The translations under genes were made by a program, and so were the position numbers. Of a stretch of 64,000 nt of DNA, positions 1 to 64,000 are shown in pieces; within the stretch, counting starts at the first letter, position 1, and the number at the start of each line of letters is the position of its first letter. Origin of the DNA: an uncultured Alphaproteobacteria bacterium (lineage in GTDB: Bacteria > Pseudomonadota > Alphaproteobacteria > HIMB59 > GCA-002718135); contig CABZCZ010000001.1 of the NCBI GenBank assembly GCA_902524385.1, positions 62,001-126,000 of the forward strand, written 5' to 3'. Below the pieces are notes generated by a model that saw nothing but the letters and a program-made list of their open reading frames with translations, ran no database searches and was not told where the DNA came from.

Positions 1-40
1 AATAACGTTAATATGTTATATGGATATATATAGAATTCTT

Positions 41-514
41 ATGGTTGGTAGTGTTAATAAAACAATTTTATTAGGAAACTTAGGAAGAGATCCTGAAATT
101 AGGTCTATGCAGTCTGGAGCTAAAATGGCTTCATTTTCAATTGCAACTTCAAAAAGATGGAAAGATAGAAATACTCAAGAACAAAAAGAAAAAACATCTT
201 GGCATAACATTGTTGTTTTTGGAGACGGCTTAGTTGATATAGTAGAAAAATATGTAAAAAAAGGATCTAAAATTTATGTTGAAGGAGAGCTTCAAACAAG
301 GAAATGGCAAGATAAAGATGGAAATGATAGATACACTACAGAGGTCATTTTACAGGGATATAATTGTAATTTAACCCTATTAGACAGCAGAAATAGTAAC
401 TCTCAAGTATCAGATAATTCACAAGAAATGGATCAATCTAAGCCAATTGAAGACAATTCTTTTGGAAATCAATCAAGTGATTCTGATGATTTAGATGAAG
501 ATATACCTTTTTAA
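41..514 (+). CDS. ssb: Single-stranded DNA-binding protein
   Basis: VNKTILLGNLGRDPEIR N-terminus, OB-fold, acidic tail ending DLDEDIPF; internal Met at 41 preferred over the ORF start at 20. Confidence 0.95.
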   Translation: MVGSVNKTILLGNLGRDPEIRSMQSGAKMASFSIATSKRWKDRNTQEQKEKTSWHNIVVFGDGLVDIVEKYVKKGSKIYVEGELQTRKWQDKDGNDRYTTEVILQGYNCNLTLLDSRNSNSQVSDNSQEMDQSKPIEDNSFGNQSSDSDDLDEDIPF

Positions 515-656
515 ATATTTATATTAGATATTATTATTTAATTACTGAAAAATATAGTTTTTTTAATATAATTTAATCATTTATTTATATTGGTTTAAAT
601 TGTGCTTTTTGATATAAAAAATTCTTTATTTTTCATAGAAAACTTGGATTTTTTTA

Positions 657-3335
657 GTGCCTGACGAAATAGATACATCAAATAACGATAATCAAGAATC
701 TAATAATATACCTTCGGTAAACTTAGAGCAAGAAATGCAAAAATCCTATCTGGATTACGCAATGTCTGTAATAGTTAGTAGGGCACTTCCAGACTGTAGA
801 GATGGCTTAAAGCCAGTTCACAGAAGAATATTGTATTCTATGAGTGAGTCAGGATACAATTTTAATAAACCATACAAAAAATCTGCAAGAATAGTCGGTG
901 ATGTAATGGGTAAATATCATCCTCATGGAGACTCAGCTATTTACAATTCTATGGTTAGAATGGCACAAAATTTTTCTATGCGATTAGAGTTAGTTGATGG
1001 TCAAGGAAATTTTGGATCCTTAGATGGAGATCCTCCTGCAGCAATGAGATACACTGAGGCACGACTTGCTAAAGTATCTGAGAGGCTTGTTGAAGATATT
1101 GATAAAAATACCGTTTCCTTTCAACCTAATTATGATGACACAACAAAAGAACCCTCAGTTTTGCCATCCCAATTTCCAAATCTTTTAGTTAATGGGGCAT
1201 CAGGAATAGCTGTTGGAATGGCGACTAATATTGCCCCACATAACTTAGGAGAAGTCATAGACGCATCTTTATATCTTATTAAAAATCCAGAATGTAATAT
1301 CTCAGATCTTCAAAAATATATTTTTGGTCCTGATTTTCCAACAGGGGGTCAAATAATTGGTAAAAAGGGCATAACAGAAGCATTTGAAACTGGAAAAGGT
1401 GGGTGTGTAGTTAGGTCAAAGACTAGCATTGAAAATTTTAAAAAGGATCGAGAGGCAATTGTACTCCACGAAATACCTTACCAGGTTAATAAATCAAAAT
1501 TATTAGAAAGGATTGCAGAAATTGTAAAAAATGGAATTGTTGAAGGAATTTCGGATTTAAGAGATGAGTCAGATAGAAACGGTGTTAGGGTTGTGATAGA
1601 ATTAAAAAAAGATGTAGACTCAAATATTATTCTCAATCAATTATATAAACATACTTTAATTCAAACGACATTCAATTCTAATATGCTTGCTTTAAATAAA
1701 GGTAAGCCGGAACAAATGAATTTAAAAGAAATTTTATCTTCATTTTTAGATTTCAGAGAAGAAGTAATAATAAAAAGAACATTATTTGACCTTAATAAAG
1801 CTAGAGAAAAAGCTCATATTTTAGTTGGATTGGTTGTTACTAATGAAGATATTGATGAAATTATAGAATTAATAAAAAGTTCAAAAGATACAAAAGAAGC
1901 AAAAGAAAAATTAATTAAAAAGAAATGGAAACTATCTAAACAAAATCTTAATTTTATTAAATCAGTTGAGGATGATACTGTAGAGTTAAAAAACAACACT
2001 TTCAATTTTTCTGATGCACAGGCCAAAGCTATTTTAGAATTAAGATTACAAAAATTAACTGCTTTAGAAAGAGAAGATATACAAAAAGATTTAGAAAGTT
2101 TAATTTTAGAAATTAAAAATTACCTATCTATACTTAATTCTAGGGATATTCTTCTAAAGGAAATAGAAAATGAATTAGCTGAAATTAAAAAAGAATTTGC
2201 AACTGAAAGACGTAGTGAGATTATTGATCAAGAATATGAGCAAGTAGATGATTTAAGATATATTCAACAAGAAGATATAGTTTTAACTATTTCTAATAAT
2301 GGATACATTAAAAGATCACTATTATCTAATTATCGTTCTCAAAATAGAGGAGGTAAAGGTAAAACTGGTATGTCAACAAGGGAAGAAGATTTTGTTAAAG
2401 AAATTCACTTTGCAGATACTCATACTAAACTTTTAGTTTTTTCTTCATTAGGAAAGGTTTATTCTCTAAAATCTCATGATGTTCCTGAAGCTAGTTTAAA
2501 GGCAAGAGGAAAGCCTATAGTAAATTTATTGCCATTTAAAAATTCTGAAAAAATATCAACTTTTCTACCATTACCCTTAGATGAAAATCAGTGGGAAAAA
2601 TTTTATGTTATTTTTACAACTAAAAATGGAATGGTTAGAAAAAATAAATTAATTGATGTTGCTAAGAGTGGAAAAAGAGAATTAAGGGACTCTGGCAAAG
2701 TATCTATTAGGCTTGATGAAAAAGATGAATTAATTGGTGTTAAGCTTTGTACTGTGGATGATGATATTTTACTTTCTTCATCAAATGGAAAATGTTTACG
2801 TTTTCCAGTTGAAAAATTAAGATTATTTTCTGGTTTAAATTCTTCAGGTGTAAGGGGTATAAAATTAGATAAGGGCAATACAATCATTTCTTTAGCAATT
2901 TTAAAACATTCAGTGATTGATATGAGCATTCGTCAAGAATACTTAAGGGCAGCATCTGAAAGTAGAAAAGAAACCTCATCATTCAAAAATGGATTTGAAG
3001 AATTAAATAAAAATGAAGAATTCCTATTAGCTATAACATCAAAGGGTTTTGGAAAAAGATCATCTGCTTATGAATATAGAATTTCAAATAGAGGAGGAAA
3101 AGGCATAACTGGCATAATAACATCTAAAAAAAATGGTGAAGTTGTTGATTGTTTTGTTGTTAAGGATAACGATGAAATTATTCTTGTTAGTGACAAGGGT
3201 CAAATAATTAGAGTTAATGTAAACCAAATTAGAATAGCTGGAAGATCAACAAAAGGTGTATGTATTTTTAAGATTCCAGAAAGTGATAGAATTGTTTCTG
3301 TTTCTAGAATACAAGAATTCGAAAATGATGAATAA
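657..3335 (+). CDS. gyrA: DNA gyrase subunit A (GTG start)
   Basis: [38 protein letters not shown] and [14 protein letters not shown] motif; full length 892 aa. Confidence 0.98.
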
Positions 3336-3819
3336 AATTGGAATATACCCGGGTACTTTTGATCCTATGACTGCAGGTCATATGGACATAATTAAAAGAT
3401 CATTAAGAATAGTAGATAATTTAGTAATAGCTGTCGCAAATAATATTAACAAAGATTCATTGTTTAGTGTTCAAGAAAGAATTAATATTATTAAAAGTGA
3501 TATCACCTCTGTAAATGAATTAAATTCAAAAATTAATGTTACTGAATTATCAGGACTACTTACAACTTTTGCTAAAGATCAAAATGCCACATGTATAATT
3601 CGTGGTTTAAGAGCAGTATCTGATTTTGAGTATGAATTTCAAATGACAGGCATGAACTACCAACTTAACCCCAATATCGAGACAATATTTCTTATGACTT
3701 CTGAAAAAAACTCATTCATTTCATCTAATTTTGTTAAAGAAGTCCATAAACTAGGTGGAGATGTTTCAAATTTTGTTTCTAAAAATACTTTAGAACAACT
3801 TAATAAAAAAAACTCGTAG
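3325..3819 (+). CDS. coaD: Phosphopantetheine adenylyltransferase
   Basis: [45 protein letters not shown] motifs; start overlaps the gyrA 3' end (ATGATGAATAA). Confidence 0.95.
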
Positions 3820-3869
3820 TTAATCACTTGCGCTTACAATATTTGAACTATATAGAATACAAATTCGAT

Positions 3870-3945
<76 letters not shown>

Positions 3946-3951
3946 TCCAAA

Positions 3952-4134
3952 ATGAAAAAAGCAAAAATTAAAAATATTGCATCTGGTATTGAAAAAAATT
4001 GTGATATTTTAAGAAAAAATGATAGCATTCTTGAAGTAGTTCTTGAGGGAACAACAATAAAGATATTACTAAAAAAAAAGACTAATAAATATATCGGGTA
4101 TTTTAAAGAAATGGAATTTGAGTCTGATGGTTAA
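3952..4134 (+). CDS. Small hypothetical protein (60 aa)
   Basis: ORF starting just after tRNA-Lys; no family recognised. Confidence 0.5.
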   Translation: MKKAKIKNIASGIEKNCDILRKNDSILEVVLEGTTIKILLKKKTNKYIGYFKEMEFESDG

Positions 4135-4568
4135 TTTTTATTCCTAATATTTAATTCGTTTTCAAGATCAATTTGTACTTGCTTTAAAATTTCTTTCTTT
4201 GTTTTTATTTTACCTTTCCCTACACCGGGGCAATTTTTAGCAATATCGTTATTCCATGTTTTTGTATTCATATTTTCAGGCCAAAAAGGCCATGTTCTAC
4301 ATTGTATAGGTCTCAACTTATAAACTGTACATTTGTTATCTTTCAAAAATATGCAATTTCCATTATTTTTTTTTAGTTCCTTTAAGTGAATGAAGCCATC
4401 AGTTTTTTGACAATAGTTTTTTACAAAGTTTTGTTCTGTTGTTTTAAATCCAATTGACAATTTTTTAATATCTTTCTTACTTAAATAAACAAAACCATAG
4501 GTACCTCTTGAAACACAACAATTTCCAGAACCCTGGCATTCAAATCTTATACCTTTTTCTATATCCAT
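4131..4568 (-). CDS. YkgJ-type cysteine cluster (zinc/iron-chelating) protein
   Basis: FECQGSGNCCVSRG, NCIFLKDNKCTVYKLRPIQCRTWPFWPEN pattern. Confidence 0.85.
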   Translation of the reverse strand: MDIEKGIRFECQGSGNCCVSRGTYGFVYLSKKDIKKLSIGFKTTEQNFVKNYCQKTDGFIHLKELKKNNGNCIFLKDNKCTVYKLRPIQCRTWPFWPENMNTKTWNNDIAKNCPGVGKGKIKTKKEILKQVQIDLENELNIRNKN

Positions 4569-4573
4569 AACTA

Positions 4574-6655
4574 TTATCCAGCTGTAAGTGTTAATATTGC
4601 TGCATCCCTTTCTTGAATATACAATAAGTTTCGAAGATTTTCTCCTTCTATGTTTTCCAATTTTGGATTATTGGATAATATATCTTCTACCATAATTTTA
4701 GCATCTTCTAATAGATCGTAATCAAAACTAAGATCGGCTACATAAAAAGATGGACTACCAGATTGTTTTTTTCCTAAAATTTCTCCTGGACCTCTTATTT
4801 TTAGATCCTCTTCAGCAATCGTAAAACCATCATTTGTTTGCTTCATTATTTCAATTCTTTTTTTAGAAATTTCTCCAATATTTTCTTTATGTAAAAGTAT
4901 ACAATATGACTGAATATCATTTCTACCAACACGACCTCTCAATTGATGAAGTTGAGCTAAACCAAATCTTTCTGCATGCTCAATTACAATTGTTGTTGCA
5001 GAAGGAATATCTACACCAACTTCAATAACAGTTGTTGAAACCAAAATTTTATAATCCTCATTTTTAAACTTTGTCATTATTTCTTCTTTTTCTATTTCAC
5101 TTAAACGTCCATGCATTAAAAGAACTTTATTTTTGAAATATTTTTTTAAAATTTTGTATCTTTCCTCTGCAGCTTTTAGATCTAACTCTTCAGATTCTTC
5201 TATTAAAGGGCATACCCAGTAAAATTTAGACGATGAATTTTTAATTTTTTCTTTTATTCTATCAATAAGTTGATTTTCTTTTTTTAATGACAAAGAGCTA
5301 GTTATAATTGGTTTACGACCTAAAGGTTTTTCAATTAATTTACTCTCTTTCATATCTCCATATGCTGCTAAAGTTAATGTTCTTGGAATAGGAGTCGCAC
5401 TCATTACTAAAATATTTGGTTTATGATTTTTATGGTTAAATACCATTCTTTGATAAACTCCAAATCTATGCTGTTCATCAATAACTGCTAAACCTAAATT
5501 ATTAAATTTTACAGTATCTTGTATTAAAGCATGTGTCCCAATTATAATATCTGCTTTTCCCTTTGCAATTTCATCTAATTTTTCTTTCCTTTCCTTACCC
5601 TTATCCTTTCCTGTAAGAACAAGCACATTTATTTTTGAATCTTTTAATAAATTTAGAATATTTTCATAATGCTGAAATGCGAGAATTGTAGTAGGTACCA
5701 TTAAAGCAGATTGAAAATTACTTTCAAATACTTTTATCATTGATATTAAAGCTACAATAGTTTTTCCAGACCCAACATCTCCTTGCAACAATCTGATCAT
5801 TTGATTAGAACTTCCTAGGTCCTGAAGTATTTCTTTGATTACATTATTTTGTGAATTTGTGAGTTGAAAATCTAAATTACTATAAAATTTATTTAATGAT
5901 TTATTTTCACTAGTAATTTTAAGACCTTTTTTCTTTTGATTAAAATTTCTCATAATGCCTATAGCTAATTGATGAGATAATAATTCATCAAATGCGAGTC
6001 TTCTTCTAAGCAAATTTTTATTTTTTATATTATTATCACTTGGATTATGAAGATTTTTAACTACTTCATTCCATTGTTTAAATTTATATTTATTTAATAT
6101 TGAAGTTTCTATCCATTCATTAAAATTTGGTAAATTATTTAATATTTGATCGGTTAATTTACTCATTATTTTTTGATTGAGGCCTCTAGTTAAACTGTAA
6201 ACTGCCTCTTTACTTTTAATTATTTTATTATTGTTTAAAGCACTTACATGACTAGGGTGCGTTATTTGAAATGTGTTTCTAAAATATTCTAATTTTCCAG
6301 ATATTAATCTATTTTCATTTGTTGGGAGCATTTGTCTCAACATAGGATGTCTTGCATTAAAATATACTAAATCAATATTTGTATCTCCACAAATACATTT
6401 AATTTTGTAGGGTTGTCTTTTAAACCTTGAAGGCTCATGTTTAATAATTTTTAAATTTAATGTTACTAAAGAATTAATCTCAGCATCATGAATATTTTCA
6501 TAGAATTTTCTTTCAAGAATGTTATTTGGTATATTCCAAACAAAATGAATATTCTTATATATACCTAATTTATTAATAATTTGTTCTAACTTTGGACCAA
6601 CTCCTTTTAGAGAAGATATTGAAGATAATATGTAATTTAATTTTTCTGGTCTCAT
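4574..6655 (-). CDS. recG: ATP-dependent DNA helicase RecG
   Basis: LLQGDVGSGKT Walker A, VIDEQHRFGVYQR, SATPIPRTL, QLRGRVGR; 693 aa. Confidence 0.96.
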   Translation of the reverse strand: MRPEKLNYILSSISSLKGVGPKLEQIINKLGIYKNIHFVWNIPNNILERKFYENIHDAEINSLVTLNLKIIKHEPSRFKRQPYKIKCICGDTNIDLVYFNARHPMLRQMLPTNENRLISGKLEYFRNTFQITHPSHVSALNNNKIIKSKEAVYSLTRGLNQKIMSKLTDQILNNLPNFNEWIETSILNKYKFKQWNEVVKNLHNPSDNNIKNKNLLRRRLAFDELLSHQLAIGIMRNFNQKKKGLKITSENKSLNKFYSNLDFQLTNSQNNVIKEILQDLGSSNQMIRLLQGDVGSGKTIVALISMIKVFESNFQSALMVPTTILAFQHYENILNLLKDSKINVLVLTGKDKGKERKEKLDEIAKGKADIIIGTHALIQDTVKFNNLGLAVIDEQHRFGVYQRMVFNHKNHKPNILVMSATPIPRTLTLAAYGDMKESKLIEKPLGRKPIITSSLSLKKENQLIDRIKEKIKNSSSKFYWVCPLIEESEELDLKAAEERYKILKKYFKNKVLLMHGRLSEIEKEEIMTKFKNEDYKILVSTTVIEVGVDIPSATTIVIEHAERFGLAQLHQLRGRVGRNDIQSYCILLHKENIGEISKKRIEIMKQTNDGFTIAEEDLKIRGPGEILGKKQSGSPSFYVADLSFDYDLLEDAKIMVEDILSNNPKLENIEGENLRNLLYIQERDAAILTLTAG

Positions 6656-6698
6656 AGATTTTTATAAAATTATAAACTATATTCTATATTCAATTTTT

Positions 6699-6947
6699 AT
6701 GTCATTCAATTCACTTAAAAAAACTATAAAATATAGGGTTTCTTACTCTGGTACAAAAGAGACAGATATTTTGTATAAAAGATATTTTATAAATCAGTTA
6801 GATAAATTTAGTGAAAAAGATCTTGAGGATATTAAATCGATATTTAATCAATTCTCCGATAATGAGATTTATGATTTTCTCACTTCTAAGGTAACTATTC
6901 CATTAGAATTTAAGGGAATATTTAATAAAATACTTAATGAAGAATAA
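6699..6947 (+). CDS. sdhE: Succinate dehydrogenase assembly factor SdhE (FAD assembly factor)-like
   Basis: ~82 aa, KYRVSYSGTKETDILYKRYF resembles the RxxxRGxxExD motif; recG-sdhE-mfd order. Confidence 0.75.
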   Translation: MSFNSLKKTIKYRVSYSGTKETDILYKRYFINQLDKFSEKDLEDIKSIFNQFSDNEIYDFLTSKVTIPLEFKGIFNKILNEE

Positions 6948-9900
6948 AAATACAATAGGTCCATCAATTTACAATGTTGAACCCTTTTTCATTTCGCAGT
7001 TCTATCAAAATTCTAATAAATCAATTTTATACATTGGAAAAGATGAGAGAGAAATATCATCGATGGAACAAAAAATTAAATGGTTATTACCAGATGCTGA
7101 GATTTTATTATTTAAATCTTGGGATCAAATACCCTACGATAATGTCTCACCTTCAAAAGAAGTTCAAATAGAAAGATTAAAAACACTTAAAATTTTATCA
7201 AATACCAAAGCAAAAAGAATAATACTCACTACAATTAATTCAATAATACAAAAAATAATCCCTAGATCAATTATTAATTCACAATTTTTTAAAATTTCAA
7301 AAAAACAAAAATTTAAATTTGAAGATCTTATAAATAACCTAGTACTTTTAGGCTTCCAAAGAACTTCTCTAGTGCGTGATAAATCAGAATTTTCTGTAAG
7401 AGGATCAATTTTAGATATTTTTCCCAATGATAGATCTAAGCCAATAAGAATAGATTTTTTTGATGAAGAAATAGAAACGATTTTTGAATTTGATCCAATT
7501 ACTCAAAAAAGATTAAAAGAAATAAATAGTGATTTAGAGTTTAACATTATTAATGAATTAATACTTAATGAACATAATTTAAATCTATTTAGAAAAAATT
7601 TTAGGGAAATATTTTCAGACTATAGGAATAGTCAAGTTTATAACCTTTTTTCTGATAAAATTATTCCATCTGGTGGTGAACAATTTTTGCCTTTATTTTA
7701 CGATAATCTTGAAACATTGTTTGATTATGTTGATGAATACACAATATTATTAAATGATGATCTTAAAAATTTATTTGAAAATAGATTAGAAAATATAAAT
7801 GATTTTTATTTAGCAAGAAAAAATAATAAAGAAAGTTTTTTTCTATCACCTGAATATTTTTACCTTAATAGAGAAAATTTTAAAAAATATTTAGATAATA
7901 ATGAACATTTTTACTTTAATACATTTGATAAAAATAATCATATTAATATAGATGTAAATATTATTCATAATTTATCATCTATTAAAAAAGAAATAGATTT
8001 TAGTTTTATAAATCAATTTTTTACAACAAATTCTAAAGAGAATATAATTTATATATGTTGTCGTAGTAAAGGAAGTTTAGAGAGAGTATCCAAAATATTA
8101 CAGAATAATTTAAACTTAAATTTAAATAATGTAACAAACTTTAATCATTTACTTTCAGATAATATTTTTTTAACAATTCTTGATATTGAGGACTCACTAA
8201 AATTTAATAAATATATTTTTATTAATGAAAAATCTTTATTTGGTTATTTTTTTAATACACAAATATCTAAACCACGTAAACAAACTATTTTTTTTGAAGA
8301 ATTAAATAAGTTATCAATTGATTCTATTCTGGTTCATTCTGAGTATGGTCTTTGTAAGTTTAATAATATAACAAAAATTGAATTAAATGACTCAATTCAT
8401 GAGTGTTTAGAACTAGAATTTTTTGAAAATCAAAAACTTTTCTTACCAGTTGAAAATTTAAGTTATGTATCAAAATACAGTGATGATACTGATGTAAATA
8501 TTATTTTAGATAAACTCGGTGCTTCGCATTGGCAAAAAAGAAAAGCAGATGCAAAAAAGAAAATTAGGGATGCTGCAAAAAAACTCATCTCAATAGCTTC
8601 TAAGAGACTTCAATCTCAATCTTATGAAATTAATACAAATAGCCCTGAATACGATAAATTTGTTAGTACTTTCCCATATGTTGAAACTGATGATCAATTG
8701 AATGCAATTCAAGATGTGATAAATGATTTTTCTAAAACTATACCATCTGATAGATTAATTGTAGGTGATGTTGCATTTGGTAAGACAGAAGTAATTTTGA
8801 GAGCAATTTTTCTTGCTGCAAAATCGAATTTACAATCTGTTGTTTTAGTTCCTACTACAATTTTAGCTAGACAGCATTTTATTAATTTCAAAAAAAGATT
8901 ATCTATTTTTGGTATTAACATTGCAGAAATTTCTAGATTAGTATCTTTAAAAGATAAAAAAGAGATTTTTGAAAAATGCAATAATGGTAATATAGATGTG
9001 TTAGTTGGTACTCATGCTTTATTAAATGATAAGTTAAAATTTAGTAGACTTGGTCTTATTGTTTACGATGAAGAGCAAAAACTAGGAACTATTCAAAAAG
9101 AAAAATTTAAAGAAATAGCTCCAAAAGCGCATTGTATCTCACTTAGTGCAACACCTATTCCAAGAACTTTAAGTATGTCTCTGTCAGGGATAAGAGATCT
9201 TAGTCTAATACTTACAGCACCATTTGAAAGAATGGCAGTTAGGACTTATGTATCACCATTTGATTCTTTGACTATTACAGAAGCTATAAAAAGAGAGATA
9301 TATGGAAGAAAAAATGGTGTTTACTTTGTTGTGCCAAGAAAAAAAGATTTACCTTTTGTCGAACAATTTTTAAATGATAATTTACCAAAAATAAAATTTG
9401 TAATCACTCACGGTCAACTTAGTCCTAAATTATTAGAAAGTAGAATATCAAAATTCTATAATCAAGAGGTCCCTTTAATGCTAAGCACAAATATTATTGA
9501 AAATGGTTTGGATTTACCTCATGTAAATACAATTATAGTTTACCGATCCAACATTTTCTCTTTAGCAGCTTTATATCAATTGAAAGGAAGGGTAGGAAGA
9601 TCTTCTAAACGTGGATATGCTTATATTACATACAAAGAAAATGAATTAAAAGATAATGGTAGAAAAAGATTATCTATAATTAATTCTTCCGATCATCTTG
9701 GAGCGGGTTTTAATATAGCATCTCAAGATTTAGATCTTCGAGGTGGTGGTTCTATTATTGGAGAAGAACAGAGTGGTTTCATAAAAGAAATTGGAACAGA
9801 GCTTTATCATCAGATGCTTGAAGAAGAGATAAATATACAAAAAAGTAAAATTAATTCTAATTTTGTAAAAAAAGATAATTTTCAACCAATTATTAAAATT

Positions 9901-10314
9901 CCTGTTGAAATTTATATACCTGAAGATTTTATTAACGATATTGATCTAAGGCTATCTATTTATAAAAGAATCTCAAATATAAATAATAATAAAGAAATTG
10001 AAGATATAAAAATAGAATTAATAGATAGATTTGGCAAGTTACCTATTCAATTAATTAATTTATTAAAATTAGTAGAAATTAAAATCATTTGTTTAAAAAT
10101 TAATATTGAAAAATTTGAGTTTAGCAGAAAAGGCATATTAATCAGTTATTTTCAAAATAAACCAAAAAATCCAGAAAAATTATTAAAACTTTCATTATCA
10201 AATAATAATTCTTTAGTATTAAGACCTGATCAAAAAATTTTTTATGATTTTGGTGGTAATTTAATTGATGACAGATTTGAATTATCTAAAAATGTCATTA
10301 ATTTAATTAAATAA
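6937..10314 (+). CDS. mfd: Transcription-repair coupling factor
   Basis: 1125 aa; UvrB-like N-terminus, GDVAFGKTEVILRA, YDEEQKLG, SATPIPRTLSMSLSGIRDLS, QLKGRVGRSSKRGYAY. Confidence 0.96.
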   Translation: MKNKNTIGPSIYNVEPFFISQFYQNSNKSILYIGKDEREISSMEQKIKWLLPDAEILLFKSWDQIPYDNVSPSKEVQIERLKTLKILSNTKAKRIILTTINSIIQKIIPRSIINSQFFKISKKQKFKFEDLINNLVLLGFQRTSLVRDKSEFSVRGSILDIFPNDRSKPIRIDFFDEEIETIFEFDPITQKRLKEINSDLEFNIINELILNEHNLNLFRKNFREIFSDYRNSQVYNLFSDKIIPSGGEQFLPLFYDNLETLFDYVDEYTILLNDDLKNLFENRLENINDFYLARKNNKESFFLSPEYFYLNRENFKKYLDNNEHFYFNTFDKNNHINIDVNIIHNLSSIKKEIDFSFINQFFTTNSKENIIYICCRSKGSLERVSKILQNNLNLNLNNVTNFNHLLSDNIFLTILDIEDSLKFNKYIFINEKSLFGYFFNTQISKPRKQTIFFEELNKLSIDSILVHSEYGLCKFNNITKIELNDSIHECLELEFFENQKLFLPVENLSYVSKYSDDTDVNIILDKLGASHWQKRKADAKKKIRDAAKKLISIASKRLQSQSYEINTNSPEYDKFVSTFPYVETDDQLNAIQDVINDFSKTIPSDRLIVGDVAFGKTEVILRAIFLAAKSNLQSVVLVPTTILARQHFINFKKRLSIFGINIAEISRLVSLKDKKEIFEKCNNGNIDVLVGTHALLNDKLKFSRLGLIVYDEEQKLGTIQKEKFKEIAPKAHCISLSATPIPRTLSMSLSGIRDLSLILTAPFERMAVRTYVSPFDSLTITEAIKREIYGRKNGVYFVVPRKKDLPFVEQFLNDNLPKIKFVITHGQLSPKLLESRISKFYNQEVPLMLSTNIIENGLDLPHVNTIIVYRSNIFSLAALYQLKGRVGRSSKRGYAYITYKENELKDNGRKRLSIINSSDHLGAGFNIASQDLDLRGGGSIIGEEQSGFIKEIGTELYHQMLEEEINIQKSKINSNFVKKDNFQPIIKIPVEIYIPEDFINDIDLRLSIYKRISNINNNKEIEDIKIELIDRFGKLPIQLINLLKLVEIKIICLKINIEKFEFSRKGILISYFQNKPKNPEKLLKLSLSNNNSLVLRPDQKIFYDFGGNLIDDRFELSKNVINLIK

Positions 10315-11408
10315 TGGTTAAAATTGTAATCATATTTAATTTTTTTATTTTTTTATTATTTAATAAAAATGTTTTATCTTTAGACAACAAATATAAGCTT
10401 GAAATTTTAAAATCAAACTTAAGTTCACCTTGGAGTATAACATTTATAAATAATAATCAGATTTTAATTAGTGAAAAAACAGGTAAAATTAAATTATTTG
10501 ATACCATAAGGAATAAAATTACTGAAATAGATCATAATTTAAATGTCATTAGAGACAAAAATTCGCAAGGAGGTCTTTTAGACATTTACTTTTATAATAA
10601 TCAAATTTTTATTTCTTACTCTGAGAAGATTGAAGATCAATTATTTAGTCCCTCAACTACATCTATTGCAAAGGCAGATTTAGATTTAAATTTCTTAGAT
10701 TTTGAAAACATTTTTAGAGCTAATCCACCAATTAGATCGCCTTATCACTTTGGTTCGAGGATAGCTATTAAAGATGATTATTTATATGCATCTGTTGGTG
10801 AAAGAGGAAAAGGAATGATAGCTCAGGATGTTAAACAACATCCTGGAAGTATAATTCGAATTAAATTAGATGGTACACCTCCTAAAGATAATCCTCATTA
10901 CAATTCAAAAAAAGCATGGTTACCAGAAATATTTCAAATAGGGGTAAGAAATCCTCAAGGTATGTACATTTCACCTTTTGATAATAAAATTTATATTAGT
11001 AATCATGGAGCAAAAGGTGGTGATTGGTTTGGTGAAGTAAAAAAGGGTGAAAATTATGGTTGGAAAATATTAGGCTGGGGTGGAACTAATTATGATAATT
11101 CTAAAATTGGACCTCAATGGTTACCAGGTTATACAAAACCAATACATTATTGGGTGCCATCAATTGCTGTTAGTGCAATCACAATATACGATGGAGAAGA
11201 ATTTCCAGAATTTAAAGGACTAGCACTTGTAACATCTTTAAAAGATCAATCTTTACGTTCATTAGATTTTTCAAATTTAGATAATGTACAAGAAGATATT
11301 ATTTTTAAGAATGAAATAGGAAGAATAAGAGATATTAAAATTCATCCAGAAAGTGGTATAATTTACTTTTTAGCCCAAGATAAATTATGGAAATTTGAAA
11401 AAAAATAA
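10314..11408 (+). CDS. PQQ-dependent aldose/sugar dehydrogenase family beta-propeller (YliI-like), secreted
   Basis: Signal peptide; LSSPWSITFINNNQILISEKTGKI, EIFQIGVRNPQGMYISP, GENYGWKILGWG motifs. Confidence 0.85.
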   Translation: MVKIVIIFNFFIFLLFNKNVLSLDNKYKLEILKSNLSSPWSITFINNNQILISEKTGKIKLFDTIRNKITEIDHNLNVIRDKNSQGGLLDIYFYNNQIFISYSEKIEDQLFSPSTTSIAKADLDLNFLDFENIFRANPPIRSPYHFGSRIAIKDDYLYASVGERGKGMIAQDVKQHPGSIIRIKLDGTPPKDNPHYNSKKAWLPEIFQIGVRNPQGMYISPFDNKIYISNHGAKGGDWFGEVKKGENYGWKILGWGGTNYDNSKIGPQWLPGYTKPIHYWVPSIAVSAITIYDGEEFPEFKGLALVTSLKDQSLRSLDFSNLDNVQEDIIFKNEIGRIRDIKIHPESGIIYFLAQDKLWKFEKK

Positions 11409-11455
11409 CATCTTCATGTATTTGAGAAATATTCTTTTTGATTTATAGTAATTAT

Positions 11456-11572
11456 ATGTTTGAATTTTTAGCTTTTTTAGTTGGCGTTATGATTATGGGG
11501 CCAATTGTATATATTTATTTTTTAGTTCAAGATTTAAAAAAAAGAGTAGATAAACTTGAAGATAAAAATTAA
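11456..11572 (+). CDS. Small single-TM protein (38 aa), not in ORF track
   Basis: MFEFLAFLVGVMIMGPIVYIYFLVQDLKKRVDKLEDKN: TM segment followed by charged coiled tail. Confidence 0.5.
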   Translation: MFEFLAFLVGVMIMGPIVYIYFLVQDLKKRVDKLEDKN

Positions 11573-11604
11573 TTTTTATTACTTTTAAGATTTTAAAGGA
11601 AAGT

Positions 11605-11694
11605 TGGCGGAGAGAGTGAGATTCGAACTCACGAACGAGTTGCCCCGTTGCCGGTTTTCAAGACCGGTGCTTTCAACCGCTCAGCCATCTCTCC
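11605..11694 (-). tRNA. tRNA-Ser (anticodon TGA)
   Basis: Reverse complement GGAGAGATGGCTGAGCGGTTGAAAGCACCGGTCTTGAAAACCGG...TTCGAATCTCACTCTCTCCGCCA; 90 nt with long variable arm. Confidence 0.96.
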
Positions 11695-11787
11695 ATATAA
11701 ATGCTTACTATAGTTTCAACATAAAAAAGTCAAAATATTAAGTATATATCGTTTCCTAATTAACGATAGTTTTGGTAATTTTATATA

Positions 11788-12825
11788 ATGATTTTTAGAT
11801 TTGTATTAATATTTTTATTTATTTCATTTAATGCATACTCAACTGATTGTGAGAAACCAAAAATGCCAACTGAATATGAGTGGAGTAGCTGGCTTTCAAC
11901 TATTAAAAAAGAAGCTTTAGATAAAGGTATAAGTCAAAATACTATCTTAAAGCATTTAAATACTATTAAACCACAAAGTAAAATTATTATGCGCGATCGA
12001 TGCCAGCCGGCATCAACAATGACTTTAGATGAATATTTATTTTATACCATTACAAAAGATAAAATATTTGCTGGAAAAAATTTTTTAAAAAAACATAATG
12101 ATATATTAAAAGAAATTGGAGAGTATTTTAAAATACAACCCAGATTTATTGTAGCTGTATTGGGTATGGAGAGTTATTACGGAAGAAATCAAGGAAAAAT
12201 AAATTCCATACTTGCGATAACAACTCTTGCATTTGATAGAAGAAGAAGTGATTTTTATAAAAAGCAACTATTTGCAGCTCTTGAAATCTTAGATAAAAAT
12301 CTTGTCCCCAATGGAGAGCTAAAAGGTAGTTGGGGTGGTGCAGTTGGCATGACTCAGATGATACCCACAACTTTTTTAGAAACAGCATACGACTGGGATG
12401 GTGATGGAATAGATATATGGAATAGTTATGCAGATGCTTTAGCAAGTACGGCAAATTATCTAACTTCATTAGATAAAAATCCATGGTCTAATAATAGCAC
12501 CTGGGGAAGAGAAATACTCCCTCCAAAAAATATTTCTTCATCATTTTTTGATTCTATAAAACAAATTAACCCGAAAGGTTGTGGAGCAGTAAAACGAAGA
12601 TCAATTCCAAAAACTCTATCTGAATGGTCAAGATTAGGATTTACAAAAATTAATGGAGATCCTTTGCCTATAAGAGATGATTTAGAAGCTAGATTAATAA
12701 TGCCAGATGGGATAGATGGAAGAATGTTCATAGTATATCCTAATTACAAAAATATTCTTTATTATAATTGTTCATCATACTATGCTGTATCAGTGGGTCT
12801 TCTAAGTGATAAAATATCTAATTAG
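11788..12825 (+). CDS. mltB: Lytic murein transglycosylase B family
   Basis: AVLGMESYYGRNQGKINSILAITTLAFDRRRSDFY, WGGAVGMTQMIPTTF; signal peptide. Confidence 0.9.
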   Translation: MIFRFVLIFLFISFNAYSTDCEKPKMPTEYEWSSWLSTIKKEALDKGISQNTILKHLNTIKPQSKIIMRDRCQPASTMTLDEYLFYTITKDKIFAGKNFLKKHNDILKEIGEYFKIQPRFIVAVLGMESYYGRNQGKINSILAITTLAFDRRRSDFYKKQLFAALEILDKNLVPNGELKGSWGGAVGMTQMIPTTFLETAYDWDGDGIDIWNSYADALASTANYLTSLDKNPWSNNSTWGREILPPKNISSSFFDSIKQINPKGCGAVKRRSIPKTLSEWSRLGFTKINGDPLPIRDDLEARLIMPDGIDGRMFIVYPNYKNILYYNCSSYYAVSVGLLSDKISN

Positions 12826-13741
12826 TTTAATTTTTTTTTTATTTATATTTTCTTGCAATGAATTAAATCTTAACAATGTTTCTGATGTTGTGGAAAATAG
12901 CACAAATAAAATAGAAGAAATAATTGATAATAAAAAAGAAGATAAAAAAGAAAAAAAACAATCAAACAATAAACAAACAAAAGATAATATTTTTTATTAT
13001 GTAGGTGAACCCTATTTTATTGAAGGAGTTAGATATAGTCCCGAGGAAGATTATAATTATTCAGAAATTGGACTTTCCTCTTTTTATGGTAAGGAATTAC
13101 ACAATATTAAAACTGTAAATAATGAATTAAATAAAGTTACAGAATTACTTGGTAGACATAAAACTCTTCCTATTCCAAGTATGGTCAAGGTCACTAACTT
13201 GGATAATGGACTTTCTATAAATGTAAAAATAATAGATAGACATGATGATAATGCAGTTATTATTCAGGTTTCAAGAAAAGTTGCACAACTTCTTGGATTT
13301 TATAAATCTAAAATTGCCACTGTTAAAGTAGAAATACTTTCTGATGCTAGCAAGCAATGGAAAAGTGTTGCAAATTCTTTAAATGAAGAAAATTTTGATG
13401 AAACTATCTCATCTGCACCAACAGATATTGTATCTATAGAAGAAATTGATGAAATTATAGAAACCAATGACGAAACGAATTATTTTGTTGAGGAGCCAAT
13501 TGAGCTAAATTCAGAAAAAATAACTGATTTCAAATTATATTTAAAAGTTAAAGGAATTGAAAATTATGAGAGTATTGGATCCATATTGGATAACTATGAT
13601 AATAATTTAAAATATACTTCTGAAAAAAATGATTCTAAATATGACGTAATTATTGGTCCTCTTGAAAATATAGAAGCAAATAATTTGGTTTCATACTTTA
13701 TCTCAAAAGGTTATAAGGAGACTGAAATTCTTATTGAATAA
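12806..13741 (+). CDS. rlpA: Septal ring lytic transglycosylase RlpA family lipoprotein
   Basis: Lipobox-like SLIFFLFIFSC; GLSSFYGKELH, LPIPSMVKVTNLDNG, IDRHDDNAVIIQVSRKVAQLLGF; SPOR-like C-terminus. Confidence 0.85.
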   Translation: MIKYLISLIFFLFIFSCNELNLNNVSDVVENSTNKIEEIIDNKKEDKKEKKQSNNKQTKDNIFYYVGEPYFIEGVRYSPEEDYNYSEIGLSSFYGKELHNIKTVNNELNKVTELLGRHKTLPIPSMVKVTNLDNGLSINVKIIDRHDDNAVIIQVSRKVAQLLGFYKSKIATVKVEILSDASKQWKSVANSLNEENFDETISSAPTDIVSIEEIDEIIETNDETNYFVEEPIELNSEKITDFKLYLKVKGIENYESIGSILDNYDNNLKYTSEKNDSKYDVIIGPLENIEANNLVSYFISKGYKETEILIE

Positions 13742-13776
13742 CAAATAAAGGTCATAATTAAGAATTATTAATATTT

Positions 13777-14910
13777 ATGGTAAAAATTTTTAGCTTTTTT
13801 TTATTTTTTATTATTTCTTTAAAACTTTTCGCCATTGATACAAAGGCAGAGCAAGCAGTTGTTATTGATTTTGATACAAATGAAGTTCTTTTTGAAAAAA
13901 ATTCTAATGCAAAGGTTATCCCCGCTTCGATGACTAAAATTATGACTGTTTACGTTGCATTTGATAGAATAAAGAATACTAATTTTGCAATTTCTAATGA
14001 ATGTAGAGTTTCTCCTAAGGCTTATAAAAAGGGAGGTTCCAGAACATTTTTAGAAATAGATGATAATGTAACAGTTGATGATTTATTAAAAGGTATAATC
14101 GTTCAATCTGGTAATGATGCTTCTATAGCTTTAGCGGAATGTTTAGGAGGCACTGAAGAAGACTTTGCTAAACTCATGAATGTTTATTCAGAACGCTTAG
14201 GAATGACAAATACAAATTTTATTAATTCATCTGGTTGGCCTGATGACAATCATTATTCCACTGTCTATGATCTCGGAATACTTTCAAATGCAATAATTAG
14301 AGATTTTCCAAATCTTTATACATATTTCAAAATGGAAGAATTTACTTATAATGATATTACTCAACCAAATAGAAATAAACTTTTATATCAAGTTCAAGGA
14401 GCTGACGGTTTAAAAACAGGTTTTACAAAAGAATCTGGGTGGGGAATAGCTGCTACAGCGATAAGGAATGATAGAAGGATTACAGTTGTTATAAATGGTA
14501 CAAATAGCTCAAGATCAAGGTTAAATGAGTCATCTAATTTAATAAATTGGGCATTTAATCAAACTTCTCAACAAATATTAGTTGAAAAAGATCAATTTAT
14601 TAAAGAAGTAGATGTATGGCTGGGTAGTGAGAGTAGTATAAATTTAATTAGTGCTAAAAAATTAGTTTCAACATTGTCATTTGATCAAATTCAGCTAATG
14701 AATTCTTCTATCACATATACAAAACCTATTTCAGCTCCGATTAAAAAAGATGATGAATTAGGAAAATTAATAATAAATATAGATGGAAAGCCAAAAATAG
14801 AAATACCCCTTATTGCTGAAAAAGATGTAGCTGAAGTTAATCCTTTATTTAAAATTTTTGCTGCAGCAAAATACTTAATCTTTGGTAGAAGTTTAGATGA
14901 AATTAAATAA
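13777..14910 (+). CDS. D-alanyl-D-alanine carboxypeptidase (DacC/PBP5 type)
   Basis: PASMTKIMTVYVAF (SxxK), SGND (SxN), DGLKTGFTKESGWG (KTG). Confidence 0.94.
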   Translation: MVKIFSFFLFFIISLKLFAIDTKAEQAVVIDFDTNEVLFEKNSNAKVIPASMTKIMTVYVAFDRIKNTNFAISNECRVSPKAYKKGGSRTFLEIDDNVTVDDLLKGIIVQSGNDASIALAECLGGTEEDFAKLMNVYSERLGMTNTNFINSSGWPDDNHYSTVYDLGILSNAIIRDFPNLYTYFKMEEFTYNDITQPNRNKLLYQVQGADGLKTGFTKESGWGIAATAIRNDRRITVVINGTNSSRSRLNESSNLINWAFNQTSQQILVEKDQFIKEVDVWLGSESSINLISAKKLVSTLSFDQIQLMNSSITYTKPISAPIKKDDELGKLIINIDGKPKIEIPLIAEKDVAEVNPLFKIFAAAKYLIFGRSLDEIK

Positions 14911-15508
14911 AGGTTTGTTCATTAGTTTTGAAGGACCTGAAGCAAGTGGAAAATCATCTCAAATATCCCTTTTATCAAAATATTTAAAAAAAAATAAAAT
15001 TCCTTTTATTGTATCTAGAGAACCAGGAGGGACTGATTTTGCTGAAAAATTAAGAAAATTAATTTTAGATAATAAATCTACAATTAATAATTTAGAAGAA
15101 TTGCTTCTTCTTATGGCAGCTAGGTCAAACCATATCAATGAGGTAATTATCCCTAATCTTCAAAAAGGTAAGATTGTCATTTTAGATCGATATGCAGATT
15201 CCTCATTTGTTTATCAAGGATATGTAAATAAATTTAGTATTAAAAGAGCTCAAAAGCTTCATAAAGAACTTCTAAATAATTTCTTTCCTGACTATACTTT
15301 TATTTTTAAAATCAATCCAAAAGAAATAATCAAAAGATTAAAACAGAGGAAAGTTAAAAACAAATATGATAAATCTAACTTATTATTTCATCAAAAAGTA
15401 ATTCAAGGATATAAAAAAATAGCAAATCCAAAAAGATATATAACGGTAGATGCCTCTTTATCTAAAGATATAATTCATAAAAATATTATTAAAAAATTAA
15501 AGTTATAA
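14897..15508 (+). CDS. tmk: Thymidylate kinase
   Basis: FISFEGPEASGKSSQI P-loop, SREPGGTDFAEKLR, LDRYADSSFVYQG. Confidence 0.95.
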   Translation: MKLNKGLFISFEGPEASGKSSQISLLSKYLKKNKIPFIVSREPGGTDFAEKLRKLILDNKSTINNLEELLLLMAARSNHINEVIIPNLQKGKIVILDRYADSSFVYQGYVNKFSIKRAQKLHKELLNNFFPDYTFIFKINPKEIIKRLKQRKVKNKYDKSNLLFHQKVIQGYKKIANPKRYITVDASLSKDIIHKNIIKKLKL

Positions 15509-15511
15509 TTC

Positions 15512-16495
15512 ATGATTGAATTAATAGGTTTTGAAAAAGAGTATAATAATCTTCTTAACAGATACAAATCAAATAATCTTCCAAATTCAATTTTAATTCA
15601 TGGATTGAGCGGAATAGGTAAAAGAACTTTTCTCAACAAATTAGTTAAAAATATTTTAAATATAGAATTTAAAGATAATAATACTGATCATCATTTAAAT
15701 TTATTTAAAAATAATACACATCCAAATATAAAAATAATTGAAAAAGAAATTGATAGCAAAACTGGAAAAATTAAAACTAATATAACTATTGATCAAATTA
15801 GAAGATTAAAATCATTTTTAAATTCAACATCAATAATTCAAAATTCTTCTAAAATAGTTATTGTTGATTCTGCTGATTATTTAAACATTAGTTCTGCAAA
15901 TAGCATGCTAAAGATCTTAGAAGAACCAAAAGAAAGTACCTATATTTTTTTAATATCAAACCAGATTTCATTACTTTTGCCAACAATCAGATCAAGATGT
16001 TTAAAAATTAAATTTATTACTCATAATTTAACTAACTTTACTAATATTATTAAAGATAAAATTGATGAAATATCTAATGAAGAAATAAATTTTTACTATA
16101 AATTAACGTATGGATCACCAGGAACCACTATTCTTTATTACAATGATGATTTCTTGGATATTTTCCAATTATCAATTAAATGTCTTTTATCAAATGATCT
16201 AGATCATGATAAAATAAACTTATCAAATATATTATCGAAACTTACTATTGACGCATTTAATAATTATTTATCAATGCTTAAATTTATCCTAATTGTTGCT
16301 AATAAGCTGAAAGTGAACAGATATGATAAAAGCTTGGTTAATATGCCAAATTATCTAGAGTTAGAGTCTTTATCTGCAAATCTTACCCAAAAAAATCTTA
16401 TTGATAGATTTGATTATTTAACTAATAACCAAAAAGAATTATTTAGTTTAAATCTTGATAAGAAAATATTTATATTAAATTTTTTAACTCAATAA
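15512..16495 (+). CDS. holB: DNA polymerase III delta' subunit
   Basis: ILIHGLSGIGKRTFLNKLV, IDQIRRLKSFLNSTS, SANSMLKILEEP, IRSRCLKI. Confidence 0.9.
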   Translation: MIELIGFEKEYNNLLNRYKSNNLPNSILIHGLSGIGKRTFLNKLVKNILNIEFKDNNTDHHLNLFKNNTHPNIKIIEKEIDSKTGKIKTNITIDQIRRLKSFLNSTSIIQNSSKIVIVDSADYLNISSANSMLKILEEPKESTYIFLISNQISLLLPTIRSRCLKIKFITHNLTNFTNIIKDKIDEISNEEINFYYKLTYGSPGTTILYYNDDFLDIFQLSIKCLLSNDLDHDKINLSNILSKLTIDAFNNYLSMLKFILIVANKLKVNRYDKSLVNMPNYLELESLSANLTQKNLIDRFDYLTNNQKELFSLNLDKKIFILNFLTQ

Positions 16496-16496
16496 A

Positions 16497-18014
16497 ATGA
16501 ATTTTTATATAACTACACCAATTTACTACACTAATGATATTCCTCATATAGGTCATGCTTATACAAGTATAGCTTGTGATATTATTGCGCGATATAATAA
16601 ATTATTAGGAAACAATGTATTCTTTTTAACAGGTACAGACGAGCATGGACAAAAAGTAGAAAAAGCTGCTATTAATTCAAACTTAAAACCTAAAGAATTT
16701 GTCGATAAACTTTCAATAAATTTTATTAATTTAATACCTTTTTTAGGATGTGAAATTGATGATTTTATAAGAACTACTGAAGAAAGACATATTAAAGCTT
16801 CACAAGAACTTTGGAAACAATTAGAAAAAAATAATCAAATATATCTTTCCAACTACGAAGGTTGGTACTCAGTTAGAGATGAAGCATTTTATTTAGAAAA
16901 TGAATTAAAAAAGATTGATGGTAAATTTTTTACCGATAATGGATCACCTGTAGAGTGGGTTAAGGAAGAGAGTTATTTTTTTAAACTTTCAGAATGGCAA
17001 GATAAACTAATCAATTTTTATGAAAAAAATCCATTATCAATCTTACCAAAAACGAGATATAATGAAGTAATAAGTTTTATTAAAGGTGGATTAAAAGATC
17101 TGTCTATTTCAAGAACAACTTTTAACTGGGGAGTACCAGTTCCAAATAATTCTGAGCATGTAATGTATGTTTGGATTGATGCATTATGTAATTACTTAAC
17201 TGCAATTGGTTATCCAGATACAAATAATAAAAATTATAAGAAATTTTGGCCCGCAACACACATTGTAGGAAAAGATATATTAAGATTTCATGCAGTGTAT
17301 TGGCCAGCTTTTTTAATGGCCGCTGGTGTGGAGCCTCCTAAAAGAATATTTGCACATGGTTGGTGGACAAATGAAGGGCAAAAAATTTCTAAATCACTTG
17401 GAAATGTTATTGATCCATACGAAATAATTAATGAATATGGTTTGGATCAAATAAGGTTTTTTTTATTTAGAGAAGTACCATTTGGAAATGATGGAGATTT
17501 TTCTAAAAAAGCAATCGCAAATAGAATTAATGCAGATTTATCGAATAATTTTGGTAATTTAGTGCAAAGAATTTCATCATTTGCAGTTAAAAATAATGAT
17601 TCTTTAATAAAGTCAGTAGAAAATTTTACTAATGATGATCAGGACTTAATAAAAATTCTTCAAAACAAATTTGATGAATATTGTAACTTTATGAATAATC
17701 AACAAATTGATAGAGCAATTAAGTCTGTATTAGAATTAATATCTGCTGGTAACGCATATGTTGATACTCAAGCACCATGGACACTGAAAAAAACAAATAG
17801 AATTAGAATGGAGGAAGTTTTATATATTATTTCAAATATAATTATTAAATCTGCTATAATGCTCTATCCAATTATACCAACTAGTTCAAAAAAAATACTT
17901 AATATCTTTAATTATAATATGGACAATAAATTTGAGAATTTCACTAAATTAATAAATCAAAATATAAAAATAAATAATCCAGAACCAATATTTCCAAGAA
18001 TATTGAATGATTGA
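16497..18014 (+). CDS. metG: Methionyl-tRNA synthetase
   Basis: YYTNDIPHIGHAYTSIACD, FLTGTDEHGQKVEKAA, ISKSLGNVIDP (KMSKS-type). Confidence 0.97.
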   Translation: MNFYITTPIYYTNDIPHIGHAYTSIACDIIARYNKLLGNNVFFLTGTDEHGQKVEKAAINSNLKPKEFVDKLSINFINLIPFLGCEIDDFIRTTEERHIKASQELWKQLEKNNQIYLSNYEGWYSVRDEAFYLENELKKIDGKFFTDNGSPVEWVKEESYFFKLSEWQDKLINFYEKNPLSILPKTRYNEVISFIKGGLKDLSISRTTFNWGVPVPNNSEHVMYVWIDALCNYLTAIGYPDTNNKNYKKFWPATHIVGKDILRFHAVYWPAFLMAAGVEPPKRIFAHGWWTNEGQKISKSLGNVIDPYEIINEYGLDQIRFFLFREVPFGNDGDFSKKAIANRINADLSNNFGNLVQRISSFAVKNNDSLIKSVENFTNDDQDLIKILQNKFDEYCNFMNNQQIDRAIKSVLELISAGNAYVDTQAPWTLKKTNRIRMEEVLYIISNIIIKSAIMLYPIIPTSSKKILNIFNYNMDNKFENFTKLINQNIKINNPEPIFPRILND

Positions 18015-18789
18015 CTCACATTGTCATTTAAATTTTGAAAAATTATCAGAAAATTTTGAGAATATAATCAATAATTCCAAAAAAAATAATATTAGTTCAA
18101 TATTATCAATCAATACTAAACCTGAAGACTTTCAGGATCATTTAAATTTAATAAAAAATTATAATTCTATTTATCTCTCATATGGACTTCACCCAAGTGA
18201 TGTTCAATCAATGAATCAAATTGAAATACAAAACTTTGATCAATACTGTAATAATGAAAAAGTAATAGGAATAGGTGAAACAGGCATTGACTTGCATCAT
18301 AATGATCAATTTCTCAAAGAACAAACACAAGTATTTGAAACCCATATTGAAGCTTCAATCAAGCATTCATTGCCAATTATCATTCATCAAAGAAATTCTG
18401 AAAAAGAAATAGTAGATATTTTAAAAAATTATAAATCAAATAATTTAAAAGTAATATTTCACTGTTTTACCGGTTCAAATCAACTATTAAATTTTTGTCT
18501 AGAGAACAATTACTTTATTTCAATTTCTGGAATAATAACATTTAAAAATGCTTCAAATTTAAGAGATATAATTAAGAATGCACCTTTGAATTCTATACTT
18601 ATAGAAACTGATAGCCCATTTTTAGCCCCCGAACCAATGAGAGGTAAAGTTAATGAGCCATCATTTGTAAAATATACGGCTGAATATTTGGCAAAATTTT
18701 TTAAATTATCCCTAGAAGAGTTTGAAAAAATTACTGATAATAATTTTTTTAATTTGTTTACAAAAGCTAAAAGAGATAATTATCTGTAA
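18007..18789 (+). CDS. TatD family metal-dependent deoxyribonuclease
   Basis: MIDSHCHLNF, GIGETGIDLHH, LIETDSPFLAPEPMRGKVNEPSFV. Confidence 0.94.
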   Translation: MIDSHCHLNFEKLSENFENIINNSKKNNISSILSINTKPEDFQDHLNLIKNYNSIYLSYGLHPSDVQSMNQIEIQNFDQYCNNEKVIGIGETGIDLHHNDQFLKEQTQVFETHIEASIKHSLPIIIHQRNSEKEIVDILKNYKSNNLKVIFHCFTGSNQLLNFCLENNYFISISGIITFKNASNLRDIIKNAPLNSILIETDSPFLAPEPMRGKVNEPSFVKYTAEYLAKFFKLSLEEFEKITDNNFFNLFTKAKRDNYL

Positions 18790-19541
18790 TGAAAATCACA
18801 ATTTTAGGATGTGGAGGATCTTTTGGGTCACCTTTAGCATGGAATAGGTATGGTAATATTAATCTTAATAATAAAAGAAATTTTAGAACACGATCATCAG
18901 TACTTATTGAATATGAAAATACAAATATTCTAATTGATACAAGTCCGGATCTTAGACAACAACTTTATAATGCTAAATGTACTAATATTGATGCAGTACT
19001 CTATACTCATATTCATTCTGATCATACATCAGGAGTTCCAGATATGAGATCTATGTCTTTAATAAATAAAAAAATTATACCTGCATATATGCCAAAAGAA
19101 ATGATTCCTGAAATGGAAACAAGTTATAAATATATTTTTAAAGGAGAAAAAAATTATTTACCATTTATGGAAATTAGAGAATTAGATTCTATTATAAATT
19201 TTAAGAATGTAAATATTGAAACATTTAAACATAATCATGGGTCAATTGATGTTCAAACATACAAGATTGGAAATTTTGCTTATTCTACAGATTTAAAAAA
19301 ATTTTATAATCGAGATATTGATAAACTAAAAAATCTAGATTTATGGATAGTTGGTTTATTAAGAGAAGATACTCATCCCGCTCATGCTGGATTTGATCAA
19401 ATAATGGATCTTATCTCTTATATTAAACCAAAACAAACTATTTTTACTCATATGACAGCTTTACTAGATGAAAAAGAATTAATAACAAAGTGCCCACCAA
19501 ATGTTAAACCTGGATATGATGGTATGATTATTGATTTATGA
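18789..19541 (+). CDS. MBL-fold metal-dependent hydrolase (PhnP-like)
   Basis: ITILGCGGSFGSP, VLYTHIHSDHTSGVPDMR; follows tatD. Confidence 0.9.
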   Translation: MKITILGCGGSFGSPLAWNRYGNINLNNKRNFRTRSSVLIEYENTNILIDTSPDLRQQLYNAKCTNIDAVLYTHIHSDHTSGVPDMRSMSLINKKIIPAYMPKEMIPEMETSYKYIFKGEKNYLPFMEIRELDSIINFKNVNIETFKHNHGSIDVQTYKIGNFAYSTDLKKFYNRDIDKLKNLDLWIVGLLREDTHPAHAGFDQIMDLISYIKPKQTIFTHMTALLDEKELITKCPPNVKPGYDGMIIDL

Positions 19542-20473
19542 AACTAGTATCTATTGGTTTCATAGGAATTGGAAATGTTGGATCAAATCTTGCAAATAAT
19601 TTATTAAAATCAAATAATAATGTATTTGTGTATGATAAAAATAATCAATCTTATGTAAGATTAAATAATTTAAAAAACAACCCTTGTAAAACCTTAAAAG
19701 AATTAACTGAAAAAAGTGATATTATAATAACGTGTCTACCTTCACCAAAAGCTGTAAGCAATGTTTTAAAGACCATATTAAAATATTTAACTAAAAAACA
19801 TATCTGGATTGAGATGAGTACGACAGATAAAAATGATATGATTAGCTTATCCAAAAAAGTAATTTCTAAAGGTGGAAGAGTATTAGAATGTCCTATTACA
19901 GGAGGAGAGCATAGAGCTAAATCAGGAAATATATCTATTTTAGCTGCAGGAAAAAAATTAACTTTTAAAAAATGTTTCCCAATTTTATCATTGCTTGGTC
20001 ATGAAATTTTATACTGTGGAAAAATTGGAAATGCCTCAATATTAAAAGTAATTACAAATTATTTAGCATCATTACATTTAGTAGGTATTGGTGAAGCTCT
20101 TAGTGTAGCAAAAAAAAATAAAATTAACTTAGGTTTAACTTATAAAGCTATAAAAATAAGCTCTGGCAATAGTTTTGTTAATGAAACTGAAACAAAGGTC
20201 ATACTTGGAGGCAGTTATGATGTTGGATTTACAATGGATCTAGTCAATAAAGATATAAATCTTTTTACTAAACTCGGAAAAAATATAAAATTAGAACTAG
20301 GAAATTATCTAAATAAAAAATTTAAACTTGGTATGAAAATTTTAGGTAAAAGGTCATTTAGTACTAGTATTATTAAATTAATTGAAAAAGATGCAAAATT
20401 TAAATTAAGAGCAAAAAATTTCCCAAAACAATTAATTGATAAACAAAAAAAACAAAAAGGTGTAGAAGTATAA
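19538..20473 (+). CDS. NAD(P)-dependent oxidoreductase, 3-hydroxyisobutyrate dehydrogenase family
   Basis: IGFIGIGNVGSNLANNLLKSNNNVFVYD Rossmann, ECPITGGEHRAKSGNISILAAG. Confidence 0.88.
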   Translation: MKLVSIGFIGIGNVGSNLANNLLKSNNNVFVYDKNNQSYVRLNNLKNNPCKTLKELTEKSDIIITCLPSPKAVSNVLKTILKYLTKKHIWIEMSTTDKNDMISLSKKVISKGGRVLECPITGGEHRAKSGNISILAAGKKLTFKKCFPILSLLGHEILYCGKIGNASILKVITNYLASLHLVGIGEALSVAKKNKINLGLTYKAIKISSGNSFVNETETKVILGGSYDVGFTMDLVNKDINLFTKLGKNIKLELGNYLNKKFKLGMKILGKRSFSTSIIKLIEKDAKFKLRAKNFPKQLIDKQKKQKGVEV

Positions 20474-20474
20474 T

Positions 20475-21428
20475 ATGTCAGATAAAAAATTATTACCTGC
20501 TGAGTTAGATCCAAGAAATCCAAGTTTTGCTTATAAAAATAAATATAATGAACATGTAGAAAATACTGATCAATACAATAATTATTTAAAGTCTACTGAA
20601 GTTAAAAAAGTTTTTTCCGGAATGTTATGGGGAGAAGGACCAGCTTATATTCCTCATTTAGATACATTAGTTTGGAGTGATATACCAAATAACAGGATGT
20701 TAAAGTTAATAAATGGTTCAGTTGCTGAATATAAAAATCCCTCAAACTATTGTAATGGAAATACTATTGATAAAGAAGAGAATATAATTTCTTGTTCACA
20801 TGGAGGAAGATGTATTTATAAAACTAACGATAATTTAGAAGTGGAAATTTTAGTTGATAGTTATAACGGTAAGAAACTTAACTCTCCAAATGACCTATTT
20901 GTTAAATCAGATGATACAATTTGGTTTACAGATCCACCTTACGGTATTTTATCGGATTATGAGGGATATCCTGGCGAACAAGAATATGGTGGCTGTAATG
21001 TGTTTTCTTTTGACCCAAAATCAAACACTTTAAAAGTTATAATTGATGACCTTGATAGACCTAATGGTATTGCGATATCTCCCAACGAAAAAAAATTATA
21101 TGTTGCAGATACTGGAGAAAATATCAAACATTTGTATGTTTATGATATGATTGATGGAATGCCTATGAATAGAAAATTAGTTTATGATTTTAAACCCTTT
21201 TTTTCTGATGGTTTTAGGTGTGATAAAGATGGAAATGTTTGGACTAGTGCAGGAAAAGCAATTAAATGTTTTAATCCTCAAAATGAATTAATTGGGCAAC
21301 TTATAGTTCCAGAACTAGTATCAAATTTAGAATTTGGGGGATTGGAAGGAAATATTTTATATATAACTGCCACAACTAGTTTATATTCTATTGAATTAAA
21401 TCAACAAGGTGCCAGATTTTATGAATAA
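20475..21428 (+). CDS. SMP-30/gluconolactonase/LRE family protein
   Basis: MLWGEGPAYIPHLDTLVWSDIPNNRML, SPNDLFVKSDDTIWFTDPPYG. Confidence 0.9.
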   Translation: MSDKKLLPAELDPRNPSFAYKNKYNEHVENTDQYNNYLKSTEVKKVFSGMLWGEGPAYIPHLDTLVWSDIPNNRMLKLINGSVAEYKNPSNYCNGNTIDKEENIISCSHGGRCIYKTNDNLEVEILVDSYNGKKLNSPNDLFVKSDDTIWFTDPPYGILSDYEGYPGEQEYGGCNVFSFDPKSNTLKVIIDDLDRPNGIAISPNEKKLYVADTGENIKHLYVYDMIDGMPMNRKLVYDFKPFFSDGFRCDKDGNVWTSAGKAIKCFNPQNELIGQLIVPELVSNLEFGGLEGNILYITATTSLYSIELNQQGARFYE

Positions 21429-21765
21429 AACTCTATCTTCAGGAAAGTGTGAGCCATGTAATGGGAACACCACTAAATTAGATTTTCAAGAAATTAGTAA
21501 ATTTTTATCTGAACTTAATGATTGGTCAGTTAATGATAATCAAGAAATGATTTTCAAAAAATTTGAATTTAGCAATTTTAAAAAAGCTATATCATTTGCA
21601 AATAATGTTGGAGAAATTGCAGAAACAGAAGGTCATCACCCTGATATATCTATTGGTTGGGGATATTGTTTAGTAATGGTTCATACACATGCTATAAATG
21701 GATTATCAATAAATGATTTTATTTTAGCATCAAAAATAGACAATATTAAAAATAATGAAACATAG
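21421..21765 (+). CDS. phhB: 4a-hydroxytetrahydrobiopterin dehydratase
   Basis: F..A..FAN.VGEIAETEGHHPDISIGWGYCLVMVHTHAINGLSINDFILASKID; internal ATG preferred. Confidence 0.9.
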   Translation: MNKTLSSGKCEPCNGNTTKLDFQEISKFLSELNDWSVNDNQEMIFKKFEFSNFKKAISFANNVGEIAETEGHHPDISIGWGYCLVMVHTHAINGLSINDFILASKIDNIKNNET

Positions 21766-22309
21766 AGAGCAATTTAATAATTACAGTAAGTCCATTTTTA
21801 ATTTGCTTTCAAATACTGATGACAAATTAATTAAAAAAGCAATTAATTTGATTAAAAAAACACAAAAGCAAAAAGGAAAAGTTTATATAGTCGGTAATGG
21901 AGGCAGTTCTTCAATAGCCAGTCATGTTAGCGTAGACTTTGCAAAAGTAGCTAGAGTTAATTCATCTACTTTTAATAACGCAAATTTAATAACATGTTTT
22001 GCAAATGACTATGGTTATGAAAATTGGGTAGTAGAAGCAATAAAGACTTACCTAAATAAAAATGATATGATGATCTTAATTAGTAGTAGTGGAACTTCAA
22101 AAAATATTATTAATGCTGCTAAATATTGTAAAAAAAATTCAATTCAATTGATTACTTTAAGTGGTTTCAAAAAAAATAATCCACTATCAAAATGTGGAAA
22201 TGTTAATTTTCATATAAATTCTGATCAATATAATTTTATTGAAATGTCTCATCATATTATTTTAGTTTATCTTGTCGATATATTTGCAAAAAACAAACTT
22301 AGTTCTTAA
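21755..22309 (+). CDS. SIS domain phosphosugar isomerase (GmhA-like)
   Basis: VYIVGNGGSSSIASHVSVDFAK, LISSSGTSKNIINAAKYC. Confidence 0.85.
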   Translation: MKHREQFNNYSKSIFNLLSNTDDKLIKKAINLIKKTQKQKGKVYIVGNGGSSSIASHVSVDFAKVARVNSSTFNNANLITCFANDYGYENWVVEAIKTYLNKNDMMILISSSGTSKNIINAAKYCKKNSIQLITLSGFKKNNPLSKCGNVNFHINSDQYNFIEMSHHIILVYLVDIFAKNKLSS

Positions 22310-22318
22310 TTTTAATTA

Positions 22319-23698
22319 GTGGATAAAAAAAAGATTTTCATTTGTGGGATAAGCACTGAATGTTGTTCTTACTCCACTTTAATACAAGATGAATACGATT
22401 TTGAAATTTTGAGGGGTAATAAACTTTTAAAATATATAAATTTTAATTTTTCAAAATATAAGAATATTACTTTTATACCTAGTAAATTTTATCGTAGTTT
22501 ACCAGGTGGACCAGTAGATAAAAATTTTTTTTTAAAAACCATTGAAAATATTTCAAATGATTTAAAAAAACATACATTAATAGACGGTATTATATTTTTA
22601 ATGCATGGAGCAATGTATGTTAAAGGAATAAACGATCCTGAAGGTTTTTTTATAAAAAAAATTCGTTCTAAGGTTTCTAAAAGATGTAAATTATCATTAT
22701 CTTATGATCTTCACGGTCAAATGACTGATTCTATTATAAAAAATATTAATTATTTTGCAGCTTATAAAACTGCGCCCCATATTGATGTTAAGCAAACTTA
22801 TTCTAGAGCAATTAAAATGTTAATAGATGGAATATTAAATAATAAAAAAAATCATATTATTTGGGAAAAAATACCAGTTTTAGTTTCAGGTGAAATGTCA
22901 TCAACAATAGTTAAGCCATGTAAAAAAATTTATAAAAATCTTAATATTTTCAATAAGTTGAAAGGAATTAATGATTGTAATTTACTAATTGGATATGTTT
23001 GGGCTGATACTAAAAGAGCAACAGCTTCAGCAATAGTAAATTGTACTGATGCTAATATTGGTAAAAGAATTTGTAAGAAAATAGCACTAAGTTATTGGAA
23101 TAATAGGTTCAAGTTAGTTTATGATATGCAATCATATAAGTTAAATAAAATTTTTCATGTAGTTAATAAAAATAAATTTACAATTTTAGCCGACAGTGGA
23201 GACAATCCTACAGCTGGAGGAGTAGGAAGCAGAATTGATGTATTAGAGCACGTATTCAAAAAAAAGATTGAGAATACACTATTTGCAGGAATTTTTAATG
23301 AAGAAATTTTTAGAGAGTTAAAAAATAAAAAAAACAAAGTTGTCATAAAAGATATTATCTCAAAAAAGAAAATTACTATTGTGATTGATAAATTTTATCT
23401 AAAAAATGATAATGCAATTGTAAGCTCAAATAATAATACAATAATCTTTACAAAATATAGAAAACCTTTTCATTATTTAAGTGATTTTAAGGAATTAAAT
23501 ATAAATATAAAAAAATATAAAATATTAGTTGTAAAATCAGGATATCTTTCACCAGAACTTAAAAAACTTAAAGCTGATAATTTTATGATTTTAACAGATG
23601 GATTTGTTACCCAAGATTTTAAAAGAATTAAAAATTTATTTAGGGAAAAGCCTATTTATCCTTTCCAAAAAAACTTTAGATACAATATAGCTATTTAA
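22319..23698 (+). CDS. M81 family metallopeptidase (MlrC-like), GTG start
   Basis: ICGISTECCSYSTL, LSYDLHGQMTDSIIKNINYFAAYKTAPHIDVKQTYSRA, DSGDNPTAGGVG. Confidence 0.88.
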   Translation: MDKKKIFICGISTECCSYSTLIQDEYDFEILRGNKLLKYINFNFSKYKNITFIPSKFYRSLPGGPVDKNFFLKTIENISNDLKKHTLIDGIIFLMHGAMYVKGINDPEGFFIKKIRSKVSKRCKLSLSYDLHGQMTDSIIKNINYFAAYKTAPHIDVKQTYSRAIKMLIDGILNNKKNHIIWEKIPVLVSGEMSSTIVKPCKKIYKNLNIFNKLKGINDCNLLIGYVWADTKRATASAIVNCTDANIGKRICKKIALSYWNNRFKLVYDMQSYKLNKIFHVVNKNKFTILADSGDNPTAGGVGSRIDVLEHVFKKKIENTLFAGIFNEEIFRELKNKKNKVVIKDIISKKKITIVIDKFYLKNDNAIVSSNNNTIIFTKYRKPFHYLSDFKELNINIKKYKILVVKSGYLSPELKKLKADNFMILTDGFVTQDFKRIKNLFREKPIYPFQKNFRYNIAI

Positions 23699-25087
23699 TT
23701 AAGTGCCACAAAATGTTTCAAAAACTTTTTCACTCTCTAGAGGAGGGGTAATATATTTTCTATTTTCTATTTTCCCGTAAGGATTTTTTATTATTTTTTC
23801 GAATTCATATAATTGACTGTAATTGCTACTATATACTTCATTAATTATTTGATTAATAATATGATTTCTAGGAATAATTGTAGGATTTACATTTTTAAAT
23901 TTTATTAATTTATTTTTTATATATTTTTCTTTCCAATTTTTAAAAATATTTTTATCAAGAGTATTATTTTCTAAATCTAAAAATGTATTTGTGTAATCAA
24001 GTTTATACATATGCATCAAATCTAAAAATTCTTTAATAATTTCTTCATTATTATAATTTGTATCTAAATTTAATTTCATAGACATCATTTTTAACCAAGA
24101 TTGGTCAAAGATTTTTTTATATTTATTTAATATATCTTCAATTTTTTTAATTGCTGTTCTTTCATTTGTATCAATTAAATGAAGAAAAGTTTCGGCAAAT
24201 CTTGCTAAATTCCATAACGTTATTTTCGATTGATTTTCAAATGAATATCTCCCCATTTTATCAATTGAACTGAATACTTTTCTTGGATTATATTCATCCA
24301 GATATGCTGCTGGACCATAATCTATAGTTTCACCTGATAAAGACATGTTATCAGTATTCATAACACCATGAATAAAACCAACCCTCATCCAACTTATGAC
24401 CAACTTAATTTGCAAATCACAAATTGTTTTATAAAATTTTAAGTATTTATCATTATTATTATCTATTTCAGGATACAACCTTGATATTGTATAAGATATA
24501 AAATTTTGAAATTCTTTTCTATTTTTTAAAAGACTTCCAAACTGAAAAGTACCAACTCTAATGTGTGATTTCGCTACTCTAATTAAAATTGCACCTGGCT
24601 CTAATCTATCACGCAATACATTTTCACCTGTAGTAATAACCGCAAGTGCTCTGGTTGATGATATACCAAGATTATGCATTGCTTCACTCAATATATATTC
24701 CCTTATCATCGGTCCTAAAGTAGCTTTTCCATCTCCATTTCTAGAGTAGGGTGTTTGACCTGAGCCTTTTAACTGTATATCTACTCTTTGTTTATTATTA
24801 GTAATATGTTCACCAATAATTACAGCTCTACCATCGCCTAAAATTGTAAAAGTTCCAAATTGATGTCCAGCATAAGCTTGAGAAAAGTAATTTTTATCTA
24901 ATTTGTATTTCCCCAAAAGAATATTACACTTTTCATCGTCATCATATTTACTAAAATCTAAATTTAACTCTCTCGCAAGATCATTATTAAATAAAACTAA
25001 TTTTTTATTAATAAAATTTTCAGGATTAACTTTACTGTAAAAAATACTAGGTAATTTCGTATAACTATCTTGAAAATTCCAAACCAT
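23699..25087 (-). CDS. selO: Protein adenylyltransferase SelO (YdiU/UPF0061 family)
   Basis: YAGHQFGTFTILGDGRAVIIGE, LKGSGQTPYSRNGDGKATLGPMIREYILSEAMHNLGI, GVMNTDNMSLSGETIDYGP; C-terminal FCGT. Confidence 0.95.
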   Translation of the reverse strand: MVWNFQDSYTKLPSIFYSKVNPENFINKKLVLFNNDLARELNLDFSKYDDDEKCNILLGKYKLDKNYFSQAYAGHQFGTFTILGDGRAVIIGEHITNNKQRVDIQLKGSGQTPYSRNGDGKATLGPMIREYILSEAMHNLGISSTRALAVITTGENVLRDRLEPGAILIRVAKSHIRVGTFQFGSLLKNRKEFQNFISYTISRLYPEIDNNNDKYLKFYKTICDLQIKLVISWMRVGFIHGVMNTDNMSLSGETIDYGPAAYLDEYNPRKVFSSIDKMGRYSFENQSKITLWNLARFAETFLHLIDTNERTAIKKIEDILNKYKKIFDQSWLKMMSMKLNLDTNYNNEEIIKEFLDLMHMYKLDYTNTFLDLENNTLDKNIFKNWKEKYIKNKLIKFKNVNPTIIPRNHIINQIINEVYSSNYSQLYEFEKIIKNPYGKIENRKYITPPLESEKVFETFCGT

Positions 25088-25157
25088 TTTGAATAAATAT
25101 ATATAAATTTTTTAAATTTAACATCTTCAACTTTAGTATATAAGTATTAAGTCAGCA

Positions 25158-25940
25158 ATGAATACTATAATTGATATAGTTAATCAGTCAAAACATCCAA
25201 TAGAAAGCGATGAATATATTCAATATTGCAACGATGAAATTAAAAAAAATTCTATACTAATATTAAATGATTTTTTAACAAATGAATGCTTAAGTGAATT
25301 AATTACTGAAGCACATGGATTACAAGATCAAGCTTTCTATTGTTCTCAAAATCATACTATCTTACTTAACAAACAAGATAAATTAAGTGACTTGAATGAT
25401 CCTTTAAATAGAGAGGTCGTAAGTGATAAAGGTTGTGTTCCTCATGATTTGTTAAATCAGCAATCAAAATTAAATATTTTATATCAATCAAACATTTTTA
25501 AAAATTTTTTAAAAGGTGTCTTTAATTTAAAAGATATTTACCAATACAGTGATAGCTTATCTTCCATAAATTATAATTATTATCAAAAATCACAACAGCT
25601 AGGATGGCATTTTGATAATGCATCATTTGCTATTACTTTAATGATACAATCATCTGATAAAGGTGGTGAATTTGAATATATTAGTAAAGGAAGAAATTTT
25701 TCAGAAAACTATATCGATAAATCATATATTAAAAAAATTTTAGATAGAAAAATTTTACCTCAAAAAGCAGATGTTGATGCCGGTACTCTTATATTGTTTT
25801 ATGGCAGAAACTATTTGCATCGTGTAACACCAGTAGAGTCAAAAAAACCAAGAATATTAGTAACATTAAATTATAATGAAGAAGAGGGCACTAAGCTTTC
25901 AGAAAACGCAAGGCTAATATTTTTTGGACGAATAAATTAA
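25158..25940 (+). CDS. 2OG-Fe(II) oxygenase (HalD/ArpA-like)
   Basis: LGWHFDNASFAITLMIQSSDKGGEFEY (HxD), ADVDAGTLILFYGRNYLHRVTPVESKKPRILVTLNY. Confidence 0.75.
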   Translation: MNTIIDIVNQSKHPIESDEYIQYCNDEIKKNSILILNDFLTNECLSELITEAHGLQDQAFYCSQNHTILLNKQDKLSDLNDPLNREVVSDKGCVPHDLLNQQSKLNILYQSNIFKNFLKGVFNLKDIYQYSDSLSSINYNYYQKSQQLGWHFDNASFAITLMIQSSDKGGEFEYISKGRNFSENYIDKSYIKKILDRKILPQKADVDAGTLILFYGRNYLHRVTPVESKKPRILVTLNYNEEEGTKLSENARLIFFGRIN

Positions 25941-26731
25941 TTGTGATTGTAAAAAAATATTTGTTTTCCATTTACTTGATAATTATTTATTAATTTTTTT
26001 GCTTCATCGGATGTAATCCAATCAATATATTTTTTAGCTGTTTTAATATTTAAATCATTATTAATCTTATTACTTACTAAAATAATTCCATATTGATTAA
26101 ATAATGGAGGTAAATTTTCACAAACAATTTTTAGATTTTCTTTTTTATTGAAAGCTATCCATGTGCTGCGATCACTAAGAGTGTAAGCTTTTTTTTGGTT
26201 AGCTATTAATAAGGTTGACCCCATTCCCTGACCAACACTGAGATACCAATTTTCTTTTAAAGGTATATTTGTATTTGATACCTCCCAAAGTTCTTTTTCT
26301 TTTTTATGTGTTCCACTTTCATCACCTCTAGATATAAATAATGATTTTGATTCTTTTATTTGAATCATTTTATTTTCAATCGATGAGCATTTTTTTTTAT
26401 CATTTTTTGGTCCAATCAAGACAAAATCATTGTACATCAAATCATGTCTTAAGATTCCATATCCATTACTCATAAACTCTAACTCTGACTTTTTATGATG
26501 TACTAATAAAATTTCAACATTTCCATCCATTGCAACTTTAATTGCCTGCCCTGTTCCAAGAGATAAAGCTCTAACTTTTATCTTATATTTATTTTCAAAT
26601 TCTTTATTTATATATTCTAATAAACCTGTATCATGTGTAGAAGTTGTGCTTGCTATGGTTATATATTTATTATCAGCCAGAGCACTATTAATTATAAATG
26701 TTAAAATAATTACGAATAAAACTCTAATCAT
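25937..26731 (-). CDS. tupA: Tungstate ABC transporter substrate-binding protein-like (TupA)
   Basis: Signal peptide; IASTTSTHDTGLLEYI, LSLGTGQAIKVAMDGNVEILLVHH, YNDFVLIGP, ISRGDESGTHKKE. Confidence 0.8.
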   Translation of the reverse strand: MIRVLFVIILTFIINSALADNKYITIASTTSTHDTGLLEYINKEFENKYKIKVRALSLGTGQAIKVAMDGNVEILLVHHKKSELEFMSNGYGILRHDLMYNDFVLIGPKNDKKKCSSIENKMIQIKESKSLFISRGDESGTHKKEKELWEVSNTNIPLKENWYLSVGQGMGSTLLIANQKKAYTLSDRSTWIAFNKKENLKIVCENLPPLFNQYGIILVSNKINNDLNIKTAKKYIDWITSDEAKKLINNYQVNGKQIFFYNHN

Positions 26732-26791
26732 AAAACTTGATACATCATATAATACTTACTAAATATATTTATATATATTGAAAGGATAGTT

Positions 26792-26983
26792 ATGAAAATA
26801 ATTAAAGTTTTAGAAAAAACTGATTTAGTAATAGTCGATTTAGAAGTAAATTTAGGTAAAGAAAAAAGGACTGGTTTAACTTTATGCGTTAAATATAATG
26901 ATGAATATTATCCATTAAGCACAGCACATGATGGAAGGCCAATATTAATGAATAAAGAAAATGTAATTAAAAAACTAAATTAA
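26792..26983 (+). CDS. Small hypothetical protein (63 aa)
   Basis: ORF preceded by AAAGGATAG Shine-Dalgarno-like sequence. Confidence 0.55.
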   Translation: MKIIKVLEKTDLVIVDLEVNLGKEKRTGLTLCVKYNDEYYPLSTAHDGRPILMNKENVIKKLN

Positions 26984-27314
26984 AATACTTAATTAATTTT
27001 ATAAATATGACGTAAGTTAAACTTGTACTTAGAACAGACACTAGGATAGAAAAACTAAAATTATATTTAAATTTTAACATTATCGGCAAAACTATAAAAA
27101 AAACAATAGAAGGTATAGTCATTACAATAGTGTTTAATGACAAATTAACCACCTTCTGTATATCTCTTGTATCATAAAATAACCAAATTAATGCGAGTAA
27201 AGAGGTTAGTGGCACAGATAAAATTATAGCTGCAACTAATGTATATTTTTTAGCTATTTCGGATACTAAAACAATAATTAAAGCGCTTAATACAGTTTTG
27301 ACTACTAAATACAT
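26967..27314 (-). CDS. DUF3147-like integral membrane protein
   Basis: Four predicted TM segments; KYTLVAAIILSVPLTSLLALIWLFYDTRD. Confidence 0.7.
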   Translation of the reverse strand: MYLVVKTVLSALIIVLVSEIAKKYTLVAAIILSVPLTSLLALIWLFYDTRDIQKVVNLSLNTIVMTIPSIVFFIVLPIMLKFKYNFSFSILVSVLSTSLTYVIFIKLIKYFNLVF

Positions 27315-27593
27315 ATCAATGAAATAATAATAAAAAAAGAATTTTAAAGTATTGCAAATACTTTTTTTTAAATATTAAAAATTAAAATTAGTTAAAAATA
27401 AGATTTTGTATAATTTTATACACTGAGTATAAATATGTATATTGCTTACATAATAAATCTTATTTATCGATATTATATTTACGCCTAAAGTAATAAATAA
27501 AGTAAAATTATTATAAAAATGGACCATTAAATTTTTATTATTACTACTATTAATACTTGAAAAATACTTATTATTTATGATACGATATTTGAT

Positions 27594-28838
27594 ATGTATA
27601 AAATTATCCATTGTAAAAGAGCTATATTTGGTGATGGAAAAGAATCAAAAGGAGAATACTCAGTTTTAATTAAAAATAATAAAATTGAAGAACTTGGTGA
27701 TAGAGGAAGTATAGAATTACCTCCAGATACTGAAGTATTAGATCTTAAAGATTATTATTTATTACCAGGTCTAGTTGATGCTCATATGCATTTTTTTGGA
27801 GTCCCTAGTGATCAACTTCACTTACTTGCAACAGAAGATGAATCATACAGAGTATTAAGAGCTGCAGGTGAAGCAAAAAAAATGCTCGATTGTGGAATAA
27901 CAGCAGCAAGTTGTAAAGGCTCAAGTGTAACTCCAAATTTACGCAGAGCGATAAATGAAGGTCATGTTCCAGGACCAAGATTAGTTGCTGCTGGTGAATT
28001 TATATGTTCAACAGGAGGCACATGGGACCATATGACATTTCCATTAGATTGGGCAAAAGATACAGGCATGCTTGCAGATGGTATTGAAGGTGTGAGAGAA
28101 GCAGTAAGAAAAAGAGTTAGATCTGGGTCAAATATTATTAAAGTTGGAATGTCAAAAGGTGGTGTAGAAGATAAATATCATCCTTGGGGTGATAATCCTT
28201 GGAATGAAGTTTCATCTTATAGCTTAGAAGAAATAAAAGCACTTGTTCATGAAGCACATTTAAATAAATTAAAAGTTAGTGGTCATTGTATTGGAGATGA
28301 AGCTGTTAGATATGCTTTAGACGGAGGCATTGATGTAATTGAACATGGTTATGCTATAAGTGAAGCAACACGACAAAGACTTGTTGATGAAAATGCTATG
28401 GTAGTTACTACTATTTCACAATTACATTTTCATAATGAGGCTGCTGAACCATATCATTATCATGATTACATGAAAGATATTTTCCATACACATATTCAAC
28501 AAATGAAAATTGATTTTGAAAAGAGTTTAAAACTTGGTGTTAGATACGCTTTAGGTACTGATTTAGTCGGATATCCAACCCATCCACCTGATGCAGCAGC
28601 AAAAGAATTTGAAATGGTTGTAGATTGGGGGATGACAAATACTGAAGCTATAGTCGCAGGAACAAAAATTAGTGCAGAAGCATTAAGCTTAGAAAAAGAA
28701 ATCGGAACATTAGAAAAAGGTAAATTAGCAGATATTATTGCTGTCAAGGATGATCCATTAAACAATATTAAAACATTGCAAGATGTTAAGTTTGTTTTGT
28801 TCGATGGTGATGTTGTTATTGATAAGATTAATCAATAA
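27594..28838 (+). CDS. Metal-dependent amidohydrolase family protein
   Basis: LLPGLVDAHMHFFG, KVSGHCIGDEAVRYAL, GIDVIEHGY, ALGTDLVGYPTHPPDAAAKEFEMVVDWGMTNTEAIVAGT. Confidence 0.92.
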   Translation: MYKIIHCKRAIFGDGKESKGEYSVLIKNNKIEELGDRGSIELPPDTEVLDLKDYYLLPGLVDAHMHFFGVPSDQLHLLATEDESYRVLRAAGEAKKMLDCGITAASCKGSSVTPNLRRAINEGHVPGPRLVAAGEFICSTGGTWDHMTFPLDWAKDTGMLADGIEGVREAVRKRVRSGSNIIKVGMSKGGVEDKYHPWGDNPWNEVSSYSLEEIKALVHEAHLNKLKVSGHCIGDEAVRYALDGGIDVIEHGYAISEATRQRLVDENAMVVTTISQLHFHNEAAEPYHYHDYMKDIFHTHIQQMKIDFEKSLKLGVRYALGTDLVGYPTHPPDAAAKEFEMVVDWGMTNTEAIVAGTKISAEALSLEKEIGTLEKGKLADIIAVKDDPLNNIKTLQDVKFVLFDGDVVIDKINQ

Positions 28839-28841
28839 ACA

Positions 28842-29603
28842 ATGAAAGACTCAATAATTGAAATCAAGAATTTAAATATTGAATTTTCTTCTGAAAATCA
28901 AAAAGTAGTTGCTCTAGAAAAAATTAATTTAGATATTAATAAAAATGAATTTATCTGTATTATGGGTGTATCAGGTTGTGGAAAAACTACTTTATTAAAT
29001 GCTCTCGCAGGTTTTATTCAACCAACAAATGGTAAAATTTTGCTTAAAGATAATGAAATTCAAGGCCCAGGTCCAGATAGAGCTGTAGTTTTCCAAGATG
29101 ATGCAGTTTTTCCCTGGTTAAGTGTTGAAGATAATATTGCATACAGTCATAAAATTAAATCTAAGTACGGTGATAAAGAGAAAGAATTAGTAAATAATTA
29201 TATTAATTTAGTTGGTTTGGAAGATTTTAAAAAAGCTTGGCCAAGACAACTTTCTGGTGGAATGAGAAAAAGGGTTGATCTTGCAAGAGCTTTCTCTGCT
29301 GAACCTGAGCTATTATTAATGGACGAACCTTTTGGCGCTCTTGATATTATGACTAAAGAAAAACTTCAGGAAGAACTAAGAAAATTTTGGGTAGAAAGAC
29401 CTAGAACAATTGTTTTCATAACACACGATGTTGAAGAGGCAGTTTTTTTAGGAGATAAAGTTATAGTCATGACACCAAGACCAGGAAAAATAGATTTAAT
29501 TATAGAACCAAATCTTTCAAAAAATAGAGACATGTCTATTAAGTCTGATTCAGTATTTTTTGATAATGTAAAAAAAATAAGACAAAGAATTAAGGATCAT
29601 TAA
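28842..29603 (+). CDS. ABC transporter ATP-binding protein (nitrate/taurine type)
   Basis: MGVSGCGKTTLLNALAGF, QLSGGMRKRVDLARAF, LLMDEPFGALD. Confidence 0.95.
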   Translation: MKDSIIEIKNLNIEFSSENQKVVALEKINLDINKNEFICIMGVSGCGKTTLLNALAGFIQPTNGKILLKDNEIQGPGPDRAVVFQDDAVFPWLSVEDNIAYSHKIKSKYGDKEKELVNNYINLVGLEDFKKAWPRQLSGGMRKRVDLARAFSAEPELLLMDEPFGALDIMTKEKLQEELRKFWVERPRTIVFITHDVEEAVFLGDKVIVMTPRPGKIDLIIEPNLSKNRDMSIKSDSVFFDNVKKIRQRIKDH

Positions 29604-30359
29604 GTGAAGTTCAACCATAAATATTTGAGTCTTTTAACAATTATAATTATCTTTTCTATATGGTTTGGTATTACCGGTGATGGTTTTGCACTTGTTAGAA
29701 AATTTATTTTTCCTTCACCAAGGCAGGTGTTTGAAGCTATTTTAAGAATTAGTGATATAATACCTCTAGATATACTTTATACATTATCAAGATTAATAGT
29801 TGGTTTTTTTCTTGGTTCAGTTTTAGGTGTTACATTAGGTTTGTTAATGTCATATAGTAAAATTATTAACTCTATTTTTGATCCTATTGTTGAGAGTATT
29901 AGACCTGTTCCAGTAATAGCTATGATACCTTTTTTAATTATGTGGTTTGGTATTGGTGAAATTGGAAAATTAGTTTTAATTACTTTAGGAGTTTTTGCTA
30001 TAATTGTAGTGAGTACATTAGAAGCAGTTAAAAATGTACCAAAAATATATGTTAGAGCAGCAAAAACTCTTGGTGCTAATGACAATCAAATTTTTAGATC
30101 AATAATAATACCAGGTATGATTCCTGGTATAGTTGGTCCTTTAAGAGTAGCGACTGCTCTTTCCTTTACTTTGGTAGTAGCTGCAGAATTTATGGGGGCG
30201 CAACAAGGTGTTGGATATAGAATAATGGAAGCTAGAAGATTATTTGTTACGGATGTAATACTTTTAAATGTTATTATTATTACCATTTTAGCTGGAATTG
30301 CTGATAGATTAGTAAGATATATAACTGATTACTTAACAAGATGGTCAGAAAGAAAGTGA
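29604..30359 (+). CDS. ABC transporter permease (nitrate/taurine type), GTG start
   Basis: Multi-TM; VRAAKTLGANDNQIFRSIIIPGMIPGIVGPLRVATALSFTLVVAAEFMGAQQGVGYRI (EAA loop). Confidence 0.93.
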   Translation: MKFNHKYLSLLTIIIIFSIWFGITGDGFALVRKFIFPSPRQVFEAILRISDIIPLDILYTLSRLIVGFFLGSVLGVTLGLLMSYSKIINSIFDPIVESIRPVPVIAMIPFLIMWFGIGEIGKLVLITLGVFAIIVVSTLEAVKNVPKIYVRAAKTLGANDNQIFRSIIIPGMIPGIVGPLRVATALSFTLVVAAEFMGAQQGVGYRIMEARRLFVTDVILLNVIIITILAGIADRLVRYITDYLTRWSERK

Positions 30360-30366
30360 GATAAAG

Positions 30367-31122
30367 ATGAAAAAAATTTTATTAGTTGGTGAATCTTGGG
30401 TTTCTAATTCAACTCATTTTAAGGGATTTGATTCATTTCAAACAACATTTTATGAATTAGGAGCAAATAATTTTGTAAAAGCATTAAAGGATAATTTCGA
30501 AATAAATTACATGCCATCTCATGTTGCATCAACTGATTTTCCCTCTGATCTAAAAAGTTTAAAAGAATACGACTGTGTTATTTTAAGTGATATTGGTGCA
30601 AATACACTACTTTTACATCCTGATGTATTTGTTAAAGGTCAAAAATTTCCTAATAGACTTAATTTAATTGAAGATTATGTGTTAGATGGTGGAAATTTTG
30701 CTATGTTTGGAGGTTATTTTAGTTTTCAAGGTATTAATGGTGCTGCTAGATTTAAAAATACTCCAGTTGAAAGAATATTACCAATAAATATTTACCCTTA
30801 TGATGACAGATTAGAGGCTCCAGAAGGTTCGTTTCCTTCAGTTATAAATGATCATGAAATTCTAAATGGTATAACAAATGATTGGCCATATTTGCTTGGA
30901 TGTAATGAGGTTATTTTAAAAAATAATGATAATATAACCCCAATACTAAACATTAAAATAGATAAAAAAGATTATCCATTATTAGTATTATCAACAGAAT
31001 TTAAAGGAAAGACAGCTGTATGGACTTCTGATGTAGGACCGCATTGGTTACCAAATGACTTTGTAAATTGGAAAGGTTACAAAATATTATGGAACAACCT
31101 ATTTAATTGGTTGACAAATTAA
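30367..31122 (+). CDS. Putative glutamine amidotransferase-like protein (DUF1355-type)
   Basis: LLVGESWVSNSTHFKGFDSF, GGNFAMFGGYFSFQGINGAARFKNTPVERILP, WTSDVGPHWLP. Confidence 0.8.
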   Translation: MKKILLVGESWVSNSTHFKGFDSFQTTFYELGANNFVKALKDNFEINYMPSHVASTDFPSDLKSLKEYDCVILSDIGANTLLLHPDVFVKGQKFPNRLNLIEDYVLDGGNFAMFGGYFSFQGINGAARFKNTPVERILPINIYPYDDRLEAPEGSFPSVINDHEILNGITNDWPYLLGCNEVILKNNDNITPILNIKIDKKDYPLLVLSTEFKGKTAVWTSDVGPHWLPNDFVNWKGYKILWNNLFNWLTN

Positions 31123-31203
31123 TTAACTTATTACGAAATAAAATATAGGAATAATTATGAGTCTATTATTTATTTTATTATCTCTAATATTAATACCTTC
31201 TAA

Positions 31204-31905
31204 ATGAATTTTGATTTTAAAAAACTTTTTTCAAATTTCAAAATTATTGATTTAAGCCACACGCTAGAGGAGGGTATACCAAGTTTCCCAACTCATACAA
31301 AGTATTATCATCTTGACGCTAATCAAATAAATGATCCTGCGCACATGAGTCAAATATTGATGCATGAACACAATGGTACACATGTAGATGCACCAGCTCA
31401 TTATATTAAAACTGGTCCTAAAAATAAACATTTTGTTGAATATGTGAACCCTATTCACCTTATTGGAAGTGCAGTTCATATTAATTTGAATAAATACAAA
31501 AAAAAATTAGTTACTTTACCTATAATAAAGGAATGGGAAAAAAAGAACTTTTTTATCAAAAAGAATGATATTGTGATCTTCAATTTTGGATGGCATAAAA
31601 AATGGAAAATTGGCTCGAAAGGTAAAGAATACATTAAAAATTGGCCAGGACTTGATAAATTATCTTCAGAATATTTATTAAAAAAAAAAATTATTGCTGT
31701 TGGTACAGATACTTTAGGGTTAGATTGTAGCGGAAGTATCAATATACCTGCACATACAACCTTCTTGATTAATAACATTTTGATTATGGAAAATTTAAAT
31801 AATTTAGATGTTTTACCATCAAGATTCAATTTTATCGCTATACCACTTAAAATTAAAAAAGGAACAGCTTCACCAATAAGAGCTTTAGCCTTTATTGATA
31901 AATAA
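31204..31905 (+). CDS. Cyclase family protein (kynurenine formamidase-like)
   Basis: IIDLSHTLEEGIPSFPTHTKYY, HEHNGTHVDAPAHY, VGTDTLGLDCSGSINIPAHTTFL. Confidence 0.9.
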   Translation: MNFDFKKLFSNFKIIDLSHTLEEGIPSFPTHTKYYHLDANQINDPAHMSQILMHEHNGTHVDAPAHYIKTGPKNKHFVEYVNPIHLIGSAVHINLNKYKKKLVTLPIIKEWEKKNFFIKKNDIVIFNFGWHKKWKIGSKGKEYIKNWPGLDKLSSEYLLKKKIIAVGTDTLGLDCSGSINIPAHTTFLINNILIMENLNNLDVLPSRFNFIAIPLKIKKGTASPIRALAFIDK

Positions 31906-33081
31906 ATGAAAAATTTACCAACAATCCCAAAAGAAGAATTTAAAAAAAGAAGAGATAATTTAAGAGTTTTAATGATCTCAAATCAAATCGATATTATCAT
32001 TGCATATTCTGATGATAGAGCTACATTTGGACAACAATTTTCTAGATATTACTTTAATTATCAACCACATTTTGAGCCAGCATGTTTAGTAATACAAGCA
32101 AACGAAGATTCGTACATTATAACTGGTCCTGAGTCAGAAGAATTTGTATTGAATAATTCTTATTGTACAAAAGTTTTAATTGCTGATGTATTTACTCATC
32201 CAGATGAAGAATATCCGTATCATAATATAAAAAAAATATCTGATTTAATTAAATCATCTATAAAAAAAACATCAAAAATTGTTGTTGGCATTGCAGGTCA
32301 AGAAATGATACCTTATGATATTTTAAATGCAGTAAAAAATATTGATAAAGTTGAAACAATAAATGTTAATCAAATAATTTTGGAACAGAGATCTATTAAA
32401 ACAAAAAGTGAAATAGATGTAATAAAACATTGTTATTTAATTGCTGAAAAGGGAATTAAAAGAGGAATAGAAGTTATTGAAAAAGGAATTAATGAAAGAG
32501 AAATAGCTGCTGAAATCGAATATGTAATGAGAAAGAGTGGATCGGAAGGAATGGGAATTGATACAATTATTGGTTCTGGTCAAAAAAATACTCGGCCAAT
32601 AATAACTAGAACTACTTTTAGAGAAATATTAAACGGTGATCATGTGTTATTAACAATTGCACCTAGATATGAAGGTTATCATGGAGCCATAGGAAGAGTT
32701 GTAGGTATTGGCGAAATAGACAAAAACATTACTTATGCATATAAAATTGCAACACAAGCTCAGGAATTAGTTATTAATAATATGAAGCCAGGAAAGACTG
32801 GAAAACAATTAGATGAAATAGCAAGATCTTTTTGTGAGAAAAATAATTTTAAAGAAAATTTTGCTTATTCAGGTATTCATAGCGTTGGAGTATGCGAATT
32901 TGAATATCCTATCATGACATCTTGGTATGAAAAAGAAATTAGAGAAAATATGATTTTATCAATTGATATTCCAATCTTTTTTAACAGTTGGGGAGGTCTT
33001 AGAATTGAAGATGGTTTTAGAATTACTGAAGACGCAAATGAAAAACTTCAAAAAATAAGTAAAGATATGATAATTAAATAA
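31906..33081 (+). CDS. M24 family metallopeptidase / Xaa-Pro aminopeptidase or creatinase-like
   Basis: EIDVIKHCYLIAEKGIKRGIEVIEKGINEREIAAEIEYVMRKSG..., IRENMILSIDIPIF. Confidence 0.85.
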   Translation: MKNLPTIPKEEFKKRRDNLRVLMISNQIDIIIAYSDDRATFGQQFSRYYFNYQPHFEPACLVIQANEDSYIITGPESEEFVLNNSYCTKVLIADVFTHPDEEYPYHNIKKISDLIKSSIKKTSKIVVGIAGQEMIPYDILNAVKNIDKVETINVNQIILEQRSIKTKSEIDVIKHCYLIAEKGIKRGIEVIEKGINEREIAAEIEYVMRKSGSEGMGIDTIIGSGQKNTRPIITRTTFREILNGDHVLLTIAPRYEGYHGAIGRVVGIGEIDKNITYAYKIATQAQELVINNMKPGKTGKQLDEIARSFCEKNNFKENFAYSGIHSVGVCEFEYPIMTSWYEKEIRENMILSIDIPIFFNSWGGLRIEDGFRITEDANEKLQKISKDMIIK

Positions 33082-33082
33082 T

Positions 33083-34468
33083 CTATTTAAATTCAACAAT
33101 ATGATCAAAATTTAATAAAAAAGGCGAAATAACAGCCGGTATATTGCTTAATGGCATAACTTCTGGTTTAAGATCTATTCCTAGTTTATTTATCATAAAT
33201 TCTCGTCTTTTTATTATTCTATCCATTGCTTCTGGATATTGTTTACTAAATAATGACCTATCACTTTCATCTAGTAAAAATATACCATCTTCAAGATTAG
33301 AGCTAAAGTATTCGCTATTAGTTGCAGGGATTATATCCATTTGTATAGCTTGCCTGCTTTTAAATTTTATATTACTTTTATGAAAAATTGGTGAACTTAA
33401 CCACTCATCTTTATGAATGAAATGTCCAGGGTTCAATTCTACTCCATAAAATGGATCTCCCAATATATCCATTACCTTTTCATAAATTTCTCCACCATAA
33501 ACATCTATACCTATATTTTCGTACCATCTTTTTACAGCATGACAATATGGTTTTACTAGTTTACCAAAATAATCCCTCACATTAATGGGAAGATCGTTTT
33601 CATTTTCGGCTACCCATCCAACTCTACAATTTAATGATCCCCATACACCGTAAGCGGCTGCAAATGGCTCTCCTTTTTTTATAATTTTAGATGAAGGACT
33701 TGATAGTCCATATTTAACTCTCTCACCACTTGATAACATTAAATGACAGCTTAGAGGGATCCCAATTGGTTTAAAATTAGTTGCGGCTTCAAATTCAGAA
33801 ACTCCAACTTTTAAATTTTTAATAACATTTTTCAGAGAATTAGATGTATGACAAGATGAATATTCCATTAACGCTAATTCATCTAATTCATTTTGAATTC
33901 TAAATCCATTAGATGGATTATTAAACCAATGAGTAATATTATTAATAAGGTTAATATCCTTAACAATATTTTGAATACTTTGTAAAATATAATGTGGTAT
34001 ATCAAATTGTTTATCAGGTTGTTTAAATTCATCATTTGTAAAATATTTCCATCCTACAATTCCAATTTTTTTATTCTTTATTTTAATTGAATCATTAAAT
34101 AATTCTTCAATATTAATTTTGGCAGATCTATCCTGACTTAATAAGCCAAAAGTAGGATAATTTATTTTTTTTATATTAATTTTACTGACTGCAGAATATC
34201 CTTGATTTTCTGGACCAGTAATTAAAATCGCTTCATCTTCTTCGAGATTAATAATTAAAACTGCTTCCTCAAATCTTGGATCAAAATTTGATATATAGTG
34301 CATATTGGCAAAATGCTCTCTATCAGCATAAATAATTGCACAACCATAATTCTCTTTTAATAGTTTTTCTTTTAAATTGAGTAATCTTTCATTGAATATT
34401 TTTTCTTCAATTATTGGTTGCGAATGAGAAATACCAAATTCTGGGACTTCTATTGATGTTAATTTCAT
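33083..34468 (-). CDS. M24 family metallopeptidase (second paralogue)
   Basis: N-terminal creatinase-like domain plus pita-bread domain: NELDELALMEYSSCHTSNSLKNVIKNLKVGVSEFEAATNF, ELNPGHFIHKDEW, QAIQMDIIP. Confidence 0.8.
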   Translation of the reverse strand: MKLTSIEVPEFGISHSQPIIEEKIFNERLLNLKEKLLKENYGCAIIYADREHFANMHYISNFDPRFEEAVLIINLEEDEAILITGPENQGYSAVSKINIKKINYPTFGLLSQDRSAKINIEELFNDSIKIKNKKIGIVGWKYFTNDEFKQPDKQFDIPHYILQSIQNIVKDINLINNITHWFNNPSNGFRIQNELDELALMEYSSCHTSNSLKNVIKNLKVGVSEFEAATNFKPIGIPLSCHLMLSSGERVKYGLSSPSSKIIKKGEPFAAAYGVWGSLNCRVGWVAENENDLPINVRDYFGKLVKPYCHAVKRWYENIGIDVYGGEIYEKVMDILGDPFYGVELNPGHFIHKDEWLSSPIFHKSNIKFKSRQAIQMDIIPATNSEYFSSNLEDGIFLLDESDRSLFSKQYPEAMDRIIKRREFMINKLGIDLKPEVMPLSNIPAVISPFLLNFDHIVEFK

Positions 34469-34479
34469 TATTGATTTAG

Positions 34480-34506
34480 TACCACGGTAAATTAATTACC
34501 GTGGTA
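34480..34506. terminator. Perfect 11-bp stem hairpin between SBP gene and M24 gene (terminator or mRNA-stabilising hairpin)
   Basis: TACCACGGTAA-attaa-TTACCGTGGTA followed on + strand by TTTTTAT. Confidence 0.6.
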
Positions 34507-34516
34507 TTTTTATGTT

Positions 34517-35608
34517 CTAGTTATCCATTCTAGTCTTGAAACCTTCACTTTCAAGAGCATTAACTATTTTCAATCCATAAGTTAAATCTTCTAGTGGAAC
34601 ATTATAAGGAGAAGGAACTTTATCTTCTTTTTGAAGGCTAGAAATAACTCCTTCAAATCTATCTTTCCAATAGAAAGTTCCATCACTGGCAACTACTTTC
34701 GAATTATACCAGTCAACTCCGTTAACAAAGTGTTCCATACTATCCCAAACACCATATAGCCATTCTGATTCATATGGTGTTCCTTGCTTTCTTAAATTTT
34801 CAGCAATTATTGGAAACGAATAATCTGGATTTCTTTTAATAAAAGATAATGTTTTCAGTATTACTCTTTCAATAGCTTTAGCTGTTTCAAAATTTTCATC
34901 AACCCAACTTCTTTTTGCACCAAAGCCAGCATGTGCTACTGTTTCAGGAACTGCTGTTTGATCCATAAGAGTTTTCATACCTTCTTTTAAAACTGCTAAT
35001 CTTTGAGGTATTCCAGATATTTGTATATCTATTGAACCACTTAACAAAGCAGGAGGCATATCTTCTTGAGCTAAATCTATTATCTCATAATCAGCAGGAT
35101 CTAAATTACCTCTTTCAAGCATAAGAATAAAAGCTGAATATTCAGCTCCACCAGAACTTACACCTACTTTAGCACCTTTAGCTTGCTCAAGAGTAGCTTT
35201 GATTGCCTCATCAACATCACCCCCATGAATTTCCATATTTTCATCGTATGAAACCCAATCTGGATGAACATTTGGATCAAACATTAAACCACCACCAGCA
35301 AAATAAAATAATGGAAATGCTAATGTTGAATCAACACCTGCAGCGTTATGCAATACTACATCCGCATCACTCGTTGTCCAAATATCGACCTGGTCAGCAA
35401 CTCCAAGTTCATTAGCACCTGGCCAGTCTGTGTAAACTATTTCAAGTTCTATACCTTCTTCAGCCCAAAATCCTCTGTCTAAACCAACAAATGTAGAGTG
35501 GACATCCTGGAAAGCACTTAATCCCATTTTTACTTTAACAGCATGTGCATTAAAACTTACAAAAAAAATTGTAATAATAGCTGTTATATAACTTAAATAT
35601 TTTTTCAT
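34517..35608 (-). CDS. ABC transporter substrate-binding protein (NMT1/THI5-like, nitrate/taurine type)
   Basis: Signal peptide MKKYLSYITAIITIFFVSFNAHA; VKMGLSAFQDVHSTFVGLDRGFWAEEGIELEIVYTDWPGANELGVADQVDIWTTSDADV; GGAGGGT SD supports start at 35608 rather than 35623. Confidence 0.85.
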   Translation of the reverse strand: MKKYLSYITAIITIFFVSFNAHAVKVKMGLSAFQDVHSTFVGLDRGFWAEEGIELEIVYTDWPGANELGVADQVDIWTTSDADVVLHNAAGVDSTLAFPLFYFAGGGLMFDPNVHPDWVSYDENMEIHGGDVDEAIKATLEQAKGAKVGVSSGGAEYSAFILMLERGNLDPADYEIIDLAQEDMPPALLSGSIDIQISGIPQRLAVLKEGMKTLMDQTAVPETVAHAGFGAKRSWVDENFETAKAIERVILKTLSFIKRNPDYSFPIIAENLRKQGTPYESEWLYGVWDSMEHFVNGVDWYNSKVVASDGTFYWKDRFEGVISSLQKEDKVPSPYNVPLEDLTYGLKIVNALESEGFKTRMDN

Positions 35609-35813
35609 TTTATTACCCTCCAAAAAAATACTTTAATTGTTTAAAGTATCACAAAAAGACTTAAATTATCAAGGTTGATATTTAATAATTTATAAATTAA
35701 TATAATAACCTTACAATTACTAATATGAAATTGTTATTTTAAATACCAAAAATACAAATAAATAACAAAATAATGTCAAATTTAATAAGACATGCAATTA
35801 TCTAATAAATATA

Positions 35814-36662
35814 TTATTTTCTTGTAGCTATGTATACCCCAAATGTGCAAACAACTAATCCTAAAATATCAATTAAAAATAAATTTTCTCCGAGTGTAAA
35901 ATAAGCCATAATCCCTGTTGTAGGAGGTATTAAAAAAAATAAGTTTGATGTTTTACTTGCTGTTCCAGTTTTAATTAAATACATTAGAATTGCATACGCT
36001 CCGAAAGATACCATAATTATTTGCCATCCCATTGATAAAATAAATCTTTTATCAAAATTTATAAATGGAATTTCAAATGCAAAAGTGAGAATAAATAAGA
36101 AAAGTGCTGCAGCAATTGCTTGATAAAAATTATTTACTGATAATGTAATTTCACTCGTGAATTTCTTTTGCCAAATTGTTGCAGTTGTTGCACCAAGAAG
36201 AGCCACTATTGAAGCAATTACTCCTAAAACTGGAATGGTTTTACCAATATCATAACCGATTACTAAAACTGTTCCAATAAATCCAAGTATTATTCCAATC
36301 CACTGAACTAGGGTCACTCTTTCTTTCAATATTGGTCCACTTAAAATATTTGTTAGAATAGGTTGTAAACCAACTATCAGGGCAGATAATGTAGCTGATA
36401 AACCGATTGAATATGAGTAAAAAACACCACCGAGATAAAAACCATGAAAAAGGATACCTGTTATTGATGCCTGTAAAATTAATTTAAAATTAACTATAAT
36501 TTTTTCTCTAAAGTAAAAAGAAAATACTAAAAAAAAAAATGAAACAATTAAAAATCTAAATGATAATGCAGCAAAAGGACTTGCTGATTGTACTATAAAC
36601 TGTCCACTGATAAATGCTGAACTCCAAAAAAAAACAAAAATATATGGAAAATATAAATTCAT
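35814..36662 (-). CDS. EamA/DMT family transporter
   Basis: ~10 TM segments; YIFVFFWSSAFISGQFIVQ, SALIVGLQPILTNILSGPILKERVTLVQWIGIILGFIGTVLVI. Confidence 0.88.
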   Translation of the reverse strand: MNLYFPYIFVFFWSSAFISGQFIVQSASPFAALSFRFLIVSFFFLVFSFYFREKIIVNFKLILQASITGILFHGFYLGGVFYSYSIGLSATLSALIVGLQPILTNILSGPILKERVTLVQWIGIILGFIGTVLVIGYDIGKTIPVLGVIASIVALLGATTATIWQKKFTSEITLSVNNFYQAIAAALFLFILTFAFEIPFINFDKRFILSMGWQIIMVSFGAYAILMYLIKTGTASKTSNLFFLIPPTTGIMAYFTLGENLFLIDILGLVVCTFGVYIATRK

Positions 36663-36720
36663 AACAAAAGTATATAATTACACATTTATAAGTGTTATGG
36701 AAATTTCTCTATAGTTTTTT

Positions 36721-37125
36721 ATGCAAAAAGAAATAAATTTTAATTGCCCAAACTGTAATTCAAATAAATATAAAGCTAAAACAACAATGGGGAAAAAATA
36801 TAATGAAGGACCATATAAAGATGTTGTTTCAGAAATTCAATGCTCTAATTGTTTTATGGATATTCCATCAAATTTATCTGAAAATATTAATATAAAAAAT
36901 TTAGATAAATTTCATAAATTATGGATTGATATTTATAAACCAGCTCATAAATTAGATGCTCCAAAATGTTCAAGATGTTATCGTTTTTACTGGGAAATTG
37001 AAAAATATTTATACGAAAAAAATATTCAATCAAAAGGTATTTTTTATCAAAAATATAATCCTCAAAAAGGCGTGGGTAATTTAGTTTGCAAAATTTGTGA
37101 TCCCGATGCATTTAAGTTAAATTAA
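36721..37125 (+). CDS. Hypothetical protein with four CxxC motifs (zinc-ribbon-like)
   Basis: CPNC, CSNC, CSRC, CKIC in 134 aa. Confidence 0.65.
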   Translation: MQKEINFNCPNCNSNKYKAKTTMGKKYNEGPYKDVVSEIQCSNCFMDIPSNLSENINIKNLDKFHKLWIDIYKPAHKLDAPKCSRCYRFYWEIEKYLYEKNIQSKGIFYQKYNPQKGVGNLVCKICDPDAFKLN

Positions 37126-37967
37126 TGCAAGCTTATGTTTTAAATATATCTGGTTGGCTTTTATTACCGTTTATGGATGGTATTGCTAAATATCTATCTT
37201 CAGAAATGCATTTTATACAAATTATTTGGGGCAGATATTTTTTTATGATTTTAGTATGTTTTCCTTTAGCTTTAATTTTTTTTAGAAAAGAAATTAAATT
37301 TCCTAAAAATATTTTAGTTCAATTATTTAGGGGATTTTTTTTATTCCTTTCTACAGTATTTTTCTTTTATGCAATTTCAATTATATCTTTGGCCCAAGCT
37401 TTAACTCTTGCTTTTGTCTCTCCAATAATAGTAACAATATTATCAATATTTTATTTAAAAGAAAAAGTTGGTATTCATAGATGGTCTGCTGTCGTAATAG
37501 GTTTTATAGGAGTAATAATTATTATTAGGCCTGGATTTTTAGAAATCAATTCTGCTTCTATTTCAGCTATAGCTGCCGGTGCAGCTTATGCATTCTATAT
37601 AATTTATACTCGTAAGTTATCTTTTGTTGATAGCCCTATAGTTACCTTATTTTTTACAGGTGTGGTAGGATGTATATTAATATCTCTAATATTACCATTT
37701 TTTTGGATAAATTTAGATGTGAGACAATTATTATTATTAATTTTGTTAGCTTCAATTGGAGCTCTAGCGCATTTTTTAATTATTTTATCTTTAAGACTTG
37801 GTGAAGCCTCTAAATTAGCACCTTTGGGTTATTTTGAAATATCTACAAATATACTAGTTGGTTATATGTTTTTTGGTGACCTACCAGATATTTGGATTTA
37901 TTTAGGCTTATCTTTGATTGTATTAAGTGGAATTTATATTTTCATTAGAGAGAATAAAAAAACTTAA
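37125..37967 (+). CDS. EamA/DMT family transporter
   Basis: Multi-TM; ISLAQALTLAFVSPIIVTILSIFYLKEKVGIHRWSAVVIGFIGVIIIIRPG. Confidence 0.9.
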   Translation: MQAYVLNISGWLLLPFMDGIAKYLSSEMHFIQIIWGRYFFMILVCFPLALIFFRKEIKFPKNILVQLFRGFFLFLSTVFFFYAISIISLAQALTLAFVSPIIVTILSIFYLKEKVGIHRWSAVVIGFIGVIIIIRPGFLEINSASISAIAAGAAYAFYIIYTRKLSFVDSPIVTLFFTGVVGCILISLILPFFWINLDVRQLLLLILLASIGALAHFLIILSLRLGEASKLAPLGYFEISTNILVGYMFFGDLPDIWIYLGLSLIVLSGIYIFIRENKKT

Positions 37968-37975
37968 ATTAATTT

Positions 37976-38824
37976 TCACTTTTTAGTTGTTTGGTAAATA
38001 AATATACTAACTGATCCTAGTAACACAATACCACCAATTATTGTATTCATTGGAGGAACTTCTTTAATAACAAACCATACCCAAGTAGTGCCTAAAACAC
38101 TTTCTAGTAAAAAAATTAAAGCTACTTCATGTGCTGGAGCAAATTTAGGTGAAACTGTCATAATCATAAATGGTATTGGCAATATTATTATGCACATAAT
38201 AAAAATCAAAATAAATTGACCATTATTTAAATCAAAATTGATACCAAATGGAAGAGCATAAAGTGCTGAAATTAAACACCCAAATAAACATGCTGGTACC
38301 AAATCTTTATTTTTAAAAAATCTAACAAGCACCATACTAAAACCCATTCCTATTGCTACAATTAAAGCCATAATATCTCCATATAATCCTGTACTTGTAA
38401 AGCTGCCTATTCCAATAATTATCATTGCAAACATTGCAATAAATATTACTATCCACGTAAAAAGACTTGGTATTTCTTTGAGTATAAAAACTGAAAACAA
38501 TGCAGCAAAAATGGGAGCTGATGCAATCAGAACCAATGTATTAGCCACAGCAGTATTTTGAATTGAATATACAAAACAAATATGAGTAATAGCATAGAGA
38601 ATAGCATATATTAACCCTGGTACACCAATTAGATAAAATGATTTAAGAAAAGATTTTTGGTAAGTATAAATAAGATAAATTAATATTGTAACAATTGGTA
38701 AAGCGCTCCTATAAAATATTAAACTAAAATCATCTAAATTTACTAATCTAATAAATAAACTATCAGGGCTAAGAATTAATACCCCAACAAAAGATAGTAT
38801 AAGCCCCTTATTTCTTGTTTTCAT
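37976..38824 (-). CDS. EamA/DMT family transporter
   Basis: Multi-TM; NTAVANTLVLIASAPIFAALFSVFILKEIPSLFTWIVIFIAMFAMIIIGIG. Confidence 0.9.
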   Translation of the reverse strand: MKTRNKGLILSFVGVLILSPDSLFIRLVNLDDFSLIFYRSALPIVTILIYLIYTYQKSFLKSFYLIGVPGLIYAILYAITHICFVYSIQNTAVANTLVLIASAPIFAALFSVFILKEIPSLFTWIVIFIAMFAMIIIGIGSFTSTGLYGDIMALIVAIGMGFSMVLVRFFKNKDLVPACLFGCLISALYALPFGINFDLNNGQFILIFIMCIIILPIPFMIMTVSPKFAPAHEVALIFLLESVLGTTWVWFVIKEVPPMNTIIGGIVLLGSVSIFIYQTTKK

Positions 38825-38892
38825 AAATATTTGAAAATAAATAGATTACTAATATATCTATCAGTATCAATCTTTAAATCACACTTATTTTT

Positions 38893-39300
38893 ATGAAAAA
38901 ATTACTTTTTATATGTTTAATTTTTGTATCGCTAAATTCTAATGCTATAGATTCAAATAAATTAATAAATCTTAAAGATTTAAATATTCTTTTTGACTTT
39001 AAAAAAAATGATTGGAATGAAAATGTTCTTTTTCTGATAAAAAAGAATTCATTTTCTACAGTAGATAATGACTCAGATACGTTATATTTAAAAATAATAT
39101 TTAATGATGGACAAATAATTATAATGCCAATGTTTTCTAATAATATTGTTGAAAAAATTAAATTTGAATATTTTTTTTTTGATTATAATAATGAAAACTT
39201 AAAAATTATAAATGATCATTTTAGTTTATTTAAGAATTTCTGTTTTGAATATTTCCAAAATGATAAGTCTATACAAGTAGACATTTCTAAATGTTATTAA
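38893..39300 (+). CDS. Secreted hypothetical protein
   Basis: Signal-peptide-like N-terminus MKKLLFICLIFVSLNSNAI; no family recognised. Confidence 0.55.
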   Translation: MKKLLFICLIFVSLNSNAIDSNKLINLKDLNILFDFKKNDWNENVLFLIKKNSFSTVDNDSDTLYLKIIFNDGQIIIMPMFSNNIVEKIKFEYFFFDYNNENLKIINDHFSLFKNFCFEYFQNDKSIQVDISKCY

Positions 39301-40205
39301 TTAAAAACCATTGATGTAGCTTTAAAAATTAAACTATGTCTTTTAGCTAATTCTAATCTGTCATTAGAATAGCCACCACCTATTACTGTCGCAATAGGAA
39401 TTGATTTTTTTTTAAAAAATTCTAATACTGTAATATCTCTTTTTAATATTCCTTCAGTTGTTATTTTTAAATTTCCTAATTTATCATTCTTATGAATATC
39501 AACTCCCGTATCAAAAATTACTAAATCAGGAACAAAATTTTTTAGACAACTATTAAGAGTTTGATTTAATATTTTCAAATACTCATCATCTTCTAAATTA
39601 TCATCTAATTCAACATCCAAGTCACTTATTGATTTTCTAAAAGGAAAGTTATTTTTACAATGAATAGAACATGTAAATATTTTATTATTGTTCTTAAGGA
39701 TTGAAGCTGTACCATCTCCTTGATGCACATCTGTGTCAAAAATTAATATTTTTTTTACTTGATGTGTTCTTGTTAAATATAGTGAAGCATAAGCCATATC
39801 GTTAAAAACACAATATCCTGAACCAAAATCTCTATGACTATGGTGTGTGCCGCCAGCTAAATGATTTGCTACTCCATTCTTAATTGCTTCTTTGCATGTT
39901 AATAGAGTACCATTAACTGCTAAAAAGGAACGGTTAGAAAGAGTTTCTGACCATTTAAAACCCAATCTTCTTATTTCTTTATCAGATAAACTACCATTTT
40001 TAATTTTTAATACGTAATCCAAATCATGGCATATAGAAACCTCATCAATACTTGCTTTTTGAGGACTTAGAATGTTTGCACGGTGATAAAAATCTAAAAT
40101 TTTTAATTCGTTATACAAATCTGAAAACTTACTGGCGGTAAATTTATGATTTTTAGGCAGAGAAATATCATAATCTTTATGTGTTACCCAACTGATTTTT
40201 TTCAT
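39297..40205 (-). CDS. Histone deacetylase family protein (acetylpolyamine/acetoin-utilization-like)
   Basis: LAGGTHHSHRDFGSGYCVFNDMAYAS, ILIFDTDVHQGDGTASI, VIFDTGVDIHKNDKLG, VIGGGYS. Confidence 0.92.
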   Translation of the reverse strand: MKKISWVTHKDYDISLPKNHKFTASKFSDLYNELKILDFYHRANILSPQKASIDEVSICHDLDYVLKIKNGSLSDKEIRRLGFKWSETLSNRSFLAVNGTLLTCKEAIKNGVANHLAGGTHHSHRDFGSGYCVFNDMAYASLYLTRTHQVKKILIFDTDVHQGDGTASILKNNNKIFTCSIHCKNNFPFRKSISDLDVELDDNLEDDEYLKILNQTLNSCLKNFVPDLVIFDTGVDIHKNDKLGNLKITTEGILKRDITVLEFFKKKSIPIATVIGGGYSNDRLELAKRHSLIFKATSMVFN

Positions 40206-40259
40206 AAATTTGCCTCTTTTTAACTCAATTTATGCCTAAATTAATATGTACATAGATTA

Positions 40260-40328
40260 TGTGGCACTAATCTAACAATATATATTTAGTGAGTAAATGT
40301 ATTCTATCCATAAAGAATTAGTGTCACA
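40260..40328. repeat. Diverged ~69-bp element with terminal inverted repeats TGTGGCACTAAT/ATTAGTGTCACA
   Basis: 12-nt arms with one G.T mismatch; interior and ends related to 41897-41972. Confidence 0.55.
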
Positions 40329-40334
40329 ACCATT

Positions 40335-40406
40335 ATGGAATTTATTTTAATATTTGATTTATTAATTATTTGTTTAATTGGTTTTTTTATTCTAAATTTT
40401 TATTGA
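40335..40406 (+). CDS. Possible 23-aa single-TM peptide
   Basis: MEFILIFDLLIICLIGFFILNFY; no clear SD. Confidence 0.2.
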   Translation: MEFILIFDLLIICLIGFFILNFY

Positions 40407-40437
40407 ATAAATAATCAATTTTAATAATATTTTAATA

Positions 40438-41217
40438 ATGAAAGAATTTTATGATCAAAATGGTTATTTTTCTCCATTAAAAATTTACAATGCAAAAGAA
40501 GCAAATTTTTTTAGAAATAAATTAGAAGACTCAGAAAAAAAATTAGGAAAACTTCATTATATTGTGAAAACTTATACAATAATGAAATGGGTGTATGAAA
40601 TAGCAACTAATAAAACATTGCTTGATTTTGTTGAAGAAATAATTGGTAAAAATATATTATTATATAATGCAACTTTTATAATCAAAGAACCAAATACAAA
40701 AACACATGTAAGTTGGCATCAAGATCTTACCTATTGGGGATTTGATAATAATGAAAATCAAGTTAGTGCATGGCTTGCTTTATCAAAAGCTAATGATCAA
40801 AGTGGGTGTATGCAAATGATACCAGGTTCTCATAAAAATGGTTTTTTTGAACATCATTCAACTGAAGATAAAAATAATGTTTTATCAAGAGGTCAAACTG
40901 TAAAAGATATTGATATAAATAATGCAGTATCATGTCCACTAGAACCTGGTGAAGTTTCTTTTCATCATGGTCTAACATTACACGCATCTCAACCCAATTA
41001 TAGTAATGACAGAAGAATAGGTTTAAATTTTCAATTTATTTCTACTGATATGAAACAATTAAAAAGCAAAAATGATAGTGCTATTTGTGTAAAGGGAAAA
41101 GATACGTACAATAATTTTAAAACAGATAAAGTAGCAAAAGATGACTTTGACTATAAAGCTTATCAACATCTGATTGAACTGAATAAAAATTATAATGATA
41201 CAATAAGAAAAAATTAA
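40438..41217 (+). CDS. Phytanoyl-CoA dioxygenase (PhyH) family protein
   Basis: THVSWHQDLTYWGF (HxD), QMIPGSHKNG, HHGLTLHASQPNYSNDRRIGLNFQFI. Confidence 0.9.
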   Translation: MKEFYDQNGYFSPLKIYNAKEANFFRNKLEDSEKKLGKLHYIVKTYTIMKWVYEIATNKTLLDFVEEIIGKNILLYNATFIIKEPNTKTHVSWHQDLTYWGFDNNENQVSAWLALSKANDQSGCMQMIPGSHKNGFFEHHSTEDKNNVLSRGQTVKDIDINNAVSCPLEPGEVSFHHGLTLHASQPNYSNDRRIGLNFQFISTDMKQLKSKNDSAICVKGKDTYNNFKTDKVAKDDFDYKAYQHLIELNKNYNDTIRKN

Positions 41218-41455
41218 TATTTATTAAAAACTGAAATAAGAGATCTAAAAAATTAACTTCTATTTAAGCAAATCATATAGCCGCTGTATTTATCCTAGTA
41301 ATTTTAGCATTTGTTAGGATTAATTCTCATTCAATAGTTTTTTTTAATTGGATCTCTCTTAGCTCTTTTCTCTTTAATCGATTCATTTTTTATACCTAAT
41401 AGTTTATTAAAGATTTTTTTAAATCAAAGTAATTTAAATAAAGTAAGGGTATAAT

Positions 41456-41875
41456 TCACTGACCTATATAACTTAGAATTAATTTTCTTTTGTATTTACT
41501 GTACCTGTGTTCAATTAGATATATCCCTTGCCATGTACCTAATTGTATTTTTCTATTATTTATAGGAATTGATAATGAAGTTTGAGTAAGCATAGATTTT
41601 ATATGAGCTGGCATATCGTCATTTCCTTCATAAGCGTGTTTATATATTGAAGAATCTTCAGGAACAATTTTTTGAAAAAAAGAATTAATATCTTCCAAAA
41701 CATCAGGGCTAGCATTTTCCATAATTGTTAATGAAGCAGAGGTGTGTTGTATAAATAAAATTAGCTGACCTTTAATAATATTATTTTTTATAACCCAATC
41801 ATAAACATTATTTGTAATTTCATACATTCCTTGCCCATTGTTTAAAATTACTAATTCATCTTGTAAATTTATCAT
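41456..41875 (-). CDS. YjbQ family (UPF0047) protein
   Basis: QLILFIQHTSASLTIMENASPDVLEDI, MPAHIKSMLTQTSLSIPI, LGTWQGIYLIEHR. Confidence 0.93.
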   Translation of the reverse strand: MINLQDELVILNNGQGMYEITNNVYDWVIKNNIIKGQLILFIQHTSASLTIMENASPDVLEDINSFFQKIVPEDSSIYKHAYEGNDDMPAHIKSMLTQTSLSIPINNRKIQLGTWQGIYLIEHRYSKYKRKLILSYIGQ

Positions 41876-41896
41876 TTTCTAACTTTAAAATGAAGT

Positions 41897-41972
41897 TGTG
41901 GCACCTACAAGGAGAATTATAATGAAAATTAATGTTATGAAAAAAAGAACTATTCTATAGATAAGTGCCACA
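41897..41972. repeat. Second copy of TGTGGCAC-ended inverted-repeat element (~76 bp) containing a 12-aa ORF
   Basis: TGTGGCAC...GTGCCACA perfect 8-nt ends; shares TATTCTATnnATAA...GTGnCACA with 40260-40328. Confidence 0.55.
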
Positions 41973-42057
41973 TCTTTTAAATACAGTTAAAATATGTTTT
42001 AATAGAGATATAAATAAGGAAAAACTATGATACATTATTTTATAATAAATAATTAGG

Positions 42058-43311
42058 ATGTCTTTGATTAACAATTATTTTCATTATTGGATTGACAGTA
42101 AGAAAGATGAAGAAATTAAGAAATTTCAAGAATGTATTGATTCATATATTTATTTTAAAAAAGATACAATGCTTATAACTAATAAATTAATACGAGATAA
42201 TAGAAATTTTAATGCTCCAAAATTACTGAAAACTTTTTTGTTACTTTTTTCAAGAGATATAAATAAATTAACACTTGCTAAAGACACCTTAAAATCTATT
42301 ACAGTTGATAATATCAATAATCATTTTCATAAATATTTAGAAGCTGCAAAACTTTGGATTAATAATGATTTAAAAAATTTATTAAATAAATTAGAATTAA
42401 TTATAGAAGAAAATCCCAAAGATATTTTTGCTATCAGATTATTTCATTTTAATAATATTTTCTTAGGCATTGATGCTAAATTTTTAGATAAACACGAAGA
42501 AATACTTAGTAAGTGGTCAGAAAATGATCAACATTACAATTTACTATTAGGGATGACTAGTTATGCTTATGAAGAAAATAATTTAATTGATAAAGCTAAG
42601 TTTCTAGCCGTAAATTCATTAAAACAATCATCCAATGATTTATGGAGTTGGCATGCTCTTTTGCATGTACATGATAATGAAAATAACGACTCAATTAACA
42701 AAAATGATAATTTCAATAAAATTAATTGGTCAATTTATGGACCGATAAAAAGACATATATGGTGGCATCAATCATTAATATTATTCTATAATCAAGAATA
42801 TGAGAAAAGCTTAAAACTATTTGATAATTATTTCTCTTCTTCAGAAATTTTTTATTTAGATTTTTGTAATGCTTGTTCTTTTTTATTAAGACTTCATTAC
42901 AAGGGAGTAGATGTTAAAGATAGAATGGATAAATTAAAAGATTATGCTGAATATTTTAAAAATCAACACATACTTCCTTTCATAGATTATCATCTTATTT
43001 TTTATTACTCTTATTATAATGATCAATATTATTTTCAGCAACTAGAAAAGAAAATGGAAGAAAATTATTTAGAAAATTCTTTTAAAGAAAATTATATTAA
43101 TTTCTTAAAACCAATTATTAAAAATATGAAAACAAATGAATTATTAAATGAAAATATAATTAAATCACAATTTAAATACCTTGGGGGTAGTTTTGCTCAA
43201 CGAGAACTTATTTTTTTAAGTTTAATCCAAAATACAAAATATGAAAAAAATAAATCAAATTTAATATCAGAATATAATAATTATAAATTTGTATCAAAAT
43301 TATATGTATAA
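42058..43311 (+). CDS. TPR-like protein (TTC38-type) adjacent to apnL
   Basis: LLGMTSYAYEENNLIDKAKFLAVNSL, DLWSWHALLHVHD, GPIKRHIWWHQSLILFYNQEYEKSLKLFDNYF resembles TTC38-like repeats. Confidence 0.5.
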   Translation: MSLINNYFHYWIDSKKDEEIKKFQECIDSYIYFKKDTMLITNKLIRDNRNFNAPKLLKTFLLLFSRDINKLTLAKDTLKSITVDNINNHFHKYLEAAKLWINNDLKNLLNKLELIIEENPKDIFAIRLFHFNNIFLGIDAKFLDKHEEILSKWSENDQHYNLLLGMTSYAYEENNLIDKAKFLAVNSLKQSSNDLWSWHALLHVHDNENNDSINKNDNFNKINWSIYGPIKRHIWWHQSLILFYNQEYEKSLKLFDNYFSSSEIFYLDFCNACSFLLRLHYKGVDVKDRMDKLKDYAEYFKNQHILPFIDYHLIFYYSYYNDQYYFQQLEKKMEENYLENSFKENYINFLKPIIKNMKTNELLNENIIKSQFKYLGGSFAQRELIFLSLIQNTKYEKNKSNLISEYNNYKFVSKLYV

Positions 43312-45118
43312 CTCTAAATTATTGGAAGAAAATTTTATTAAAAACTCAAATAAAAATTTTAACATACTAAAAGATAATCTTTTTTTTCGAAATATAACTT
43401 TTCAAAATTTTCAAATTTTAAAAATGATATCATTCTTAGTAAGAGATAAAAATTGGAATAATTATGATCCTAAAATTTTAAATTTTGAAGAAAACTTTGA
43501 TTCGTCTTTAGAATATATATTTGATTTAGAATATGGTGTATCTGAAATTCTTAAAATAAGAAATACTATATTATTTTCTGAAAATTCTATAACCTTATCT
43601 TCTGAAGGAAAATTCTTAACTGATTTTTGGACCAATAGAATAGGTTTTAATTTATTAATTCCCTTACAAAATCATGTTGGTTCAAATATTATTGTAACAA
43701 AAGAGGATGAGGTAAAAGAGGAAAAAAAATTTCCTGAATTTATAATGCCTGATCAACCATTTTTTAAATTTAAAAAGCTAACTTACACCTTAGAAGATAG
43801 CTTGCTAGTTAATATAAATTTTGAAGGTATGTTATTTGAAATGGAGGATCAAAGAAACTGGGGTGATGCTTCTTACAAAATATATAGCGGCTCTTTATTA
43901 GATCCTTTTCCATACTTGGAAAAAGAGGGGTCTGATTTTTCTCAAACTGTTCAAATCGATTTATCAAATAAAAAACAAAGATCATTTCCTTCTAAAAATA
44001 TCATAAAAATTGATGATACTGCTTCTTATAAATTTCCTAAAATTGGTATAAAAATTGATTCTCCAATTCTTCCTGATGATAACTTGATAAGTAACTTTGA
44101 TTATTATTACTATCTTATTGATTTTACTGAAGATTTTAAAAGTATAACTTCAAGATCTCAAAACAAGGTATTTCTTGTAGCCTTGGTTGATCATATAAAT
44201 GATCCTGAAAAAGAGTTAACAAAAATTTATAATTTTATAACTGAAAATACTATTAATTTAGATAAAATTTTAATTTGTCCAAAAATATATTTGAATAGTT
44301 TTCAACCTGCTGGACAATGGCCTAAAGTTCCTGAATTAAATGAATATTATAAAATTGCAAAAAAAATTTTTTCTCATAGTGAAATTGTTTCTGGAATGGT
44401 AACTAACTTTACAGAATTAAATAGAAAGAGGCCAAAAATGTTTTATGATTTGGTTAGTTTTTCCTTCACTCCAATTGTTCATGATTCTAGTGATTTTGGT
44501 GTGTTAAATACACCTGAAACTATACCTTATATCCTCAAAACTTTGAAAAATTTTTCTAATAGTTGCGATGTTCATATTGGACCAATATCTATCGGTATGC
44601 ATTTCAATCCCTATGCTAAAAGTCATGTAAATAATGAAAAGAAAATTAGATTAGAAATGGCTGATAGCGATCCAAGACATGATCAATTATTTTCACTAAC
44701 TTGGACACTGGCAATTTTTATTCAATCAATAAATAAAGAGTCAAAATTTTTTACTTTTAATTCTGTTTATGGGCATCATGGAATATTAAATAAAGATAAT
44801 ACCAAAAGACCATTATATCATTTAAATAATTTTCTCATTTCATTATCAAACTCAGAAATTTTTAAAATTAATCCAATTAATGAAGTGTATGGATTAAAAA
44901 TTGTATTAAATGATAAAAAGTATTATTTGTTTGTGAATTCTTCAACACAAAAAAAGGAAATTAATATTTCTGAATTAAATTTTAGTTATCAATATAAGCT
45001 TAATTTAAAAAATTATATTGATATTTTCAAGAATGATTTTTCTTTTTTTAACTTTAAAAAAGATACAAATCCATATGTGTTTGAGCCACTAGAAATAAAA
45101 TTTATAGAAGATAAATGA
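43304..45118 (+). CDS. apnL: D-apionate lactonase-like protein
   Basis: FLVRDKNWNNYDPKI, FEGMLFEMEDQRNWGDASYKIYSGSLLDPFPY signature of the ApnL family, TIM-barrel C-terminal half. Confidence 0.7.
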   Translation: MYNSKLLEENFIKNSNKNFNILKDNLFFRNITFQNFQILKMISFLVRDKNWNNYDPKILNFEENFDSSLEYIFDLEYGVSEILKIRNTILFSENSITLSSEGKFLTDFWTNRIGFNLLIPLQNHVGSNIIVTKEDEVKEEKKFPEFIMPDQPFFKFKKLTYTLEDSLLVNINFEGMLFEMEDQRNWGDASYKIYSGSLLDPFPYLEKEGSDFSQTVQIDLSNKKQRSFPSKNIIKIDDTASYKFPKIGIKIDSPILPDDNLISNFDYYYYLIDFTEDFKSITSRSQNKVFLVALVDHINDPEKELTKIYNFITENTINLDKILICPKIYLNSFQPAGQWPKVPELNEYYKIAKKIFSHSEIVSGMVTNFTELNRKRPKMFYDLVSFSFTPIVHDSSDFGVLNTPETIPYILKTLKNFSNSCDVHIGPISIGMHFNPYAKSHVNNEKKIRLEMADSDPRHDQLFSLTWTLAIFIQSINKESKFFTFNSVYGHHGILNKDNTKRPLYHLNNFLISLSNSEIFKINPINEVYGLKIVLNDKKYYLFVNSSTQKKEINISELNFSYQYKLNLKNYIDIFKNDFSFFNFKKDTNPYVFEPLEIKFIEDK

Positions 45119-46137
45119 AAAAATTAAAAGGGGCATTAATCGGTTGCGGTTTTTTTGCTGAAAATCATATTTTAGCTTGGAAAGAACTAAAAAATATAGA
45201 AATAATATGTGTTTGTGATTTAGATATACAAAAAGCTAATCAATTTAAATCTAAATTTAATGTTTTACATTCTTATTCATCTATAGAATTAATGTTAAAA
45301 AATCATAAAATTGACTTTGTTGATGTTGTAACAACAATGGAAACACATTTAAATATTGGTAAAATTTTATCTAAGTATAAAATTCCAACTTCTATTCAAA
45401 AGCCGTTTGCTGAAAATTTATCAAATGCGAAAAAAATTGTTTCTTTATATAAAAAAAACAAAACACCACTTATGGTTCATGAGAATTTTAGATGGCAAAC
45501 TCCTCTATTAAAACTAAAAGATATTATAAATAAAGAGAAGTTGACTAAACCACATTATGCCAAGATATCTTTTAGACATGCAAATCCTGTTGGATACACC
45601 AATCAAATATATTTATATGATCTAAAAGAGTATTTAACCTTAGACGTAGGTATTCATTTATTTGATTTAAGCAGATTTTTTATGGGAGAAGCTAAAAGTA
45701 TTTATACTTTAAATCAAAATACAAATAATAAATTTAAAGGTGAAACCGATTTTATATCACTTATAAGAAATAAAAATAAAAGTATTACCATTGTTGATGC
45801 TTCTATCTCTTCAATAAAAAAACCAGATAGATTTGCACAAACACTAGTTAATTTAGAATTCTCTAATGGTTCAATTGATTTGGACTATAATTACAAAATT
45901 ACTTTACACAAAAATAATAAAAAGAAAATTTATCATGGAAAACCAAATAAATATAAATGGATTTCAAAGCCTTGGGATCAAATTCAAGAAAGTGTAATCA
46001 ATACACACAAACATTTTATTGATTCACTAATAAATAAGATTGAACACGACACCAGTGGTGAAGATAACATAAAGAGTTTATCATTAGTCTTCAATTCATA
46101 TAAATCTGATAAACTAAGAAAAGAAATTAAAATTTAA
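45115..46137 (+). CDS. Gfo/Idh/MocA family oxidoreductase, D-apiose dehydrogenase (ApsD)-like
   Basis: KGALIGCGFFAENHILAWKEL Rossmann; VHENFRWQTPLLKLKDII, LDVGIHLFDLSRFFMGE. Confidence 0.75.
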   Translation: MKKLKGALIGCGFFAENHILAWKELKNIEIICVCDLDIQKANQFKSKFNVLHSYSSIELMLKNHKIDFVDVVTTMETHLNIGKILSKYKIPTSIQKPFAENLSNAKKIVSLYKKNKTPLMVHENFRWQTPLLKLKDIINKEKLTKPHYAKISFRHANPVGYTNQIYLYDLKEYLTLDVGIHLFDLSRFFMGEAKSIYTLNQNTNNKFKGETDFISLIRNKNKSITIVDASISSIKKPDRFAQTLVNLEFSNGSIDLDYNYKITLHKNNKKKIYHGKPNKYKWISKPWDQIQESVINTHKHFIDSLINKIEHDTSGEDNIKSLSLVFNSYKSDKLRKEIKI

Positions 46138-46150
46138 ATTTATTTAAAGT

Positions 46151-48763
46151 TTAAATTATAAATTTTGATATTTCATCTCTTATTAGCTTGCTTAAAAGAC
46201 TATATCCTAACACATTCAAATGTAGAGGATCTTCTGAATAAAACTTTTCAAATCCTGCATCTAACATAGGAGAACATAAATCAATATATCGCCATTGACT
46301 AAAATTCTCAATTTTTGTTTTTATCCTTTTATTTGCATCTAAAATTGTATTTAGATAATTCTTTCTAAATTCACTTGGTTTAATTGATACAAAAAAACAC
46401 AATGTATGAGGCAATTTTTCATTAACTTCAGAAGCGAACAATAAAAATTCATTTTCTAAATCTACCGCACTCATTCCACTTCCTATATCATTGTCTCCAG
46501 CATAAAATATCATCTTATCGGGATTATTTGGTACTACTATCCTATTAAAATATGTGCGACATGATACTAATGTCGATCCACCAAATCCTAAATTTAATAA
46601 ACTATCAAATGACAAATCAGTTTTTGCATTTTCCCAATCTTTAAATGTTGAACTTCCAAATAATACTATTTTATTATTTTTATATCGATCTGAATGTAAT
46701 TTAATTTCCAATTCTCTCACGTCTGCTTCAAATTCTTCTTCAATAGGGCTAATTAAATTTAGGTTACTTACTATATCCTCATTTATAATTTTATTTTTTG
46801 ACGCAGATTTTGCTAATTCAACGGCTTCTTTAACGTAAGATCTAAATGTTTTTCTATATTTAGATAAAAAATTTTCTAACTCTTTTTTATTTTTCATGTC
46901 ATTTACATAATCTTTTATTTTGATTGGTTCTTTAATAACTGCAGAATAAATAGTATTAGAAATTGAATAATCAAAATTGGCTAATGCTATTGGAACAAGT
47001 AGTGGTTCAGGTTTTAATTGGTCTGCTAATAAAAATGCCCCTGGTTTTAATGGACCTGGGGAATTTGGAGTTAAATTATCTTCAGTTTCAGATGTTCCTT
47101 CTGGTGCAATAACTAAAGGTCTATTTTGATCAAAAATATTTTGAGTTTCGATAAATAATTTACTTTTTCTCTTGTTTTTTTGTTCTTGCGTTTCATTTAA
47201 ATAATCTGACTCTGGTGTATGAACGAAAATATAATCTAAGTTCTCATAATAATTATATCTCCAAAATTCTGTGTTCCTAGAATATCGAGCAATTCTTTGA
47301 CCACCATCACCGTATTTTGGAAATAAAATTTTTGCACTTATAAAATGACTATCTATACTAAATTGATGTCCATTAGCTAAACCATTTTCCTCAATGCTTG
47401 CTAAATGATTATAAAAAAATATATTTGTAGGCTCATCTGGTAAATTCTCCATACCTTTAATAACATAAGGAACTTGATCAAAAGCTTTTGTAAAATCTGA
47501 ATTTGTTAATTTTTGTAATGCTTGTTTATTTATTGAATCATAGGAAGTTGCTACTCTGTTGTATATTTTATTTAGTTGTTTAAAAAATCTATTTTTTCTC
47601 TCTAAACCACTCAATGCATCTATCATTAAGCTAGCTATAGATTTTTCATCATCATTACCTGTAATAATTAAATCATAAATAGTATCAAATGCTAAAGAAT
47701 GCGTTAAATGATTTTCTAACAAATGAGGAATTGTGTAAAGTTTTGAATTACTTGGTATTTTTGAAGAATTATCTTCTAGTAAATATTTAAAAAACTCTTT
47801 TTCATTTTTAGCAGGATATGTCGTCAAACCAGTTGAGCTTTGAATATAGCGACCTAATTGCCATAATTGTCTTTTAAAAAATTTTATAGCTAATTTTGGA
47901 TTAGTTTTAATTAGATTATCGATAAATTCGTTTGAAAATTTTAAAATTGTTGTATCTCGTGTAGATTTCAAAGAGTATGGTGATTCTATATCATGCAATC
48001 CTGATGATAATGATAATGCTACTCCTGTTCTAGCTATTGATCGTGAATTATTTTCAAATTGATCATCTTTTCGATTTGTAAAAGAAGCTTCAACTTTCCC
48101 TTTTAATAAAATATTTATTCCGTCAGTTTTTGTACCCTCTAGAGTGACATATTCACCAGCAGAAAATAATCTAATATTTGCATAATTTATTAGTTCATCT
48201 AAATCATCATCATCTAGAAAAGCTAAAAATGCTGAATTCTTTATTCTTTTAGTGTTTATAATATCTCCACCAGTCTTAACACCACCCACTAAATTAATAT
48301 TTTTTTGCTTTACAGGCTTTTCTAAGTTACGAGATGACCAGATTAAGTTAATTGATTCATATAATAAAAAGGAATAGAAAAAACTAGCATAGTCAGGATC
48401 CATCTCTTCTAACTCTTTTAATTTTTCTATTTTGATAGATATATATTCTGAATTACCTTTAATAAATATATCCGACATATATCTACCTGGTGCATTTAAT
48501 CCTGAAATACCAAGAGGTGATCCGGTATTTTTTAATGTTGCTAACTTGTAAAAAACATTATTATGATATTTTACGTATTCAGCTTCACCTTTTAAAAGAA
48601 TAAAAATTTGATCCGCAATTCCATGCTGTTCTGCAATTTTAATGTCTTCATTACTTTTATGAAATTCTGTGCCTGAATTGATTAAATCTTCTGTGTTTTT
48701 TTTCGGAGATAAAGAAAATCCTTTATCCACTAATATTAAAGATATTTTTTCACTTAAATTCAT
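46151..48763 (-). CDS. Multidomain fusion: two cyclic-nucleotide-binding-like domains + PlsC-like acyltransferase + SGNH hydrolase
   Basis: LKGEAEYV..., LKGKVEASF cupin/CNB-type repeats; NHLASIEEN...APEGTSETEDN acyltransferase-like blocks; VLFGSSTF, NLGFGGS, YAGDND, DPLHLN SGNH blocks. Confidence 0.7.
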   Translation of the reverse strand: MNLSEKISLILVDKGFSLSPKKNTEDLINSGTEFHKSNEDIKIAEQHGIADQIFILLKGEAEYVKYHNNVFYKLATLKNTGSPLGISGLNAPGRYMSDIFIKGNSEYISIKIEKLKELEEMDPDYASFFYSFLLYESINLIWSSRNLEKPVKQKNINLVGGVKTGGDIINTKRIKNSAFLAFLDDDDLDELINYANIRLFSAGEYVTLEGTKTDGINILLKGKVEASFTNRKDDQFENNSRSIARTGVALSLSSGLHDIESPYSLKSTRDTTILKFSNEFIDNLIKTNPKLAIKFFKRQLWQLGRYIQSSTGLTTYPAKNEKEFFKYLLEDNSSKIPSNSKLYTIPHLLENHLTHSLAFDTIYDLIITGNDDEKSIASLMIDALSGLERKNRFFKQLNKIYNRVATSYDSINKQALQKLTNSDFTKAFDQVPYVIKGMENLPDEPTNIFFYNHLASIEENGLANGHQFSIDSHFISAKILFPKYGDGGQRIARYSRNTEFWRYNYYENLDYIFVHTPESDYLNETQEQKNKRKSKLFIETQNIFDQNRPLVIAPEGTSETEDNLTPNSPGPLKPGAFLLADQLKPEPLLVPIALANFDYSISNTIYSAVIKEPIKIKDYVNDMKNKKELENFLSKYRKTFRSYVKEAVELAKSASKNKIINEDIVSNLNLISPIEEEFEADVRELEIKLHSDRYKNNKIVLFGSSTFKDWENAKTDLSFDSLLNLGFGGSTLVSCRTYFNRIVVPNNPDKMIFYAGDNDIGSGMSAVDLENEFLLFASEVNEKLPHTLCFFVSIKPSEFRKNYLNTILDANKRIKTKIENFSQWRYIDLCSPMLDAGFEKFYSEDPLHLNVLGYSLLSKLIRDEISKFII

Positions 48764-48811
48764 TAATTATCTAACTTAATAAATTTCCCTTTTTATTTAA
48801 AGAGAAAAATA

Positions 48812-49516
48812 TTATCTTCTTATAATTGATTTAAAAATATTAATAAAAGATAACAGTATTATTTTTAATCTAAATATACTTACAATTGACTGAGCTAAAT
48901 ATGTCAATGCAGCAGCTCTCAAAACAGATTTACATTGATACATATTCTCTCTAGGAACGTATCTTTTGAGTATTGGTAAAGCTCTCTTAAAACTTGCATC
49001 AAATTCAACAGGAAGAGTAATTAAATGGATTAACACATTTGTAGATAAACATCCCATTATTATTACTGCAGAAATAAGAGTAATAAATGGACTTTTAGTG
49101 AAGGCAAATATTGATGGTAGTCCTATAATTAATAAAAATGAACCAATTCTCTGAAATATCATTGTTTTTTCAATTAATGATTGTCTAAGGATTAGTGGCT
49201 TATATTTTTCTTTATCTTGAATTGCATGACCAATTTCGTGAGCAACAACGGCAATGCTTGTTATACTTTTTTTATCGAGTTTATCTGTAGCGATATGTAT
49301 TTTTTTTTCCTTAGGATTGTAATGATCTAATTGTTGAATAGGATTAATTGATACATTGGTGATTTCTTCTTCTTCAAGTATTTTTTTTCCAAGTTCTCTC
49401 CCGGTAAAGGGCATATCAGGTAAAATCTTATTATATTTTTTTAAAATGTAATTTACCCATAAACTTGGTAGAAAGAGCACAATAAAAGGTAAAAAATAGT
49501 AAAATAATTTAATCAC
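48812..49516 (-). CDS. Neutral zinc metallopeptidase (YugP-like)
   Basis: SIAVVAHEIGHAIQDKEKYKPLILRQSLIEKTMIFQRIGSFL (HExxH), membrane segments. Confidence 0.88.
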   Translation of the reverse strand: MIKLFYYFLPFIVLFLPSLWVNYILKKYNKILPDMPFTGRELGKKILEEEEITNVSINPIQQLDHYNPKEKKIHIATDKLDKKSITSIAVVAHEIGHAIQDKEKYKPLILRQSLIEKTMIFQRIGSFLLIIGLPSIFAFTKSPFITLISAVIIMGCLSTNVLIHLITLPVEFDASFKRALPILKRYVPRENMYQCKSVLRAAALTYLAQSIVSIFRLKIILLSFINIFKSIIRR

Positions 49517-49599
49517 AATGTAAAAATAGGAATAATATTATTAAAAATCAATTTTATTTAAACTAGTATTATTAACAATTATTAATTATTGCTTAAAAA

Positions 49600-50790
49600 G
49601 TGAAATCTAAATTTGAAAGAATTAATAGACTCCCTCCATATATATTTGGAGAGATAAATTCATTAAAAATGAAACTAAGATCAGAGGGTAGGGATATTAT
49701 TGATTTTGGTATGGGCAACCCTGATATGCCAACACCTCTTCACATAAGACAGAAATTGAAAGATGTTATAGATCAGCCAGGTGTTGGACGTTATTCTGTT
49801 TCTAAAGGCATTAATGGATTAAGAAAAGCTCAAGCTAAATATTATAAAAAACGATTTAATGTTAATTTAAATCCATCAAGTGAAATTATAGTAACGATTG
49901 GTTCTAAAGAAGGTTTAGCTAATTTAGCACAAGCTATAACTTCAAGAGGTGATAGGATATTGTGCCCTGATCCGTCATATCCTGTTCATCCATATGGTTT
50001 TATGATTGCTGGAGCAAAATTAACACCTTTGCGAACATTATTTAATGGACAATTCGATAAAAATAAATTTTTATTAAATATAGATAATAATTTAAAAAAA
50101 TATTCTTCAATAAAAGTTATTATCGTTTCCTTTCCCTCAAATCCAACAGCTCAAATAGTTGATTTAGATTTTTATAAAGAATTAGTAAAAATTGCAAAAA
50201 AATATCAAGTTTATATTCTATCCGATTTAGCTTATTCTGAAATTTACTTTGGAAATAATCCGCCTCCATCAATATTAGAAGTTAATGGAGCCAAGAACAT
50301 AGCAGTTGAATTTACGACCTTATCCAAAACTTATGCAATGGCAGGATGGAGAATTGGTTTTGCTGTTGGAAACAAAACTTTAATTGAAGCATTATCAAAA
50401 ATTAAATCATATGTAGACTATGGTGCCTTTACACCTGTTCAAGTAGCAGCCACTGCTGCTCTAAATGGATCTCAAAAATGTGTAGAAGAAATTAGGGAGA
50501 CTTATAAAAAAAGAAGAGATGTTTTAATAGAATCTTTTGAAAGGGCTGGTTGGGATAAAATTCCAGAGCCTGAGGCATCAATGTTTGTATGGGCTCCTTT
50601 ACCAAAAAAATATAAAAAAATGGGTTCTATGAAGTTTGCAAAAAATTTAATGATAAATGCCGACGTTGCAGTAGCTCCTGGTTTAGCTTTTGGAAAAGGA
50701 GGGGAAGGTTTTGTTCGTATTGGTCTAGTAGAAAATACTCAAAGAATAAGACAAGCAGCTAAAAATATTAAAAGATTTTTTAATACTTAA
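49600..50790 (+). CDS. Aminotransferase class I/II (AlaC / LL-DAP-aminotransferase-like), GTG start
   Basis: RINRLPPYIFGEINSLKMKLRSEGRDIIDFGMGNPDMPTP, SLSKTYAMAGWRIGF-type PLP Lys motif (TTLSKTYAMAGWRIGFAVGN). Confidence 0.93.
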   Translation: MKSKFERINRLPPYIFGEINSLKMKLRSEGRDIIDFGMGNPDMPTPLHIRQKLKDVIDQPGVGRYSVSKGINGLRKAQAKYYKKRFNVNLNPSSEIIVTIGSKEGLANLAQAITSRGDRILCPDPSYPVHPYGFMIAGAKLTPLRTLFNGQFDKNKFLLNIDNNLKKYSSIKVIIVSFPSNPTAQIVDLDFYKELVKIAKKYQVYILSDLAYSEIYFGNNPPPSILEVNGAKNIAVEFTTLSKTYAMAGWRIGFAVGNKTLIEALSKIKSYVDYGAFTPVQVAATAALNGSQKCVEEIRETYKKRRDVLIESFERAGWDKIPEPEASMFVWAPLPKKYKKMGSMKFAKNLMINADVAVAPGLAFGKGGEGFVRIGLVENTQRIRQAAKNIKRFFNT

Positions 50791-50792
50791 AA

Positions 50793-51770
50793 TCAAACTG
50801 ATAAAATCTTAATATAATGTGATAATTTTTCACCTGCATTCCAGGCATCACTTAGACTTTTTCCTAAAACCCAGTCTCCACTTAAAAATATTTTATTATC
50901 CTTTGAATTAATCCAATTTTTTTTTGAGATAGTATTATAACTCACTTTTGTTTGCGCATATAACCACCTGTGTGATTTAATAAAACTTATTTTATTTTTT
51001 ATATCAAATGTTTTTTCAAATATTGATTGAGCATATTTTTCTAACGTAGTCTTATCTATATCAATATTATTCTTTGTATATTCAGAACTCATATTTAATA
51101 CCCAACAATCATTAGTTAATTCATTAAATTTGATATTTTGATTCATAAAGAAACTAATATCTTCATGAAGATTCAACCCGGCTCTAATATTAATGTTGTT
51201 AGTATCTTTATAACTTAGCATTACAGTATGTATGGGATCATAAGATGGCTCGCTTACAATCTTAGTAAAGTCAATCAAATCTTTTGAAAGTTCTTTTGAT
51301 TGTAAATAGGGTATACAAATTAATACAAAATCAAAATTTTTAAATTCTTCTTTTTCAGAAAAAAGTGAAAAGATGCCATTACTATTTTTTGAAATTTTTA
51401 TTATCTTTGAATTAAAATAACTTCTTAATTTTAAATTATCAAAAATAGATTTTGGAATAAAATTCATTCCATTTCGACCAATAATTATTTTTTTTCTAGT
51501 CTTTTTATTTTTTAAATAATCTGTTGCGAAATCAATTTCTATTAATTGTCCTAAGTTATATCTAATTATTACTTCATTTAATTGATTAACAGAATGATTT
51601 GTCGATAAATAATGTGCGCCATGATCGAAAAGATCATTCTCATTCTTTCTAGTAGATACTCTTCCTCCTGGTCTCCATGATTTATCAAAAATAGTAATAT
51701 TATTTTCTTGAAGATTATAAGCAAGAGACAAGCCAGTCATCCCAGCTCCAATTATTGCAATATTTTTCAC
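50793..51770 (-). CDS. FAD-dependent oxidoreductase (renalase/amine oxidase-like)
   Basis: IAIIGAGMTGLSLAYNLQENNITIFDKSWRPGGRVSTRKNENDLFDHGAHYLS; IFLSGDWVLGKSLSDAWNAGEKLSHYI. Confidence 0.85.
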   Translation of the reverse strand: MKNIAIIGAGMTGLSLAYNLQENNITIFDKSWRPGGRVSTRKNENDLFDHGAHYLSTNHSVNQLNEVIIRYNLGQLIEIDFATDYLKNKKTRKKIIIGRNGMNFIPKSIFDNLKLRSYFNSKIIKISKNSNGIFSLFSEKEEFKNFDFVLICIPYLQSKELSKDLIDFTKIVSEPSYDPIHTVMLSYKDTNNINIRAGLNLHEDISFFMNQNIKFNELTNDCWVLNMSSEYTKNNIDIDKTTLEKYAQSIFEKTFDIKNKISFIKSHRWLYAQTKVSYNTISKKNWINSKDNKIFLSGDWVLGKSLSDAWNAGEKLSHYIKILSV

Positions 51771-51974
51771 TTAATTAATATTAATTATTAGAAAACTTTT
51801 CTTAACTGAAGATTTAATTTTTTTTAAACCAAACTCACTGCATAAATTTTTGTATCTCTGTTTTGTAGGTAAGTTAATTGTTTTAAAATGTATGTTATCG
51901 TGACCAAACATTATTTTCTGACCATTAATTTCATATAATTTCTTATAAATACTAGATTTTCTTCTGATAACCAT
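51771..51974 (-). CDS. Small hypothetical protein (67 aa)
   Basis: ORF abutting the FAD oxidoreductase in the same orientation. Confidence 0.45.
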   Translation of the reverse strand: MVIRRKSSIYKKLYEINGQKIMFGHDNIHFKTINLPTKQRYKNLCSEFGLKKIKSSVKKSFLIININ

Positions 51975-51977
51975 AAT

Positions 51978-52061
51978 TTAATAGAAAAAATATATAGTTA
52001 AATTTAAAGCGGCAAAAATAAACACTATCGCAATAGCTGCGTATAAATTTCTTTTGTTCAT
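51978..52061 (-). CDS. Small single-TM protein (27 aa), not in ORF track
   Basis: MNKRNLYAAIAIVFIFAALNLTIYFFY: basic N-terminus then TM; directly upstream of the 67-aa ORF in same orientation. Confidence 0.4.
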   Translation of the reverse strand: MNKRNLYAAIAIVFIFAALNLTIYFFY

Positions 52062-52105
52062 ATCTATTTATAATTAAAATTACACTTAAAAGTCAAGATA
52101 CTAAA

Positions 52106-52963
52106 TTAATTTAGCATTAATGACTTTAGGAAATCTAAGTTTTCAATTAATCGCCTTAATTCTTCTGGATCCAGTCCTTTTAAGTTTTCTTTAAATAAAT
52201 TTTGATAATCTAAAGTATCAATACGATCAGTATATATTTCTTTTAATGAAATTGTATTTGAATTATCATAATCATAATTCCCAATTAATATTTTTGATAA
52301 TGCAGGAAATATTAGTGATGTGGTTGTGTAAGTTGCAAATCCTATGTCTCTGTCTTCGTCTTGTCTTTTATCAATAAAGGTAAAATAAATAACTATTCTC
52401 GCTGCACGTGTTAATTCTGCTACAGATAATTCATCATCTTGTGATACATCTAAAAATGCAAAAGTTTCATTAATACAATTTGCTGGATTGCTATCATTAT
52501 TACATGTTTCAATTAATTGAGAATTCATTAAATTAATAATTTCACCATAAATAATTTGAAAGTCACTAGGGATTGATTCACATTTTTCATAAACAGAATA
52601 ATCTAATGAATTTAAAAAGGAATAATCTATACCATCCCAATCATCAGGGGCGGTAACTTCAAGTAAATTATCACCATCTTTCTTTAAAAAATAATAATAA
52701 CTTTCATCTAATTCTGCCCATTTATATGCTGACCAATCTTGTACCTTTGAGGTTTTTGATACATTAAAGCCAACATATGTCTCATCAATCCACATACTTG
52801 TGTTATTTGATATTATGAATACTTGATATTCTGCATCACAATCATCACTCCAAATACCTTGCATGTTTTTTGGAAAATTATCTTCAAAAATTAATTCTGC
52901 ATTTAGATTAAACGGTATTAAAAATACAGTACAAAAAATAAATTTAACTAAACTATTTTTCAT
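52106..52963 (-). CDS. Secreted EF-hand-containing hypothetical protein
   Basis: Signal peptide; two EF-hand-like loops DVSQDDELSVAEL and DYDNSNTISLKEI. Confidence 0.6.
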   Translation of the reverse strand: MKNSLVKFIFCTVFLIPFNLNAELIFEDNFPKNMQGIWSDDCDAEYQVFIISNNTSMWIDETYVGFNVSKTSKVQDWSAYKWAELDESYYYFLKKDGDNLLEVTAPDDWDGIDYSFLNSLDYSVYEKCESIPSDFQIIYGEIINLMNSQLIETCNNDSNPANCINETFAFLDVSQDDELSVAELTRAARIVIYFTFIDKRQDEDRDIGFATYTTTSLIFPALSKILIGNYDYDNSNTISLKEIYTDRIDTLDYQNLFKENLKGLDPEELRRLIENLDFLKSLMLN

Positions 52964-53462
52964 AAGGCATAACTCTTATTACGTCTCCGTAAATAATTAC
53001 AACTCTTTGACCATTTTGAAGTGCATTATCATCTCCTTGCACAAAAGCTTTTTCTTGATCATTTTGGCAATTAGAAATGTCATTACCGCATTCATCAATA
53101 TTGATTATATATTGGAAACCATCATGATTACCAATTTTAGCTTGTATTACTGAGCCCATAGCAGCTCCTCCAATAGTTCCATATACTATAGCAATATCTT
53201 GGCATTTAGTTCCTAATATTTCTTCTTCTCCACATATTTGAGATGCTAAAAGACCACCTATCATTGCTCCTGCAGTTGCACCAATCCAATCACTTTCACC
53301 TTCTATTTTTACTGGAAGAGAAGTTTTGATTGTTCCATATTCTATGTTAGTTACTTTTTGAGCATCAGACTTTTTTACTTTGTTTGGAGAAGTGGTATTG
53401 CAGGAAATAAGTATGAGGCTAATTAAAGACGGAATTACTAATAATTTTATTAATCTCATCAT
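52953..53462 (-). CDS. Glycine-zipper lipoprotein (SlyB/17 kDa surface antigen-like)
   Basis: Lipobox LISLILISC; GATAGAMIGGLLASQICG ... GTIGGAAMGSVIQAK; GDVIRVMP C-terminus. Confidence 0.75.
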   Translation of the reverse strand: MMRLIKLLVIPSLISLILISCNTTSPNKVKKSDAQKVTNIEYGTIKTSLPVKIEGESDWIGATAGAMIGGLLASQICGEEEILGTKCQDIAIVYGTIGGAAMGSVIQAKIGNHDGFQYIINIDECGNDISNCQNDQEKAFVQGDDNALQNGQRVVIIYGDVIRVMPYEK

Positions 53463-53557
53463 TATTTATGAATTACTATAATTAAAAATTGTCTAAAATA
53501 AGTAATTAAATTTAATAAATCATATAAATTTTCTAATAACTTACTATTTACAACTTA

Positions 53558-55036
53558 ATGAAAAAATTATTTTTAATCCTAGGAAATCAATTATTCCCTC
53601 AAAAACATCTAATTAAACATAAAGACTCAACTTTTTTTATGTGTGAAAGTTTTGATCTTTGTACTTTTCAAAAACATCATAAATTAAAACTCATACTCTT
53701 TCTGTCCTCAATGAGATCTTATGCTGATCAATTAAAAAAAAATAAATATAAAGTCAATTATATTGATTTAAATAAAGATTTTAAAATATCATACGAAAAA
53801 AAATTAGAGAATTTTATAAAAACAAATAAATATAAAGAATTAATTTCATTTGAAATTGAAGATAAATTTTTTGAAAAAAAAATTAATAGTTTATGTAAAA
53901 AAAATAATATTAAATTAACTTTTATTCAATCACCTATGTTTTTGAATTCAAGAGATGAATTTAAAAATTATTTAAGTAAAACAAACAAACCTTTTATGGC
54001 AAATTTTTATAAAATTGCTCGTGCAAAAACAGATATTTTGATGGAAAATAATAAACCCAAAGGTGGAAAATGGAGTTTTGATGAAGATAATAGAAAAAAA
54101 CTCCCTAAAGATATTAAAATACCAGAAATGATTACTGCAAATGAAACAAAGCATACAAAAATTTTAAAACAACAAATAAATAAAATTTTTAAAAATCATC
54201 CAGGTGAAGTTTATAATTTTTGGCTACCTACAACATATGATGATGCTGTTAAATGGTTAGATTTTTTTATTATCAAAAAATTTAATTTATTTGGTGATTA
54301 CGAAGATGCAGTTGATACTAATAATAACTTTTTATTCCATAGTGCACTAAGCCCGATGATTAATTTAGGTTTATTAACTCCAGAACTTATAATTGAAAGA
54401 GTTAGAAAAGTTGAAAATAAAATTAAAATTAATTCTTATGAAGGTTATATCAGACAAATTATTGGATGGAGAGAATTTATAAGGGGGATTTACCAAAATT
54501 ACGATCAACAATTAGAAGAAAATAATTTCTTTCAACATAAAAATTCTCTTACTAAAAAATGGTATGACGGCACAACCGGATTAGATCCTTTAGATCACTC
54601 AATTAAAAATGCTCTAAAATATGGATACACGCATCATATTGAGAGACTAATGGTTTTATGTAATATAATGAATTTATGTGAAATTAAACCCTATGAAGTT
54701 TATAATTGGTTCATGGAAATGTTTGTAGATAGCTCTGATTGGGTAATGTCACCTAATGTTTACGGTATGGGATTGTTTAGTGATGGAGGAATATTTAGCA
54801 CCAAACCTTATATTTGTGGTTCAAGTTATTTTATGAAAATGATGAATTTTAAAAGAGGTAATTGGAACGATATTATGGATGGATTGTATTGGCGTTTTAT
54901 TAATAAAAATAGAAAATTTTTTCAATCTAATCCTCGTTTAAATATGATGGTTAATATTTATGATAAAATGAATTCTGAGAGAAAAAAACATATATTAAAA
55001 AAAGCAAATCAGTTTATTCGTGATAATACTAATTAA
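53558..55036 (+). CDS. Cryptochrome/photolyase family protein (FeS-BCP / PhrB-like lineage)
   Basis: LILGNQLFP, SYEGYIRQIIGWREFIRGIY, YTHHIERLMVLCNIMNLCEIKPYEVYNWFMEMFVDSSDWVMSPNVYGMGLFSDGG. Confidence 0.9.
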   Translation: MKKLFLILGNQLFPQKHLIKHKDSTFFMCESFDLCTFQKHHKLKLILFLSSMRSYADQLKKNKYKVNYIDLNKDFKISYEKKLENFIKTNKYKELISFEIEDKFFEKKINSLCKKNNIKLTFIQSPMFLNSRDEFKNYLSKTNKPFMANFYKIARAKTDILMENNKPKGGKWSFDEDNRKKLPKDIKIPEMITANETKHTKILKQQINKIFKNHPGEVYNFWLPTTYDDAVKWLDFFIIKKFNLFGDYEDAVDTNNNFLFHSALSPMINLGLLTPELIIERVRKVENKIKINSYEGYIRQIIGWREFIRGIYQNYDQQLEENNFFQHKNSLTKKWYDGTTGLDPLDHSIKNALKYGYTHHIERLMVLCNIMNLCEIKPYEVYNWFMEMFVDSSDWVMSPNVYGMGLFSDGGIFSTKPYICGSSYFMKMMNFKRGNWNDIMDGLYWRFINKNRKFFQSNPRLNMMVNIYDKMNSERKKHILKKANQFIRDNTN

Positions 55037-55413
55037 TGGACAAATTTGATGTTGTTGCAGCAATAATATTGAAAAATGATAAATATTTTATTGCTCAAAG
55101 AAATCGAAATAAACATATGGCATTAAGCTGGGAATTTCCTGGAGGAAAAGTAGAAAAAGGGGAAACTTTTGATATAGCCTTAAAAAGAGAAATAAAAGAA
55201 GAGCTCAATATAGATATAACTATCAACAATAAATTAGGAGAAGAAAATTATAAAGATGAGAAAATAAATATAAAATTACATTATTTTTTATGTTCTCATA
55301 TTAGTGGTGAAATTTATTTAAATGAACATGAAGATTCAGCTTGGATTACAAAAAATGAATTTAAAAATTATAATTTTGCTGAAGGTGATAGTGATATTAT
55401 AAACTTATTATAA
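55036..55413 (+). CDS. (Deoxy)nucleoside triphosphate pyrophosphohydrolase, MutT/Nudix
   Basis: LSWEFPGGKVEKGETFDIALKREIKEELNIDI Nudix box. Confidence 0.93.
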   Translation: MDKFDVVAAIILKNDKYFIAQRNRNKHMALSWEFPGGKVEKGETFDIALKREIKEELNIDITINNKLGEENYKDEKINIKLHYFLCSHISGEIYLNEHEDSAWITKNEFKNYNFAEGDSDIINLL

Positions 55414-55500
55414 GACTAATTTTAAAAGCCTCTAAACCCTTAATTTTTCTACTCTTTTTTTCAAAAATTTTATTTTATTTTATTTTAATGATAAAGAACA

Positions 55501-56220
55501 TTGGAATTTATGAAAGTTGATAAAGATCAAATATCCGCATGGGGTGTCCATGCTTTTACAGGATCAGGAGCTATACTTGGATTCCTTGCCTTAATATCAA
55601 TATTAAATAATGATCAAACCGGTGCCTTTTTATGGTTAGGCTTAGCATTATTAGTTGATGGGATTGATGGTACATTAGCAAGAAGAATTGGGGTAGAGGA
55701 AAAAGCACCAAATTTAGATGGAATAATTTTAGATAGTATAGTCGATTATCTTAACTATGTAATTAACCCTGCTTTAATGATTTACTGGTTTCAATTAGTG
55801 CCAAATGGTTTTGAAATTATAATGCCAGCAATAATATTTGGAGTTTCGTTGTATACTTTTATTAATGTTAATATGAAAACTGATGATTATTATTTCAGAG
55901 GATTTCCTGCAATTTGGAATATTGTGGTACTTTATTTTTTCATATTAAATTCAAATGTTTGGATAAATCTTATTGTAATAATTATTTTATCAATATTAAC
56001 TTTTATTCCTTTTAAATTTGTTCATCCATTAAGAGTAAAATCTTATCGAAACTTAACTATTTTTTTTACCGTAATATGGTCAGCAACAACATTGAGATTA
56101 GTTACTAAATCCGAATTAAATTTAATCATAAATGATACTATAGTGTTAATTATCTGGTTAATCTGTACAGGTTATTTTTCATATATTTGTTTAAATAAGT
56201 CACTAAAAGACTTCTCTTAG
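55501..56220 (+). CDS. pcs: Phosphatidylcholine synthase-like CDP-alcohol phosphatidyltransferase
   Basis: WGVHAFTGSGAILGFLAL, LVDGIDGTLARRIGVEEKAPNLDGIILDSIVDYLNYVINPALM (DGx2ARx8Gx3Dx3D-like). Confidence 0.85.
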   Translation: MEFMKVDKDQISAWGVHAFTGSGAILGFLALISILNNDQTGAFLWLGLALLVDGIDGTLARRIGVEEKAPNLDGIILDSIVDYLNYVINPALMIYWFQLVPNGFEIIMPAIIFGVSLYTFINVNMKTDDYYFRGFPAIWNIVVLYFFILNSNVWINLIVIIILSILTFIPFKFVHPLRVKSYRNLTIFFTVIWSATTLRLVTKSELNLIINDTIVLIIWLICTGYFSYICLNKSLKDFS

Positions 56221-56317
56221 TAAGTAATTTAGCTATTTTTTTATATATGCAATTTTTGCATATCTAAATATTATCATAATCAATTTAAATATAAATAAAT
56301 TTTATTATTAATTTTAC

Positions 56318-56370
56318 ATCGTTCATTTTGAATAATTCAAAACGGAAGTAGACGAAAGTTGAAGGAACGC
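56318..56370 (+). promoter_or_regulatory. Glutamine riboswitch (glnA motif)-like aptamer, copy 1
   Basis: P1 CGTTC(56320-56324)/GAACG(56365-56369); P2 TTTTGAA/TTCAAAA; junction CGGAAGTA; P3 GAC-GAAA-GTT; junction GAAG. Confidence 0.85.
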
Positions 56371-56384
56371 ATGCAAGTTATTAA

Positions 56385-56437
56385 ATCGTTCAATCTGTTT
56401 TTAACAGATCGGAAGTAAGCTAAAGCTGAAGGAACGC
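56385..56437 (+). promoter_or_regulatory. Glutamine riboswitch (glnA motif)-like aptamer, copy 2
   Basis: P1 CGTTC(56387-56391)/GAACG(56432-56436); P2 ATCTGTT/AACAGAT; junction CGGAAGTA; P3 AGC-TAAA-GCT; junction GAAG. Confidence 0.85.
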
Positions 56438-56500
56438 GGATCTTTTTAAAATCCATAGCTAAGCATGAATTATAACAGATTGAAAGGACTGTTATTAAAT

Positions 56501-56554
56501 ATGATAGGTATTAAGTTTGGATTTATAAATACTTCATTAATTCCATTGTACTAA
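56501..56554 (+). CDS. Possible 17-aa leader peptide between riboswitch and ATP-grasp gene
   Basis: MIGIKFGFINTSLIPLY; stop codon 2 nt upstream of next ATG; AAAGGA at 56483-56488. Confidence 0.35.
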   Translation: MIGIKFGFINTSLIPLY

Positions 56555-56556
56555 TT

Positions 56557-57963
56557 ATGTTTAATGAAATGTATCAATCTGAGAGTCTAATCAGAAATCA
56601 CTATAATAATATAAATGAATGGTTAGAAAAAATGTCTGCTAAAGTGATTAACGAAAAAAATGCTGAGGCAGAGACTCATTTTAGAAATATAGGAATAACA
56701 TTCTCAACTAATAGTGAAACAGCAAGAGAGAGAATAATACCGTTTGATTTAATTCCAAGAATTTTTACTTTTAGTGAATGGTCTAAATTAGAAAAAGGAG
56801 TAATTCAAAGAGCGAAAGCTTTAAATGCTTTTTTGGCAGATATTTATAATCAAGGAGAAATAATAAAAGCTAATATTATACCTAAAGAATTAATCTTTAA
56901 AAAAAAATCTTATGAAGTTTCAATGTTTGGTTTTAAACCTCCTAGATCAATTTATAGTCCAATAATAGGTATAGATTTAGTCAGAACAAATCACAATGAG
57001 TATTTTGTATTAGAAGATAATTGCAGAACACCTAGTGGAGTATCATACATGTTAGAAAATAGAGAAATAATGATGAGAATGTTTCCAGATTTATTTCATA
57101 CAAATCGAGTTACACCTATAGATGATTATCCAACAAGATTACTTCAAACTTTAATGAGTTTAGCCCCAATAAAATGCAACACATCTGAACCAGTATGTGT
57201 TCTTCTTACACCTGGTCCATTGAATAGTGCTTATTATGAGCATAGTTTTCTATCTGATCAAATGGGTATTGAAATGGTCGAGTCCACTGATTTGTTTGTT
57301 GAGGGAGAATTTCTTTACATGAAGACTGTAGATGGTCCTAAAAAAGTAGATGTTGTATATAGAAGAATTGATGATGATTTTTTAGATCCTCTTTGTTTCA
57401 ACCCAAATTCAGTAATTGGAATACCTGGTATTATGGATGTTTATAGAACTGGAGGGGTAAATATTTGTTCGGCACCAGGCGCAGGTATTGCTGATGACAA
57501 AGCTATTTATATTTATGTTCCAGAAATGATAAAATTTTATTTAGGAGAACAACCTATACTACAAAATGTTCAAACATGGAGCTGTGACAAAGATGACGAT
57601 CTTAATTATGTATTAGATAACTTATCCGATCTAGTCGTAAAAGAAGTTGATGGCTCTGGTGGATATGGTATGCTAATTGGTCCAAAGTCCTCTAAATCTT
57701 TAATTGAAGAATTCAGAAGAAAACTTTCTATAAATCCTAGAGGTTACATTGCTCAACCTCTTTTAGATCTATCATTTTCTCCAACTCTAATAAAAAATCA
57801 AGTTGAAGGAAGAAGAGTTGATTTGAGACCTTTCTGCTTAATGGGAGAACATGCACAATTAAGCTCTGGAGGATTAACAAGAGTTGCAATGAATGAGGGT
57901 TCTTTCGTTGTTAATTCAAGCCAAGGTGGAGGAGTCAAAGATACATGGGTTTTAGCAGAATGA
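56557..57963 (+). CDS. Circularly permuted type 2 ATP-grasp protein
   Basis: FNEMYQSESLIRNHYNNINEWL, GITFSTNSETARERIIPFDLIPRIFTFSEWSKLEKGVIQRAKALNAFLADIY, LEDNCRTPSGVSYMLENR, VVKEVDGSGGYGMLIGP. Confidence 0.95.
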   Translation: MFNEMYQSESLIRNHYNNINEWLEKMSAKVINEKNAEAETHFRNIGITFSTNSETARERIIPFDLIPRIFTFSEWSKLEKGVIQRAKALNAFLADIYNQGEIIKANIIPKELIFKKKSYEVSMFGFKPPRSIYSPIIGIDLVRTNHNEYFVLEDNCRTPSGVSYMLENREIMMRMFPDLFHTNRVTPIDDYPTRLLQTLMSLAPIKCNTSEPVCVLLTPGPLNSAYYEHSFLSDQMGIEMVESTDLFVEGEFLYMKTVDGPKKVDVVYRRIDDDFLDPLCFNPNSVIGIPGIMDVYRTGGVNICSAPGAGIADDKAIYIYVPEMIKFYLGEQPILQNVQTWSCDKDDDLNYVLDNLSDLVVKEVDGSGGYGMLIGPKSSKSLIEEFRRKLSINPRGYIAQPLLDLSFSPTLIKNQVEGRRVDLRPFCLMGEHAQLSSGGLTRVAMNEGSFVVNSSQGGGVKDTWVLAE

Positions 57964-57969
57964 GATACA

Positions 57970-58905
57970 ATGTTAAGTAGAACAGCTGAGTATCTTTATT
58001 GGATCAGTAGATATATGGAAAGAGCTGAGACCAATGCAAGACTCTTAGACGTAGGTTACAGAATGTCATTATTTCCTAATCCAAATGGTTATAATAATGA
58101 GTGGGAGTCTGTTTTAGCTGCTGCAGGAGCAATACAAGGATATAAAAATAAATATAATATTATTGAACAAAAAAAAGTTGAAGATTATTTATTTTTTGAT
58201 GAAGACAATCCATCATCTGTTTATAATTGTATTCTTAATGCTAGAAGTAATGCTTTAGTTGTAAGAACTTCATTTACTCCTGAATCTTGGTTAGCAATTA
58301 ACAAAACTTATCAGGAAATTCAAAAATTAAAAAATAATAATTTTAACGCATCAGATCTTCCTAATTTAACTGAATGGACTATCGAACAAGTAAATTTATT
58401 TAGAGGTTCTTTGAGTTCTTTATTAAGAAATGATGGTTATAACTTTCTTTATTTAGGATTATTCGTTGAAAGGGCAGATAATTCTGCAAGGTTATTAGAT
58501 GTTAAATATTTTGTTCTACTTCCTAAACCGCAATATATCGGAGGTAATATTGACAATATGCAATGGAGTATACTCCTTAGATCTTTATCATCTTTTAGAG
58601 CTTTTCGTTGGGCATATGATGGTGATGTTACTTCTACTAAGATAGCTGATTTCTTAGTTTTAAATAGTGATTGCCCAAGGTCACTTAGTTTCTGTATTCA
58701 AAACATTGTAAAGCACTTAAAAAATTTAACTTGTAGTCCTGAAAAGGTTAATAAGATTTATAATAACTTAAAAGATCTTAATATTAAAATTCAAGAAGAG
58801 AAAATCGAGTCAATAGTTGACTTTGGGCTACATGAATTTGTTACGCAATTTATTAATAAAATTTCAAGTGTAGATTCTGATATTCAAAGGGAGTTTTTTA
58901 ATTAA
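57970..58905 (+). CDS. Alpha-E domain-containing protein
   Basis: MLSRTAEYLYWISRYMERAETNARLLDVGYRM, YLGLFVERADNSARLLDVKYF. Confidence 0.95.
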   Translation: MLSRTAEYLYWISRYMERAETNARLLDVGYRMSLFPNPNGYNNEWESVLAAAGAIQGYKNKYNIIEQKKVEDYLFFDEDNPSSVYNCILNARSNALVVRTSFTPESWLAINKTYQEIQKLKNNNFNASDLPNLTEWTIEQVNLFRGSLSSLLRNDGYNFLYLGLFVERADNSARLLDVKYFVLLPKPQYIGGNIDNMQWSILLRSLSSFRAFRWAYDGDVTSTKIADFLVLNSDCPRSLSFCIQNIVKHLKNLTCSPEKVNKIYNNLKDLNIKIQEEKIESIVDFGLHEFVTQFINKISSVDSDIQREFFN

Positions 58906-59744
58906 TGGAAATAATAATTGAGCATACAACTAAATATGAATATAAAAATCCTGTAGCTGGACTTATACAATCAACAAAACTTTATCCATCTGAATATAAT
59001 GGGTTAAAAATTCTAGATTGGAATGTTCATCATGACTCTGCTAAAAAATCGGCAGTTTATAAAGACGGAGAAGCAAATAATATACAAAGTTTTACTAGCT
59101 TAAAAAAAGTAAAAAAAATTCAATTTACTGTCCTTGGTAAAGTAGAAACTTGCGATACCAAAGGGGTTTATTTTAACCCAGATGATAAATTAGATCCTTG
59201 TGTTTATTTAAGGAATTCAAATTTAACTATTCCAGATGTTGATATAAAAAATTTAGCTTTGGAAGCAAAAAATGGTTTTAGTGAAGATGAAAGATTACTA
59301 ATTTCTCACAATTTAATGAATTTAGTTAGAGAAAAAGTTGAGTACAAACCTCTTTCAACAAATAATGAAACAACAGCTCAAGTAGCTTATAATCAAAAAA
59401 AGGGCGTCTGTCAGGATCAAGCACACATAATGGTTTCAGCTGCTAGAGCAATCAATATACCTGCTAGATATGTAAACGGTTACATGCATAATAATTCACA
59501 TTCATCAGAATTTCAGTCAACTCATGCATGGGCAGAATTTTTTATAAATAATCTTGGTTGGGTAGGTTTTGATCCTACAAATGGTTGTAGCCCAGATGAA
59601 AGATATATAAGAGTATCATGCGGCCTTGATGCAAGTGAAGCTGCGCCTATAAAAGGAGTTTTCTACGGACATAATGGTCAAAATAATTTGATTGAAAACT
59701 TAGATATACACGTTCAAACTCTTGAAAATAATTCTCAACAATAA
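58905..59744 (+). CDS. Transglutaminase-like family protein
   Basis: HTTKYEYKNPVAGLIQSTKLYPSEYNGLKILDWNV, KKGVCQDQAHIMVSAARAINIPARYVNGYMH, STHAWAEFFINNLGWVGFDPTNG (Cys/His/Asp triad). Confidence 0.95.
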   Translation: MEIIIEHTTKYEYKNPVAGLIQSTKLYPSEYNGLKILDWNVHHDSAKKSAVYKDGEANNIQSFTSLKKVKKIQFTVLGKVETCDTKGVYFNPDDKLDPCVYLRNSNLTIPDVDIKNLALEAKNGFSEDERLLISHNLMNLVREKVEYKPLSTNNETTAQVAYNQKKGVCQDQAHIMVSAARAINIPARYVNGYMHNNSHSSEFQSTHAWAEFFINNLGWVGFDPTNGCSPDERYIRVSCGLDASEAAPIKGVFYGHNGQNNLIENLDIHVQTLENNSQQ

Positions 59745-59819
59745 AAAATTTATTTTGCTTCTAAAATAAAGATGAAAATTATGTATCTAAACAAAAAACA
59801 ACAACAATTTATATGAATC

Positions 59820-60139
59820 TTTAAAAATAAACTTTTAGATGTTGCAAAGCGAGTAGCTGAAGATTATGTAAATGGATTAATGAAACTCATATTAAAGTAA
59901 GAGAATAAGCTCTTTTAGTATTAAATTGGTCTTTAGGATCTGAATTTAACGAAGGAGCCGAGACAGGAAATATATATCTTATTTTAACAGAAAATTATGA
60001 AAACTAGGCTGCAATAGACAATCGTTTTATGATTGCTTAAAATCATGAAAGCTATTTTAGAGATGATTTAAATGAATCCTCAAAAAATTGTGAACAAAGA
60101 GTGATTATTCATTCTTTTGATGTCATTCAATCAATATAA
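59820..60139 (+). pseudogene. Possible decayed coding relic (frameshift plus in-frame stops)
   Basis: FKNKLLDVAKRVAEDYVNGLMKLILK* then, in another frame, LLVLNWSLGSEFNEGAETGNIYLILTENYEN*AAIDNRFMIA*NHESYFRDDLNESSKNCEQRVIIHSFDVIQSI*. Confidence 0.45.
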
Positions 60140-60241
60140 ATATTATTAATCATAAATTTACATTTGATTTTTAAAATCATTTCTACATTGTATTGAATAA
60201 TTAGCTTTATTTTATTCATTTGCTAACCTATTTATGAAGTA

Positions 60242-60637
60242 ATGGAAATTGAAAAAATTTTTAAAAATTTAATTTTAGCGGACTTTATTGTTATTATTTT
60301 AATGGTTATTTCATCTATGTATCAACCATCCGAAATCTCCGATCTTTATGAAAATTTAAATGATGGATTACTATCTAATTTTGAAAATTTTTCTCGAATA
60401 GTATCGATTAGTTTATTCTTTTTATATCTATTTACTTTAAATCTACTTTATCGATTTATTTCTTATAGCAAACCACTGTATTTATTTTTAGTAGTAGCTG
60501 GCATAATTCTAAATTATTTTAGTGGTTCTGTTATCTATACAGCGTTTAGTGGAATGCTTGATCAAATAGGCGGTCTGATTAGTGGTGCAATTTTGATACT
60601 TTTATATTTTTCTCCAATTAAAGATAATTTTAGGTAA
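60242..60637 (+). CDS. Hypothetical membrane protein
   Basis: Four hydrophobic segments in 131 aa. Confidence 0.6.
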   Translation: MEIEKIFKNLILADFIVIILMVISSMYQPSEISDLYENLNDGLLSNFENFSRIVSISLFFLYLFTLNLLYRFISYSKPLYLFLVVAGIILNYFSGSVIYTAFSGMLDQIGGLISGAILILLYFSPIKDNFR

Positions 60638-60749
60638 GAAATAACTCAGTTTTCTGCAATCAACTTAAAATTTATATAATTTTTATTAAAATTTAGTTAA
60701 AGTATTAACATAGGTCGGTCAAAACCCTTGTAAAAAAAAGACCATAAAT

Positions 60750-61148
60750 TTGATTATGGTAAAAATATTAGCTAAAATTATAATTGGTTTATTAAGTTTA
60801 TGGGCATTAGCATTTATAATTGCAGAGATTATGGGTGTAACTATCTATTTTCCATTCATTATAGTTGAAAGACAAGAAATACCATATCATAGAATTACTT
60901 CAGTTAGATTATCTGTTTTTTTAACTTTTGCTTACTTTGGTTTTAGACATCTTTTTTTTCAATCGGAAAAACTTTATCCTATTCAGTTTTTAGAAATTTA
61001 TATTAAATCATTTACAGTTTGTTGTTTATTTGTTTTTTACACCAGTCAAGTTGAATATAGAGAATACTATTTTGTTTTATTTTTATTTATAGTTTCATTA
61101 ATCTTACATTTTGCCTCAAGAAATAGGATGAGAAGTTATTTTAATTAA
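60750..61148 (+). CDS. Hypothetical membrane protein
   Basis: Multiple TM segments; start likely at 60750 or the following Met codon at 60756. Confidence 0.6.
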   Translation: MIMVKILAKIIIGLLSLWALAFIIAEIMGVTIYFPFIIVERQEIPYHRITSVRLSVFLTFAYFGFRHLFFQSEKLYPIQFLEIYIKSFTVCCLFVFYTSQVEYREYYFVLFLFIVSLILHFASRNRMRSYFN

Positions 61149-61150
61149 AT

Positions 61151-61172
61151 TAAGCGGCTTTTACACCGCTTA
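61151..61172. terminator. Hairpin between convergent genes
   Basis: TAAGCGG-cttttaca-CCGCTTA between genes ending at 61148 (+) and 61181 (-). Confidence 0.45.
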
Positions 61173-61180
61173 TAATGACA

Positions 61181-61612
61181 CTAATAAACTTCAACTAATT
61201 TCCTAATGATAATTAAGATTAACCCAATTAATGGAAACACTAGTCCTCTAATTGTAGGTTTAAATCCATAATTATTAACTAAATTAAAAAATCTCAGGAA
61301 ACCATTTATGGTAGCCATAATAAATAATATGCCAAGAAAACTATACCAAAAATTATATTGGACTACATTTTCTTCATAGGTATTTCCAGTAACATCAAAA
61401 GTTAATAGAATTGACATTAATAATATAGCTAAAAAAACTACACCTAAAACTCCTCTAAATATTGTTTTTGGTTCTTCATTTGAAAAACCAAGTTCATCAT
61501 AGAATTTATTATTTAAAAAAAATTGATAAATAACAAATGCATTAAAAAGCATGAATAAAACATGGAATGTAAATCCTAATGTCCCACCTGCTTCTAAAAT
61601 ATGTTGTGACAT
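61181..61612 (-). CDS. Hypothetical membrane protein
   Basis: MSQHILEAGG... start supported by AAAGGAG SD; four TM segments. Confidence 0.65.
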   Translation of the reverse strand: MSQHILEAGGTLGFTFHVLFMLFNAFVIYQFFLNNKFYDELGFSNEEPKTIFRGVLGVVFLAILLMSILLTFDVTGNTYEENVVQYNFWYSFLGILFIMATINGFLRFFNLVNNYGFKPTIRGLVFPLIGLILIIIRKLVEVY

Positions 61613-61687
61613 AAAAACTCCTTTAAAATTATAAATTATCAAATTAAATAAGATTCTTTAAAATTTAAGAAGTTTATTAGAAAAGAA

Positions 61688-62716
61688 TTAATTACTACTT
61701 GATTTAGCCCAAAGATTTATTTTTTCTTCTTTTGCATATATGTCAATCTTTTTTAATTCTTTTTTTGTAAAATCTAAATTTTTTTGACTATCTAAACATT
61801 CATCAAGCTGTTTTACAGTTCTTGCACCAATAAGGGCTGAAGTCATTGTTGGGTGTCTTAATACCCATGATAAAGCCATTTGAGGTAATGATTGACCTCT
61901 TTTATTAGCAATTATTGTTAATTCCTTAATTTTGTATAAGTAACTTTTTGTAATCATTTTTTTTTCTAGAGAAGAATTATCTGAAATTCTAGAAATTTTT
62001 GGAATAGATTTTAAGTATTTTCCTGATAACATTCCTTGCGCAAGAGGAGAAAAAGCAATACACCCAATACCTAATTTTTTTAATGTAAATAATAAATCTT
62101 TTTCTATCCATCTATTGATCATTGAATAAGAAGGTTGATGAATTAGACAACTAACTCCTCTTTCTTTTAGAAGTTTATTCATTTTAATTGTTTGTTTTGA
62201 ACTGTAAGAAGAAATACCAACATATAAAGCCTTACCACTTCTAATTGATTGAGTCAAAGCATCAGCCGTTTCTTCTAATGGAGTTAGTGGATCAAAGCGA
62301 TGTGAGTAAAATATATCGACATATTCTAAATTCATTCTTTTCAAACTTTGATCAAGACTTGCAGTTAAATATTTTTTTGAACCCCATTCACCGTATGGCC
62401 CAGGCCACATATCGTACCCAGCTTTAGTAGATATAATTAATTCATCTCTGTATTTATTTAAATCTGAATTCATTACTTTACCAAAATTAGATTCAGCTGA
62501 ACCATAAGGTGGTCCATAATTGTTAGCTAAATCAAAATGTGTAACGCCTCTGTCAAATGCTCTAAAAAGCATTTTTTTAGATTCATTAGCCATATATTTT
62601 TTTCCACCAAAATTATGCCAAAGTCCTAGTGTAATAGGGGGTAATAGCAATCCACTATTACCACATCTTCTGTAAATTAATTTTTGATATCTATTTGTAT
62701 TAGCTTTGTAAGGCAT
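61688..62716 (-). CDS. Aldo/keto reductase (YghZ / L-glyceraldehyde-3-phosphate reductase-like)
   Basis: YRRCGNSGLLLPPITLGLWHNFGG, FDLANNYGPPYGSAE, IISTKAGYDMWPGPYGEWGSKKYL, YVDIFYSHRFDPLTPLEET. Confidence 0.93.
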   Translation of the reverse strand: MPYKANTNRYQKLIYRRCGNSGLLLPPITLGLWHNFGGKKYMANESKKMLFRAFDRGVTHFDLANNYGPPYGSAESNFGKVMNSDLNKYRDELIISTKAGYDMWPGPYGEWGSKKYLTASLDQSLKRMNLEYVDIFYSHRFDPLTPLEETADALTQSIRSGKALYVGISSYSSKQTIKMNKLLKERGVSCLIHQPSYSMINRWIEKDLLFTLKKLGIGCIAFSPLAQGMLSGKYLKSIPKISRISDNSSLEKKMITKSYLYKIKELTIIANKRGQSLPQMALSWVLRHPTMTSALIGARTVKQLDECLDSQKNLDFTKKELKKIDIYAKEEKINLWAKSSSN

Positions 62717-62765
62717 TATTAAAAAAAATTATAATTTTTTATATAATAATATATAAATTAAATAA

Positions 62766-62945
62766 ATGACTGAGTTACAATGGTATGCTTATCTTGGAGG
62801 ATTTGTAGCCTTCGCAATTGGGTGCTATTTATATTATCTTTCTAGAAATAAAGAACTAAACGATCATCAGGTCAAAAACAGAAAAAGATTTATGAATTTT
62901 TTTTTAATTATTGCTTTAGTTTGTGTTGGTTACTCGTGGTTGTAA
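62766..62945 (+). CDS. Small two-TM protein (59 aa), not in ORF track
   Basis: MTELQWYAYLGGFVAFAIGCYLYYLSRNKELNDHQVKNRKRFMNFFLIIALVCVGYSWL. Confidence 0.6.
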   Translation: MTELQWYAYLGGFVAFAIGCYLYYLSRNKELNDHQVKNRKRFMNFFLIIALVCVGYSWL

Positions 62946-62961
62946 ATAAAAGAGAAAATTT

Positions 62962-64000
62962 TTGAAATATTATATTGCTATTGATGCTGGGACTTCAGTT
63001 ATTAAAACTGTAATATTCAGTACAAATTTTAAACAAATAAATTCTTATAGTATAAAAAATCCAGTAGTAACTGACAAATTTGGTAAATCTGAAATTGAAA
63101 TGGAAAAATTTTGGTTACTAACAGCTAGGTGTATTAAACTGTTAATAAAGAATTCTAAAATTCAGTCACAATCAATTGTTGGTTTAGGCATAACTGGAAA
63201 TATGGTTGGTTTATGGTCTATTAATAATAAAAATAAACCAGTAAGAAATGCAATTTTGTGGAATGACACAAGAAGTCAAAGAATTTTTAATAATAAAAAA
63301 ATATTTGATCAAATTTATAAAACTACAGGCTCTATAGTGCAATACGGCTGTACCATACCTATTCTAAAGTGGATGACTAAATTTGAAAAAGAAAATTTGA
63401 AGAAAATTAAATACATTTTAACTTGTAAAGATTGGTTAAGATTTAAATTAACAGGCAAAATATATAATGATGAAACAGAAGTTTCGGTATATCCAGGGGA
63501 TATAAAAAATAGAAAATTATCAAAAAAAATTTTCAAAATATTTAAATTAAGTACAAAATATTTTAAACTTTTCCCAGAAATAAAAAAATCAAATAAATTA
63601 GGTGGATACATTACTAAAAGTGCATCAAAATTAACAAGTTTAAAAGCTGGCACACCTGTTATTATAGGATGCGGAGACGTAATAGCTTCTACTTTGGGTG
63701 CTGGAGGAATTAATCATAATAAAAAAATAAGTATTATTGGAACTACATGTCATAATATTATAGTTAAAAATAATTCAAAAATTTCTAAAGATGGTTCAGG
63801 CTTATTTTTTGCTTCTTTAAATCATACATGGTTAGAGACTAAAATAAATGTTGCAGGAACAACTAATATTGATTGGGTCATTGATAATTTTTACAAAAAT
63901 CCAAAAAAGTATTCAGATAAAATTAAAATAATTAATAATTTTGAAAAAAAATATTTAACTTTTGAATATCCAGAAAATTCATTGATATTTCTACCTTATA
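62962..64000 (+). CDS. FGGY-family carbohydrate kinase, TTG start, truncated by window end
   Basis: YYIAIDAGTSVIKTVIFS, GLGITGNMVGLWSI, NAILWNDTRSQR; reading frame open to 64000. Confidence 0.85.
   Translation, partial: MKYYIAIDAGTSVIKTVIFSTNFKQINSYSIKNPVVTDKFGKSEIEMEKFWLLTARCIKLLIKNSKIQSQSIVGLGITGNMVGLWSINNKNKPVRNAILWNDTRSQRIFNNKKIFDQIYKTTGSIVQYGCTIPILKWMTKFEKENLKKIKYILTCKDWLRFKLTGKIYNDETEVSVYPGDIKNRKLSKKIFKIFKLSTKYFKLFPEIKKSNKLGGYITKSASKLTSLKAGTPVIIGCGDVIASTLGAGGINHNKKISIIGTTCHNIIVKNNSKISKDGSGLFFASLNHTWLETKINVAGTTNIDWVIDNFYKNPKKYSDKIKIINNFEKKYLTFEYPENSLIFLPY

Follow-up and report, generated by a model that had tools for sequence, protein, structure and literature searches.

Tandem glutamine-I riboswitch aptamers upstream of an ATP-grasp/Alpha-E/transglutaminase operon in an uncultured alphaproteobacterium and its relatives

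Glutamine-I (glnA, RF01739) riboswitches were found earlier in environmental DNA, with glnA and ammonium transporter genes as their targets (PMC2864571, PMC6316151), and the glutamine-I and glutamine-II switches proven in cyanobacteria are ON switches (PMC6316151, PMC6698751). Tandem glutamine-I aptamers are known too: 157 doublets have been reported and described as pseudo-cooperative (PMC9481103). From a different direction, comparative genomics defined the Anbu operon, composed of ATP-grasp, Alpha-E, transglutaminase and Anbu genes (Iyer et al. 2009, PMC6376114); passages in PMC5666114 and PMC6376114, citing Hervas et al. 2008, state that Pseudomonas putida induces an operon of this form when nitrogen is limiting. 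How does the locus described here compare? It lies in a 64,000-nucleotide stretch from an uncultured alphaproteobacterium (the window), where a pair of aptamers with the core sequence, P1-P2-P3 fold and score of glutamine-I riboswitches precedes an ATP-grasp/Alpha-E/transglutaminase operon. In contrast to the known glutamine-I switches, the pair is alphaproteobacterial, has this operon as its target and is probably an OFF switch rather than a proven cyanobacterial ON switch. Like the 157 doublets, it consists of two complete aptamers in series upstream of a gene, but its linker is an arm of a conserved helix; this sets it apart by description, and the doublets may include the same leaders. With the Anbu operon it shares the first three genes and their order, whereas the genus of the window and a second lineage have the riboswitch and no detected Anbu gene, and an Anbu-bearing sister family has no riboswitch. 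The glutamine-II riboswitch (Downstream-peptide, RF01704) has a related glutamine site and likewise a short ORF on its 3' side, but membership in that class was rejected, as the window scores 16.8 bits against a cut-off of 33.

The initial annotation, made from the letters alone, had placed two consecutive units resembling the glnA-motif core in front of the operon and suggested a covariance-model search. A cmscan run over the whole window (gathering cut-off for RF01739, 35 bits) recovers both units where they had been drawn, with scores far above that cut-off (Table 1). The alignments also bear out the proposed helices: P1 is the same in both units, P2 is TTTTGAA/TTCAAAA in one and ATCTGTT/AACAGAT in the other, and P3 is GAC/GTT and AGC/GCT, respectively. 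All RF01739 consensus pairs are intact, every core position is retained, and the P1/P2/P3 three-way junction carries the conserved CGGAAGUA and GAAGGAACGC in both units. The covariation that had been noticed between the two copies extends to relatives; among 27 diverse tandem leaders, P2 and P3 show double-sided pair changes in all four helices, and over the whole structure 95.4% of cells pair, with a covariation score of 0.322 compared with 0.159 for shuffled and at most 0.080 for slid alignments. Judged by sequence, both units are glutamine-I/glnA aptamers and would be expected to bind glutamine. Could they have switched to another ligand, such as the operon's own product, a different amino acid or a small peptide? 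The target is unusual and ligand specificity is not readable from sequence alone, but against such a change stand the complete core in both units and the presence of the same core in the glnA and amtB leaders of this genome, which make it the least probable of the readings considered here.

Table 1. Positions of the leader and operon features in the window, and of the other two tandem pairs of the same genome
Feature	Position	Strand	Evidence or remark
Aptamer 1, glutamine-I riboswitch	56318..56373	+	RF01739 64.8 bits, E 4.7e-12, cut-off 35
P1 of aptamer 1	56320-56324 with 56365-56369	+	CGTTC/GAACG
Inter-aptamer linker, Px 5' strand (CATGC 56370-56374, AGTTAT 56376-56381)	56370..56381	+	pairs with 56455-56467 in unconstrained fold
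Aptamer 2, glutamine-I riboswitch	56385..56440	+	RF01739 65.9 bits, E 2.2e-12, cut-off 35
P1 of aptamer 2	56387-56391 with 56432-56436	+	CGTTC/GAACG
Small hairpin GGAT..ATCC, between aptamer 2 and Px 3' strand	56438..56454	+	predicted fold; GGA/TCC in most relatives
Px 3' strand (ATAGCT 56455-56460, GCATG 56463-56467)	56455..56467	+	invariant block of ATP-grasp leaders
Hairpin enclosing the Shine-Dalgarno-like AAAGGA (56483-56488) of the short ORF	56472..56495	+	
Short upstream ORF, 17 codons, MIGIKFGFINTSLIPLY	56501..56554	+	stops 2 nt before the ATP-grasp ATG
Circularly permuted ATP-grasp protein, 468 aa	56557..57963	+	PF14403 1.5e-152, PF04174 4.2e-139; solved relative 3n6x
Alpha-E protein, 311 aa	57970..58905	+	PF04168 3.3e-83
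Transglutaminase-like protein, 279 aa	58905..59744	+	PF01841 5.3e-23, PF08379 2.9e-11
glnA tandem pair (between glnB and glnA)	L007 (G000:C4) ~7255-7374		
amtB tandem pair	L008 (G000:C2) ~6420-6540		

The genome of the window, about 80% complete, holds three tandem pairs: one before the ATP-grasp operon, one between glnB and glnA, and one before amtB. The last two, together with the partner strand of the linker and the short ORF (Table 1), lay outside the initial annotation, whose statement that the controlled gene is not glutamine synthetase stands only in part: the ATP-grasp operon is indeed a target, but this genome has glnA and amtB under the same control, which makes the operon one member of a glutamine regulon with three targets. 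RF01739 matches occur in 24 of the 25 genomes of the genus and form 66 clusters, 64 of them pairs in which the gap between the two Rfam matches is always 11 or 12 nt. The clusters precede amtB-like genes (31), glnA (19) and ATP-grasp genes (16). The riboswitch precedes each of the 17 ATP-grasp genes in the genus, 16 times as a complete pair and once (G022) at a contig end that falls inside aptamer 2. Full-length NtrC above the curated cut-off was found in none of 41 relatives (incomplete genomes), as would suit a nitrogen response built on riboswitches. Single-cell genomes labelled uncultured Alphaproteobacteria show the tandem pattern again, as do MarineAlpha5 bins; no exact match was found in viral contigs. 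As MarineAlpha5 is related to HIMB59 (PMC8879329), a group described as AEGEAN-169 (PMC10308909), marine Alphaproteobacteria, probably members of AEGEAN-169/HIMB59, can be named as hosts of the glnA and amtB riboswitches seen earlier only in environmental DNA. In several relatives amtB is present twice, with about 2 kb between the copies and a tandem pair at each one. The sole two single aptamers of the genus, L040 (G001) and L066 (G011), each stand before a diverged Amt-like gene with 28% identity to amtB.

What does the third target encode? The circularly permuted ATP-grasp, Alpha-E and transglutaminase-like genes named in the initial annotation are confirmed by strong Pfam matches (Table 1), and they are consecutive, as in the Anbu-type peptide-synthesis operon. 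This little-understood set of proteins is an amide-bond-chemistry system. The Anbu subunit itself was sought with a query identified by its matches to 5loy, 5nyj and others; it was found in none of the 25 genus genomes and none of the 32 genomes of the second lineage (both sets incomplete), whereas the same query matches 13 of the 16 sister-family genomes. The set is widespread: ATP-grasp homologues occur in 152 of 375 alphaproteobacterial genomes sampled. Behind the transglutaminase gene, at about 59760-60160, lies the remnant of a fourth gene, interrupted by stops and frameshifts; G201 has an intact copy (L116:6430-6792, 120 aa). The idea that the remnant is a broken Anbu gene was rejected; neither the remnant (Pfam) nor its 120-aa relative (Pfam and NCBIfam) has a domain match, so there is no reason for the Anbu label.

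Outside the genus, the riboswitch is rare. RF01739 matches were found in six of the 387 genomes of a sample of the class, with all those beyond the genus in one family (f10, the sole family of its order in the genomes compared), and a sample of the phylum (399 genomes) added no further carriers. In f10, 23 of 32 genomes have the aptamer, in each case as a single copy directly 5' of the ATP-grasp gene, whose product is 57-62% identical to that of the genus; the ATP-grasp family is limited to these same 23 genomes. One f10 genome has an extra aptamer about 570 nt 5' of an amtB-like gene. A survey of homologous operons, as the initial annotation had advised, thus finds the aptamer at 17 of 17 ATP-grasp genes in the genus and 23 of 23 in a second order, and the unusual target set is conserved with it. 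Glutamine sensors stand before the operon, and the second, marine-type lineage never has the operon without the sensor; the nitrogen status of the cell is thus very probably what controls it. The same tandem device on glnA and amtB would place it in a nitrogen-scarcity regulon. By comparison, RF01739 has no match in the 16 genomes of the sister family. The ATP-grasp protein of this family is 48% identical and the gene adjoins the Anbu gene, with no detectable Alpha-E or transglutaminase homologue nearby at five loci examined. At the sister-family locus L119, for example, Anbu (2099-2824, minus strand) and ATP-grasp (2930-4375, plus strand) lie back to back, with no riboswitch, Alpha-E or transglutaminase gene alongside. 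Are the genus and f10 independent cases? In a tree of the ATP-grasp proteins with their closest homologues in the class, the two fall in one clade (99/95), at a place where long branches meet and for which the tool issued a warning; this single clade suggests that gene and riboswitch may have moved together. The association is strong in both lineages and may be one evolutionary case.

The tandem leaders have a further element in common. The linker (CATGC..AGTTAT) is predicted to pair with a block 3' of aptamer 2 (ATAGCT or ATAACT..GCATG), forming a helix referred to here as Px. Of 155 distinct tandem leaders, 150 retain both blocks, and Px is common to all three leader types (ATP-grasp, glnA and amtB). 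Its sequence is too conserved to show much covariation in the 27-leader alignment, in which one Px helix is also out of register in 11 glnA-type rows; the internal-loop sizes of the two strands, however, change together (2/2 in 12 leaders, 3/3 in 11, 1/2 in three and 3/2 in one). That the linker forms a conserved helix with sequence beyond aptamer 2 suggests that the two aptamers share one platform. What could the platform act on? In glnA leaders, the bases of the Px 3' strand and those before it complement the translation start (AUUUCAUA with UAUGAAAU; -6.9 kcal/mol compared with -1.7 for shuffled starts), and in amtB leaders they complement the Shine-Dalgarno (SD) sequence (AUUUCCAUA with UAUGGAG; -8.2 compared with -3.6 kcal/mol for shuffled sequences), the extra C of the amtB-type block matching an extra G of its target. 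One subgroup of ATP-grasp leaders has a good match (CCAUAG with CUAUGG), and in the subgroup that includes the window no more than 4 bp match the start. The Px 3' strand and the bases before it are therefore a possible anti-start element. An alternative pairing of the P2 arm of aptamer 2 with the SD hairpin was seen by eye, breaks in L085 and was dropped. It is tempting to go further and suppose, tentatively, that the two aptamers serve a single expression platform, with the linker arm tied to the anti-start element and one translational decision, and that streamlined marine alphaproteobacteria, seemingly without NtrC, would in this way have a glutamine regulon of three targets, among them the ATP-grasp/Alpha-E/transglutaminase system as a nitrogen-scarcity function.

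Between the platform and the operon lies a short ORF. Each of the 37 distinct tandem leaders of ATP-grasp genes contains an ORF of 16-22 codons whose end lies -6 to +8 nt from the ATG of that gene, and in 35 of them it lies at -6 to +1; in shuffled sequences, an end falls within -8 to +5 in 8.6%. A local hairpin encloses the SD of the short ORF in every one of the 15 distinct versions (mean z -2.4); this was checked sequence by sequence, as the MAFFT alignment does not bring the two subgroups into register. Is the short peptide itself the main controlled product, as in Downstream-peptide leaders, with the operon read via coupling only? The constancy of the ORF between switch and operon would agree with this, and short ORFs are typical 3' of glutamine-II aptamers (PMC2864571), but the peptide differs strongly between subgroups (MVKKLDNKKIFYSNLKRFTP compared with MIGIKFGFINTSLIPLY) in a way that looks like a coupling device, and in f10 the ATP-grasp start follows the aptamer by 34-46 nt or less, which is too short for such an ORF. 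These two points make translational coupling likelier than a functional peptide, and control of the peptide for its own sake is very unlikely.

In which direction would glutamine act? The f10 leaders are the most informative. In two of them (G447 and G448; leader GAAGGAACGCATATG) the start codon lies 2 nt past the GAAGGAACGC of the aptamer, so that the conserved aptamer strand is the only candidate SD site, which argues for an OFF switch. In the other f10 leaders the start is 34-46 nt 3' of the aptamer and is often preceded by a pyrimidine tract that complements the SD (e.g. CTCTTTC with GAAAGAG). Forcing the aptamer to fold makes the SD costlier to open in 17 of 21 such leaders, the mean rising from 3.1 to 6.2 kcal/mol; the increase (+3.2) compares with +0.5 for a shuffled spacer (p 1e-4, for sequences that are not independent). 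No intrinsic terminator was found 3' of the aptamers in the window's leader, and control through one was dropped; a translational OFF switch is then the best reading and agrees with the co-regulation of glnA and amtB. The tandem leaders behave differently under folding: in ATP-grasp leaders, constraining the aptamers alone or with Px does not change access to the SD of the short ORF, amtB leaders with Px enforced go in the opposite direction in 14 of 29, and Px is predicted both with and without P1. Folding is thus suggestive of glutamine-dependent control for f10 only, and the OFF direction for the window's leader is drawn from f10, from the co-regulated genes and from the nitrogen induction described for the related Anbu operon. 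An ON switch of the cyanobacterial gifB kind, in which binding frees the translation start and the operon is active at nitrogen excess, has in its favour that all cyanobacterial glutamine-I and -II switches tested so far are ON, and if aptamer folding favoured Px, Px would hold the anti-start block away from the start. But a bound aptamer in G447 and G448 would mask the only candidate SD, folding of the other f10 leaders points to OFF, the cell is expected to need glnA and amtB, which have the same device, at low and not at high glutamine, and the Anbu operon is said in the passages on P. putida cited above to rise under nitrogen limitation. An ON switch is unlikely on this balance. It is probable that the tandem riboswitch represses translation of the operon at high glutamine and permits it when glutamine, and with it nitrogen, is scarce; a coupling based on Px is proposed.

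How might such a coupling work? The base directly 3' of P1 is a C in both units (GAACGC) and invariant among the aligned leaders. In the glutamine-bound crystal form this base, C60, pairs with G23, and in the ligand-free form G22 and G23 are disordered (PMC5393176). C60 of aptamer 1 is also the first base of the linker. Binding of glutamine to aptamer 1 would occupy C60 and so compete with the end of Px; a weakened Px would free the block 3' of aptamer 2 to mask a translation start, which in the window's leader would be that of the short ORF. Since translation of the short ORF would deliver ribosomes to the ATP-grasp start, masking would silence the operon as well. The Px leader thereby offers a testable design of how tandem aptamers may share one switch.

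The nitrogen link of the Anbu-bearing operon form is already known, at least from the passages in PMC5666114 and PMC6376114. New are a direct glutamine sensor on the operon, present at every copy of the gene checked in the two lineages, and the lack of a detected Anbu gene in both, together with the operon as a riboswitch target, Px in all three leader types, the upstream ORF and a glutamine-riboswitch regulon outside cyanobacteria. A search of open-access papers (subscription literature lay outside its scope) found none that brings together 'glutamine riboswitch' and 'transglutaminase'. The sensor that accompanies the operon points to glutamine as the signal and to a scarcity of nitrogen as the likely condition, and hence to when the product of the operon should be sought. 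Aptamers of this class also occur in a different setting: in the f10 genome G429, three identical RF01739 matches (L274, L275 and L276) lie on separate contigs, each 3' of a structural-protein-like ORF and 5' of a 77-aa ORF. These contigs look like phage DNA, in agreement with the glutamine riboswitches reported in marine phages (PMC9004378).
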